Virus record (IMG/VR): IMGVR_UViG_3300037069_000773
Location: 1 to 40,463 of that record
DNA: 40,463 nt
Strand: one strand, 5' to 3'
DNA from: a virus
Positions 1 to 40,463 of the stretch are shown here, in pieces. The translations under genes were made by a program, and so were the position numbers. A model generated the notes under the pieces. It saw nothing but the letters and a program-made list of their open reading frames with translations. It searched no databases and had not been told where the DNA came from. Each line of letters opens with the position of its first letter. Position 1 is the first letter of the stretch.

Positions 1-126
1 AGGAGGCCAATAGCCAAAAGCTTGAGCAGGACGGCCTGAAGGCCCTTGGCGAGCATGACCTGAAGCAACAGCAGCTTGAGGCCGACACGCAGTTGCGCCA
101 ACAGCAGATCCAGGCCGACACCGAAA
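1..126. repeat. Left copy of 126-bp terminal direct repeat
   Basis: Identical to 40335-40460. It lies inside the portal coding sequence and keeps the frame, so it marks the overlap of a circular or circularly permuted molecule rather than a functional duplication. Confidence 0.95.
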
Positions 127-326
127 CCAAGCGCTGGCAGATCGAGCAGGAACTTATCCTGAAGCGTGAACAGCTCGCGGCGGAACTCGATCTCAAGCGC
201 GAGCAGATGGCGGCTGAGTTGGCCTTGAAGCGCGAACAGGCCGTGATGAACGCCGCGATGAGCACGGATATTCCCGATGGCGGGTCTGACATCGGGAATG
301 TCGATGTCGGTGGAGAGCCGGGATGA
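1..326 (+). CDS. Portal protein, C-terminal part (gene starts at 38510)
   Basis: This is the last 108 codons of the portal gene. The first full codon is at base 3, and the frame matches the ORF beginning at 38510 once the terminal repeat is joined, giving a 716-residue protein. The segment is highly charged and rich in Gln and Glu. It contains three near-identical 11-residue units (ELILKREQLAA, ELDLKREQMAA, ELALKREQAVM), a hendecad coiled coil. It ends in a Gly/Asp-rich tail. Its stop codon overlaps the ATG of the next gene. No start codon belongs here; any ORF call starting at 93 is a fragment. Confidence 0.9.
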   Translation, partial: EANSQKLEQDGLKALGEHDLKQQQLEADTQLRQQQIQADTETKRWQIEQELILKREQLAAELDLKREQMAAELALKREQAVMNAAMSTDIPDGGSDIGNVDVGGEPG

Positions 327-586
327 GCAATGATCGCCTGAACATCCAGCGCGCCGGCCAAGCCCGCATGGAGCTTCGGGAGACTGAAGCGGCCTTCGAT
401 GCCGCGCGTCTGGATATTCTCAACGAGATCGCCCAGACCAAGGACGACGAGTCCTTGAAGCGGGAGATGCTGTTTCTTGAGGTTCGCGCCCTGGACAAAG
501 TGAGGGCTCGCTTACAGAGCACTATTTCCAATGGTGCGGTTTCAGCGCATATTGTCCAACTGACTGAGGCGGGTTTCGTCTCGTAA
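323..586 (+). CDS. Small helical protein between portal and scaffold, unknown function
   Basis: An 87-residue protein whose ATG overlaps the portal stop by four bases (ATGA). It is almost entirely predicted helix with alternating charge (residues 10-70), without Cys or membrane segments. I do not recognise the family. Its place between portal and scaffold and the overlapping start suggest co-translation with the portal and a head-assembly role, but this is inference from position only. Confidence 0.75.
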   Translation: MSNDRLNIQRAGQARMELRETEAAFDAARLDILNEIAQTKDDESLKREMLFLEVRALDKVRARLQSTISNGAVSAHIVQLTEAGFVS

Positions 587-598
587 TCAAGGTGTTTC

Positions 599-1588
599 AT
601 GTCTGAGCAAACAATCGACCAGGCTGTTGCGGAAATGGTGGCTGAAGAAGAAGCCTCCAGCGCGCCGGTCGATGCTGAGACTGTAGAGGAATCGTCCGCC
701 ACCACGGACGAGAATGTCAGCGAGGAGGAAACTCCCGGCGATGACGTTGACGGAGTCGATGAGGGCTCTGAGGAAGACGAGACGGACGAGGCCGAGGCCG
801 AAGCCGTGGAAGCTCCTCAATGGTGGGATGCGGAAGACAAGGAAGTCTTCGCCACTCTGACGCCTGAACAACAGGCGGCGGTCGCCAAGAACGAGGCGAA
901 ACGTGAGGCGGTGGTTTCCAAGTCCAAGCAGGAGGCTGCGGAGATCCGCAAGGCTGCTGAAACCAAGGTTCAGGAACTCACGTCCCTGGCCGAGGAGATC
1001 AGCCAAGCGCTCCCCAAGGCCCAACAAGCCTTCCAATCACGTTGGGAGGGGATGACGCCGGAAATGTGGCTTGAGTTGTCCAACGCGGACCCTCAGACCG
1101 CCTTCCAGCTGAAAATCCAGTATGACGCCGAGATGGCCGAACTTGAGAGCGTGCGCGTGTCTCAGGAAAAGGCGTCGAAGGTCTCGCTGGATGCGCACTA
1201 TGCAACGCAGGCTGCGAAGCTAAGGGAAATCGCCCCGATCCTGGCGAGCGATCCAGCGGTTCTAAAGGCCACTGGTGAGCATATCGTCAAGTCGGGTATT
1301 GCTCCCGAGGCCATCGCAAGTGCTACGGCGGAAGAACTGCTCATGGCTTACGAGTCCATGATGTGGCGACAAAGCCAAGCCAAGGCCAAGACGTTGGCGA
1401 GCGCCCCCAAGAACGTGACGACTCCCCCGGCCAAGACCGTCAAGCCAGTGGCGGCGGTTCAACCGGGCAACGTTCAATCGCGGGAGATCACCCAGCTTCG
1501 AAACCGTGTGCAACAGACGCACAGTCTCGATGATGAGGTCGCCCTAATGCTCGCCGAGGAGCGCGCCGGTAAACGGGCCTCCCGCTAA
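599..1588 (+). CDS. Capsid scaffolding protein
   Basis: A 329-residue protein directly before the major capsid gene. Residues 1-75 are very acidic (runs of Glu and Asp, almost no basic residues), followed by a WWDAEDKEVFATLTPEQQ segment and a long Lys/Glu/Ala-rich coiled coil (about residues 100-150), then a helical C-terminus ending in a basic AGKRASR tail. Acidic, helical proteins of this kind before the capsid gene are typical scaffolds, which guide procapsid assembly and bind coat through a basic C-terminal end. The ATG at 599 follows AAGGTG closely. The WWDAEDKEVFATLTPEQQ-type segment is common in scaffolds of SU10-like phages. Confidence 0.8.
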   Translation: MSEQTIDQAVAEMVAEEEASSAPVDAETVEESSATTDENVSEEETPGDDVDGVDEGSEEDETDEAEAEAVEAPQWWDAEDKEVFATLTPEQQAAVAKNEAKREAVVSKSKQEAAEIRKAAETKVQELTSLAEEISQALPKAQQAFQSRWEGMTPEMWLELSNADPQTAFQLKIQYDAEMAELESVRVSQEKASKVSLDAHYATQAAKLREIAPILASDPAVLKATGEHIVKSGIAPEAIASATAEELLMAYESMMWRQSQAKAKTLASAPKNVTTPPAKTVKPVAAVQPGNVQSREITQLRNRVQQTHSLDDEVALMLAEERAGKRASR

Positions 1589-1599
1589 GGACATTCATC

Positions 1600-2559
1600 A
1601 TGGCTGCCAATACCAGCACCAACACCACCCTGACCAACATCGGCAACAGGGAGGATCTCTCCGACCGCATCTATCGCGTCGCGGCGGAAGAAACCCCGTT
1701 CATGAGCAACATCGGCAAGGCTACGGCCACCGCCACCTATCATGAATGGCAGACCGAGACCCTGGCCACCCCGGACGCCACCAACGCGGCCCTGGAAGGC
1801 AACCAGAACGCCAACAACAACAGCGCGCCGAACCTGACGACCCGGATCGGCAATTACACGCAGATCTTCACCAAGGTCGGTGAAGTGTCGGGCACCCAGC
1901 AAGCGGTCAAGTCGGCCGGCAACTCTGGCTCCCTGGCGCGTCAAAAGCTGCTGAAGGGCATCGAGCTGAAGCGTGACATGGAAGCGCGCTTCATCGGCAA
2001 CTATGCGAGCAACACCCAGTCGGGCGCTACGCCTCGCCGCGCCGCTGGCGCTCTGGCCTGGCTGACCTCCAACGTCTCGCGTGGAGCCACCGGCACCTCG
2101 GGCGGCTTCTCGGGCGGCGTGGTGGCTGCGGCTGGCCCCGGCACCCAGCGGACCTTCACCGAAACCCTGCTCAAGGCCGTCCTGGCTACCGGCTTCAGCA
2201 ACGGTGCTCGTCCGTCGCAAGCCTATATGGGTCCGACCAACAAGCAGCAGTTCTCGGCGTTCACCGGCATTGCCGATATCCGCGTCAGTGCGGACGGCAA
2301 CTCGATGGCCTCGATTGTCGGCGCTGCTGACGTCTACGTGTCGGACTTCGGCAACCTGACGCTGATTCCGCACCCGTATGGCCTGACCCGCGACTGCCTG
2401 CTGATCGACCCGCGCTTCTGGGCGGTGGCGACCCTGCGTCCCATCGAATCCGAAGCCCTGGCCAAGACCGGCGACTCTGACGAATTCCAGATCGTTGGGG
2501 AGGCAACTTTGGAGGCCCGCAACGAAAAGTCGAGTGGCGTAGTCGCCGACCTCTCGTAG
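1600..2559 (+). CDS. Major capsid protein, SU10/DUF5309 family
   Basis: A 319-residue HK97-fold-type coat protein. The N-terminus (NREDLSDRIYRVAAEETPFM, residues 16-35) is characteristic of the DUF5309 (SU10 major capsid) family: the opening helix is followed by a segment about keeping the tested sample positions in the E-loop. A Gly/Ala-rich insert lies at about 155-180. The C-terminus runs DEFQIVGEATLEARNEKS, also typical of the family. AAGGA lies a few bases before the ATG. It forms the icosahedral shell and should be the most abundant product; a stable hairpin lies just after its stop. Confidence 0.9.
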   Translation: MAANTSTNTTLTNIGNREDLSDRIYRVAAEETPFMSNIGKATATATYHEWQTETLATPDATNAALEGNQNANNNSAPNLTTRIGNYTQIFTKVGEVSGTQQAVKSAGNSGSLARQKLLKGIELKRDMEARFIGNYASNTQSGATPRRAAGALAWLTSNVSRGATGTSGGFSGGVVAAAGPGTQRTFTETLLKAVLATGFSNGARPSQAYMGPTNKQQFSAFTGIADIRVSADGNSMASIVGAADVYVSDFGNLTLIPHPYGLTRDCLLIDPRFWAVATLRPIESEALAKTGDSDEFQIVGEATLEARNEKSSGVVADLS

Positions 2560-2567
2560 GTTGTATA

Positions 2568-2597
2568 GGGGGTGATCTCTAAATCGGGATCGCCCCC
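2568..2597 (+). other. RNA hairpin after the capsid gene
   Basis: A 10-bp stem (GGGGGTGATC with GATCGCCCCC, one T-G pair) around a 10-base loop. It has no following T run, so it is more likely a 3'-end stabiliser or partial terminator of the capsid message than a full terminator. Confidence 0.45.
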
Positions 2598-2614
2598 GCA
2601 TCCCCTGGATCGAA

Positions 2615-3118
2615 ATGGCAGAACAAAGAGTTAAACGAGCCTACAACCGCAAGGCCAAGGAGGCCGTTATGACCAACCCGAACCAACCCACCGCCAAGCC
2701 TGGCGGAAACTACGTCGGCGGCAATGCCGAGGGCGAGCAGAAGCACAACTACGACGCTGGCGCTGAGCCTGTCGTGGCCCATCCTGAGCCCCGTGTGGCC
2801 CCGGAACCCAAGGTCAACACCAACATCGCGGAAGACATCCGCAAGGGCGCTGAAGCCCCTAACGCCGTCGTGGAAAAAGCCGTGAAAGAAGAACCCGCCA
2901 AGCCGGAACGCAAGTTCGCCAAGCAGGTCGAGTACGGCACTGTTCATGACCCGATGGTCAAGGCTCGCGTGACCAAGAAGGGCGCGGACAAGATCAGCAC
3001 CGGGCGTCATGAACCGGGCCTGGGCGACGAGTATTTCGCGGCCGGTGAGATCATCGACGTCCTGAAAACGACCGCTGACGACCTGGAAGACCGTGGCTTC
3101 GTGGAGATCCAGGACTAA
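2615..3118 (+). CDS. Probable head protein with disordered N-terminus, unknown function
   Basis: A 167-residue protein. Residues 1-100 are rich in Pro, Lys, Glu and Asn and look disordered; residues 100-167 look folded (KQVEYGTVHDPMVKARVTKK and then GDEYFAAGEIIDVLKTTADD). A second ATG at codon 19 (2669) has AAGGAGG a few bases before it and could be the true start, giving 149 residues. The gene sits between coat and adaptor genes, where head-completion or decoration proteins are found. I cannot assign a family. Its stop overlaps the next ATG (TAATG). Confidence 0.75.
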   Translation: MAEQRVKRAYNRKAKEAVMTNPNQPTAKPGGNYVGGNAEGEQKHNYDAGAEPVVAHPEPRVAPEPKVNTNIAEDIRKGAEAPNAVVEKAVKEEPAKPERKFAKQVEYGTVHDPMVKARVTKKGADKISTGRHEPGLGDEYFAAGEIIDVLKTTADDLEDRGFVEIQD

Positions 3119-3462
3119 TGGATCACTGGTTCTCCTCGCCTACGGGCATTCATAAGTTCTGGAAGGACAACGACGACGGCTCCCATACCGTCGTTCAGTC
3201 CCAAAAGACCGATGGGATGCTGGAAACCAACAAGGCGATGGCCACTCATAATGATGGCTACTCGGAGAGCCGAGAGTTTAGGCGTGTGGCGTCCATCCCT
3301 CTTATCCTCGTTGCCAAGTGGCTTCAGGAGGAGGGATGGGACGCTTTCAATCCTGACCACGCCCACAAACTAGCTGAAAAGCTGAACTCTTCGGAGTATG
3401 CTTACCTACGAACGGACCACGGGCAACGCCTTGGCGTTCTACAGGATGGCGGGTTCAGGTAA
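3118..3462 (+). CDS. Conserved head-region protein, unknown function
   Basis: A 114-residue protein starting with an ATG that shares one base with the preceding TAA, and ending in the same way with the next gene. It is aromatic-rich (Trp at 3, 15, 68 and 75) with no membrane segment, and reads as a small globular protein. The position between coat and adaptor genes suggests a head-tail joining or head-completion role; I do not recognise the family. Confidence 0.75.
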   Translation: MDHWFSSPTGIHKFWKDNDDGSHTVVQSQKTDGMLETNKAMATHNDGYSESREFRRVASIPLILVAKWLQEEGWDAFNPDHAHKLAEKLNSSEYAYLRTDHGQRLGVLQDGGFR

Positions 3463-4067
3463 TGGCGCTTTCGACCTATCCAGGCATTCAGGCGGCGATT
3501 GCGTCGCTCCTGAATAGGCAAGACCTTACCGCTTACATTCCCGACTGGATCACCATGTGTGAGGCTGAGCTTAACACCAAGCTCACCGGCCGGCAGATGA
3601 CGTGTCGCCAGACGATCAACATCACGTCGGACACCTATCCGCTTCCGTGCGATTTCGGAGGCGTTATCTCGTTTGGGCTCAACACCACGTCGGGCTACAA
3701 GCTTGAATATGTCCCGGTCGATGCACTGGACACGGCCTATTACGCCCCCGCCCAGCCCTGCACCTATTCCATCGCCGGAAGCAACTTCGTGTTCTCGCCA
3801 AGCCCGAATGACACTTACGGCGCGATCCTGCGCTATCGCAAGCTCCTGCCGAAGCTCTCCGAGAACGGGGAAAACTGGCTGCTGAGCCGCTATCCGAATG
3901 CATATCTGTACGGCTCTGCCATTCACTCGGCTCCGTTCCTGATGGATGACCAGCGCATCGGCATGTGGCAGGCCAAGTTCGACCAGATCGTTGGCGACAT
4001 CAACGAGGAGTCTCGGCGGGAAAGCCAAGGCGCTCGACTTCAAACCCGCTCCGGAGTGTGCGCCTGA
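3462..4067 (+). CDS. Phage adaptor (head-tail connector) protein
   Basis: A 201-residue protein. It begins with a helical segment (TYPGIQAAIASLLNRQDLTA, residues 4-23) followed by a stretch describing a small beta domain (ITSDTYPLPCDFGGVIS) and later LLSRYPNAYLYGSAIHSAPF, which strongly resembles phage adaptor/Gp6-like connectors such as those of SU10-like phages. This protein would form the ring between portal and tail nozzle. The gene shares one base with each neighbour (TAATG at the start, TGATG at the end), so translation is probably coupled. Confidence 0.75.
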   Translation: MALSTYPGIQAAIASLLNRQDLTAYIPDWITMCEAELNTKLTGRQMTCRQTINITSDTYPLPCDFGGVISFGLNTTSGYKLEYVPVDALDTAYYAPAQPCTYSIAGSNFVFSPSPNDTYGAILRYRKLLPKLSENGENWLLSRYPNAYLYGSAIHSAPFLMDDQRIGMWQAKFDQIVGDINEESRRESQGARLQTRSGVCA

Positions 4068-4591
4068 TGGGTACGACCACGAACTACGGCTGGGAGTATC
4101 CCGACGTCGGCTCCGATGTCGATACGTGGGGGGGCATCGCCAACACCCTCTATGTCGCCGTTGATGCGCAGATGTTCGCCAAGGCCAACCTGGCGGGCGC
4201 TGCCTATACCGGTGAGGTTCGGCTGTCCTACACGCCCACAAGCCTCAACAGCGACTCAGCGGGCTTCCGTGGGGCTCCCTCGGCCACGGTGAGCGTGGAC
4301 TACACCCTTGTCATGGATGATGCGGGACGCTCCAAGATCCATGGTTCAGCTACGCCCCATGCCTGGACGATTCCCCCCAATAGCTCGGTGGCCTTCCCGA
4401 TTGGAACGGTTGTTGTCCTGCGGGTTCCAAATGGCATGGGGGCTATCACGGTCACTCGGGGGGCTGGGGTTGCCTTGCGGCTAGGGGGCAATGCCACGGA
4501 TGGAAACAGGACGCTGGCGGCTAACGGCTTTGCCTCGGTGTTCAAGGAAGCGGCTGATAGTTGGGTGATCCAGGGAACGGGAGTTTCCTGA
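4067..4591 (+). CDS. Tail fibre/appendage-like protein
   Basis: A 174-residue protein. The ATG at 4067 overlaps the preceding TGA by one base and is preferred over an upstream in-frame start at 3965 that would overlap the adaptor by 100 bases. It opens with TTTNYGWEYPDVGSDVDTWG, an N-terminal motif seen in phage tail-fibre proteins, and continues as a beta-rich Gly/Ala/Thr domain ending VFKEAADSWVIQGTGVS, like a fibre trimer tip or capsid-fibre domain. Probably a virion surface protein attached near the tail. Confidence 0.65.
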   Translation: MGTTTNYGWEYPDVGSDVDTWGGIANTLYVAVDAQMFAKANLAGAAYTGEVRLSYTPTSLNSDSAGFRGAPSATVSVDYTLVMDDAGRSKIHGSATPHAWTIPPNSSVAFPIGTVVVLRVPNGMGAITVTRGAGVALRLGGNATDGNRTLAANGFASVFKEAADSWVIQGTGVS

Positions 4592-4917
4592 TGACCGGCG
4601 CTGTCGTGGTCGCGTCCATGTACGAGATCCTCAACGCCTCCGCCTCGCCTAGCTCCGCAACCGGTGGGCCGGGCCTTAGCCCGCAGATCACCAACAGCGT
4701 GACTGTAACCGCCCATGGGGGGAGCGGAAGCTATACCTACGCCTGGGCCTATACCTCCGGCGACACCTTCAATGTGACGAGCCCGACAAGCGCCACGACG
4801 ACCTTTAGCAAGGGCGGGGCGACTGGGATGTACAACGGCGTCCAGACCTGCACGGTGACGGACGCGGCGGGGTTCTCCGTTCCTGTCGCGGTGAATGTTC
4901 AGGTAGAGCTGTCCTGA
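4591..4917 (+). CDS. Ig-like (PKD-type) virion protein
   Basis: A 108-residue protein starting at an ATG that overlaps the previous TGA by one base (an upstream in-frame start at 4561 would overlap further). Residues 15-108 form one immunoglobulin-like beta-sandwich: VTAHGGSGSYTYAWAYTSGD then TTFSKGGATG and CTVTDAAGFSVPVAVNVQV, the usual PKD/Ig strand pattern. Such domains decorate phage tails or heads and help surface attachment. It lies between a fibre-like gene and the nozzle gene. Confidence 0.7.
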   Translation: MTGAVVVASMYEILNASASPSSATGGPGLSPQITNSVTVTAHGGSGSYTYAWAYTSGDTFNVTSPTSATTTFSKGGATGMYNGVQTCTVTDAAGFSVPVAVNVQVELS

Positions 4918-6386
4918 TGGCGTATTTCACGGTCGATATCCCACCGGGGGTTTACGCGAATGGCACGCCTTATCAGGCTGCTGGCCGTTACAATGGGGCG
5001 AACCTCTGGCGTTGGTTCTCCGGCGAGTCCCGTCCTGTGGGGGGTTGGGTTGAGCGCTCGACCACGACCCTGAGCGGCAAGGCCCGCGCCATCCTGACCT
5101 GGCGGGATAATTCCAACAACTCGTGGGCTGGGATTGGCACCCATACCAACCTCTATGTGATGACCAAGAGCGGCGATGTCTCGGACATCACGCCGGTTGT
5201 CTACGTTCCGGGCAGGCCCGACGCGATCACGGGCGGGGGCTATGGTTCTGGAACCTATGGTTCTGGAACCTACGGAGCCTCGGTTCCTTCCTCGGACGTG
5301 ATTGACGCCACGGTGTGGACTCTGGACACCTGGGGCGAGAACCTTGTGGGCTGCACGCCCGATGACCAGAGGATCTACGAGTGGGTTCCTGACACCGCGT
5401 TTCCCGCTGTTCAGATCACCGGCTCCCCCCTGGCTCGGGCTGTTGTTGTGACCGAGGAGCGGATCATGATGGCGCTGGGGGCCGATGGTAATCCTCGGTT
5501 GGTGAGAAACTCCGACCAGCAGGACAACACCACCTGGACCCCGACGACGACCAACTACGCGCGGGATTTCACGCTCCAGACCGTTGGCCGGCTGATGTGC
5601 GGCAAGAAGGTCAATGGGGGCACGCTCCTGATGACCGACGTGGACGCATGGCTGGCGACCTTCCTGGGGTTCCCCCTGGTCTACGGCTACAACAAGGTCG
5701 GCTCTGGCTGCGGGATCATCTCTCAGCAGGCTATCGCCGTGACCGAGTCGCAAGCGGTGTGGATGAGCCAGAACGGGTTCTGGATCTATAACGGCTATAC
5801 CCAGCCCCTCGATTGCGAGGTGCATGACTATGTGTTCTCCGACCTGAACTTTGACCAGGCGTCGAAGATCTATGCGGTGCATGTCTCTGCGTTCGGTGAG
5901 GTCTGGTGGTTTTATCCGTCTTCCGAATCCATCGAGATCGACCGATATCTAATCTGGAACTATCGAGAAAACCATTGGTCGCTTGGTCAGGTTGTCCGGC
6001 TGTGCGGGACTGACAAGGGCGTCTTCAACTACCCCCTGATGGTCGATAACGGCGGGCAGGTCTGGGACCATGAAAATGGTTTCGATCATGACGGGATCAA
6101 TCCTCTCGCCACCACCGGGCCAATCCAAATTGGGAACGGTGATCAGATCATCCATGTCCGCAAGATCGTTCCAGACGAGAGAAGCCTGGGCCAGGTCACG
6201 GTGAGCTTTGCGACCAAGTTCTATCCGATGGGCTCCAACACCTCATATGGCCCCTATTCCCTGACGGAAAACACCGATGCTCGGTTTACGGCGCGGCAGG
6301 TCCAGTTGACCTATACCGGGGAAGACGGCGAGGATTTCCGGGTTGGCAACTTCCGGATTGAGGGTGTGCCGGGCGGTCTTCGATGA
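4917..6386 (+). CDS. Tail nozzle / packaged-DNA stabilisation-type protein
   Basis: A 489-residue protein. The opening TVDIPPGVYANGTPYQAAGRYNG region followed by W-RWFSGESRPVGGW is typical of the large nozzle or gp10-like stabilisation proteins of short-tailed phages. The body has repeated blade-like segments (VWMSQNGFWIYNG, EVWWFYPSS, YLIWNYRENHWSLG), consistent with a beta-propeller. A short tandem repeat encodes YGSGTYGSGTYGAS (about residues 108-121). It would close the portal channel and carry tail appendages. The start shares one base with the preceding TGA; the stop overlaps the next ATG. Confidence 0.7.
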   Translation: MAYFTVDIPPGVYANGTPYQAAGRYNGANLWRWFSGESRPVGGWVERSTTTLSGKARAILTWRDNSNNSWAGIGTHTNLYVMTKSGDVSDITPVVYVPGRPDAITGGGYGSGTYGSGTYGASVPSSDVIDATVWTLDTWGENLVGCTPDDQRIYEWVPDTAFPAVQITGSPLARAVVVTEERIMMALGADGNPRLVRNSDQQDNTTWTPTTTNYARDFTLQTVGRLMCGKKVNGGTLLMTDVDAWLATFLGFPLVYGYNKVGSGCGIISQQAIAVTESQAVWMSQNGFWIYNGYTQPLDCEVHDYVFSDLNFDQASKIYAVHVSAFGEVWWFYPSSESIEIDRYLIWNYRENHWSLGQVVRLCGTDKGVFNYPLMVDNGGQVWDHENGFDHDGINPLATTGPIQIGNGDQIIHVRKIVPDERSLGQVTVSFATKFYPMGSNTSYGPYSLTENTDARFTARQVQLTYTGEDGEDFRVGNFRIEGVPGGLR

Positions 6387-6589
6387 GTTCGCCCAAGCCC
6401 CCCCCTCAATATGACCAGAAGGACCAGACCGAGGTTCGCCGGCAACTCGACGCGGCTGACAGGCAGAACGTCAAGATCGGAACGGACATCGAGTTCGTCA
6501 ACAACCGCCTGATCATGACCTCGCCGGATGGAACACGATGGAGTCTGACCGTATCAAACGCGGGCGCATCAGTCTGGACCGCGCTCTAG
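6383..6589 (+). CDS. Small tail-region protein, unknown function
   Basis: A 68-residue protein with ATGA overlap to the nozzle gene. It has a Pro-rich start (SPKPPPQYDQKDQTE), a helical segment and a C-terminal beta hairpin (NRLIMTSPDGTRWSLTVSNAG). Its last 52 bases overlap the next gene in another frame, an unusually long overlap for this genome. I do not recognise a family; probably a minor virion protein. Confidence 0.65.
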   Translation: MSSPKPPPQYDQKDQTEVRRQLDAADRQNVKIGTDIEFVNNRLIMTSPDGTRWSLTVSNAGASVWTAL

Positions 6590-6909
6590 CCTATCTGGAA
6601 GAGGCCAGGAAGGTCTCTGACGCAGAGCCTCTTGAGGAAGTCGTTCGCAGGATCAATCGCGGTTTCGCTCATCTATGGCTGGGCGATGACTGCGTAGGGG
6701 TGACAGAGTTCACGCCCATGAGCCTTCATATCTGGCTTGCTGGTGGAGACCTGAAGGAACTGCTTGACATGCTTCCGGACGTCGAGAGCTTTGCTAGATT
6801 TCATGGCGTCAACCGTGTAGAGTTCGGAGGCCGCAAGGGCTGGTTTCGCCTGTTCAAGCGGTATGGTTACGTCCAAGAGGGCGACGAGATGGTCAAGGTG
6901 CTTTCATGA
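6538..6909 (+). CDS. GNAT-fold-like phage protein
   Basis: A 123-residue protein. Its pattern (SLDRALAYLEEARKVSD, HLWLGDDCVGVTEFTP, GGDLKELLDMLPDVESFARF, GVNRVEFGGRKGWFRLFKRY) resembles phage GNAT-like domains that lack a clear acetyl-CoA motif. Function is unknown; relatives tend to lie in virion gene clusters. The only upstream start candidate is the ATG at 6538, so the long overlap with the previous gene appears real. Its stop overlaps the ATG of the following gene. Confidence 0.65.
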   Translation: MESDRIKRGRISLDRALAYLEEARKVSDAEPLEEVVRRINRGFAHLWLGDDCVGVTEFTPMSLHIWLAGGDLKELLDMLPDVESFARFHGVNRVEFGGRKGWFRLFKRYGYVQEGDEMVKVLS

Positions 6910-7457
6910 GCAAGAAGTCTAAAACCACCCAGACCGCGACCATCGATCCCTATACGCAGGGCGCTCAGCGCTCGAACTACGAAACGGCTGTCCAGAAGTT
7001 CGGTGGGGCGACTTATAATCCTCTGGGTGCGGAAGATATCTCCCGCTACATGAACCCGTTCCAGCAGGACGTGATCGATGCGTCCCTGAACACCCTGAAC
7101 GATCAGGAAAAGCGCACGCTGAACGGCAACAACGACGCGGCTATTCGTGCCGGGGCCTTTGGGGGTTCCGGCTCGGCTGTGCAGAACGCCCTGACCCAGG
7201 GCGAGTACGACAAGAACCGTGGGTCTCTGGTGGCCGGCCTCAATGCGACCAACTACGGTCAGGCGGTCAACACGGCGCAGAGCGAAAACACCGCTCAAAA
7301 CAACTTCCCGCTGCTCATCCAGCAGCTTCTTAACGGAACGGTTGCGGGGCTGACCCCGAACGTCACGCAAACCAACGTGACCAAGAAGCCGTTCGACATC
7401 CTGAACTTCCTGGGAACCAACGCGCAATTGGCCGGCAACGCCTTGGGCGGGGCCTAG
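6906..7457 (+). CDS. Internal virion / ejection-associated protein
   Basis: A 183-residue protein. The segments SRYMNPFQQDVIDASLNTLND (residues about 40-60) and the Gly/Ala/Asn-rich region IRAGAFGGSGSAVQNALTQ are common in short proteins encoded just before ejection proteins in short-tailed phages. Low aromatic content and many Asn, Gln and Ala suggest a helical, flexible protein. It leads the block of three ejection-type genes; a role in DNA delivery is inferred from this context. Confidence 0.65.
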   Translation: MSKKSKTTQTATIDPYTQGAQRSNYETAVQKFGGATYNPLGAEDISRYMNPFQQDVIDASLNTLNDQEKRTLNGNNDAAIRAGAFGGSGSAVQNALTQGEYDKNRGSLVAGLNATNYGQAVNTAQSENTAQNNFPLLIQQLLNGTVAGLTPNVTQTNVTKKPFDILNFLGTNAQLAGNALGGA

Positions 7458-7460
7458 AAC

Positions 7461-9092
7461 ATGGCGATGTTTGGAAGTTCCCGGCAGGTCGCCTCGCAAA
7501 ACCTTCCGGTCCCACCTTCTCGCAGGCCAAGCCTTGCCGACATCCTGACCTTGGCGGGTGGGGCGTTCAAGGACTACTCCAATCCTGAGGGCGACAATCT
7601 CAACCAAGCCAACCAGATGGTTGAGCGCCGCCGCAGCATGTTCGCGGCTCAAGCCCAGAAGGCTCAGCAGGAAGCCACTCAAAAGGCTCTTGACGATGCC
7701 TTGCTCAACAGCGGTCAGCCCAACCTCGCCGTAACCCAAGGCCAGGTTCCGCCGCTTCTCTCTGCCAATGGCCCCACTAAAGCCGCCCCGACCCTGCGTG
7801 ACATCCTGCCGCAGATCCTCGCCGCCCGGCGTGCTGGGGTGGACACTTCCGGCTATTCGGAGATCCTGAAGGGCCTGAACCCTGGCCCGACCAAGCTTGC
7901 GCCCAACGAGGTCATTCTGGACCCGGTGACGAACAAGCCGATCTATAGCAACCGCGATCCGACCGAGGCGGATTATACGCTTGCCCCCGGAGGCATTCGC
8001 TTTGGTCCTGGCGGGGTTCCTATCGCCAGCGCCCCGTTTGCTCCCCAGATCATCACGGCGAGCCCTGAGAGCAATGTCTTTCAGGTGGACAAGAACGGCA
8101 CCCCCGCCGTCGCCCCTGACATAGGAGCTGTCGATGGCGTGATCGGCTCGCTTGGTGGTCGCGTCACCAGCGCCACGCGCTCGCCTGCGCACAACGCCGA
8201 AGTTGGCGGGGTTCCTAATTCCTATCACCTGACGGGCCAAGCTCGGGATGTCGTGCCTCCGCAGGGTGTGGCGCTCGCTGCCTTTGCCGACAACCTGAAG
8301 CGCTCGCTGCCCGGCTATGATGTCCTGAACGAGGGCGATCATGTCCACGTCGAGCCAGGCCCGCGCTCGGGCGGTGGGATGCGTCAGCTTCAGGCTGGAA
8401 AGCCCAAGCAGGACGTTCGCACCCTATCTCCGCAAGAGGTTGCGGCGGCGGGGTTTCTCCCAGGAACGATTGTCCAGCAAAAGCCGGATGGCTCCTACAA
8501 CACGGTCCAGAGCCCAAACAACCAAGCCTCTCCCCGTAAGGCAGAGGCCGACCTTCGCAAAGAGTTCAACCAGCGCGGAGAGGTGAAGGAATATAAGGCT
8601 GTAGAGGGGGCGTACAATCAGATCCGGTCTATTACCTCGAAGCCGCCATCGGCAGCGGGTGATATGTCCATGGTGTTTTCATTCATGAAAATGCTTGACC
8701 CTGGATCTGTGGTTCGGGAGGGGGAGTTCGCTAGCGCCCAAAACGCAGCTGGCATCCCGGACCGCGTCAGGAATGCCTATAACAAGGCATTGAGCGGCCA
8801 ACTTCTGAACCCCAAGCAGCGCCTTGATTTCCTTGACCAAGCCAAGACTGTGTACGGGGCTCAAAAGGGCCGATTTGACGGGATTGCGGGGGAATATAGA
8901 GGCTACGCAAGCGATTATGGCGTGGACCCCAATCGGGTTGTCTCTGCCCCGGCTCCGCCTCCGCCTTCTTCCACAGAAAAGCCTGCCCCTGCTCGCAAGA
9001 ACCTCGCGCCGCCTAAGGTTGGAGAGGTAAAAAACGGGTATAGGTTCAAAGGTGGAAATCCGGCAGACCCTAAAAGCTGGGCTAAGATCTGA
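7461..9092 (+). CDS. Virion-associated protein with M15-type peptidase domain
   Basis: A 543-residue protein. A helical N-terminus (residues 1-75) is followed by Pro-rich linkers and an M15 (D-Ala-D-Ala carboxypeptidase-like) domain at about 220-305: SYHLTGQARD gives zinc ligands His256 and Asp263, and DHVHVE gives His296 and the preceding acidic-His pair. The C-terminal third (360-490) is helical and Ser/Lys-rich. It probably opens peptidoglycan during DNA entry while belonging to the internal or tail core. The stop shares one base with the next ATG (TGATG). No key metal ligand appears missing. Confidence 0.8.
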   Translation: MAMFGSSRQVASQNLPVPPSRRPSLADILTLAGGAFKDYSNPEGDNLNQANQMVERRRSMFAAQAQKAQQEATQKALDDALLNSGQPNLAVTQGQVPPLLSANGPTKAAPTLRDILPQILAARRAGVDTSGYSEILKGLNPGPTKLAPNEVILDPVTNKPIYSNRDPTEADYTLAPGGIRFGPGGVPIASAPFAPQIITASPESNVFQVDKNGTPAVAPDIGAVDGVIGSLGGRVTSATRSPAHNAEVGGVPNSYHLTGQARDVVPPQGVALAAFADNLKRSLPGYDVLNEGDHVHVEPGPRSGGGMRQLQAGKPKQDVRTLSPQEVAAAGFLPGTIVQQKPDGSYNTVQSPNNQASPRKAEADLRKEFNQRGEVKEYKAVEGAYNQIRSITSKPPSAAGDMSMVFSFMKMLDPGSVVREGEFASAQNAAGIPDRVRNAYNKALSGQLLNPKQRLDFLDQAKTVYGAQKGRFDGIAGEYRGYASDYGVDPNRVVSAPAPPPPSSTEKPAPARKNLAPPKVGEVKNGYRFKGGNPADPKSWAKI

Positions 9093-11110
9093 TGCCTGAT
9101 CCCTGGAAAGAGTACCAAGACGACACCTCTGCCGGGCCGTGGTCGGAATATGCGACGCAGCCATCAATCCAAAAGCGTTCTGCCGCTCAAAACGTCGGGG
9201 GCACTTTTGCCGCATTCAATCGCGGTACTGGTGTCTTGGATGAGGTCTCTGCGGGGATAGGAACGGGCCTGGACGTTCTTGAAAACGGCGGGGTTACGGG
9301 AACGCCTGTTTTCCAGCGCGGGAAGCCGATCCTGAAGGCATTGCAGGAAGCCTATGGGCGTAACCTGTCCCAAGTTCGCGGCATTGAAGACGAGTTCACC
9401 GCTGCGCATCCGAACGTAGCCGCTGGGGCTCGCGGCACTGGTATGGCGAGCCTTGCTGCTGTTCCTGGCGGGGTTCAGGCGCAGACCTTGGCTCGTGGAA
9501 GCCTGCTAGGCAATGCTGCGCGGGGCGCTGTCGCTGCTGGAACGCAGGGCGCTGGATACGGGCTGGTAGATCGCGGAACGGCTCAAGAGCGCCTGAAGGC
9601 TGGCTCTGAGGCGTCAACCAATCCGTTGTCCCTCGCCATTGGCGCTGGCCTTGGCTCGGCAGGAACGGCGCTGCGTCCGCTTCGCACGGCAACGCAGAAG
9701 GCTGTTGACCGCGTTCTTCGGGGCCAATCCCTGGATGCGATACGTGATCGCTTGGCGCAGTTCCAAACGGCGGGCGTCCGTCCGTCTCTTGCAAGCCTGG
9801 TGGATGACTCGGCGCGCGGTACCATGCGGGCTGCGGCCATGCGTCAAACGCCTGCTCGCGAGCTTGTTCAGAACGCCGCTGAAGGCGCTTCGGTGAACTT
9901 GCCAAGCCGCATGAGCCAACAAAGCCGCCGCCTGATTTCCCCAGATCCAAGAACGCCAGATCAAATCCGTGAGGCTTTGACCGCAGCTCGCGGCGCTCAG
10001 GGAGATATCCAGTTCGGGGCAGTTCGCAACCAGCGCATTCCTCTGGATGAAAACAGCGTTGCGGCCCTTCGCACGACTGAGGGCCGGGAGGCTATTCGCT
10101 CGGCTGCTCAGCGCGCCGCACGGTCTCTCGATCCGGAAGTCCGCAACAGCGCTGCTGAACTTAACCGCCTGGCGGATGATGCTTTGGACAACCCAGGAGG
10201 CGTTCGCGTCACGGTGGGCCAGGCCCAACATATCAGCGAGGCGCTTAACGACACGGCAGACGCTCTGCGTCGGGCCAACAGGAACCATGACGCCAGCAGC
10301 TTCTCGGCTCTAGCCAATGCCATTCGCGGGAACGCCCGCACGCAGGTTCCGGGCTACGACGAGGCCCTGAGGAACTTCGAGGCCAATAGCCGCCTGATCG
10401 ATGCTGCGGGTGTTGGTGAGGACTTCATGGCGCGTAACACTGACGAGTTTGTCGCTGCGATGCGGGCCATGGGGGCGGATGAACAGCAGATCGCTCGCGC
10501 CGCTGCTCGACGGGCTGTTGAGCGGGCTTCTGGTGAAGGGGCCAATGCGCCTCGCGTGGCTAGATCTCTGGCCATCGGTCCTGAACAGGGGCAGCGTAGC
10601 GCTGCGCTTCTGGGCCAAGAGGGAGCGGACAATCTCGCCCAATCCATGGGGCTTGAGGCGCGAGCCGTGCGGGATCTTGGCGATATTGCCCCGCGCTCCG
10701 GGTCTCAGACCGCAGGGCGCACGCAGGATGTGGCCAACAACGCCATTGATACTGCTGCTGACGTGGTCTCTGTCGGAGCTAACGCCGCCCATGGGAACGT
10801 CATCGGGGCGGGCATTAGCGGGCTTCGCCTGTGGGCTAAGACGCTTGGCATGAACGATGCCGAGGCCGAACAGGTCGCGCGCCTGGCAATTACCGAGGGT
10901 GGCCCAGCCCTTCAGGCTCTTGAACAGCGCGTTGCGGCCCTTGGCGGGCCTCGCGCTGTCACGCAGCTTGGTCGTCTTCGGGCCGAGGCGCTGGCAAGGC
11001 TAACAAGGGTTTCGGCAGAGCAAGCCGGTGTTCATAACAACCCAGACGGTTCAATCGACCTAGGAGATATCTCCCGCTCGACCAACCCCGAGTTCCTAGC
11101 TGGACGATGA
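9092..11110 (+). CDS. Large internal (DNA ejection) protein
   Basis: A 672-residue Ala/Arg/Gly-rich, largely helical protein. The N-terminus (PWKEYQDDTSAGPWSEYA, residues 4-21) is the short repeated P-W-x-x-Y motif seen at the start of ejection proteins in many short-tailed phages. A small hydrophobic/Gly-rich region (about 120-190) could insert in membrane; residues 230-480 are coiled-coil-like. Its position after the M15 gene and before the tailspike fits a pore- or tube-forming ejection protein. No catalytic domain seen. Confidence 0.7.
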   Translation: MPDPWKEYQDDTSAGPWSEYATQPSIQKRSAAQNVGGTFAAFNRGTGVLDEVSAGIGTGLDVLENGGVTGTPVFQRGKPILKALQEAYGRNLSQVRGIEDEFTAAHPNVAAGARGTGMASLAAVPGGVQAQTLARGSLLGNAARGAVAAGTQGAGYGLVDRGTAQERLKAGSEASTNPLSLAIGAGLGSAGTALRPLRTATQKAVDRVLRGQSLDAIRDRLAQFQTAGVRPSLASLVDDSARGTMRAAAMRQTPARELVQNAAEGASVNLPSRMSQQSRRLISPDPRTPDQIREALTAARGAQGDIQFGAVRNQRIPLDENSVAALRTTEGREAIRSAAQRAARSLDPEVRNSAAELNRLADDALDNPGGVRVTVGQAQHISEALNDTADALRRANRNHDASSFSALANAIRGNARTQVPGYDEALRNFEANSRLIDAAGVGEDFMARNTDEFVAAMRAMGADEQQIARAAARRAVERASGEGANAPRVARSLAIGPEQGQRSAALLGQEGADNLAQSMGLEARAVRDLGDIAPRSGSQTAGRTQDVANNAIDTAADVVSVGANAAHGNVIGAGISGLRLWAKTLGMNDAEAEQVARLAITEGGPALQALEQRVAALGGPRAVTQLGRLRAEALARLTRVSAEQAGVHNNPDGSIDLGDISRSTNPEFLAGR

Positions 11111-11259
11111 TCGCTGTGACCACCTTGCAGAACACGACTGCGGCATAAACGAAGACGAAACCACCGGGGAGCCAAGTGGACCTAGCAAAGATCTCATCTC
11201 CGGTTTTCCAGCGAAGGCTGCTATACGTCATGGCTACTGTTTACCACGAGGGACTTTAG

Positions 11260-13557
11260 ATGTCTTGCGGCCTGGTCGCTGCCCGAGGGTCCGATTTCCT
11301 CGCCAACTACGTCTTCCCCGAGGGCTTCGACTTCACGGGCTACAACGGCGCTATGGTGATCTACGACGAGAAGGGCGGAACTCCGCTGTTCTCCGTCCTC
11401 ATGACGCCCAGCTCGTTCGGCAGCATTATGACCTTCGCCGCCAACGTGGCGACGGTGTTCATCGACTATCGAGACATCGACGCGTCTTTGCCGGTCAACC
11501 CGGACGATCCGACATTGCCGGCTGTCCTGTGGTTTGACCTTTTGCTTCTGACGCCCGGCGGCGTGCAGACTAAGATCCAGGGCGGGGCGTTCAAGGTGCT
11601 GCCTACGGGCGCGGCGTTGTGTCCCGAGGCTGAGCAGATCAATGTCTCGCTGGACGGTGTTGAATACGTCGTCAACATCATCGGTGGGCCAAGCTTCAAC
11701 ATCGATGTTGAGGCTTCGGCTTTTGGGGCATCACTGGTTCAGGCCGGTGATGCGACTGAGGCCAGGAGCATTCTTGGCGTCTACTCCATCGCGGAGACGG
11801 ACGCGCTTCTTGGCGACAAGGCGGATATCGACTTTGGTAATGTCGATCCCATAACGGGCAGGGATGCTCTCGGGGTGGATTTCCGCACGCCGGAGGACTT
11901 CGGGGCGGTTGGAGACAATACGGGGGATTATACCGCTGAGTTGACCGCCTGGTTCAACTGCGGGCATCCGTTGAAGCTTCCCTATCCGGCCTCTGCTTAT
12001 CGTGCTGCTGGCCCGATCATCATCACCGCGCCCGTCTGGATGACCTCGGATGATCTAGGGACGAATGATTGGCCGATCTTCGTTCACTCCGGCACGGATG
12101 CGCTGTTCAAGTTCCGCACCTCCAACGTGACGATGAACGGGTTCCAGGTCTGGTGCGAGGCCGGATCGAAGGCCACGGCGGATACCGCCCCCACCTTCAT
12201 GTGGGACACGGCCAATATCGCCGGGGCCACGATCAGCAATTTCCGCCTTTCCAACTTCTACCTGAAGTGGACGGGCGGCATGTTCTACGATTCCGGCGGG
12301 GCCGGAGCCTTTCAGAACGTGCAGATCTCCAACGGGCGTTCCCTGCTTCAGCGCGGGCGGATGTACAAGCTCACGCGCGCTTTTGCCTCCATCTATACGG
12401 AAGGCTGCTACTTCGACAAATCCCGCGCCGGGGGCCTGTTCGGCGGGGAGACCCTGGCCGAGTTCAACTACCCGATGGTGGAAATTGACACGCCTGCCAT
12501 TGCCGGGGCCGGGGGTTACATCTTCGAGAAGCAAACCTCGTTCGCGGGCTCAAGCTATCCCACGGCGACCAGTGATTATGGCTTCTATATCGGTCATGGC
12601 GGGGCTGGCGGGGGCGGTATTCGATTGAAGGAGGTGGACGTTGACAACAGCGCCGCCGACGCCTTCAACGCCCTGTTCCAGGATGAACTAGAGATCAACG
12701 ACTGCCGGTTCTCCGCTGTGTTGGGAAATGGTGTGGTGCTGGATCAATGCACCGAGGTTATCGGGGTTGGCAACCGCTTCGACGGCACCGGGGCTAATGC
12801 TAAATATGCGGTGTGGGTCAAGGGAACCAACAACCGCAACGTGACCCTTGAGGGCCTGCAAACCGGCTTCGCGGCTCCGTTGAGGAAAGAAGGAACCGGC
12901 CACACCAATATCCAGGTCTCACTTGATGGTGCTGGCCAGGCCGGAGGTGGAGAGCAAATCACCAACGGTTTCTGGCCCATTAACTTCGGTTCTGCCGCTC
13001 CTGCCGATGCGGTTCTAACCGCCAATATCCGGGGTAATGTCACCGGGGCGACGGGAACCTGGGGGCGTGTTGGATTTGGGTCAGTCACCCTTCTGGATAC
13101 CGTCTATGTCCGCAACGTCCTGCGCTGCGACATCACCAACACCTCTGGGACCGGGCCTTATCTGGACGTGACTATCCAACCCCTGGAGCTTCTCTCGGAT
13201 CAATGGATTACGCTGGAGTTCATCGGCTATGACGCGGGGGCTGGGGGCTCCTACAATGTCACGCCGCAGACCGTGCAGAAGTTCGGTTCCGGGGGTTCTC
13301 CGTCAGCCGATGTGACGACCTCGGCGGAAGTCCTGGCCTTCACGACGACGCCAAAGCAGTTCGCCGTCGCGGTCTATAGCCCATCGGTCTCCGGCAAGAC
13401 CTTCGGAACAACGGTGTCTTCGGATACGCTTCGGGTCCGCCTGCTGTTCCCGGCCGCGAAGGTCTGCCAGCCTCAGTTCTCGGCCATGGCTTGTCGTGTC
13501 GGATCTAGGGTCATTCCGATCCAACTGGCCGGCAATGGTGGATTTACCTACTCATGA
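11260..13557 (+). CDS. Tailspike with beta-helix domain
   Basis: A 765-residue protein. Residues 1-130 form an N-terminal particle-binding type domain; FRTPEDFGAVGDNTGDYTAE (about 206-225) is the classic entry to a pectate-lyase-like right-handed beta-helix, continued by repeated strands (NVTMNGFQVWC, ISNFRLSNFYLKW, CYFDKSRAGG, IYTEGCYFD). Residues 560-765 look like a C-terminal beta-sandwich. Such spikes bind and often degrade surface polysaccharide; I cannot identify catalytic acids or the substrate. GAGGGAC precedes the ATG. The 149 bases upstream carry no gene that I can support and no clear promoter. Confidence 0.8.
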   Translation: MSCGLVAARGSDFLANYVFPEGFDFTGYNGAMVIYDEKGGTPLFSVLMTPSSFGSIMTFAANVATVFIDYRDIDASLPVNPDDPTLPAVLWFDLLLLTPGGVQTKIQGGAFKVLPTGAALCPEAEQINVSLDGVEYVVNIIGGPSFNIDVEASAFGASLVQAGDATEARSILGVYSIAETDALLGDKADIDFGNVDPITGRDALGVDFRTPEDFGAVGDNTGDYTAELTAWFNCGHPLKLPYPASAYRAAGPIIITAPVWMTSDDLGTNDWPIFVHSGTDALFKFRTSNVTMNGFQVWCEAGSKATADTAPTFMWDTANIAGATISNFRLSNFYLKWTGGMFYDSGGAGAFQNVQISNGRSLLQRGRMYKLTRAFASIYTEGCYFDKSRAGGLFGGETLAEFNYPMVEIDTPAIAGAGGYIFEKQTSFAGSSYPTATSDYGFYIGHGGAGGGGIRLKEVDVDNSAADAFNALFQDELEINDCRFSAVLGNGVVLDQCTEVIGVGNRFDGTGANAKYAVWVKGTNNRNVTLEGLQTGFAAPLRKEGTGHTNIQVSLDGAGQAGGGEQITNGFWPINFGSAAPADAVLTANIRGNVTGATGTWGRVGFGSVTLLDTVYVRNVLRCDITNTSGTGPYLDVTIQPLELLSDQWITLEFIGYDAGAGGSYNVTPQTVQKFGSGGSPSADVTTSAEVLAFTTTPKQFAVAVYSPSVSGKTFGTTVSSDTLRVRLLFPAAKVCQPQFSAMACRVGSRVIPIQLAGNGGFTYS

Positions 13558-13796
13558 TGGATGAAGGGCGCGAAAGGCTTGATAGCCTGCTGGACCCGTA
13601 TTTTCCAGGAGCGGGAAAGACGGTATGGATTGAGGCGGCGCATTGCCATGGGAACAAACACATGTCCGATACCGAAGCACCGATTGAACCGCCCGAAGAC
13701 GACGAAGACGAAGACGGCGAGGGTCAGCCTCAGGGCCGACCTGGCGACGACGACGATGGCCGAACGGGTGGCGGCCCTCCTCCGGTCAAGCCCTAA
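13554..13796 (+). CDS. Small acidic protein after the tailspike
   Basis: An 80-residue ORF with ATGA overlap to the tailspike. From residue 37 (ATG at 13662) it is strongly acidic and Pro/Gly-rich (EPPEDDEDEDGEGQPQG), ending GGPPPVKP, so it looks disordered. The true start could be 13554, 13557 or 13662. The first 36 residues have a different, less convincing composition. A +1 frame ORF over the same bases is basic and less likely. Function unknown. Confidence 0.5.
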   Translation: MMDEGRERLDSLLDPYFPGAGKTVWIEAAHCHGNKHMSDTEAPIEPPEDDEDEDGEGQPQGRPGDDDDGRTGGGPPPVKP

Positions 13797-13799
13797 ACG

Positions 13800-14306
13800 A
13801 TGCTAGAGGCCGCCCTCTACGGCCTCGCCTGCCTTGCGGTTCTGGGATTCACATTCTGGAGCCGCAAGGTTAGCAAACCTGCGTTCCTATGCGCCCTGAT
13901 GCTGCTGGGAACCTTCCTGCTAACCAACATCCTCAATCAGACCGCAGGCTATCCGACCTGCTTCAAGCTCTACGCGCCCATCAACTTGATCTGCGGCGGC
14001 GTGGCGTCCTACTTCCTGTTTCGCAAGCCGCAGTTCTGGAGCCTCCTCCTCGCCCTGTCATTCCTGTTCCAGATCGGTCTTGAACTCGCCTTCGCTTTGC
14101 AGGGCGGATATGCCGACTACGGTCTAGTTCCCGACTTTATGGCGAATGAAAATAGGGTATTCACGTTACAGTTGACGTTGCTGTGCGTTCCTGGAGGGCT
14201 CCATGTTCTGGGTCTGGTTGTGCGTAGGATGCTTCCTGGCCCTGTTTGGTATCGTCTTGAGCGCCTTGCATTTTGGCGAACCCGTCCCAAAGCGGAAAAA
14301 GGCTGA
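13800..14306 (+). CDS. Polytopic membrane protein, lysis cluster
   Basis: A 168-residue protein with four or five hydrophobic helices at roughly residues 3-20, 28-46, 58-72, 80-100 and 120-140, and a basic C-terminal tail (RLERLAFWRTRPKAEKG). It begins the membrane/lysis cluster that ends with the endolysin. It could be a holin-type or accessory membrane protein; size and topology are larger than usual for a holin, so the exact role is open. Confidence 0.7.
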   Translation: MLEAALYGLACLAVLGFTFWSRKVSKPAFLCALMLLGTFLLTNILNQTAGYPTCFKLYAPINLICGGVASYFLFRKPQFWSLLLALSFLFQIGLELAFALQGGYADYGLVPDFMANENRVFTLQLTLLCVPGGLHVLGLVVRRMLPGPVWYRLERLAFWRTRPKAEKG

Positions 14307-14309
14307 CTG

Positions 14310-14615
14310 ATGCCTGCGTGGATCATACCCCTGGCGAGCCTGACCGTTCTGATGACAGCCTATTTCGTTGGAGGCGCTTTCTGGGCTGGAAAGCACTCGG
14401 CTGATGTCAATGCGCGCCTGTCCAAGCTGGAGGACGAATACGAGGGCTCCCATAGCGTCAGGGATCGGACTATCCGCCTTGAGGAGAAGCTGGACGCCAT
14501 GAAGGCCACGTTCTCTGAAACCTCGGAGCGGCAGACCAGGACCATGGACAACATGGCCCGTCAGCTCGCCAATATCGCAACCAAGGGGCTGGGCTTCCAG
14601 CACTCAGCCGAATGA
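14310..14615 (+). CDS. Single-helix membrane protein with coiled coil, lysis cluster
   Basis: A 101-residue protein: one N-terminal transmembrane helix (residues 4-26, IIPLASLTVLMTAYFVGGAF) and then a charged coiled coil (35-90, with RLSKLEDEY and RLEEKLDAMKATF). This signal-anchor plus coiled-coil layout is common in phage lysis cassettes and may assist the holin. A spanin role is taken by the clear pair at 16524-17148. The stop overlaps the next ATG. Confidence 0.65.
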   Translation: MPAWIIPLASLTVLMTAYFVGGAFWAGKHSADVNARLSKLEDEYEGSHSVRDRTIRLEEKLDAMKATFSETSERQTRTMDNMARQLANIATKGLGFQHSAE

Positions 14616-14923
14616 CCGAACCAACCGACACCCCCGTCCATTCCCCGCCGTCTCGCGCTGAGACCGTGAAGGCGTTTATCGGGGATTTGGCCAGACCCTT
14701 TGCCATTATCTCAACCTCCCTGGCCGCATCCATTGCTAGCGTTGTGGTAGCTCTCAAGATCGGCCCTGATGCGGCAGCAGCCGCCATCTTCATAGGTGCG
14801 GTGTTTACGGGCGTTGGCGCGATTTACACGGCCAAAAGCTGGGAAATGGCGCAGGCCGGCAAGCACTCGGCTAACGTCGAGATCGCCAAGGCTACCGGAA
14901 GCGACGCGACGACCAAAACCTGA
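14612..14923 (+). CDS. Putative holin
   Basis: A 103-residue protein with two hydrophobic helices (about residues 27-47 and 54-75), a short Pro-rich N-terminus and a charged C-terminus. Length, two-helix topology and position immediately before the endolysin gene are what is expected of a class II holin, which would make holes in the inner membrane and release the endolysin. Family identity is not certain; the two upstream membrane proteins are alternatives. It overlaps the preceding gene by four bases. Confidence 0.6.
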   Translation: MTEPTDTPVHSPPSRAETVKAFIGDLARPFAIISTSLAASIASVVVALKIGPDAAAAAIFIGAVFTGVGAIYTAKSWEMAQAGKHSANVEIAKATGSDATTKT

Positions 14924-14935
14924 TAGGTTCAACCC

Positions 14936-15511
14936 ATGGAAGTCAGCACGATCAAGAAGATCCAGAAGCTCCTAGGCGTCAAGCAGGATGGCGACTGGGG
15001 CAAACTGTCAGAATCCGCCCTGGACCTGGCGCTTGCGGCTGTGAACGGCTTCAACGGCTCATCGAGCCTGCCTGATGACTACCTGAACAAGCTCGCCATG
15101 ATCGAGAGCGGCAACCGGCCCTACGTGAAGGCGTCCACCTCCAGCGCGTCGGGGCTCTTCCAGTTCATCAAGGGCACATGGCTGAACCTCGGAGGCCAAT
15201 GGGGGCCTGACATGTCCAAGCCGTTCGGGGGGCTAACCCCGTCCATCGAGGAGCAGACCCAGCGCGCGAGGGAGTTCACGCAGCGCAACGCCGACCTGCT
15301 GGCCGACAATGGAATCCCCGTCACCAACGCCTCATTGTACGCCGCGCATTTCCTTGGCGTCTCGGGGGCGTTCAAGATCCTGAAGGCGTCACCGTCCACA
15401 CCCATCGCTTCCGTAGCCTCCAGCGCGCAGATTACGGCTAATCCGTCGATTCTGGGCGGGGGGAAGACCGTGGGCGACTTCAACGCGTGGCTTGCGAAGA
15501 AGACGGCCTAA
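14936..15511 (+). CDS. Endolysin: lytic transglycosylase with peptidoglycan-binding segment
   Basis: A 191-residue protein. Residues 4-35 (IKKIQKLLGVKQDGDWGKLS) resemble the first half of a PG_binding_1 domain. Residues 46-150 are an SLT/lysozyme-like fold: LAMIESGNRP holds the catalytic Glu57, followed by SSASGLFQFIKGTW (the conserved SxxSGLFQF motif) and ASLYAAHFLGVSGA. It should cut the glycan strands of peptidoglycan. No signal peptide, so it needs the holin. Its last 32 bases overlap the convergent minus-strand gene. Confidence 0.88.
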   Translation: MEVSTIKKIQKLLGVKQDGDWGKLSESALDLALAAVNGFNGSSSLPDDYLNKLAMIESGNRPYVKASTSSASGLFQFIKGTWLNLGGQWGPDMSKPFGGLTPSIEEQTQRAREFTQRNADLLADNGIPVTNASLYAAHFLGVSGAFKILKASPSTPIASVASSAQITANPSILGGGKTVGDFNAWLAKKTA

Positions 15512-15692
15512 GCGCTGTTTCAAAGGCGATGACGGCCTTGATGTACGGAACCCCTTCGTTCAGGCTGTCAGCCAAGGCGTGCATCTCCCTTCGGCCGGTG
15601 AGCCTTTGACGCAGAAAGTCGGGAGGTGTGTACAGGCGTTCGTCACCGTCCATGACGTAAAGGCGCTTGTTGAACTTGGCTACGGTGAACAT
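15480..15692 (-). CDS. Small protein convergent with the endolysin, unknown function
   Basis: A 70-residue ORF starting at MFTVAKFNKRLYVMDGDERL. It reads as a soluble mixed alpha/beta protein (VAKFNKRLYVMDG hairpin, then PPDFLRQRLTGRREMHALAD). GGAGGG lies about 25 bases upstream, too far for a good ribosome site, so an upstream start in frame (15755) is possible. It lies downstream of the three minus-strand tRNA genes and could be on their transcript. The 32-base convergent overlap with the endolysin lowers confidence. Confidence 0.5.
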   Translation of the reverse strand: MFTVAKFNKRLYVMDGDERLYTPPDFLRQRLTGRREMHALADSLNEGVPYIKAVIAFETALRPSSSQATR

Positions 15693-15742
15693 GCATGAAC
15701 CATAGCACAGTTCAGGCGTTTCCCTCCGAACGGAGAACCGCC

Positions 15743-15898
15743 ATGCTGACGACAATCCTGCTCGTGGTCCTTGTGATTGCGCTCGTCGGCGCTCTGCCGT
15801 CGTGGCCTCACTCCGCTAGCTGGGGATATGGGCCTAGCGGGCTTCTGGGCTTCGTCCTTGTGGTCTTTCTGATCCTGTACCTTCTCGGCAAGTTATAG
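15743..15898 (+). CDS. DUF3309 small membrane protein
   Basis: A 51-residue protein, below common gene-finding limits. It matches the DUF3309 pattern: a first transmembrane helix (LTTILLVVLVIALVGALPSW), then WGYGPSGLLG and a second helix (FVLVVFLILYLLGKL). CGGAG lies eight bases before the ATG, supporting this start over an in-frame one at 15695. The family is widespread in proteobacterial chromosomes and its function is unknown. In this phage it stands alone between endolysin and tRNAs, so it is probably an acquired accessory gene. Confidence 0.8.
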   Translation: MLTTILLVVLVIALVGALPSWPHSASWGYGPSGLLGFVLVVFLILYLLGKL

Positions 15899-15917
15899 CC
15901 CTCACTACTAATGAGGG
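15899..15917. terminator. Small hairpin after DUF3309 gene
   Basis: CCCTCA and TGAGGG pair around a 7-base loop immediately after the DUF3309 stop and two bases from the tRNA-Arg 3' end. No real T run follows on either strand, so it is at best a weak terminator. Confidence 0.3.
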
Positions 15918-15918
15918 T

Positions 15919-15995
15919 TGGCGCACCCGGCAGGGCTCGAACCTGCAACATTCGGAGTAGAAATCCGACGCTCTGTCCAGTTGAGCTACGGGAGC
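15919..15995 (-). tRNA. tRNA-Arg(TCT), reads AGA
   Basis: A 77-nt cloverleaf with encoded CCA. Acceptor GCTCCCG pairs with CGGGTGC (one T-T mismatch at the third pair), D stem GCTC/GAGC, anticodon stem TCGGA/TCCGA with loop TTTCTAC (anticodon TCT), T stem GCAGG/CCTGC with loop TTCGAGC. It decodes AGA, a rare codon in GC-rich hosts, as phage tRNAs often do. Confidence 0.9.
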
Positions 15996-15997
15996 GT

Positions 15998-16089
15998 TGG
16001 TGGATGAGTGCGGATTCGAACCACCCCCGTAAGGCCAAGAGCTACCGTGCACGTACTCTCGGTGCGAGACCTTCTCGCTTTCCTCATCC
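15998..16089 (-). tRNA. tRNA-like gene of class II length, anticodon not resolved
   Basis: A 92-nt element fitted between two tRNAs (2 bases from Arg, 1 base from Tyr). It has a perfect 7-bp acceptor (GGATGAG/CTCATCC), discriminator A and encoded CCA, and a T loop TTCGAAT with an imperfect T stem (GGTGG/CCGCA). The D-region hairpin is GCGAGA-AGG-TCTCGC. The anticodon arm is abnormal: one fold is AGAGTAC-GTGCACG-GTA(G)CTCT, giving T33 and anticodon GCA (Cys); another is ACCG...CGGT with a 12-base loop. It may be a divergent or decayed tRNA. Confidence 0.6.
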
Positions 16090-16090
16090 A

Positions 16091-16175
16091 TGGTGGGCCG
16101 GGAAGGAATTTGCACCTTCACAGCGGATAGCGGGGGTTTTACAGACCCTTAGGCTCACTCATGCCTAGCCGACCC
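16091..16175 (-). tRNA. tRNA-Tyr(GTA)
   Basis: An 85-nt class II tRNA, the usual bacterial tRNA-Tyr length, with encoded CCA. Acceptor GGGTCGG/CCGGCCC (one T-G pair), D stem AGGC/GCCT, anticodon loop CTGTAAA with anticodon GTA, and a T stem GAAGG/CCTTC closing an 8-base loop (TGCAAATT) that carries one extra base and lacks T55. The first base is followed upstream by a 7-bp hairpin in the leader (16171-16187) that overlaps the acceptor strand. Confidence 0.82.
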
Positions 16176-16227
16176 TAGATTAGGGTCTCGGATATCGCCT
16201 GATGTCAGTGCGCTTGGTCATGCAGCT

Positions 16228-16257
16228 TTCATAGGCCCGCGCCCTATCCCCCGTCAA
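16228..16257 (-). promoter_or_regulatory. Candidate promoter of the tRNA cluster
   Basis: On the minus strand TTGACG (16257-16252), an 18-base spacer and TATGAA (16233-16228) lie about 50 bases before the tRNA-Tyr gene. It resembles a sigma-70 promoter. It would give the antisense-oriented tRNA cluster its own transcript. Confidence 0.45.
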
Positions 16258-16299
16258 CCCCATCTGGGCTAGACCTTCCGCGCGTGCTAGTGTTTGCGG

Positions 16300-16527
16300 A
16301 TGAGCAAAGACAACGTCGTCAAGCTGGAACTCGTTGAGGTCGGAGAAGCCTTCAAGTTCGAGGCTGATCAGATCCTTGAAGCCGCGTTGGGCGAACTCGA
16401 CACGGTCCTGATTATCGGCACCAAGGCCGATGGGTCTGGAATGTGGGTATCCGCCTCCGTCAACGCTGGCGTTTCCATGATCCTGATGGAAAAGGCCAAG
16501 CACCAGATTTGCGAGCTTGGCGAGTGA
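16300..16527 (+). CDS. Small protein before the spanins, unknown function
   Basis: A 75-residue protein; ATG at 16300 (an upstream TTG is also in frame). It looks like a compact alpha/beta fold: VVKLELVEVGEAFKFEADQI, ELDTVLIIGTKADGSGMWVS, then a helix VNAGVSMILMEKAKHQICEL. I do not name a family. Its stop overlaps the GTG start of the i-spanin, so it is co-translated with the lysis genes. Confidence 0.7.
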   Translation: MSKDNVVKLELVEVGEAFKFEADQILEAALGELDTVLIIGTKADGSGMWVSASVNAGVSMILMEKAKHQICELGE

Positions 16528-16916
16528 ACTGGCTCCTCCTCGCCCGGTTCTGGTGGGTTCCCGTCAGCGGCGCTCTGATCGCTGCCTTGTGGTGGCAAGG
16601 GCTTTCCGCCGACAAGGTCCGGGATGACCGTGACCGGTGGCACTCGAGCGCCCTCGAGTACCAAGTTTCGGCCGGCGAGTGGGAAGCCAGCTTCAAAGCC
16701 TCCGAGAAAGCCCGCAGGATTGAGCAGGAAGCCGCTGTAGGGGCTATAAACGCCTCGGAGGCATCGTGCGCCCAGAGGATCGAAAAAGCCCGCTCTAGCG
16801 CCTTAAAAATCGAGAAGGTGGTTTCCAGTGTCCAACCTGTCTGCAAACCCGGCGAGGCTATCGAGCGCCGCCTTCTTGATCCTGCTGAGCTGCGTGACTC
16901 TATCGGCTTGCGATAA
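16524..16916 (+). CDS. Inner-membrane spanin (Rz-like)
   Basis: A 130-residue protein starting at GTG 16524, which overlaps the preceding TGA (GTGA). One N-terminal transmembrane segment (residues 10-26, FWWVPVSGALIAALWW) is followed by a periplasmic coiled coil (30-95) with many Glu, Ala and Arg, and a C-terminal tail ending in RRLLDPAELRDSIGLR. This is the Rz layout, a bridge from inner membrane to the outer-membrane spanin. The outer-membrane partner gene starts inside it in another frame (89-base overlap), as in lambda Rz/Rz1. Confidence 0.85.
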   Translation: MNWLLLARFWWVPVSGALIAALWWQGLSADKVRDDRDRWHSSALEYQVSAGEWEASFKASEKARRIEQEAAVGAINASEASCAQRIEKARSSALKIEKVVSSVQPVCKPGEAIERRLLDPAELRDSIGLR

Positions 16917-17148
16917 AACGCTTCCGCCTCCGAAGCTTGCCGAGCAGCCTAAGCCCCTGGCGGTTGATCCCCGTTTGTGCGCGGATCTGGTTCCGGCTCC
17001 GAAGATCGAGGGTTCCATTGTCGCGCCGGTTACGCCTGAGGAGCGCGAACTGTACCGGATGTTCCTGACCAGCCTGGCCCGCCTGGTGGATCATGACGCG
17101 GCGGGATGGGAACGGGCCAAGGTGGCGAAGGCGGCTTGCGGGAAGTAG
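16828..17148 (+). CDS. Outer-membrane spanin lipoprotein (Rz1-like)
   Basis: A 106-residue protein starting with GTG inside the i-spanin gene. It has a signal sequence (residues 9-27) ending in the lipobox LSAC, with Cys28 the lipidation site, then a Pro-rich stretch (KTLPPPKLAEQPKPLAVDP). The lipobox and Pro-rich start are the hallmarks of Rz1. It is longer than typical Rz1 because of a C-terminal helical part (residues 70-106). It fuses the two membranes together with the i-spanin at the end of lysis. Confidence 0.87.
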   Translation: MSNLSANPARLSSAAFLILLSCVTLSACDKTLPPPKLAEQPKPLAVDPRLCADLVPAPKIEGSIVAPVTPEERELYRMFLTSLARLVDHDAAGWERAKVAKAACGK

Positions 17149-17152
17149 CGGC

Positions 17153-17437
17153 TCATTCCGTCTCTCCACCTGTATTGGAAGGTTCGTTAAGGGCGGCGTT
17201 GATCATGGTGCTGTAGATGTCCGCAGCATCGCTCTCAAGGCACACAATGCGGGTTTCGCCTCCACCCGCTGCAATCATCGCATCCGTAGGTGTCCGCATG
17301 GCCCCTATAGCGGCCTTGGCGTCCTCTACGTACATGGCCCAAGTTGGCTCGTCATTTACCGTGCTGTGGTCGGGGTCGTCATAGTTAACCGCGCAGATCG
17401 CGACAGCAACTCGCTCAATCATGGTCTTCTCGCTCAT
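17153..17437 (-). CDS. Conserved phage protein of unknown function
   Basis: A 94-residue protein. MIERVAVAICAVNYDDPD followed by W-x-x-Y-x-x-x-AKAAIGAMRTPTDAMI is a recurring phage small-protein pattern (E-RVA-AIC ... A-AAI-AMR-PT-AM), family function unknown. AAAGGAA lies just before the ATG. It is the last gene of the minus-strand unit and ends four bases from the o-spanin stop; I see no clear terminator between the two convergent units. Confidence 0.8.
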   Translation of the reverse strand: MSEKTMIERVAVAICAVNYDDPDHSTVNDEPTWAMYVEDAKAAIGAMRTPTDAMIAAGGGETRIVCLESDAADIYSTMINAALNEPSNTGGETE

Positions 17438-17481
17438 GTCCGTTCCTTTCGGGGTAGGGGTAGGGGTTGGGCTTTGGCCAT
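17434..17481 (-). CDS. Possible 15-codon ORF coupled to the next gene
   Basis: MAKAQPLPLPRKERT starts two bases after the TAG of the upstream ORF, is preceded by AGAAAGGG, and its TGA overlaps the ATG of the 94-residue gene (ATGA). This may be a translated leader peptide that couples the two genes. The repeated Pro-Leu codons are the coding reading of the C-rich strand of the G-tract at 17451-17471. Confidence 0.35.
   Translation of the reverse strand: MAKAQPLPLPRKERT
17451..17471 (+). other. Potential G-quadruplex motif
   Basis: Four G tracts (GGGG-TA-GGGG-TA-GGGG-TT-GGG) on the plus strand with 2-base loops. On the minus-strand transcript it is the C-rich leader just before the gene that starts at 17437. 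Confidence 0.5.
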
Positions 17482-17483
17482 AG

Positions 17484-17738
17484 CTATACCCTTTCTGCCG
17501 TCAGGGGATTAGGCGCGGAGCCTTCCTTGACGTTGCTGGCTAAGCAAGCCCTTGCGGGCGCATACTCAGTTCCTTTTGGCTTGGCTTTCGCCTTGCCAAC
17601 CGGTGTTGTCCTTCCGCCGGCCTGCCTTGGACGCCTTAATGGCGCGTCCTGCGTCTGGCGTCTTCTCGACGCTAGTTCTTCCTGTCCAGGGTTCCAGATA
17701 GCCAATCGGGCTGACCTGGACAGGTGCTCAGTTGCCAT
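17484..17738 (-). CDS. Small basic protein, unknown function
   Basis: An 84-residue ORF that is Arg/Lys/Pro-rich (KAKAKPKG, RPRQAGGRTTPVG) and probably disordered. Only a weak AGGA lies well upstream of its ATG. It fits the spacing of the minus-strand operon, and the stop is two bases from the 15-codon ORF. A 97-residue ORF on the opposite strand covers the same bases but lacks context. Coding status is uncertain. Confidence 0.4.
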   Translation of the reverse strand: MATEHLSRSARLAIWNPGQEELASRRRQTQDAPLRRPRQAGGRTTPVGKAKAKPKGTEYAPARACLASNVKEGSAPNPLTAERV

Positions 17739-17778
17739 CGCGGGGTTGCCGCTATCCTGACGGGGCTGGTCCTATGGG

Positions 17779-18018
17779 TCACGGCCAGCACTTTTTATTC
17801 GGGGCTTTGGAGAAGGGAGCACCGCTGACCTTGGGCGACACATCAACCGAAGGGTCTTGCGGGAAAATAGTCCTAGGTTTATATTCCTCGGACCGGGCTC
17901 CTGCGACGAGCCTTGGGGCGGTAGGGGATCTCGCCAGAAACCTACCGCCCCCAATTTGCTCTCTCAGAAAAATTTGGTCAAGTCTCGTCTTTGTATCGAG
18001 AGCCTGGAAGCCACTCAC
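17779..18018 (-). CDS. Small protein in replication operon, unknown function
   Basis: A 79-residue ORF with GTG start overlapping the end of the previous gene by 41 bases; GGAGGG lies just before the GTG. The sequence has a helical start (LDTKTRLDQIFLREQIGG) and a polar, Pro-rich second half ending NKKCWP. I do not recognise it. An 11-bp perfect hairpin (17915-17951) lies within it and encodes part of GGGRFLARSPTAP, so the RNA structure may matter as much as the peptide. Confidence 0.5.
   Translation of the reverse strand: MSGFQALDTKTRLDQIFLREQIGGGRFLARSPTAPRLVAGARSEEYKPRTIFPQDPSVDVSPKVSGAPFSKAPNKKCWP
17915..17951. other. Long perfect hairpin inside a small ORF
   Basis: GGGGCGGTAGG (17915-17925) pairs perfectly with CCTACCGCCCC (17941-17951) around a 15-base loop. 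No T run follows on either strand. It could be an RNA structure in the minus-strand operon message. Confidence 0.5.
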
Positions 18019-18205
18019 CCTCCATGAAGCTGCCGTCGCACCATGGACCTTGCTTTTCCAGCCTGTGACGCCGGGGGAAGCGAAACGTCCCGTCGCCTGG
18101 ATGGTGTCGGCCTTCGCGAGGTAATCTGCCGCCAGCGGTCTTCTTTCCGCAAGCTTGGCAGACTATCGTCAGTTCCTGCCCGATGGTCCAAGTGTCGTCA
18201 GTCAT
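17978..18205 (-). CDS. Small Cys-containing protein, unknown function
   Basis: A 75-residue protein. The ATG at 18205 overlaps the stop of the preceding 54-residue gene. It has CQACGKK (residues 16-22) and later GPWCDGSF, with a basic middle (RLPREGRHHPGDGTFRFPRR), which could bind a metal or nucleic acid; with only three Cys visible, this is not certain. The overlapping frame supports it being a real member of the operon downstream of the initiator. Confidence 0.65.
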   Translation of the reverse strand: MTDDTWTIGQELTIVCQACGKKTAGGRLPREGRHHPGDGTFRFPRRHRLEKQGPWCDGSFMEGEWLPGSRYKDET

Positions 18206-18366
18206 GGCCTCAGTTCCACTATCTTTCCAAGCTCTCTCAGGATCGGCGCTCGACTGATAACCCCGAACACCGTCCCGCTTGTCGTGACGATAGCCCCATC
18301 CACCAGCTCGCACCGATCAAGGTAGCTCACGCACCATGGCTCACCGTGTCGGGCGAGACAGGTCAT
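18202..18366 (-). CDS. 54-residue protein downstream of the initiator, unknown function
   Basis: MTCLARHGEPWCVSYLDRCE begins at an ATG that overlaps the stop of the initiator gene (ATGA), and its TGA overlaps the ATG of the next gene. The remainder is beta-like (GAIVTTSGTVFGVIS) and then helical (ILRELGKIVELRP). Three Cys lie in the first 20 residues. It is too short for usual gene calls but double overlap makes it convincing. Function unknown. Confidence 0.7.
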   Translation of the reverse strand: MTCLARHGEPWCVSYLDRCELVDGAIVTTSGTVFGVISRAPILRELGKIVELRP

Positions 18367-18902
18367 GCGCGCTGGCCTTTCGGGAAAATACCAAGGGCTC
18401 GCCTAGCCTCTTCTGCTAGGGCCTTTCGGTTCGCGCGTGTCTCCTCCGCGCTGATCGCCGGTTGCCCCTCTAAGGGCAAAACCGGCGCATCGCGCAATGA
18501 AGGTTCTTTTATTGGTTCAATGAAGGTTCTGTACGCCATGGTGTCCCCACCTTGGCGACGTGGTGTCCCCACCCCCCCCGACACGGTGTCCCCACGGTGG
18601 GGACGTGGTGTCCCCACCCCTGGGGACGTGGTGTCCCCACCTATGTGGATGGAAATCATGTCGCTGGTCCGAACGTTCTTGCGGTACCGAGCCTTGCGCG
18701 TCAGGTAGCCCTTGGCTTCCAAGGATGCGAAAATCCGCAGGATGTTGCGTTGGGACAGGCATGTGTCGTGAGCCAAGCGGCTATGCGACGGCCAGCACTG
18801 CATGTTGTGGTCGGCGTAGTTCGCCAGCACGATAAGCAGGAGCTTTTCGGATGACGTGACACCTTGAACCGCAAGAGCGGCGGTAATTGACTGAACGCTC
18901 AC
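18363..18902 (-). CDS. Winged-helix replication initiator-like protein
   Basis: A 179-residue protein. Residues 1-75 are a helix-turn-helix of the HTH_36 type (SSEKLLLIVLANYADHNMQC, WPSHSRLAHDTCLSQRNILR, then FASLEAKGYLTRKARYRKN), the domain of phage O-like and other replication initiators. Residues 88-121 are a repeat region (GGDT every 15 residues) that encodes the iterons of the putative origin. The C-terminal helix (about 150-170) is Ala/Glu/Arg-rich and may contact host proteins. As in lambda O, the origin lies within the initiator gene. No helicase or loader follows it. Confidence 0.75.
   Translation of the reverse strand: MSVQSITAALAVQGVTSSEKLLLIVLANYADHNMQCWPSHSRLAHDTCLSQRNILRIFASLEAKGYLTRKARYRKNVRTSDMISIHIGGDTTSPGVGTPRPHRGDTVSGGVGTPRRQGGDTMAYRTFIEPIKEPSLRDAPVLPLEGQPAISAEETRANRKALAEEARRALGIFPKGQRA
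18541..18640. repeat. Five iterons: putative replication origin
   Basis: GTGTCCCCAC occurs five times in the same direction, starting at 18541, 18563, 18586, 18608 and 18631 (spacing 22, 23, 22, 23). Between units, GTGGGGAC also appears so that GTGGGGAC-GTGGT-GTCCCCAC makes inverted pairs near 18597-18617. They lie in the middle of the initiator-like gene, the position of the lambda origin. A binding array for that protein is the best explanation. Confidence 0.7.
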
Positions 18903-18979
18903 GTCTTGCGCTCGTCACACTGGTCGCGTAATTTAAGGCTCGTCACTCGGTCTGCCTCACCTAAAGGCCGTTGATGATC

Positions 18980-19006
18980 CGGTAAGCGCTTCGACCCCGC
19001 TTACCG
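18980..19006. promoter_or_regulatory. Inverted repeat upstream of the initiator gene
   Basis: CGGTAAGCG and CGCTTACCG are perfect 9-base arms separated by nine bases, 78 bases upstream of the initiator ATG. It fits an operator for a dimeric repressor. Transcript hairpin is an alternative reading. Confidence 0.5.
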
Positions 19007-19011
19007 TTCGA

Positions 19012-19026
19012 GGGCTATAATAGCCC
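19012..19026. promoter_or_regulatory. 15-base perfect palindrome with TATAAT-like core
   Basis: GGGCTAT-A-ATAGCCC. On the minus strand its core reads TATTAT, which may be the -10 element of the initiator transcript, though no good -35 is seen at 16-18 bases. With the neighbouring inverted repeat it makes a compact control region after the terminator. Confidence 0.4.
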
Positions 19027-19040
19027 CGCCTGCCCCGCAA

Positions 19041-19074
19041 GAAAAGCCCCAGCGTTAGCCCTCTAGCGCTGGGG
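19041..19074 (-). terminator. Rho-independent terminator after the HNH gene
   Basis: CCCCAGCG and CGCTGGGG (19047-19074) form an 8-bp stem with further TAG/CTA pairing inside, followed on the minus strand by CTTTTC. It lies 18 bases past the HNH stop and ends the first minus-strand operon. Confidence 0.8.
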
Positions 19075-19091
19075 TAATCTCGCCAAGCCTC

Positions 19092-19634
19092 TTACTTCCC
19101 ACCGCCTGGCCGTGAATTAAGAACAGGCGGCTTAGGCTTCGGCGAGTAGGATTTGTATCCGGTTTTCTGTTTCCAGCTTTTCATTTTTTCCAAGCGAGCC
19201 TCCCTGTTTCGCGCGTGCCACTCTCGGCACCGCCTCCTCATGCACTCCTTGCAAGCTCTGTGTCCGTTCTCCAGGGACCATCTATCCAGATTGTCTCCGG
19301 CGAGTTCATGCCCCAAGGGGCAGTGGGTTGCTGCTAAGTTGCGCTTTGCAAATGTCTCACCGCGCCGGTTATTTTCTCCGGGGGTGACTGGCTCCAAGTG
19401 ATCCGGATTGACGCAGGTTGGCACGCGGCAAAGGTGGTCGATGTGGTAGCCCTTGGGGATCGGAGACTTGTAGTGCTCCCAGACCGCTCTGTGGGCTCCA
19501 ACATTCCGGCCATCTATGTAAATTACGCCATATCCATTTGAGCCCATACTACCGGCCCACAACCAACAACCACTCTCGTTAGGTGGCGATATTTTGGACA
19601 AAAGGCGTTCAGGCCAGGGCTTCTTGTTCGCCAT
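19092..19634 (-). CDS. HNH homing-type endonuclease
   Basis: A 180-residue protein with an HNH core: GAHRAVWEHYKSPIPKGYHI, DHLCRVPTCVNPDHLEPVTP, where His-Asp-His (HIDHLC) and CVNPDHLE supply the catalytic and metal-binding residues. The C-terminal half has a Cys-x2-Cys set (THCPLGHE and ACKECMRRRC) for zinc and a basic tail. GGAGCG lies five bases before the ATG. It is the last gene before the terminator. Such free-standing HNH genes are usually mobile and nick or cut related phage DNA. Confidence 0.85.
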   Translation of the reverse strand: MANKKPWPERLLSKISPPNESGCWLWAGSMGSNGYGVIYIDGRNVGAHRAVWEHYKSPIPKGYHIDHLCRVPTCVNPDHLEPVTPGENNRRGETFAKRNLAATHCPLGHELAGDNLDRWSLENGHRACKECMRRRCREWHARNREARLEKMKSWKQKTGYKSYSPKPKPPVLNSRPGGGK

Positions 19635-19694
19635 AATGCGCTCCGATGGATTCCATAGAATGGTACGAGATTAGTATGGTCTCGTCTACGCCAT

Positions 19695-19961
19695 TCACAG
19701 CCACCGCTCCCCTTCGCCCAAAGCCGTTTGGCCGGCCACTGTGATATACCAAACCACCGGAATAACCCCGATGGGCCTCCAGACATGCTTGGCGTTAAAG
19801 AGACGGCCAAGAGCCCCGTTCACGTTGTCTATGGAGGTCTCTAGGCGCTTGGCGATGGCTGTGCTGGTGGAATCTCCATCGTTCACGCAGGTCAGCACCG
19901 CGCAGAGCAATCCGCCAGGCTCCCGGCGCTCACCCTCGGTCTTGCGGACATAGGCGCTCAC
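19695..19961 (-). CDS. Winged-helix-like DNA-binding protein
   Basis: An 88-residue protein. I choose GTG 19961 because it overlaps the preceding stop (GTGA); an in-frame TTG at 19973 is less likely. The segment TSTAIAKRLETSIDNVNGAL, followed by a short helix and a beta wing (HVWRPIGVIPVVWYITVAG), has the winged helix-turn-helix layout. It is a likely small transcription regulator in the operon with the GcrA-like genes. Confidence 0.65.
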   Translation of the reverse strand: MSAYVRKTEGERREPGGLLCAVLTCVNDGDSTSTAIAKRLETSIDNVNGALGRLFNAKHVWRPIGVIPVVWYITVAGQTALGEGERWL

Positions 19962-20137
19962 CGAGACACCCAACGATTGACCTCAGGCTTCGGTCGCGCG
20001 AAATCATTCCACAAGAGCAAATCCAGAACATCGTGGCGAATGTTAGTGGCCACGGCGGCCTGCCTCAAGGTGTCGCCAGCCGCGATGCGCCTGCGGGCCT
20101 TTTCCATCATGCGTGGGGTGATTTCATACTGGCTCAT
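19958..20137 (-). CDS. 59-residue helix-turn-helix-like protein
   Basis: Encodes MSQYEITPRMMEKARRRIAA followed by GDTLRQAAVATNIRHDVLDL, a resolvase-like helix-turn-helix pattern, and WNDFARPKPEVNRWVSR. The ATG overlaps the stop of the GcrA-like gene (ATGA), and the TGA overlaps the next start (GTGA). It is too short for many gene finders. Putative DNA-binding protein, target unknown. Confidence 0.7.
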   Translation of the reverse strand: MSQYEITPRMMEKARRRIAAGDTLRQAAVATNIRHDVLDLLLWNDFARPKPEVNRWVSR

Positions 20138-20736
20138 CGGATATTAACCCGGCTTAAAAGCTGCTTCTCCGCAAAGGCCCGTTGAGAGGCGTTCCGAAGC
20201 TTGGCGTCATGAGCGATCTGGGATGGCGAGCGAGAGGCTTGGAACGCTACGCGCTTGTGACCAGGGCAATACTCCCGGAGATTGCCGTCAGGATGACAGC
20301 AGTGCAGACGAGAGCCATCCTCGGTCAGACCCAAGGGCCAGCGACAACCCCCAAACAGCGGGTCCATGATCGTTCTAGGGTGAAGCGAAATCAGATCTGG
20401 GTTAACCTCTTCCACGACAACCTCCATGAGAAGACGGCGGACACGGTCGCTACTGGCGGTGGCTTGAGCGGTTGGCTTAAGCGGTGTTTCCTTGGGCGGC
20501 TTCGGCTTCGAAACCTTGACGACGACCTTTTGCATGCGGACGACATCCCGCAGCATTCCGAGCCTAGACCGCTTGCCTATGATCGCATTGCGGGAAAACC
20601 TTGTTCCGTATTTCTCGTTCAGCCAACGGGCCATCTCGGAGGACGATAACCCCCGCTCATCGATAAGGCGAAGGTCGGCCACGATCAGCTCGTTGTCCCA
20701 GGGGTTCTGGCGTGCTTCGGGGTCTTTGTGGGGCAT
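20134..20736 (-). CDS. GcrA-family regulator
   Basis: A 200-residue protein. The N-terminus (about 14-62) matches the GcrA DNA-binding domain: WDNELIVADLRLIDERGLSS, SEMARWLN, then FSRNAIIGKRSRLGM. The C-terminus has the GcrA Cys/His-type signature: CRWP (131-134), HCCHPDG and EYCPGHKRVAFQ. GcrA (known) activates genes at CcrM-methylated GANTC promoters with sigma-70 RNA polymerase in alphaproteobacteria. AGGAGG precedes the ATG. Compared with host GcrA it has a longer basic Lys/Pro linker (residues 70-95). It probably redirects host cell-cycle transcription. Confidence 0.85.
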   Translation of the reverse strand: MPHKDPEARQNPWDNELIVADLRLIDERGLSSSEMARWLNEKYGTRFSRNAIIGKRSRLGMLRDVVRMQKVVVKVSKPKPPKETPLKPTAQATASSDRVRRLLMEVVVEEVNPDLISLHPRTIMDPLFGGCRWPLGLTEDGSRLHCCHPDGNLREYCPGHKRVAFQASRSPSQIAHDAKLRNASQRAFAEKQLLSRVNIR

Positions 20737-20744
20737 TACGCCTC

Positions 20745-21056
20745 CTATGTTTCGCGAATGGTTACGCCATGAAAGGCGCGCATCATCTTGGCTTTGAGGT
20801 TGTACATCGGGGTCGTCATGCCCTTCACGTCCTCGACCACGATCTGTCCGTTTTCGACGTATCGGAAGTCAGCCTTGTAGAAGCCCAGCTTCACGCCGTT
20901 CAGAACGAAGTCGTAGCGCGGCTGAAGTTCAAGGCGTAGAATGGCCCCAGACCGCTCAAGCAGGCGAAGTTCTGAGTATCGCCTAGCCTCCTTGGTGGAA
21001 TGAAACTCGATGCCGTCCACCGTCGTCTTGCGGCTCTTGAACTTCGAAGTCTTCAC
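20745..21056 (-). CDS. DUF1064 phage nuclease (PD-(D/E)XK-like)
   Basis: A 103-residue protein starting at GTG 21056, which overlaps the preceding stop (GTGA). It matches DUF1064: TTVDGIEFHSTKEARRYSEL (Glu in the first helix), then LELQPRYDFVLNGVKL and YKADFRYVENGQIVVEDVKG, where Asp-x-n-Glu-x-Lys (KADF...VEDVKG) forms a PD-(D/E)XK core. Members are thought to be Holliday-junction or other structure-selective endonucleases. Likely role: processing recombination or replication intermediates. Confidence 0.8.
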   Translation of the reverse strand: MKTSKFKSRKTTVDGIEFHSTKEARRYSELRLLERSGAILRLELQPRYDFVLNGVKLGFYKADFRYVENGQIVVEDVKGMTTPMYNLKAKMMRAFHGVTIRET

Positions 21057-21922
21057 GTGGGAGAACCCCAGCGCATTTCCGCCAGCTTGTGACCCTGGGC
21101 CCGGCGACGTTCCCGCTCAGCATCGCTAAGCCGGTACGCCCGGCGTTTGGTTCCGGCGTCGCTTCGAACCTTCCGCCCGTCTTCATGGAAATCAGGAAGC
21201 GGTTGACGAGGAGCAGGTTGTTGGCGAGCCTTGAAGGCATAGCGCTCCATGGCCTCGGTAAGGGGTTTGTCGTCAAGAAACCGGAGACCAAGGCTCCGCG
21301 CTCGGATTTCGATCTGACGGACGCGCTCTCGGGTAATGCCGAAATGAGCACCAACGTCCTTCAACGACAGACCTGAAAGGCGAAGCTCCATCATCTGCCG
21401 ATGGCGGAACGGAAGACGATCAAGGGCGGGGGCATTGATGACTGACAGCTCTTGCAGGCGCATCTCCAAGGCCCTGGCCTCAGCCTCAGCACGGGCCTTT
21501 GCAACAGCCTCGCGCTCGGCTCGAACCTGATATCCAAGCTTCTTGGCTGGAATGAACACGGCTGGGTTCTGCGCCCACTTCTGAAGGCTTCCAACGCTTA
21601 CGCCAAGGCGCTCAGAGGTTTTCCGAAACGAGAAACCTGCGTAGTGTACGGCAAGAGCTGTGATGCGCTTATCCATGGGAATGCCAACCGGACCCAAGCG
21701 AGAATAACCAACCCGCTTGAATGGCTTTCGCGATGGATTTGGTGTAGAGTAATCACCACGAACGGCCTTACCATTCATGTGCAGACCAATGCGCCAGCAC
21801 TTGCCGAGGATGGCATTACGAGACACGCCGAGCTTCTCTCCTGCTTGACGAGCACTAAAACCCTCTGAGGACAAGCGGCGCAGTTCATCAAGCTTTTCAG
21901 GCGTCCATTCAAAGGCGCTCAT
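21053..21922 (-). CDS. GcrA-type domain plus sigma-70 region-4-like domain fusion
   Basis: A 289-residue protein; the ATG at 21922 overlaps the previous stop and follows GGAGA, so longer upstream versions (22033) are rejected. Domain order: a GcrA-type DNA-binding domain (residues 5-46: WTPEKLDELRRLSSEGFSAR then LGVSRNAILGKCWRIGL); a second helix-turn-helix (81-115: RITALAVHYAGFSFRKTSER then LGVSVGSLQKW); a coiled coil (130-158); a sigma-70 region-4 motif (169-207: LPFRHRQMMELRLSGLSLKD then FGITRERVRQIE); and a basic tail ending LSDAERERRRAQGHKLAEM. It should bind DNA and perhaps RNA polymerase. No region-2 is present, so it is not a full sigma factor. Confidence 0.8.
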   Translation of the reverse strand: MSAFEWTPEKLDELRRLSSEGFSARQAGEKLGVSRNAILGKCWRIGLHMNGKAVRGDYSTPNPSRKPFKRVGYSRLGPVGIPMDKRITALAVHYAGFSFRKTSERLGVSVGSLQKWAQNPAVFIPAKKLGYQVRAEREAVAKARAEAEARALEMRLQELSVINAPALDRLPFRHRQMMELRLSGLSLKDVGAHFGITRERVRQIEIRARSLGLRFLDDKPLTEAMERYAFKARQQPAPRQPLPDFHEDGRKVRSDAGTKRRAYRLSDAERERRRAQGHKLAEMRWGSPT

Positions 21923-22131
21923 TTGCAGATCTCCAGACGAAGCAATTCTGAGGTTACGTGCTGAAGCCCTGGCAGAAGGTGCGAGTGCCGCTTCTTCCTC
22001 CGCTTGAGCGAGGCAATTTCCGCCGAATACCACTCCCGTTCTTCTCGCAGGTCTTCAACGGTAAGGGCCTTGAGGCGAGGCCCGGCGAAACGGTCGAACA
22101 GCCAGAACAAGGCGCGGTCTATCCAAGACAT
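21919..22131 (-). CDS. Small amphipathic/coiled-coil protein, unknown function
   Basis: A 70-residue protein. The N-terminus SWIDRALFWLFDRFAG is an aromatic amphipathic helix that could lie on a membrane; the rest (LREEREWYSAEIASLKRRKK) is a charged coiled coil. Its stop overlaps the ATG of the GcrA/sigma fusion gene (ATGA). The start overlaps the end of the 38-residue gene by 13 bases. Role unknown. Confidence 0.7.
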   Translation of the reverse strand: MSWIDRALFWLFDRFAGPRLKALTVEDLREEREWYSAEIASLKRRKKRHSHLLPGLQHVTSELLRLEICK

Positions 22132-22235
22132 GCTTTGATTCCAATCATGATGGCGAGCCAAAGGACGACGCTTGCAGGAATGGCCCACTTGAGCTTCCTG
22201 CGGGTGGCTTCGGATAGGTTTCCGGGGTTCTTCAC
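22119..22235 (-). CDS. 38-residue single-helix membrane peptide
   Basis: Starts at GTG 22235 with GGAGG seven bases upstream. Encodes a polar N-terminus (KNPGNLSEATRRKLKW) and one transmembrane helix (AIPASVVLWLAIMIGIKACL). Too short for most gene finders. Part of the overlapping minus-strand early operon; function unknown. Confidence 0.65.
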   Translation of the reverse strand: MKNPGNLSEATRRKLKWAIPASVVLWLAIMIGIKACLG

Positions 22236-22248
22236 GGCGTAGCCTCCG

Positions 22249-22428
22249 TTATGGGTTGGCCGCTTGCTCCTTGGCGACCTCAAGCATGATGCGGGCTCTG
22301 ATCCTGTCCCGGCAACGCTTGAGCTGCCATCGGGCGTTCTCGCGGTTTCCTTCAAGCTCCACGATCTCGTGTCGCTCATCATCGGTCATCCGTTCAAGGA
22401 TGATGTCTGCGGGTTTCTTGCGTGGCAT
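22249..22428 (-). CDS. 59-residue basic protein, first gene of minus-strand operon
   Basis: ATG at 22428 with GGAGG five bases upstream. Encodes PRKKPADIILERMTDDERHE then a charged helix (WQLKRCRDRIRARIMLEVAK). Highly helical, Arg-rich, no known family recognised. As the first gene after the divergent promoter it is likely expressed immediately after infection. Confidence 0.7.
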   Translation of the reverse strand: MPRKKPADIILERMTDDERHEIVELEGNRENARWQLKRCRDRIRARIMLEVAKEQAANP

Positions 22429-22548
22429 GATGCCTCCTTGTTGCTCCCCATATAGGCATATAGCCTCGCCGTCGGCAAGCGATAAAAAGATGTTGACGGC
22501 TAGATTGGCGAGTGGTTAGTTAGGTCCAACGAACAACGGAGACACGCC
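22429..22548. promoter_or_regulatory. Divergent early promoter region
   Basis: The only long non-coding gap between opposite operons. Minus strand: TTGCCG (22478-22473), 18 bases, then TATATG (22454-22449), with a second TATATG at 22462-22457. Plus strand: TTGACG (22493-22498), 17 bases, then a weak TTAGTT (22516-22521). Both read into their operons with ribosome sites close to the first ATGs. I see no GANTC here. Confidence 0.5.
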
Positions 22549-22842
22549 ATGTCCTACGTCACCAACCAAGAGAAGGCCCACACCGCCAGCCTGAACCAAT
22601 CGGCGCAGGAGCAAGACGAGCTGGCCGAGCGCCGCTTCCAGTTGGAGCAATCGCCGCTCTACAAGGCCCTGGTTGACCTATGTGCCTTGGCCGAGGAAAC
22701 CACCGCCCAGACCGCCCGCATCCGAGGTACGCTGAGCCAAGAAGAGGTGGATATGATGAACCTCGCGGAGGCCATCAGCGACCAACTCGGCGGATCGGAT
22801 GCGCCTTACGCCGTGGATTTCATCCTGTCGGCGGTGGCGTGA
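22549..22842 (+). CDS. First plus-strand early protein, unknown function
   Basis: A 97-residue protein with CGGAG eight bases before the ATG. Residues 8-60 are rich in Gln, Glu and Ala (ASLNQSAQEQDELAERRFQL), a helical segment, followed by a helical C-terminus ending in DFILSAVA. No family recognised. Being first in the plus operon it may be a host-takeover factor. Confidence 0.75.
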   Translation: MSYVTNQEKAHTASLNQSAQEQDELAERRFQLEQSPLYKALVDLCALAEETTAQTARIRGTLSQEEVDMMNLAEAISDQLGGSDAPYAVDFILSAVA

Positions 22843-23048
22843 TGAGCGCGCTTCACGAGTGTGCCGGGTTGGTCTTCAGCATCGCTACCGCGTTCCTTTG
22901 GGCGACATTCACGGCATTAGCGGTCAAGGACCAACTCCCAACAGGGAGGACGGCCGTTCTTGCCGCCATTGCCATCGTTCTTGCCGGCCTCGGGTTGTGT
23001 CTCTGGATCGCTGAGGGCGTGGTTCGCGTGGTGGAGGCGGCGACGTGA
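22842..23048 (+). CDS. Two-helix membrane protein
   Basis: A 68-residue protein starting at ATG 22842, one base overlap with the preceding TGA. Two hydrophobic helices (about residues 7-27 and 36-60) separated by a short KDQLPTGR loop; short C-terminus. Probably an inner-membrane accessory protein. A longer upstream frame (22680) is rejected because it reads out of frame through the previous gene. Confidence 0.65.
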   Translation: MSALHECAGLVFSIATAFLWATFTALAVKDQLPTGRTAVLAAIAIVLAGLGLCLWIAEGVVRVVEAAT

Positions 23049-23122
23049 GCGTGATCCTCCGCTACCTCACCCTTTCCGTCCTGGCGATGTTCGCCGTGAT
23101 CCTGATGGGAGTTCCTGCATGA
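23045..23122 (+). CDS. 25-residue membrane peptide
   Basis: GTG at 23045 overlaps the preceding TGA (GTGA), and its TGA overlaps the next ATG (ATGA). Nearly the whole peptide (VILRYLTLSVLAMFAVILMG) is a single hydrophobic helix. The double overlap is the main evidence that it is translated. Confidence 0.55.
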   Translation: MSVILRYLTLSVLAMFAVILMGVPA

Positions 23123-23262
23123 TCAACCCCGAAACCTTCTGGTCCCTCATGTCCATCAACGGCAGAGAGCTAGACCGAACCATTGACCAGATGTCCGAGG
23201 AAGACATTGAAACCATGCTCTCGGACATCGAGGCCGAGAAGAAAGAGCGAGGCTATCTGTGA
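23119..23262 (+). CDS. 47-residue acidic protein
   Basis: Starts at ATG 23119 (ATGA overlap) and encodes INPETFWSLMSINGRELDRT followed by an acidic helix (QMSEEDIETMLSDIEAEKKE). Its stop overlaps the GTG start of the next gene. Highly acidic and short; possibly a small inhibitor or DNA-mimic-like protein, but that is speculation. No family recognised. Confidence 0.6.
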   Translation: MINPETFWSLMSINGRELDRTIDQMSEEDIETMLSDIEAEKKERGYL

Positions 23263-23507
23263 GCACGCAAGCCGCAGTGCCGCACTATGTGCGAGACGCC
23301 CTCCGGGGTCTAACCCCCGTCCAGAAGGCCACGATCATTCGCGGCTACATCGGCGACGAGACGGCAGCCACCATTCGCGCGCTCTACGCGAAGGCCATCT
23401 TCTACCACAAGATCACCAGCCCCAACGGGCGCGGTGGTCCGATGGTCCTGACGCCGCTTGGCGAGACCGTGCAGCAAATCCTTTTTACGAGGAAGGCCGG
23501 AAAATGA
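23259..23507 (+). CDS. Small basic-helical protein, unknown function
   Basis: An 82-residue protein starting at GTG 23259. PHYVRDALRGLTPVQKATII then RGYIGDETAATIRALYAKAI suggests a helix bundle possibly of HTH type; the tail is NGRGGPMVLTPLGETVQQIL. The P-L-G-x-x-V/x-x-I ending is common in phage winged-helix-like proteins, so DNA binding is possible. Stop overlaps the next ATG (ATGA). Confidence 0.65.
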   Translation: MSTQAAVPHYVRDALRGLTPVQKATIIRGYIGDETAATIRALYAKAIFYHKITSPNGRGGPMVLTPLGETVQQILFTRKAGK

Positions 23508-23704
23508 CCGAGGAGCGCCGCTTCTACGAGGCTTGCACATCAACTGGCCAGCCGATCATGACGTTTGACGACCAAACCAGTGCCGAGCGCTGGGAAGACT
23601 GCAACGTCACATTCCCCAACGCCACTGTCTCGCTTGTCACGGTAACGACCACGCGAGAGCCGATCAAGCGGCGCAAGCTGCGGCTGATCAGGTCGGGAAC
23701 ATGA
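23504..23704 (+). CDS. Small protein, unknown function
   Basis: A 66-residue protein with ATGA overlaps at both ends. Mixed alpha/beta (RRFYEACTSTGQPIMTFDDQ then VSLVTVTTTREPIKRRKLRL) and a basic C-terminus. No domain recognised; one of a series of short co-translated genes upstream of the Rad52-like gene. Confidence 0.65.
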   Translation: MTEERRFYEACTSTGQPIMTFDDQTSAERWEDCNVTFPNATVSLVTVTTTREPIKRRKLRLIRSGT

Positions 23705-23901
23705 CCGCTCCATTCGTCATGTGGATGGGCTACGCCGCCTTTCCCAGCGACATTCCCCGCATGATCCAAGACGCAGAGTGGTGCGAGCGCATGGCGTCAG
23801 CACCAGAACCCGGCAATCGCGACTATTTCACCAAGGCCGCACAAACCACACGCGAGGCGATCTCTGAGCTAGAGCGCCTGATCCAGAAGGAACCCGCATG
23901 A
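23701..23901 (+). CDS. Small protein, unknown function
   Basis: A 66-residue protein starting with MTAPFVMWMGYAAFPSDIPR, then a charged helix (AQTTREAISELERLIQKEPA). ATGA overlaps at both ends connect it with the preceding gene and with the Rad52-like gene. Possibly a helper of the recombination proteins, inferred from coupling only. Confidence 0.65.
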   Translation: MTAPFVMWMGYAAFPSDIPRMIQDAEWCERMASAPEPGNRDYFTKAAQTTREAISELERLIQKEPA

Positions 23902-24536
23902 CCGGCTTTTCAGACCAGCAAGTTCAATCCCTGGACGCTCCGCTAAGCCGGGCCAACGTCAAGGAGCGCGAGCAGTCAGGCCGCAAGCTGTCGTACATCG
24001 AGAGCTGGGTGGCAATTGCCGAGGCCAACCGTATCTTCGGATACGACGGGTGGGACCGTGAGACGGTGGATCTTCGCCTTCTCGGGGAGCCCCGCATGGT
24101 CGGGGACAAGGCCCGCGTCGGATACATGGCCAAGGTCCGCGTGACCGTTCGCGCTGGCGACAAGATCGTAGTGCGCGAGGGCTGCGGTTTTGGCTCCGGT
24201 ATCGACAAGGACGTTGACCAGGCCCACGAAAGCGCCATCAAGGAGGCTGAGAGTGACGCCGGGAAAAGGGCTCTGATGACTTTCGGAAACCCGTTCGGTC
24301 TGGCCCTCTACGACAAGACCCAGGCCAACGTCGTCGTTGCGCCGCCACCTCGCTCCCAGGCCCTGATCATGGGCGAGGCCAGCCTGGTCATGTGCCGCAA
24401 CGAAGCCGAAGTGGACGAGTGGGGCGTCAAGAACAAGGCGGCGCTTGAGCAGATGACCAAGGAGGAGCGCGCTATTCTGGTCGCTGCGTGGAAAGCCGAA
24501 AAGGCCAAGTACGCGCCTAAGCAGGAGGCCGCCTAA
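23898..24536 (+). CDS. Rad52-family single-strand annealing protein
   Basis: A 212-residue protein. LSYIESWVAIAEANRIFGYD (about 31-50) and DRETVDL, then VGYMAKVRVTVRAGDKIVVR, GCGFGSG and AHESAIKEAESDAGKRALMTF are the core of the Rad52/Rad22 family (PF04098). It should anneal complementary single strands during phage recombination and repair. ATGA overlaps the upstream gene; the stop shares one base with the next ATG. No partner exonuclease of the RecE/lambda Exo type is visible, but the Gp157 gene follows. Confidence 0.85.
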   Translation: MTGFSDQQVQSLDAPLSRANVKEREQSGRKLSYIESWVAIAEANRIFGYDGWDRETVDLRLLGEPRMVGDKARVGYMAKVRVTVRAGDKIVVREGCGFGSGIDKDVDQAHESAIKEAESDAGKRALMTFGNPFGLALYDKTQANVVVAPPPRSQALIMGEASLVMCRNEAEVDEWGVKNKAALEQMTKEERAILVAAWKAEKAKYAPKQEAA

Positions 24537-25072
24537 TGGGAATGGTCAAGAGCCAAGACCAGCGACCCGACGACCTAGCCTATGACATCCACGTCACTGG
24601 CCGGTTTGTCGAGCATCTCAAGGCCATGGGCTTTGGAGACGATGACGACCTGATCATGGATACGGTCGAGGGGGAATCCGACGTTCTGGACAAGGTCTCG
24701 CGTCTTCTGCGCTGGATGGCCCTGCAAGAGGCCAATGCGGAGGCCCTGAAGGCCGTGGAGGCTGACTTCGCATCCAGGCGCGGTCGATACTCCGAACGGG
24801 TCCAATGGGCTCGTACGGCGCTTGAGCGGTTCATGACGGAAGTTGGCATGAACAAGATCGAGAGACCAGAGGCGACGCTATCGGTCCGCGACGGAAAGCC
24901 CTCGGTGATCTACTCGCCGGATTTCAGCGTTGAGAACCTTCCTGACGATCTGGTGAAGACCAAGAAGGAGGCCGACAAAGCCGCGATCAAGGCCAAGCTG
25001 GATGGTGGAGGCGAAGTTCCTGGCGCTACGCTGAGCAACGGGTCTCGGGTTCTGACGGTGCGGGTTAAATGA
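24536..25072 (+). CDS. Siphovirus Gp157-like protein
   Basis: A 178-residue protein. Helical N-terminus (VEHLKAMGFGDDDDLIMDTV) followed by RLLRWMALQEANAEALKAVE, AAFASRRGRYSERVQWARTA-like helices (actually ADFASRRGRYSER) and a C-terminal beta segment (LSVRDGKPSVIYSPDFSVEN, KKEADKAAIKAKL), the pattern of the Gp157 family, often encoded next to annealing proteins. Function in recombination or phage resistance is not well established. TAATG coupling to the Rad52-like gene. Confidence 0.8.
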   Translation: MGMVKSQDQRPDDLAYDIHVTGRFVEHLKAMGFGDDDDLIMDTVEGESDVLDKVSRLLRWMALQEANAEALKAVEADFASRRGRYSERVQWARTALERFMTEVGMNKIERPEATLSVRDGKPSVIYSPDFSVENLPDDLVKTKKEADKAAIKAKLDGGGEVPGATLSNGSRVLTVRVK

Positions 25073-25401
25073 CCCTGCAAATCCCAGACGAGACCATCGA
25101 AGGCGCACTCAAGGCGCTCAACTCGTCAACCCACGCCAGGGCCAAGGCCGCAGCGGAGTTCAGCGAGAAGCAGCTCAAGACCGTTCTCGCCCGCCTCTCC
25201 CTGTGCTCGGACGCCAAGACGGTTTCCGACCGGGAGGCGTCAGCCTACACGCATCCTGACTATCAGAAGGCCCTAGAGGACCATAGGTCCGTCTCGGAGG
25301 CTTACTACGCCGCAAGGGATAGGCGGGACGCAGCCAGTGCCCTAATCGAGTGCTGGCGGTCTCTGAAGGCAGATGGTCGGCGCGCGGATCGTATCGGATG
25401 A
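25069..25401 (+). CDS. Helical protein, unknown function
   Basis: A 110-residue, Ala/Ser/Arg/Glu-rich helical protein (ARAKAAAEFSEKQLKTVLAR; ALEDHRSVSEAYYAARDRRD). ATGA overlap with Gp157 and with the next gene. The coiled-coil pattern suggests oligomers. It likely acts with the recombination genes; not recognised. Confidence 0.7.
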   Translation: MTLQIPDETIEGALKALNSSTHARAKAAAEFSEKQLKTVLARLSLCSDAKTVSDREASAYTHPDYQKALEDHRSVSEAYYAARDRRDAASALIECWRSLKADGRRADRIG

Positions 25402-25628
25402 TCGAGTTCGGAGACTTGGCCCAATCCATTCTTGGAAGCCCGCAACAGCAGGCGTGGCGATCACAGCAGGCCAGATCCCTTCAGCAGGCATCCAAGGCTC
25501 AAATCGAGCGCCTGTACGAATCGATGCTCAATACGCCTCCGATGCCAGTGGATTGGCGGCAGTACATGAACTTCAACGCTAAGCCCGCTCCGCACTGGGT
25601 TGGGCGCGTTCCAGACGACATTCAATGA
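25398..25628 (+). CDS. Small protein, unknown function
   Basis: A 76-residue protein starting at ATG 25398 (ATGA overlap). The first half is a Gln/Ser/Ala-rich helix (QQQAWRSQQARSLQQASKAQ), the second is PMPVDWRQYMNFNAKPAPHW, aromatic and possibly binding. Stop overlaps the next start. Not recognised. Confidence 0.65.
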   Translation: MIEFGDLAQSILGSPQQQAWRSQQARSLQQASKAQIERLYESMLNTPPMPVDWRQYMNFNAKPAPHWVGRVPDDIQ

Positions 25629-25987
25629 GCGGTGAGCCCAAACGCGGCGCAATGACCGAAGCCAGGAAAATTCGGATCTGGAACCGTGAGAACGGTATCT
25701 GCTGGATCTGCAAGAAGCCGGTTCCGCACAAAGGCCCCGGCGTCCGCTACGACCATTACTCGCCGTTTTGGATCTCACACGACGACAGCGACGAGAATCT
25801 GTTTCCGCTGCATACGAGCTGCGACGCGACGAAGACCTACGGCAAGGATCTAGGCGACATTGCTAAGATCAAGCGCATCCTGAAGCGAGACGACCCCGAC
25901 CAGCCAAAGCCCGTAAGCCGGCTGAGCGGACGGGGGTTTGATAAGAGCTTGCGGAAAAAGTTCAACGGAACCGTAGAAAGACGTTGA
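25625..25987 (+). CDS. HNH-type nuclease
   Basis: A 120-residue protein. CWICKKP gives a CxxC zinc pair, and YDHYSPFWISHDDSDENLFP followed by LHTSCDATKT gives the HNH core (Asp-His of YDHY, Asn of DENLFPLHTSC and Cys). The basic C-terminus (KIKRILKRDD) may bind DNA. It differs from the mobile HNH genes elsewhere by being on the operon strand with ATGA coupling, so it is more probably a phage recombination or packaging nuclease. Confidence 0.75.
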   Translation: MSGEPKRGAMTEARKIRIWNRENGICWICKKPVPHKGPGVRYDHYSPFWISHDDSDENLFPLHTSCDATKTYGKDLGDIAKIKRILKRDDPDQPKPVSRLSGRGFDKSLRKKFNGTVERR

Positions 25988-26053
25988 CCTATCGCGGCCA
26001 TTATGGCCAAATCAGATCACACCAGAGGGCAATCAGGCCCACGGAGAGACGAA

Positions 26054-26356
26054 ATGACCTACGCGCCGCTGACCATCGAGCAAGTCTGCGAAGTCGCCCA
26101 AGCCTACGAAATCCTGGATTTCCTGACCGAGGCGCAACTCCAAGCCGACCTGGACCTCGCCAACAAGATCGCCAACACGCCGGTTTCGGCGAATGCTCTG
26201 GCCTCGGCTCAGTGGTGCAACGATCATCCGCGCTCCGTTCGGACCATGACGCACTGCCCGCGTGAAGTCGTCATGTACTGGTACGTCCAAATAGCCGACG
26301 AGATGCGGATGGACGACCAAGATCACGCTCGCAACGAACAGTGGGCTTACGGTTGA
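26054..26356 (+). CDS. Small protein, unknown function
   Basis: A 100-residue protein. The ATG at 26054 follows GGAGAG by five bases and is preferred to an in-frame ATG at 26003 without a ribosome site. Sequence: IEQVCEVAQAYEILDFLTEA then KIANTPVSANALASAQWCND and MYWYVQIADEMRMDDQDHA. Mainly helical; no family recognised. Its stop overlaps a TTG start of the following DNA-binding gene. Confidence 0.65.
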   Translation: MTYAPLTIEQVCEVAQAYEILDFLTEAQLQADLDLANKIANTPVSANALASAQWCNDHPRSVRTMTHCPREVVMYWYVQIADEMRMDDQDHARNEQWAYG

Positions 26357-26526
26357 CCCCCGAACAAACCAAACAAGCTCTGGATGGCCTCAATGTGTCA
26401 TCCAGGGCTGCCGCCAAGGCCCTGAACGTAGGGGAGCGGACAGTGAGGCGCTGGAGAAAGATCGGCGCTCCTGACTGGCTCCCTAACGCCATTGCTGGCC
26501 TTCGTTCTCAAGGTGAGAAGAAATGA
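26353..26526 (+). CDS. Small helix-turn-helix protein
   Basis: A 57-residue protein starting at TTG 26353 (overlapping the previous TGA) or GTG 26341. VSSRAAAKALNVGERTVRRW is a plain helix-turn-helix, preceded by TPEQTKQALDGL and followed by KIGAPDWLPNAIAGL. It resembles small transcriptional regulators of phages. Stop overlaps the next ATG. Confidence 0.65.
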   Translation: MTPEQTKQALDGLNVSSRAAAKALNVGERTVRRWRKIGAPDWLPNAIAGLRSQGEKK

Positions 26527-26654
26527 CCCACGAACCTAAACCCTTCGACATCCTGACCGTAGGCTTCTGGCTTGTGTTCGCGGTGATCTTCTCCGGCGCG
26601 GTCTATGTCGGTGGCCTGGCGCAATACGCCCACATGCTGGTGGACCCCAAGTGA
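26523..26654 (+). CDS. 43-residue membrane peptide
   Basis: Starts at ATG 26523 (ATGA overlap) and encodes THEPKPFDILTVGFWLVFAV then IFSGAVYVGGLAQYAHMLVD. One transmembrane helix (about residues 9-30). Its TGA overlaps a GTG start of the following gene. Not recognised. Confidence 0.6.
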   Translation: MTHEPKPFDILTVGFWLVFAVIFSGAVYVGGLAQYAHMLVDPK

Positions 26655-26944
26655 CCCCCGAGGACTCCATGACCGACATCCCTAAGGGCCAGAAGTCGCT
26701 GGGCGAGAAGTTGTGGGACGCGATGAGCGACCCGAAGTCCACCGCTTGGCTGTCCATGGACGAGCGCGAGCGCGCCAACTTCGAGCGCATCGCCATCATA
26801 TTCTGCGCCCAACTTTCCCACGACGAGACCACGACCGCCCTCCTAGCCTCTGAACGCGCGCGCTCAGATGATTTGGAGCGGGCTCTTAGGTCAATCCAGG
26901 GGATTGCAAATGCAAGCCTCATGAATGGCTCGAAGCCGCTCTAG
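26651..26944 (+). CDS. Small protein, unknown function
   Basis: A 97-residue protein starting at GTG 26651 (GTGA overlap), with an alternative ATG at 26669 behind GAGG. Contains LWDAMSDPKSTAWLSMDERE and a helical second half (ERARSDDLERALRSIQGIAN). Its 3' end overlaps the convergent HNH gene by 26 bases, suggesting that the HNH gene inserted at the end of this gene. Not recognised. Confidence 0.65.
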   Translation: MTPEDSMTDIPKGQKSLGEKLWDAMSDPKSTAWLSMDERERANFERIAIIFCAQLSHDETTTALLASERARSDDLERALRSIQGIANASLMNGSKPL

Positions 26945-27413
26945 CTTTCGTCCACCTAACGCGGTTTGGAAACTTCTGCCCCTTATATCGCTGCACAATC
27001 TGGTCTCCGGTCCACCCTTCCTTGGCGCGACACAGGATGCTTTTGTAAGGGACGCCGTATTTCCGATGCATGTTTTTCGCGCTCATTGAGACGCCATCAA
27101 CTACCATCCAGAGCGTGTTTCTCTTGTTGTTGCCTTGGTCGAGCGGTGTCGCCCATGTAACGTTTTCCGGGCAATAGCCCGCGTTGTTATCCAGCCTCTC
27201 CATGCTAGTTCCTGGCGGCCTTTCGCCCATATCCAGCGTGAATAGCTCAAAGGTCATCCACCTGTCGCAGACGCGGATGCCGCGAGCCCCATAGTCCTTG
27301 TAGGAGGGATCTCCCTCCCGCTGACACCGAGCGAGCATGTTAATCCATACGCCGTAAAGCGGATGGTTTGACCCGCCAGGCACAAGGGTTCTCGCATAGT
27401 GTAAATCTGCCAT
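26919..27413 (-). CDS. HNH homing endonuclease, AP2/NUMOD-type
   Basis: A 164-residue protein; ATG 27413 follows AGGAAAG, preferred over an in-frame TTG at 27446. HPLYGVWINMLARCQREGDP then YGARGIRVCDRWMTFELFTL, SMERLDNNAGYCPENVTWAT and QGNNKRNT form the typical phage HNH core (SMERLDNNAGYCPENVTWAT carries the metal-binding residues). The C-terminus (MSAKNMHRKYGVPYKSILCR) is a NUMOD-type DNA-binding helix. It lies on the opposite strand inside the plus operon, consistent with a mobile gene. Confidence 0.85.
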   Translation of the reverse strand: MADLHYARTLVPGGSNHPLYGVWINMLARCQREGDPSYKDYGARGIRVCDRWMTFELFTLDMGERPPGTSMERLDNNAGYCPENVTWATPLDQGNNKRNTLWMVVDGVSMSAKNMHRKYGVPYKSILCRAKEGWTGDQIVQRYKGQKFPNRVRWTKARAASSHS

Positions 27414-27431
27414 TTTGGCGCGCTTTCCTGC

Positions 27432-27460
27432 TTGACTGTCAGACAATGATGCCCGATTGT
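27432..27460 (+). promoter_or_regulatory. Candidate promoter after the HNH gene
   Basis: TTGACT (27432-27437), 17 bases, GATTGT (27455-27460). The -10 is poor. If used, it would restart plus-strand transcription behind the inserted HNH gene. Confidence 0.25.
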
Positions 27461-27466
27461 GTCCGC

Positions 27467-27619
27467 ATGATCAAGTCATCCTCTCAAAACAGAATCAACA
27501 TCCGGGTTCGAGAAGGGTCCGCCCTAGAGCGCCTGATCCGAGCCAGCTCCAGCAAAACGGTTTCCGGCGCGCTGCACGACATAGCGGCGGCGTTCGAGGC
27601 CATGAAGGGCTCAAAATGA
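27467..27619 (+). CDS. Small protein, unknown function
   Basis: Fifty residues from ATG 27467 (57 from the alternative ATG 27446). IKSSSQNRINIRVREGSALE then RLIRASSSKTVSGALHDIAA: a strand then helices, resembling a ribbon-helix-helix protein. The stop overlaps the next ATG. The whole region 27368-27466 in frame does not look coding. Confidence 0.55.
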   Translation: MIKSSSQNRINIRVREGSALERLIRASSSKTVSGALHDIAAAFEAMKGSK

Positions 27620-27849
27620 CCGATCGAAGCGCTTTAGAAGATGCCATCCGGGTTCGTGATGAGCGGATAGCTGAGTTGGAGGGGGCCCTACGGGGTGCTG
27701 ATGAGGCGCTGCGCTTGGGCGTCGAAAAGACCACGGGGTCTGGCCTCATGATCACGTCCGACCTGTTCAGTGCGCGGCTGAAGGTGTGCGCCGCCCTTGG
27801 CATCGACTGGGACCGCACACGCGCCCAAGCCGCTATGAAGGAAGCCTAG
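27616..27849 (+). CDS. Small coiled-coil protein, unknown function
   Basis: A 77-residue protein (ATGA overlap at the start). VRDERIAELEGALRGADEAL is a heptad-like helix, followed by VEKTTGSGLMITSDLFSARL. Similar short proteins are frequent in phage early regions. Function not known. Confidence 0.65.
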   Translation: MTDRSALEDAIRVRDERIAELEGALRGADEALRLGVEKTTGSGLMITSDLFSARLKVCAALGIDWDRTRAQAAMKEA

Positions 27850-27852
27850 ACC

Positions 27853-28119
27853 ATGATCCTCCGGTTCGAAACCTGCGACCGTCGCCGCGCGCTCGGCTTC
27901 CTCCAAAAGCTGCTGCCCGCCTACGCCGTGGAAGACACGCCTGAGTGCGCCGGGCCGCTTCTGGACTTCGTCGCGGCAGACGTGATCCGCATCCCCGACC
28001 CCGATCATCACCCGAACGGTCGCGTCTACCCGTCGAAGAACTGGTCGGACGACAAGGAAAAGGCTGTCGTGGACGCGCACCTGTCGATGATGGCGGCGCT
28101 CAAGAAAGTGGACGCCTAA
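27853..28119 (+). CDS. Small protein, unknown function
   Basis: An 88-residue protein. LRFETCDRRRALGFLQKLLP then VIRIPDPDHHPNGRVYPSKN; acidic and His/Asp-rich in the middle, where metal binding is conceivable. The helical C-terminus (EKAVVDAHLSMMAALKKVDA) ends two bases before the next ATG. Not recognised. Confidence 0.65.
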   Translation: MILRFETCDRRRALGFLQKLLPAYAVEDTPECAGPLLDFVAADVIRIPDPDHHPNGRVYPSKNWSDDKEKAVVDAHLSMMAALKKVDA

Positions 28120-28121
28120 CC

Positions 28122-28517
28122 ATGACCACCCCCCACCCCGACCAACCCGCACCCCCTATGGACCGGGAGGGAGAGAATATGTCCGCCCGGATCTCGGGCC
28201 AGGACCAGTGCGCGGACGCCCAAGAGCGCTCGCTGTGGAGGCCGATAGAGACGGCTCCGAAGGATGCTGTTGAAGTCCTGACCTTCACACCCGTGTCGCG
28301 CCATCGCACAGGCATCCTTTGCGGAACGCATGTTGGCTGGTGGCGCGCTGAGTTTCAGGAGTGGTGCCAATCTGACATGGAATGGGAGATCGATCCCACC
28401 CACTGGATGCCCCTTCCTGCGGCTCCCGATGGCCTTCTCGGAGGCCAAGACGGGCGCTCGCAAAAGCCCCGGGATGAGCCCACTTCTTCTACAATCTCAG
28501 CACGTAAGGGGGGCTAG
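28122..28517 (+). CDS. DUF551-type protein
   Basis: A 131-residue protein from ATG 28122; an ATG at 28179 has a better ribosome site (GGGAGGGAGA) and would give 112 residues. WRPIETAPKDAVEVLTFTP, then HVGWWRAEFQEWCQSDMEWE and PTHWMPLPAAPDGLLG are the DUF551 signature (W-I-sequence ... THWMPLP-x-P). The function of DUF551 is unknown though it is frequent in phages. The C-terminal 30 residues are polar and probably disordered. Confidence 0.7.
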   Translation: MTTPHPDQPAPPMDREGENMSARISGQDQCADAQERSLWRPIETAPKDAVEVLTFTPVSRHRTGILCGTHVGWWRAEFQEWCQSDMEWEIDPTHWMPLPAAPDGLLGGQDGRSQKPRDEPTSSTISARKGG

Positions 28518-28519
28518 AC

Positions 28520-28873
28520 GTGGGGGATTTCAAACCGGGCTTCGACGACTGGCGCAAGAGCGGCGACTACCTGCCCGAGTTCATGCGCGATTTCCACGAC
28601 CAAAAGGAGCTTTTCAAGGCCCTGGACGAGGTTCGCGAACGCAGCATTGCGAAGAACAGCGGCTCCTACATGCGCGACGTCTCGTGGTCCGACGCTCACA
28701 TCTACACCGTCGATATCTTCCTCTGGGTCATGGCGGGTCACGGCTACACGCTTCAGCGCTCGCGCCGCAGGTTCGCGTTCGGCGACATCTACGAGTTCGT
28801 TTCGGCGAGCACCAAGCGCTGGCGTGACAGTGCCGCGCAGGCTCTTGGCTTCGGCAAGGAACCCCAATCATGA
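28520..28873 (+). CDS. Phage protein of unknown function
   Basis: A 117-residue protein starting at GTG 28520. FKPGFDDWRKSGDYLPEFMR, then LFKALDEVRERSIAKNSGSY, VSWSDAHIYTVDIFLWVMAG, HGYTLQRSRRRFAFGDIYEF; soluble alpha/beta with aromatic core. GGGGGGC lies 8 bases upstream. The stop overlaps the DUF3850 gene start (ATGA). Not recognised. Confidence 0.7.
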   Translation: MGDFKPGFDDWRKSGDYLPEFMRDFHDQKELFKALDEVRERSIAKNSGSYMRDVSWSDAHIYTVDIFLWVMAGHGYTLQRSRRRFAFGDIYEFVSASTKRWRDSAAQALGFGKEPQS

Positions 28874-29661
28874 GCGACCGCGCCCCAATCACGCACGATC
28901 TCAAGACCTGGCCAGAGTATTTCCAGGTGGTGAAGTCCGGCGAGAAGCGCTTTGAAGTGCGCGCTGCCGACCGTGACTTCCGCGTCGGAGATACGCTGCG
29001 CCTCCGCGAATATGACCCCAAGGCCGAAACCTATAGCGGCGACGAATGCTCCTTCACGGTGTCGTACATTCTCGGTACTTGGTCGCCACTCGGCATCCCC
29101 GGCTTGGTGGTCATGAGCCTCGCCCTTCCCTCTCCTGACGTGGGAGGGGGTTCAAGCATCCATCAGCCGAGCTATGACGCAGGGTACGAGCAAGGGTCTT
29201 TTGACGCCTCCCAGGACCCGGGCCACCAACCTTGCGGCTCGCAGCCTGACCTGGCCGTGGGCGCGACGGCTGCGCTCGCTGGCGGACCTAAGCCGGACAT
29301 TGCTGGCGAGGCCATGCAGTGGGTCGAGCGCGCCTACCGCATCTTCCAGCACAATCCCGATGGCCAGAACTACACCCGATGGAACATGCAGGTTGCTTAC
29401 TGCGCCGGACACGAAGCCGCCATGCGCGTCTCCCCCACCCCGCCCACGCCAGTGTCTATAGACGACGGCAACGCGTCTTCCGAACAGGTTGAGACCGCCG
29501 TCGCCCTTATGCGGATGGCTCTGAACCAAGACGACTTCTCGACGGCCAAGGCGATCATCAAGGCGGCTATCGACTTCGCCGCCAACGACGAGGAAGCCCT
29601 TGCCGAAGGTCGCGCACTGGCTCCCGCCGCCCTTAACCCGACTGTTGGGGAGGGGGAATAG
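28870..29661 (+). CDS. DUF3850 (ASCH-like) protein with C-terminal extension
   Basis: A 263-residue protein. Residues 8-75 match DUF3850 (HDLKTWPEYFQVVKSGEKRF, EVRAADRDFRVGDTLRLREY, DECSFTVSYIL), an ASCH-fold RNA-binding-like domain. After a Gly/Ser linker (about 90-98), residues 98-263 are an unrelated helical region (YDAGYEQGSFD; EAMQWVERAYRIFQHNPDGQ; TAVALMRMALNQDDFSTAKA). DUF3850 proteins usually end near residue 80, so this appears to be a fusion. The nucleotide linker resembles the ribosome-site cassette seen at 29818 and 30037. Confidence 0.75.
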   Translation: MSDRAPITHDLKTWPEYFQVVKSGEKRFEVRAADRDFRVGDTLRLREYDPKAETYSGDECSFTVSYILGTWSPLGIPGLVVMSLALPSPDVGGGSSIHQPSYDAGYEQGSFDASQDPGHQPCGSQPDLAVGATAALAGGPKPDIAGEAMQWVERAYRIFQHNPDGQNYTRWNMQVAYCAGHEAAMRVSPTPPTPVSIDDGNASSEQVETAVALMRMALNQDDFSTAKAIIKAAIDFAANDEEALAEGRALAPAALNPTVGEGE

Positions 29662-29853
29662 ATGGCTGTCGATGAAGCGCGCAAGGCTGCGCAGGAACAA
29701 TACGACCCTGACGATGTCATCCGCCGCGACATGGAATGCGAAGTCTGCGGCGGAAGTCGGATCGAGGAAGTCTATGTCGGCCACGGCGTAACCATCGAGT
29801 ACGAGTGCTCGAAATGCGCCGCCCTCTCTCCGCCCCCAACTGAGGAGGAATAG
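29662..29853 (+). CDS. Small zinc-ribbon protein
   Basis: A 63-residue protein with CEVCGG and YECSKC, two CxxC pairs about 20 residues apart, typical of a zinc ribbon that binds nucleic acid or protein. GGGAGGGGG lies before the ATG. It ends in ALSPPPTEEE, whose DNA is the first copy of a 32-bp repeat that also supplies the ribosome site (GAGGAGG) of the next gene. Confidence 0.7.
   Translation: MAVDEARKAAQEQYDPDDVIRRDMECEVCGGSRIEEVYVGHGVTIEYECSKCAALSPPPTEEE
29818..29849 (+). repeat. 32-bp repeat, copy 1: gene end plus ribosome site
   Basis: Encodes the last residues AALSPPPTEEE of the zinc-ribbon gene and the GAGGAGG ribosome site of the following gene. It differs from copy 2 at one base. 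Confidence 0.8.
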
Positions 29854-30078
29854 ATGGCCGGCAGACCAAAAGGCGAAGGTCGCAGCAAGACCGCCACCGT
29901 CTCCCTTCGCATCGCGCCAGAGCTTCGAGCCCGCGTGGAAGACGCCATCGAGGCGCACCCTTACAATCCGTCGTTCACGTCGGTCATCGAGCGCGGGCTT
30001 GCCTTGGCCATAGCTGAAATGACGTCGCACACCAGAGCCGCCCTCTCTCCACCCCCAACTGAGGAGGAGCGGTCATGA
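29854..30078 (+). CDS. Ribbon-helix-helix-like protein
   Basis: A 74-residue protein. TATVSLRIAPELRARVEDAI then AHPYNPSFTSVIERGLALAI is a strand-helix-helix typical of MetJ/Arc-type DNA-binding proteins. It ends in ALSPPPTEEERS, the protein product of repeat copy 2. GAGGAGG in the first repeat copy is its ribosome site. It likely represses a phage or host promoter. Confidence 0.7.
   Translation: MAGRPKGEGRSKTATVSLRIAPELRARVEDAIEAHPYNPSFTSVIERGLALAIAEMTSHTRAALSPPPTEEERS
30037..30068 (+). repeat. 32-bp repeat, copy 2: gene end plus ribosome site
   Basis: Same as 29818-29849 with one base different. It again joins a gene end to GAGGAGG, here the ribosome site of the gene at 30075. Confidence 0.8.
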
Positions 30079-30233
30079 GCGTCGAACCCTTCTTCACCTA
30101 TCGGCCCGCCCACAATCGCATGCCGTCGTGGCCCGATTGGATGGCATGGATGGACCACTGTTTCCCCGTCGTCGGCTGGAACCTGCCGCTTTGGCGCGTC
30201 GCTGGCATTCGCCGCAGGAAGGACGACCGATGA
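30075..30233 (+). CDS. Small Trp-rich protein, unknown function
   Basis: A 52-residue protein with GAGGAGG seven bases upstream. FFTYRPAHNRMPSWPDWMAW then MDHCFPVVGWNLPLWRVAGI; six Trp residues. Too short for some gene finders. It could form a small compact fold or be membrane-associated. The stop overlaps the next ATG. Not recognised. Confidence 0.6.
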   Translation: MSVEPFFTYRPAHNRMPSWPDWMAWMDHCFPVVGWNLPLWRVAGIRRRKDDR

Positions 30234-30439
30234 CCCCCGACCAAGACACCCTGGATAAGGCCCGGGCGAGGCTGGAAGACCTGGCACCCGTCCAGGCTCA
30301 GTTTCTCAAGGCCAATATCTCCGATGCCTACGCGGAGGCGGATCGTTCCCCGATTGCTATAGTGAAGCGAGGCGTTCGAACGCACGTCCTAATGTCGGCG
30401 GAACATTACCGCGCCCTGCTCTCGGAGAAGCCGTCATGA
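30230..30439 (+). CDS. Phd/YefM-like antitoxin-type protein
   Basis: A 69-residue protein from ATG 30230 (a longer frame at 30128 is unlikely). FLKANISDAYAEADRSPIAI then VKRGVRTHVLMSAEHYRALL is the Phd/YefM pattern (isolated strand, then AIVKRG and V-MSAEHY-LL). These proteins bind DNA and neutralise Doc/YoeB/RelE-type toxins; no such toxin gene is adjacent. It may act as a DNA-binding repressor or to neutralise host toxins. ATGA overlap with the previous gene. Confidence 0.65.
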   Translation: MTPDQDTLDKARARLEDLAPVQAQFLKANISDAYAEADRSPIAIVKRGVRTHVLMSAEHYRALLSEKPS

Positions 30440-30708
30440 GCCTGAGCGACAACAACCGCCTCATCATCGAGATCGTGGACGGATGGGCCATCGGCGAGGA
30501 GTGCGACCTTCCGCTAGACCGGATTGAAGCCCTCATGAACGCCGGCCGCCAGGAAGAGCGAGCGCGGGCCGACACCATCACACCCGCCATGATCAACGCC
30601 GCCATGGCTCGCATTCAAGGACCAGACGACGACATGTACTCATCGATCTATCGGACCATGCTCGCCGCCGCCTACCTCAACGACAGCCGGGAAGGGGGAG
30701 CGTCGTGA
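30436..30708 (+). CDS. Small protein after the Phd-like gene, unknown function
   Basis: A 90-residue protein with ATGA overlap. SDNNRLIIEIVDGWAIGEEC then ALMNAGRQEERARADTITPA, and IYRTMLAAAYLNDSREGGA. It lacks the features of Doc, YoeB or RelE toxins, so calling it a toxin is not supported. Function unknown. Confidence 0.6.
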   Translation: MSLSDNNRLIIEIVDGWAIGEECDLPLDRIEALMNAGRQEERARADTITPAMINAAMARIQGPDDDMYSSIYRTMLAAAYLNDSREGGAS

Positions 30709-30929
30709 GCTGGTTTCCGATCCCGCCAGTTCCCCGCGCTCCGCTTCTTGATCCGGCGATGGAGCGGATAATCCACGAGGCCATCAGGAGCGCATGCGGA
30801 TACGACGACGTGATGAAGGCGGCTGCGAACCCGACCGATTCAATCGTGGTGCGGACCGCTATTGTCGGCGGGAAGATCAGCTTCAAAGTCGTCTATCCCT
30901 TCGCCAACCCCACTCAGGAGGGTGTTTAG
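30705..30929 (+). CDS. Small protein, unknown function
   Basis: A 74-residue protein starting at GTG 30705 (GTGA overlap). WFPIPPVPRAPLLDPAMERI, then EAIRSACGYDDVMKAAANPT and VRTAIVGGKISFKVVYPFAN. Pro-rich start, helix, then strands. Not recognised. Confidence 0.6.
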   Translation: MSWFPIPPVPRAPLLDPAMERIIHEAIRSACGYDDVMKAAANPTDSIVVRTAIVGGKISFKVVYPFANPTQEGV

Positions 30930-30931
30930 AC

Positions 30932-31057
30932 ATGACAGACAAAGACCTGTCACCACACGCCAGGCAATGTGAGAAACAGCGGGCCTACGAGATCGCCAGA
31001 CGAGCCTTCCAGGCCCAGAACGGACGACCCGTCAAAAGAATGGATAAGCCGAGATGA
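30932..31057 (+). CDS. 41-residue basic protein, unknown function
   Basis: ATG 30932, with AGGAGGG about 12 bases upstream. DKDLSPHARQCEKQRAYEIA then a basic tail (RRAFQAQNGRPVKRMDKPR). Its stop overlaps the next ATG (ATGA). Possibly nucleic-acid-binding because of charge. Not recognised. Confidence 0.55.
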   Translation: MTDKDLSPHARQCEKQRAYEIARRAFQAQNGRPVKRMDKPR

Positions 31058-31485
31058 CCGAACACGATGTTTACGCTTGGCGGACGGTTGAGGAGATGGT
31101 CGGCCAGATCCGAGCCGCCAACAGCAGGGCCGCAAGGTCATATGAAGACGGACAACGATCCATCATGAACCGCATTAGCCAAGACGGCGGAAAAAAGTTC
31201 ACCCAGACCCTAAGCGAGCTAACCTATCATCTTGCAAAGGACGTCGCGCAACGACACATCATCCCGCAAGCCATACGCCACAGGGAAACCTACGAGCAAG
31301 CAGACGCGCAGGCCAGGGCAGAAACGGATAGGTTCATGAGGGTAGCTGAACCAATCATATCTCACGTCGCACGCGAGGGTGATCTGTCGTTCAGGATGGA
31401 TCAAATGACATCGACGATGGAGACAAGCATGGTATTCTCGGTGGATATTCCCCCTGCTCGATATCACGTCGCCGCGAGGTTTTAG
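31054..31485 (+). CDS. Helical protein, unknown function
   Basis: A 143-residue protein. Charged helical segments (EEMVGQIRAANSRAARSYED; AKDVAQRHIIPQAIRHRETY; DAQARAETDRFMRVAEPIIS) and a beta C-terminus (ETSMVFSVDIPPARYHVAA). No Cys. GAACAC-type upstream lacks a good ribosome site, so translation is likely coupled by the ATGA overlap. Not recognised. Confidence 0.65.
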   Translation: MTEHDVYAWRTVEEMVGQIRAANSRAARSYEDGQRSIMNRISQDGGKKFTQTLSELTYHLAKDVAQRHIIPQAIRHRETYEQADAQARAETDRFMRVAEPIISHVAREGDLSFRMDQMTSTMETSMVFSVDIPPARYHVAARF

Positions 31486-31488
31486 ACC

Positions 31489-31536
31489 ATGAACAGCACT
31501 GAAACATTCATCGGCGACGGCGGGACGCAAGTCTGA
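31489..31536 (+). CDS. Possible 15-codon ORF
   Basis: MNSTETFIGDGGTQV lies three bases after the previous stop and its TGA shares one base with the next ATG. Coupling is the only evidence. Confidence 0.25.
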   Translation: MNSTETFIGDGGTQV

Positions 31537-31700
31537 TGGCAATCGTCATAATCCCACCGCTGGCCGGCATGATCGCCAACCAAGTCGTCCAGAACCGAGC
31601 GCGCCAGCTACGAGAGCAGCGGAACAAGCTCACCGAGCGGCAAGACCGCGATGAGATGCTTCGTGCCACGTTTCCACCGGCATACGAGGAGCGGAAATGA
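31536..31700 (+). CDS. 54-residue amphipathic protein
   Basis: Hydrophobic N-terminus (AIVIIPPLAGMIANQVVQNR) and then a strongly charged helix (QLREQRNKLTERQDRDEMLR). TGATG at the start and ATGA at the end couple it to its neighbours. Possibly a membrane-associated peptide. Not recognised. Confidence 0.6.
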   Translation: MAIVIIPPLAGMIANQVVQNRARQLREQRNKLTERQDRDEMLRATFPPAYEERK

Positions 31701-31813
31701 CCAACAAGACCCAGAGGACCGGAGGCGGACCTGCCCCCAAGAAGCCCACCAAGCCAACGAAGATGGCTAGCGCCAAGCCTGGAAAGACTGTAGGCACAAC
31801 CTACAAAGCCTAG
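31697..31813 (+). CDS. 38-residue Lys/Pro-rich protein
   Basis: TNKTQRTGGGPAPKKPTKPT then KMASAKPGKTVGTTYKA. Very basic and disordered, similar to short Lys/Pro-rich phage proteins that may bind DNA or serve as head proteins. Starts with ATGA overlap. Not recognised. Confidence 0.6.
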   Translation: MTNKTQRTGGGPAPKKPTKPTKMASAKPGKTVGTTYKA

Positions 31814-31823
31814 GGAATCCGAC

Positions 31824-31958
31824 ATGCGCTCAGTCAGCCAATGGACGTTCCGGCTCATGATGGCCGACAAGAAGGCCCGCAAGCTCTTCGAGCTATGGAA
31901 TGCGCCGATGTACAACGGCATTCTTGTACGGCAGGTGGATTCTCTAGATCGCCCGTGA
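31824..31958 (+). CDS. 44-residue protein, unknown function
   Basis: RSVSQWTFRLMMADKKARKL then FELWNAPMYNGILVRQVDSL, ending DRP. Helical and basic at the start. Eight bases separate its ATG from the previous stop, with GGGAATC before it as a possible weak ribosome site. Not recognised. Confidence 0.5.
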   Translation: MRSVSQWTFRLMMADKKARKLFELWNAPMYNGILVRQVDSLDRP

Positions 31959-32005
31959 TACGGTTCAATTGCCGGCAAAATGGTTTCCGGTCAGAGGGTT
32001 AGAAC

Positions 32006-32524
32006 ATGGCTGGATCGTTACGCCTTGCGGGGCTTCGTGGTATTTCGTCAGCGGGCCGGGGCCTGCCGACCGTCTGGAACTCGGGCAACGCTCCGCCCCC
32101 GACGACCACGACCGGAACAGACCTCACGACGGTAGTGACCGAGTCCTACCTGGCCCAAATCTATATCCCGATTAACACCCTCGTTACGGGCCTGTCGGTC
32201 CTGAACGGGACGGCCGTAGCAGGCAACCTAACTTTGGCCCTGTACGACGACCAAGGTAAGCTTCTGGCCAATACCGCCAGCACGGCCCAGGCGGGCATCG
32301 CTGCGTATCAACAGATCGCCTTCACCGCGCCAATCACCGTGATTGGACCAGGCACCTATTTTGCGCTGGTTCAGTCCAACAACGTCGCGGCTCGCCTGCG
32401 GACCCACATCCTGGGTAACTTCCCGGCCGGCAAGCTCACCGCAGGGGTCTATGGCACCCTGGTGGCGTTCACGCCTCCGACGACCTTCACGACCGGCCTC
32501 GGGCCGATTATCAGCACTTACTGA
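32006..32524 (+). CDS. Probable beta-sandwich virion protein
   Basis: A 172-residue protein. Gly/Ala/Thr/Val-rich strands (YLAQIYIPINTLVTGLSVLN, TLALYDDQGKLLANTASTAQ, YFALVQSNNVAARLRTHIL) form a beta-sandwich typical of virion surface proteins. It stands before a terminator and apart from the terminase block, so it may be a decoration or fibre protein that was moved or acquired. I do not name a family. Confidence 0.65.
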   Translation: MAGSLRLAGLRGISSAGRGLPTVWNSGNAPPPTTTTGTDLTTVVTESYLAQIYIPINTLVTGLSVLNGTAVAGNLTLALYDDQGKLLANTASTAQAGIAAYQQIAFTAPITVIGPGTYFALVQSNNVAARLRTHILGNFPAGKLTAGVYGTLVAFTPPTTFTTGLGPIISTY

Positions 32525-32537
32525 GTGTGATATAAAC

Positions 32538-32572
32538 GAAGGGCCGGGACGTTAGCGCGTCACCGGCCCTTC
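32538..32572. terminator. Strong hairpin after the virion protein, probable terminator
   Basis: GAAGGGCCGG (32538-32547) pairs perfectly with CCGGCCCTTC (32563-32572); the loop contains GACG/CGTC as further pairing. The run after it on the plus strand is only TGTC, but on the minus strand GTTTATATC follows, so it may act bidirectionally. It lies 14 bases past the stop. Confidence 0.65.
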
Positions 32573-32599
32573 TGTCATCCAGATCGATGCGAGATCCAA

Positions 32600-33157
32600 A
32601 TGAGTGACCTAGACTACGACGTCGTGGCCCAGTGCCTCAAGTATGAACCCGAGACCGGTAAGCTATTTTGGCTGAAGCGTCCGGAGGAGTTCTTCGACAC
32701 GAGCCAAAGCGCCGCGCGCTGGAACGGCCGCGCTGGGAAAGAGGCCTTCACAGCCAACGCGAATGGGTACAGGCACGGGAAGCTCCTCGGTAAGCTTTAC
32801 CGCGCTCATCGGATTGCTTGGTTGCTAACCTATAAGACATGGCCAGTTGCGGAGATCGACCACATCGACGGCGACCGGAGCAACAACCGCATCGCCAACC
32901 TGCGCGATGTGTCCAAAAGTCAGAACCAACGCAATCGGAAAATGGATCCGCTTAACAAGAGCGGCTTCAACGGAGTGTATTGGTACGCGAGAAGCGGCAA
33001 GTGGCGAGCAAAGGTTCACGCAAACGGAAAACATGAACACCTTGGCACATTCGGCACTCTCGAAGAAGCCATCGCAGCCCGCCATGCCGCTAACATCAAA
33101 TACGGCTTCACAGAGCGCCATGGAAAGCCAGCCGGAGCGACGTTCAATGCGCGTTGA
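32600..33157 (+). CDS. HNH endonuclease with AP2 domain
   Basis: A 185-residue protein. HNH core at residues 67-110: RAHRIAWLLTYKTWPVAEID, then HIDGDRSNNRIANLRDVSKS and QNQRNR. The C-terminus (about 120-160: GFNGVYWYARSGKWRAKVHA, LGTFGTLEEAIAARHAANIK) is an AP2 DNA-binding domain. This HNH-AP2 pairing is the usual mobile phage endonuclease. It lies between the terminator and the terminase genes and its end overlaps the next gene. Confidence 0.9.
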   Translation: MSDLDYDVVAQCLKYEPETGKLFWLKRPEEFFDTSQSAARWNGRAGKEAFTANANGYRHGKLLGKLYRAHRIAWLLTYKTWPVAEIDHIDGDRSNNRIANLRDVSKSQNQRNRKMDPLNKSGFNGVYWYARSGKWRAKVHANGKHEHLGTFGTLEEAIAARHAANIKYGFTERHGKPAGATFNAR

Positions 33158-33401
33158 AGCCCTGAAGTCCACACAGAAGCGGAACGCGAAGATCCGGCAG
33201 AGGTCTTGGGTTCCGCCGCTGTTCGTCGTTAGCGAGGCCGACAGGAAGAACTGGGGCGGCTTTCACACATATCGGGACAGCACGGCTAAAATCGTTTGCG
33301 ACAAAGCCGCCCCGACGACCTGGGAGCCAGGCGTTCCAATCCGCGTCACGCCCATCGAAACCCCGTTCCTGCGCCACGCTAGGCGGATATTAGGTCTGTG
33401 A
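33147..33401 (+). CDS. Small protein before terminase, unknown function
   Basis: An 84-residue protein from ATG 33147, with GGAG about ten bases upstream; other in-frame starts exist at 33120 and further upstream inside the HNH gene. RVEALKSTQKRNAKIRQRSW then VVSEADRKNWGGFHTYRDST; basic, aromatic. The overlap with the HNH gene is 11 bases. Not recognised. Confidence 0.55.
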   Translation: MRVEALKSTQKRNAKIRQRSWVPPLFVVSEADRKNWGGFHTYRDSTAKIVCDKAAPTTWEPGVPIRVTPIETPFLRHARRILGL

Positions 33402-33610
33402 TGAGCATCCACGGACTAAGGATGATCACGGTCGAGTACGAGGGCGGCTTAATCAATGAGCACGCGACCATCTCGGAGTTCGAGGCAGCAGCCAGGCGCT
33501 CGATAGCCTTTGGTGTGTGCAGCGACGCTGGCCGTGTCCTGTACGACAAGATCCTCAAGCGGCTGGGTCTGCATCCCATCCGAGTTGCAACATTCGTCCA
33601 TAGCCGCTAA
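33401..33610 (+). CDS. Small protein before terminase, unknown function
   Basis: A 69-residue protein from ATG 33401 (a GTG at 33398 is also possible). MITVEYEGGLINEHATISEF, then EAAARRSIAFGVCSDAGRVL and KILKRLGLHPIRVATFVHSR. It looks like a small alpha/beta protein. Seventy bases between it and the terminase small-subunit gene contain no recognised promoter. Confidence 0.6.
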   Translation: MSIHGLRMITVEYEGGLINEHATISEFEAAARRSIAFGVCSDAGRVLYDKILKRLGLHPIRVATFVHSR

Positions 33611-33681
33611 CATCCCACAATCAGCACGCGCAGTAAGGGTATGTGGCCCTGGCCAACGACTGAGAAAGCCTAAGGAATACA

Positions 33682-34068
33682 ATGGCGACCGAAGTAGCGG
33701 AAACGCGCGCAGTTGGACGCCCCACGAAGTACGACCCCGCATATTGCGATCAGGTCATCGAGTTCATGCGCAAAGGGTTCAGCCTGACGGCGTTCGGCGG
33801 GCATATCCTAGTAGCGCGCTCGACATTGAACGAGTGGATGAACAACTTCCCCGAATTTTCGGAAGCTGTAAAAGTAGCCCAAGCCACCAGGACCAACTAC
33901 CTCGAAGGCGGACTGCTGTCGAGTGAAGCAGCAGGCCCGCAGATCACGGCTCGCATCTTCGCCCTGAAGAACGCGGCTCCCGAGGAATGGCGTGAGAAGC
34001 AACTGCTCGAACACACCGGCGCTGATGGCGGTCCTGTCCAATCCGAGCTGAGCATCAAGTTTGTCTGA
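33682..34068 (+). CDS. Terminase small subunit
   Basis: A 128-residue protein. VGRPTKYDPAYCDQVIEFMR (residues about 11-30) followed by KGFSLTAFGGHILVARSTLN then EWMNNFPEFSEAVKVAQATR is the DNA-binding helix-turn-helix region of many phage TerS proteins; the C-terminal part (ITARIFALKNAAPEEWREKQ) is the oligomerisation region. It recognises the packaging site and feeds the large subunit. AAGGAA precedes the ATG. The end overlaps the large-subunit start by eight bases. Confidence 0.85.
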   Translation: MATEVAETRAVGRPTKYDPAYCDQVIEFMRKGFSLTAFGGHILVARSTLNEWMNNFPEFSEAVKVAQATRTNYLEGGLLSSEAAGPQITARIFALKNAAPEEWREKQLLEHTGADGGPVQSELSIKFV

Positions 34069-35350
34069 CGTAGAGTTCCCCCGGGCCTATCGCGACCTGT
34101 TCCGCGAGGGCTGGCGTGACCTGGTGTATCGGGGTGGACGGGGTGGAGGTAAGTCTCACGCTGTAGGCGGGGCGCTGGTCATTACGGGGGCCAGGTCGCA
34201 AACCCGCATCGTCTGCGCTCGTGAGATCCAGGAAAGCCTGCGCGACTCGGTCAAGCAGCTCGTTGAGGACAAGATCAGCGACTATGGCCTGGAGAGCTAC
34301 TACACGGTCAAGAAGGACGAGATCGAGGGCCTGAACGGCACGCGCTTCGTGTTCAAGGGCATGTGGCGCAATCCGGATGCTCTGAAGTCCCTGGAAGGCG
34401 CAGACATCTTCTGGGGTGAGGAGGCCGCGAAGTTCTCCAGCCGGTCAATCAGGCTGATCCGCCCGACACTTCGCAAGCCCAAGTCGCGGATGATATGGAC
34501 CTATAACCCGGAGTTCGACCACGACCCGGTCGATAAGCTGTTCTGCGGCGAGCATGGTCCGCCACCTCCCTCGAATGACTATCCGCTAGGGTCAATCGTC
34601 AAGGACGTGTCCTGGCGGGATAATCCGTGGTTCGAGGCGTCGCCGCTCAAGGCTGAGATGGAGAACGACTACCGCATCAACCCAGCAATGGCTGATCACG
34701 TCTGGGGCGGTGATTACATGACCGTCCAGGAGGGGGCCTACTACGCCAAGCAGCTTATCAAGGCTCGCGATGACGGGAGGATCTGCCAGGTTGTCAGAGA
34801 TCCGCTCATGCAGATCAGGGCCTTCTGGGATATCGGAACGCGGGATCACACGGCGATCTGGATTGCTCAGTGGGTTGGAAACGAGATCCGCATCATTGAC
34901 CACTACGAGGCGGCCGGTCAGCCCTTGAGCGCTCACCTTGAGTGGCTAAGGCGTGGAGATTATGACGGGTGCCTGTGCGTGCTGCCTCACGACGGCGACC
35001 ATGTGAACCACATCACGGCCAACGCCTTTGAGAGCCACATCCGGGACGCCGGCTTCCAAACACAGGTCGTGAAGAACCAAGGCAAGGGCGCGGCGCTCAA
35101 GCGCGTGGAGGCCCTACGCAGGCTCTTCCACCTTATCTGGTTCAATGAAGACACAACCCGGCAGGGCGTGAAGGCTATAGCGGCCTATCATGAGAAGCGA
35201 GACGAGCAGCGCAACTTTGGGCTTGGTCCTGAGCATGATTGGTCATCGCACTCCAGCGACGCGCTTGGATTGATGGCCATTGCCTATGAAGAGCCTCGCA
35301 AGAACAAAGGCAGCGTGCTAAACATGCCTAACTACGGCACCACAGTTTGA
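34061..35350 (+). CDS. Terminase large subunit
   Basis: A 429-residue ATPase/nuclease. Starts at TTG 34061. Walker A: GGRGGGKS at residues 25-32. Walker B: ADIFWGEE at 115-122. C-terminal RNase-H-like nuclease: AFWDIGTRDHTA (Asp258), CVLPHDGDHVN (Asp312) and HSSDALGLMAIA (Asp401), the expected acidic triad. It belongs to the Terminase_3 group. It powers DNA into the procapsid and cuts it; with a circularly permuted genome a headful mechanism is likely. The ribosome site is poor, consistent with coupling to TerS. Confidence 0.92.
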   Translation: MSDVEFPRAYRDLFREGWRDLVYRGGRGGGKSHAVGGALVITGARSQTRIVCAREIQESLRDSVKQLVEDKISDYGLESYYTVKKDEIEGLNGTRFVFKGMWRNPDALKSLEGADIFWGEEAAKFSSRSIRLIRPTLRKPKSRMIWTYNPEFDHDPVDKLFCGEHGPPPPSNDYPLGSIVKDVSWRDNPWFEASPLKAEMENDYRINPAMADHVWGGDYMTVQEGAYYAKQLIKARDDGRICQVVRDPLMQIRAFWDIGTRDHTAIWIAQWVGNEIRIIDHYEAAGQPLSAHLEWLRRGDYDGCLCVLPHDGDHVNHITANAFESHIRDAGFQTQVVKNQGKGAALKRVEALRRLFHLIWFNEDTTRQGVKAIAAYHEKRDEQRNFGLGPEHDWSSHSSDALGLMAIAYEEPRKNKGSVLNMPNYGTTV

Positions 35351-35360
35351 GGGCGAAGCC

Positions 35361-35843
35361 TTGGCGCACACCACATATCGTGATCCGGCCATTACTACGG
35401 CCACCGCGCCGAACGCTGGAATCTATGACATTCCGGTCACGCCATCGAGCCCCCTTCCGGTCACGTCGGTTGGAACTTCCGCCACTGGCGGGCCTCAACC
35501 TTCGGCCACGATCACTCCGGCGACCTGGATCTATGCGGGCGTGACGGGTGGGATCGTTGACACCACGCCTGTCGCCATGAAGGCTGCGGGCGCTGCCGGG
35601 GTCAAGAACTACCTCGCAGGCATCCAGTTCGCCAACTCCGCTGCTGTAGCCTCTGAGATCGTGGTTCTGGATGGCGCGGCTGTCATCTGGCGTGGTTATG
35701 CGGCGGCCTCGGGTGTCGGTGGTAACGCGGACATCAAGTTTGTCCCTCCGCTGGCTGGCACAGCCGCCACCGCCATGAATGTGGCCATGATCACCACCGC
35801 CACCGCTACCCGCGTTTCGGCCCAAGGTTACACCGGGGCCTAG
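35361..35843 (+). CDS. Virion protein, possible head fibre or decoration
   Basis: A 160-residue protein starting at TTG 35361 behind GAGGGCG. Ala/Thr/Gly-rich beta strands (ATWIYAGVTGGIVDTTPVAM; LAGIQFANSAAVASEIVVLD; AAVIWRGYAA; AMNVAMITTATATRVSAQG). The layout suggests a small beta-sandwich virion protein. It sits with two other beta-rich genes between terminase and portal. Exact role is inferred. Confidence 0.65.
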   Translation: MAHTTYRDPAITTATAPNAGIYDIPVTPSSPLPVTSVGTSATGGPQPSATITPATWIYAGVTGGIVDTTPVAMKAAGAAGVKNYLAGIQFANSAAVASEIVVLDGAAVIWRGYAAASGVGGNADIKFVPPLAGTAATAMNVAMITTATATRVSAQGYTGA

Positions 35844-35867
35844 TGGTCCTTGTCGTAGGAAACTGAC

Positions 35868-36386
35868 ATGACCATCGTCGCCTCGATTACCAACATCTCA
35901 GGAGTTGGGATTCCGTTCCAGCCTGCTACCGGTCCTGCTACGGCCATCGAGGCGGGGGCAACTGCTACCCTGACCCTGGCTGATAGTTATGCGCAGCAGC
36001 TCGCGGCCATGCGGGACGCGCTTCGGATCACCTATACCTACACCCAACTCAGCGACCAGGCCCCGAAACCTTTCATCGTCGGACGCACCGAGGTTCCGGG
36101 AACGACCTACACGGTTCTCCCCTCGGACAATGGTTGCATCATCGAATGCACAAACGCTGCGGGCTGCGTCGTTACCCTGCCGGCCACTTCGGCGCGAGGG
36201 ATGAACATCGGGATCATGCGCTATGGGGCTGGTGCTGTGACGTGGACGGCTGGCTCTGGGGCTACGATCCGAGTTGCGGGGGCTTTCACCGGCATCGCGG
36301 CTCAGTACGGCACGATGAGCGCCTATGTGCGGGAGAATGTCGCTGGAACTGCGGCTGAGTGGATCATCGGGGGCAACGTCTCGTAA
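35868..36386 (+). CDS. Virion protein, possible fibre/decoration
   Basis: A 172-residue beta-rich protein (TIVASITNISGVGIPFQPAT; ATLTLADSYAQQLAAMRDAL; APKPFIVGRTEVPGTTYTVL; GCVVTLPATSARGMNIGIMR; AVTWTAGSGATIRVAGAFTG). The second half resembles the strand-rich tip repeats of phage fibre proteins. Its stop overlaps the next ATG (TAATG). Function by position only. Confidence 0.65.
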   Translation: MTIVASITNISGVGIPFQPATGPATAIEAGATATLTLADSYAQQLAAMRDALRITYTYTQLSDQAPKPFIVGRTEVPGTTYTVLPSDNGCIIECTNAAGCVVTLPATSARGMNIGIMRYGAGAVTWTAGSGATIRVAGAFTGIAAQYGTMSAYVRENVAGTAAEWIIGGNVS

Positions 36387-38509
36387 TGCTGAGCTATCCG
36401 CCGTTGATGATCGGTTCGAAGGGTTCGGGTGGTGGAGCCGCGTCGGGTAATCTTTGGCTGTCGGGTGTCCTGAAGCTTGGTGTTGCGACCACGGGCATCA
36501 TCAACGGGGCCACGGCGGGCTCCACGATTGGCAAGGACGCCTCTCTTACCGGCCTGACCATCGACAGCGCCAACCGCACCTATACGTGGGCTGGCACCGG
36601 CACGGCAGGAACGTTGAGCGCCGGTCTTACCGAGACCATCGCAGCGGTGACGACCAATTCCGTCGCCTGGGTTCTCAACGCTGACACTGGCCCCATCAAA
36701 CTCGGTGGCGCACTGTTCTTCAAGAACGGCGCTGCGGATATTGACGTGTTGGCCGGCTATGTCCTGACCGACATCCTGACGTGTACGTCCTCGGATGGCA
36801 CGGTCCTGACGGTTGGCACCTCGATGCAAGGCTTCCCGCTTATTCGGGGCACCTTCACCACGACGGGGCCAAAGACCCTCACCCTCGGCGCTAGTGTCAC
36901 CGGGGCTTCGACCTTTGACGTGCTCGTCGTTGAGACGGTTACGCCGACCCTCGCCCAAGCCAAGACCAAGGCTGCGCAGATCGTTGCGGATCGCGGATCG
37001 CGGACGGCGGTTGTCCTGGGGGGTACGCCTCCGACCATCTCGACCAACACCGGCAACTCGACGGTCAACGGGCGCACCATCGCTCAGGGCGGCTTGATCG
37101 CAACGACATCCATTCCCGATGGTAACGCTGGTCCCGCTGGTCAGACCAGCCAGACCTTCGGCTTCATCTATGCCGACACGACCGTTGGGACCAAAGCCCT
37201 CTCGACCGGCATGTACAAGGAGTGGGTGTTCACCGGCACGGTTGGATCTCACTTCGATATCAAGGTCAGCTCGGGGGGTGTTCCCTCCACGACGATTCAG
37301 GTCGATTTCCAGTACACGGAGGACTACCAGAACGGGGCCAATGCGGTCTGGTACAAGGCCAGCGCGCGTCCGTTCACGTTCCCGACCGTGGTTTGCTACA
37401 TCGATGTGCTGTTCTCCACGCCTCCTGCTGGGGCTGGGACGCGGGCTATTCGCGCCATCTGCTCGCAGGGCGTCAACTTCTTCGGCATGAACATCGAGGC
37501 CAGCGCGACCATTGCCGCGACGACCTCGACCCGTATGAAGGGCGGGTTCTGGAACGACAGCTATCTGTTCCCGCAGACACCTCCCGACCAGACCTATGGC
37601 AACCCCGCCCACCAGTTGATGGACTACTTCGGCTCGGCGTCTTGCATCGCCTTCGGCCACAAGACCAACGGCTGGGCGCGCAAGGGCGGGACCATCGGCG
37701 TTCACGCTTACGTGGCTGACCGCATTGTGTCCAATCCGTGGGGCATTGACGAGGGGACCCGGTTTGGCTTCCTCGACGTCATGGCGGGTCACATGTCCAT
37801 CAACGACGTGACGCTGGAGAACTTCGTGTCTCTCGGCACCGCCACGGCCAGCCCGAAGTTCAACAATGCCGGGGGCTCCAACTCGTTCGAGAACGGCCTG
37901 ACGACCTTGGCCAATCTCGTCGTCCTAGCCCTCCAGCGCATGAGGTACACGCAGCCCAACGCCTGGATCGTCATCGATAGTGGATTCTATCCGCCTGACA
38001 CCCCGACATCTTCGACTGTGATGGGCGTCTATCGCACCGCGTTCAACACCGCGTTTGCCGGCGACTACATGGCTGTCCTGGTCGATGTGTCCAACGGCAA
38101 CTACTACTGGCACAACACGGTCTCGGCCACCGGGGATGCCTTCCCGCTCATTCCGGCGGGAGCCTCGGGCAGCACGATCTACGCGCCTTCGGCCTCGACC
38201 GTGTTCCTGGGTGGGATTGTTGGAACAACCATGACGGTGACGGGCGCTCCGTCTTTCCCGCTCCGCACGGGCATGGTGTTTGGTGTTCCGCCGACCTACA
38301 ACGGCTATCGGATCATCAGCCAGACCAGCGGCACGACGGGCGGAACGGGCGTCTACGAGTTCGAAGCCGCGCCAGGCGATCAGGCTCCCGGTACGAGCCT
38401 GACCATGTACGGCGACAGCGCCCACTTGACGCAAGAGGGCTACGCCAAGCTTGGTCAGGTTCCCGGCAAGGCGGTGTACGACTCGGCAGTTCTGGCATTG
38501 GCGGCATAG
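36386..38509 (+). CDS. Large appendage protein with SGNH hydrolase domain
   Basis: A 707-residue protein from ATG 36386. Residues 1-150 are beta-rich adhesion/attachment type. Residues about 400-700 form an SGNH/GDSL-like domain: block I GGFWNDSYLFP (NDS instead of GDS; Ser is the likely nucleophile), Gly of FGHKTNGW, block III GFLDVMAGHMSINDV, and block V DSAHLTQEGY with the catalytic Asp-x-x-His pair. Phage SGNH domains remove acetyl or other esters from surface polysaccharide. It lies between terminase and portal, away from the tailspike gene. The Gly-to-Asn change in block I is unusual. Confidence 0.75.
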   Translation: MLSYPPLMIGSKGSGGGAASGNLWLSGVLKLGVATTGIINGATAGSTIGKDASLTGLTIDSANRTYTWAGTGTAGTLSAGLTETIAAVTTNSVAWVLNADTGPIKLGGALFFKNGAADIDVLAGYVLTDILTCTSSDGTVLTVGTSMQGFPLIRGTFTTTGPKTLTLGASVTGASTFDVLVVETVTPTLAQAKTKAAQIVADRGSRTAVVLGGTPPTISTNTGNSTVNGRTIAQGGLIATTSIPDGNAGPAGQTSQTFGFIYADTTVGTKALSTGMYKEWVFTGTVGSHFDIKVSSGGVPSTTIQVDFQYTEDYQNGANAVWYKASARPFTFPTVVCYIDVLFSTPPAGAGTRAIRAICSQGVNFFGMNIEASATIAATTSTRMKGGFWNDSYLFPQTPPDQTYGNPAHQLMDYFGSASCIAFGHKTNGWARKGGTIGVHAYVADRIVSNPWGIDEGTRFGFLDVMAGHMSINDVTLENFVSLGTATASPKFNNAGGSNSFENGLTTLANLVVLALQRMRYTQPNAWIVIDSGFYPPDTPTSSTVMGVYRTAFNTAFAGDYMAVLVDVSNGNYYWHNTVSATGDAFPLIPAGASGSTIYAPSASTVFLGGIVGTTMTVTGAPSFPLRTGMVFGVPPTYNGYRIISQTSGTTGGTGVYEFEAAPGDQAPGTSLTMYGDSAHLTQEGYAKLGQVPGKAVYDSAVLALAA

Positions 38510-40463
38510 ATGACTGATGAAGAACTTCTGCGCATCGTCATTTCCGAGCAACAACGGTCGGTAGGGTTTGACCTAGACGCGGACCTCACCGAACAGCGCG
38601 AGCTTTCCCTTGAGTACTACAAGGGCGAGATGCGTGATGTTCCGTCGATGCCGAACCGCTCCAAGGCTGTCAGCTTGGATGGTAGAGATGCTATCCAATC
38701 GGTCATTCCTGACATCATTGATATCTTCACGACCGGTGATGATGTCGTTGCGTTCGAGCCGGTTGGGCCTGAGGACGAGGAACAAGCCAAGCTTGAGACC
38801 AAAACGCTCAAGCATGTGGTGTTCAACCAGAACCCCGGCTGGCTGAACTTCTATTCGATGTTCCTGGATGCGCTCCAGGCCAAGACCGGCATCATCAAGT
38901 GGTGGGTCGAGGAGGGGGAATACCCCGATAACGTCGAGTTCAAGAACAAGACGGCGATGGAGCTTGAGCAGGCCACGCAGGATGGCTCCGAGCTTGTCGA
39001 GGTCAACCCGTCTGAGCTGATGGCCAGCGGGCTTCTGTCAGAGCCCCTGTACGACTTCACGTTGAAACCGCCTCAAGGTCAGCCCAAGCTGTGCATGGAT
39101 ACGGTCGCGCCCGAAGACCTGACCGTTGCGCGTGATACGACGGTCCGCCTGGCGGATGCGACCTATTGCGCCACGCGCTCCCGGCCTCGCGCTCAGGATC
39201 TCCTCGCTCAGGGTGTTAGCCGAGACATCGTGGATGATCTGCCTGAGTGGGTGGCGACCATTGACAATGCCGTTCCCCTGGCTCGCGACACGGTCCAGGA
39301 GGGTGAGCAGGTTGGAGGCACGTCCACCTTCGACATGCGCCAGGTCGAGGTCGTGGAGCACTACATCCGCATCCGCGAAGGCAAGAGCATCAACCTCTAC
39401 TGCGTCCTGACCGGTGGCCAAGGGGCAAGCTCGGTCCTGATCCGCAAGGAGAAGGTCAACCGCATCCAGATCGCGGCTGTTACGCCTTATCTCGTCTCCC
39501 ACCGCTTCTACGGCAACTCCATGATGGACATGATCATGGACGTTCAGAGGATCAAGACGGTTCTCCAGCGCATGACCCTGGACTCCGGGTATTTCGCCCT
39601 GAACCAGCGCCATGAGGTCGCGGACAACGGCTCCAACGAAAACACCATGGACGACCTGCTGAACAATCAGCCGGGCGTTCCTGTTCGTGTGAAGGTCGCT
39701 GGAACGGTCAATGCCATTCAGTCGCCGGGCCTGAACTTCGACACCCTGGCCCATCTGGAATACTTCTCGACGGTCCTGGAAGAGCGCACGGGCATGGTCC
39801 GCGCTGCTCAGGGCCTTAACCCTGAGACCCTGCATGAGACCAAGGGCGGGATGCTTGCCCTGTTGGGTCGTGCTCAGCGTCGCACGCGGATGATTGCCCG
39901 CACCTTTGCTGAAACGGGTGTGAAGGACATGTATCTTGGGGTTCACGCGACCCTGCGGGAGAACATGACCAAGGCGTTCAACCTGAAGATCAATGACCAG
40001 TGGGTTGAGTCCAATCCCTCGGAGTGGAACTCGCGCGACAACATGGCCATTGAGATCGGTGAAGGAGCCGGGAACAAAGAGCATGACGTGATGGTCGCGC
40101 AAATGCTCGGTCAGGTTCAGGCTCAGGTCATCGAGGGCGGTTACACCGACATTGTCACGCCGGATAACATCTATCACGCCGCCCGGACGATTGCCGAAAA
40201 GGCCGACGTCAAGAACCCTGACGCCTGGTTCTCCGATCCCAAGAAAGCGCCCCCGAAACCTCCGCAGCCCGACCCCGCCGCTATGGAGGTTCAGGCCAAG
40301 GCGGAGCTAGAACAGCAGAAGCTCCAGGCTCAGCAGGAGGCCAATAGCCAAAAGCTTGAGCAGGACGGCCTGAAGGCCCTTGGCGAGCATGACCTGAAGC
40401 AACAGCAGCTTGAGGCCGACACGCAGTTGCGCCAACAGCAGATCCAGGCCGACACCGAAATTT
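38510..40463 (+). CDS. Portal protein, N-terminal and central part (continues at base 1)
   Basis: The ATG at 38510 follows the previous stop directly. Residues 1-60 (TDEELLRIVISEQQRSVGFD, LTEQRELSLEYYKGEMRDVP) and the central region (RDAIQSVIPDIIDIFTTGDD; KTGIIKWWVEEGEYPD; VNRIQIAAVTPYLVSHRFYG; AQGLNPETLHETKGGMLALL) are typical portal sequence of short-tailed phages with SU10-type capsids. It forms the dodecameric ring through which DNA passes. The window ends in a Gln/Glu-rich coiled coil; after the last shared base (40460) three non-matching T bases follow. Full length, with 1-326, is 716 residues. Confidence 0.92.
   Translation, partial: MTDEELLRIVISEQQRSVGFDLDADLTEQRELSLEYYKGEMRDVPSMPNRSKAVSLDGRDAIQSVIPDIIDIFTTGDDVVAFEPVGPEDEEQAKLETKTLKHVVFNQNPGWLNFYSMFLDALQAKTGIIKWWVEEGEYPDNVEFKNKTAMELEQATQDGSELVEVNPSELMASGLLSEPLYDFTLKPPQGQPKLCMDTVAPEDLTVARDTTVRLADATYCATRSRPRAQDLLAQGVSRDIVDDLPEWVATIDNAVPLARDTVQEGEQVGGTSTFDMRQVEVVEHYIRIREGKSINLYCVLTGGQGASSVLIRKEKVNRIQIAAVTPYLVSHRFYGNSMMDMIMDVQRIKTVLQRMTLDSGYFALNQRHEVADNGSNENTMDDLLNNQPGVPVRVKVAGTVNAIQSPGLNFDTLAHLEYFSTVLEERTGMVRAAQGLNPETLHETKGGMLALLGRAQRRTRMIARTFAETGVKDMYLGVHATLRENMTKAFNLKINDQWVESNPSEWNSRDNMAIEIGEGAGNKEHDVMVAQMLGQVQAQVIEGGYTDIVTPDNIYHAARTIAEKADVKNPDAWFSDPKKAPPKPPQPDPAAMEVQAKAELEQQKLQAQQEANSQKLEQDGLKALGEHDLKQQQLEADTQLRQQQIQADTEI
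40335..40460. repeat. Right copy of 126-bp terminal direct repeat
   Basis: Identical to 1-126; position 40335 corresponds to base 1. The last three bases (40461-40463, TTT) do not match the expected CCA and look like a contig-end error. Confidence 0.95.

Follow-up and report, generated by a model that had tools for sequence, protein, structure and literature searches.

The early minus-strand operon of this virus genome encodes a 289-aa protein in which a GcrA-type DNA-binding domain, a second helix-turn-helix (HTH) and a sigma-70 region 4 (sigma4) are joined in one chain. The joining is real and rare, and the protein combines known modules in a new way. The reading we favor, tentatively, is that it is an early phage DNA-binding transcription regulator with three HTH units. 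The window analyzed was the whole of IMG/VR record IMGVR_UViG_3300037069_000773, 40,463 bases long.

The gene for the 289-aa protein lies at 21053..21922 on the minus strand. From the N-terminus, the ORF, Pfam, HMMs and AlphaFold2 delineate the GcrA-type domain, an HTH_23 domain, a long helix, sigma4 and a basic tail, with all three HTH families (GcrA, HTH_23 and Sigma70_r4) over their curated Pfam cut-offs. The central, homeodomain-like HTH (residues 85-117; 21572..21670, minus strand) scored 38.9 bits against a cut-off of 24.6 and is common to L246, a relative described below. Between this HTH and sigma4, the AlphaFold2 model is the one source to predict a single helix of 43 residues (126-168; 21419..21547, minus strand), possibly a coiled coil or spacer. 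The input to the model was an alignment of 13 sequences (A9), with alignments A8 and A7 (with L002/L006) left out; its pTM was 0.35, at which the relative arrangement of the domains is not reliable. Pfam detected no HNH, GIY-YIG or T5orf172 catalytic domain in the protein and no nuclease remnant.

An unsupervised joint alignment confused the GcrA domain with sigma4, both of them tri-helical HTHs; it put GcrA domains on the sigma4 part and was discarded. For this reason we built separate HMMs from the fetched sequences, one from 151 GcrA DNA-binding domains (of proteins with the sigma-interacting motif) and one from 22 sigma4-type segments. These HMMs split the two ends of the 289-aa protein by ∼40-55 bits.

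At the N-terminus, the GcrA-type domain spans residues 5-47 (21782..21910, minus strand; pLDDT 91-97). The protein matched Pfam GcrA (PF07750) at 48.4 bits (cut-off 26.9) over residues 5-67, in the DNA-binding part only. Residues 5-47 scored 52.8-57.5 bits against our GcrA HMM and at most 1.0 against the sigma4 HMM, ruling out a generic HTH hit; 200 shuffled versions of the protein reached 4.3 bits at most on the GcrA HMM. As in Caulobacter GcrA (PDB 5yiu, 7ye1; RNAxxGKxxR), the recognition helix is intact (R35 N36 A37 I38 L39 G40 K41..R44); R35, N36, A37, G40, K41 and R44, invariant or nearly so in the 151 domains, are all kept; two residues past GK, W stands in place of the common H. Because the helix RNAILGK..R is retained, recognition of GANTC by the 289-aa protein is a plausible prediction. 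No GcrA domain was among the best 50 Foldseek matches of the model, and the GcrA-type identity of the N-terminus rests on sequence. The PF07750 match does not extend past position 65 of the 155 in the profile, and the 289-aa sequence has no CxWP...YCxxH motif. In contrast to GcrA, then, the protein lacks the C-terminal sigma-interacting domain, which in Caulobacter GcrA (residues 108-173) binds sigma2 (PMC7403470), and has HTH_23 and sigma4 in its place. Its NCBIfam GcrA equivalog score was 33.1, below the cut-off of 280.

At the other end, sigma4 occupies residues 166-209 (21296..21427, minus strand). PF04545 (Sigma70_r4) matched at 53.2 bits over profile positions 1-45 of 50, so that regions 4.1 and 4.2 are both there. 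Residues 168-209 scored 46.4-50.6 bits against the sigma4 HMM, compared with 2.2-5.6 against the GcrA HMM and 0.3 for the best of 200 shuffles on the sigma4 HMM. Since the sequences behind the sigma4 HMM had been picked by a TRERVRQ-type motif, we scored the part preceding the motif apart. Without TRERVRQIE (residues 197-205) this part still reached 12.0 bits, the highest score among 500 shuffles being 3.0, which rules out a match produced by the motif alone. TRERVRQIE retains the residues that read the -35 element in sigma-70. The cut-off of the NCBIfam sigma70-ECF superfamily TIGR02937 was passed (43.7 versus 42.9), with alignment only at positions 98-158 of 165. In the AlphaFold2 model the sigma4 helices had a pLDDT of 92-97, and Foldseek matched them to sigmaA domain 4 (4g6d; TMt 0.81, rmsd 2.3) and to other region-4 domains, including 3vep and 2h27; the full-query E-values of these matches were all above 0.001 because only one small domain aligns. 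The model's viral Foldseek matches, which included phage proteins labelled GcrA, were for the most part HTH proteins aligned at low TM scores. Unlike sigma-70, the protein has no region 2 (no Pfam Sigma70_r2 match at E ≤ 1) and hence is no complete sigma factor. Since one defining feature of GcrA and one of sigma factors were tested for and neither was found, we filed it as neither.

The sequence-only reading of the window had proposed both ends of this protein, to be checked by structural matches beyond a generic HTH hit. The GcrA-type N-terminus is borne out by sequence, and sigma4 by structure and sequence, over a span somewhat wider than the residues 169-207 first given. The middle HTH and the absence of the GcrA sigma-interacting domain and of sigma region 2 had been missed.

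Could sigma4 be a dock for RNA polymerase? The GcrA-type domain and the HTH would then sit on phage promoters and sigma4 on the beta-flap of the polymerase, where it would replace host sigma region 4 or compete with it, much as phage co-activators or split sigma factors work, and redirect the host enzyme. We consider this possible, though less probable than the regulator reading. It is favored by the presence of both 4.1 and 4.2, by the 4.1 part outscoring every shuffle with the motif removed, and by the TIGR02937 and 4g6d matches. By HMMs from 10 and 4 sequences, the domain also scored higher as part of a true sigma factor (37.9 bits) than as one of the nuclease-array type (25.9 bits), which weighs against the regulator reading by leaving polymerase docking open. 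Sigma4-type HTHs occurred in true sigma factors, beside XRE-like domains without sigma2, in small stand-alone proteins and on HNH, GIY-YIG and T5orf172 nucleases. The second of these settings, an XRE-like N-terminus with a full sigma4 and no sigma2, recurs in phage proteins (L158, L402, L348) and likewise speaks for docking. Against it, the 289-aa chain has neither sigma region 2 nor the GcrA sigma-interacting domain, and a complete sigma4 is also found on the HNH_3 protein L139, which means that having the domain does not entail contact with the polymerase. The TRERVRQ HTH module is further shared by L426 (GIY-YIG) and L373/L414 (T5orf172); like L139, these have a nuclease domain and no GcrA-type domain. 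On such phage nucleases DNA targeting is the likely role of the HTH and a role at RNA polymerase unlikely, and because of these cases sigma4 likeness alone is no proof of polymerase contact. The earlier proposal that the 289-aa chain redirects host transcription through such a contact is therefore unsupported; the sequence is compatible with a protein that steers host RNA polymerase as well as with one that only reads DNA.

The operon begins with a 59-aa ORF (22249..22428), followed by an 89-aa ORF directly upstream of the 289-aa gene (21919..22188), neither belonging to a family in Pfam. Downstream of the 289-aa gene come, in this order, a DUF1064 nuclease of the phage Holliday-junction-resolvase type (20745..21056; phrog_190, 1.8e-33), a 200-aa GcrA (20134..20736), small ORFs, an HNH gene and a replication initiation O-like protein recognized by a phage protein profile (18363..18902), all of the genes for which coordinates are given here being on the minus strand. 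Overlapping stop and start codons tie the genes into a tight operon: ATGA where the 89-aa ORF ends and the 289-aa gene begins, GTGA between the 289-aa gene and DUF1064, and ATGA between the 200-aa gene and a second 59-aa ORF. The sequence-only reading had thus placed both the 289-aa and 200-aa ORFs and their operon correctly. It had also described small wHTH- and HTH-like neighbors; in Pfam the matches are sub-threshold only, for this second 59-aa protein (HTH; 19958..20137) and for a 92-aa protein (wHTH-like; 19695..19973, with a TTG start and a possible ATG at 19951). A search for candidate operators and sigma-70-type promoters around the operon yielded nothing beyond chance, a result that counts against the regulator reading. 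No Cro-like gene was recognized in this phage genome.

The 200-aa protein had been assigned to the GcrA family, and it has both GcrA features. PF07750 matched residues 13-169 at 58.2 bits, and the protein aligned with 7ye1 over its whole length, with a longer loop ahead of the recognition helix of the DNA-binding domain and, in the C-terminal sigma-interacting domain, the motif CRWPLG...CC...YCPGH. The whole GcrA layout is thus present in this neighbor of the 289-aa protein. Its score of 39.8 lies below the NCBIfam NF050816 equivalog cut-off of 280, short of orthology with host GcrA. We take it to be an ordinary divergent phage GcrA with a predicted sigma2-binding C-terminal motif, of the same kind as the homologues of phiCbK (gp222; PMC3556154), Agrobacterium phage Atu_ph08 (gp5; PMC6630229) and Caulobacter phage DMCA. 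In DMCA, DUF1064 is followed by GcrA as in this phage, but there is no equivalent of the 289-aa protein beside them, and the 157-aa protein ahead of them matches no HTH family. In Rhizobium phage RHph_Y1_10, GcrA adjoins a replication gene.

Relatives were found in other, metagenomic phage loci. The 167-aa protein of L246 (E 2e-13) matches the 289-aa protein in its GcrA domain, central HTH and AERERR tail but has no sigma4. In L284, a 302-aa protein has the GcrA domain plus two other HTHs, and at its C-terminus is a TRERVRQ unit that covers mainly region 4.2 of sigma4; L283 carries the same gene with the C-terminal part lost. The L252 protein ends in an HNH-like part; it has three HTHs, TRERVRQ being in one of them, and no clear GcrA domain. 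The gene order in L246 is a Cro-like gene, the protein with GcrA domain and HTH, RusA, HNH and a full GcrA, and in L252 an XRE gene, the multi-HTH protein and later a full GcrA. The multi-HTH gene comes soon after a Cro- or XRE-like gene in L246, L252 and L284/L283, and a full GcrA lies downstream of it in L246, L252 and L283. Four phage lineages have a multi-HTH protein of this kind in the early operon, with a full GcrA a few genes downstream of it.

These neighborhoods also bear on a further alternative, that the protein is a DNA binder serving replication, recombination or homing, for example a multi-HTH relative of nucleases without the nuclease domain, and not a transcription regulator. 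The L252 protein, with its HNH-like end and TRERVRQ HTH in a comparable early position, fits this, as do the resolvase-type DUF1064 neighbor and the HNH and O-like initiator genes downstream. GcrA-like N-termini also occur in Lactobacillus phages, on 'DNA repair exonuclease' genes, and Lactobacillus is not known to have a GcrA/CcrM system, a caveat to the GANTC prediction above. We nevertheless think this alternative unlikely, given that the 289 residues hold no nuclease domain or remnant of one and that the L246 and L284 proteins have no nuclease domain either.

The single modules of the 289-aa protein are commonplace. Searching for the GcrA recognition helix with a DNA pattern gave at least 120 viral loci, nearly all of them GcrA-like and most carrying the sigma-interacting motif; for the sigma4 motif, two patterns matched 33 and at least 120 loci. 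Phage GcrAs are abundant. Among all ORFs of the loci fetched, host genome stretches included, 308 had a GcrA-type and 139 a sigma4-type domain, counts that are not frequencies because the samples were limited in size and biased by the search patterns. Only the 289-aa protein and that of L284 had both domains at 40 bits or more. Weaker double matches were seen in L364 (21 bits, GcrA-like) and L155 (15 bits, with sigma region 2). Peptide patterns detected no close relative of the 289-aa protein in viral or genome contigs, and a search of named phages gave none either. The L246 query returned only L246 itself and one DNA-binding-domain match from viral contigs, and neither it nor the L284 query matched any named phage. 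We also searched ∼1,580 alphaproteobacterial genomes, 385 across the class with the protein as query and the others from three orders with a two-row alignment query, scoring up to 6 candidates per genome; among the matches listed there was no prophage copy of the GcrA-sigma4 fusion, all covering the N-terminal part only. No description of such a chain was found in the open-access papers searched, in line with the suggestion that it might be undescribed. The absence of close homologues and the loss of the C-terminal part in L283 relative to L284 could indicate an accessory protein that evolves fast, is largely dispensable and has no settled role, but the domains keep their signature residues and similar genes hold a comparable operon position in distinct phages, and we regard this as the least probable reading.

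The genome looks complete, with a terminal direct repeat of 126 bases (1-126 = 40335-40460) and record ends cut within a portal-like gene. Its terminase is 42-47% like those of EBPR podovirus 2 and phages of Bradyrhizobium, Sulfitobacter and Rhizobium. GANTC is depleted three-fold genome-wide (44 sites versus ∼134 expected, 0.33), as it is in those terminase-related phages and in most alphaproteobacterial stretches sampled, and the divergent early region 22428-22549 has none. This depletion would fit a host of the CcrM type, and the host is probably an alphaproteobacterium.

Speaking for the regulator reading are the three HTH families over their cut-offs, the clear HMM preference of each end, the confident folds with a long helix separating the middle HTH from sigma4, the retained recognition-helix and TRERVRQIE residues, the recurring place of such genes in early operons, and the sigma4-type HTHs on nucleases. 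In this reading, the 289-aa protein would be expressed early and might activate or repress its targets. Its GcrA-type domain would probably bind a GcrA-like site, perhaps one containing GANTC, and the homeodomain-like HTH would be a second DNA-recognizing unit on the same chain. Sigma4, at the end of the long helix, would most likely read a -35-like sequence at the same promoters. The phage GcrA keeps its sigma2-contacting domain, and the two proteins may act on overlapping promoters. In a bolder version, rather improbable in our judgment, the two would take over the holoenzyme together: sigma4 of the 289-aa protein would hold the beta-flap, with its GcrA-type domain fixing the promoter, and the phage GcrA would hold host sigma2, re-addressing the enzyme to GcrA-type phage promoters.

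The recurring early-operon position of such genes in alphaproteobacterial phages is worth testing. Should the 289-aa protein only read DNA, it would show that GcrA, homeodomain-like and sigma4 HTHs are modules with which phages build regulators, and the labels 'sigma factor' or 'GcrA' on such proteins could mislead. If sigma4 does touch RNA polymerase, the protein would link, in one compact phage factor, a host DNA-binding domain under epigenetic tuning with the machinery of transcription. It would then be a counterpart to GcrA in a single chain, its contact shifted from sigma2 to the flap.

The contig looks like a complete genome, circular or terminally redundant, because the 126-base terminal repeats at 1–126 and 40335–40460 of the window are identical to each other. 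The replication O-like gene (18363–18902) contains repeats built on GTGGGGACACC (families D3/D5, 18534–18641). Lambda gene O contains origin iterons, and the internal repeats found here resemble them in that respect. The phage genome also harbored a minus-strand gene for tRNA-Arg (TCT) at 15919–15995, a homing-type endonuclease gene combining HNH_3 and AP2 (32600–33157) that precedes the terminase genes, and a weak Phd/YefM antitoxin-like match (30128–30439) that scored 24.3 bits, under the cut-off.

Sigma-70 region 4-type domains were also observed in other phage proteins. In comparison locus L139, an HNH_3 endonuclease (1095–2042) has a C-terminal region 4 that appears complete and scores 66.3 bits. 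Recurrent phage proteins in L158, L348, L402 and other loci join an XRE-like N-terminus to a full region 4 without region 2. T5orf172-like nucleases in L373, L414 and L438 carry HTH arrays, with TRERVRQ in one HTH.

Domains resembling the GcrA DNA-binding domain occurred outside alphaproteobacterial phages as well. In Lactobacillus phage PL-1 (L006, 2001–3218), and in similar Lactobacillus phage genes, such a domain is fused as the N-terminus of a "DNA repair exonuclease". Neither GcrA nor CcrM is known in Lactobacillus hosts.

The whole window has 44 GANTC sites versus about 134 expected, a three-fold depletion; the motif is depleted in related alphaproteobacterial phages too. The loop preceding the recognition helix is often longer in phage GcrAs (for example, NEKYGTRFSRNA) than in host GcrAs, as in the window's own GcrA (20134–20736) and those of L010 and L246, and these long-loop proteins may represent a phage subtype.
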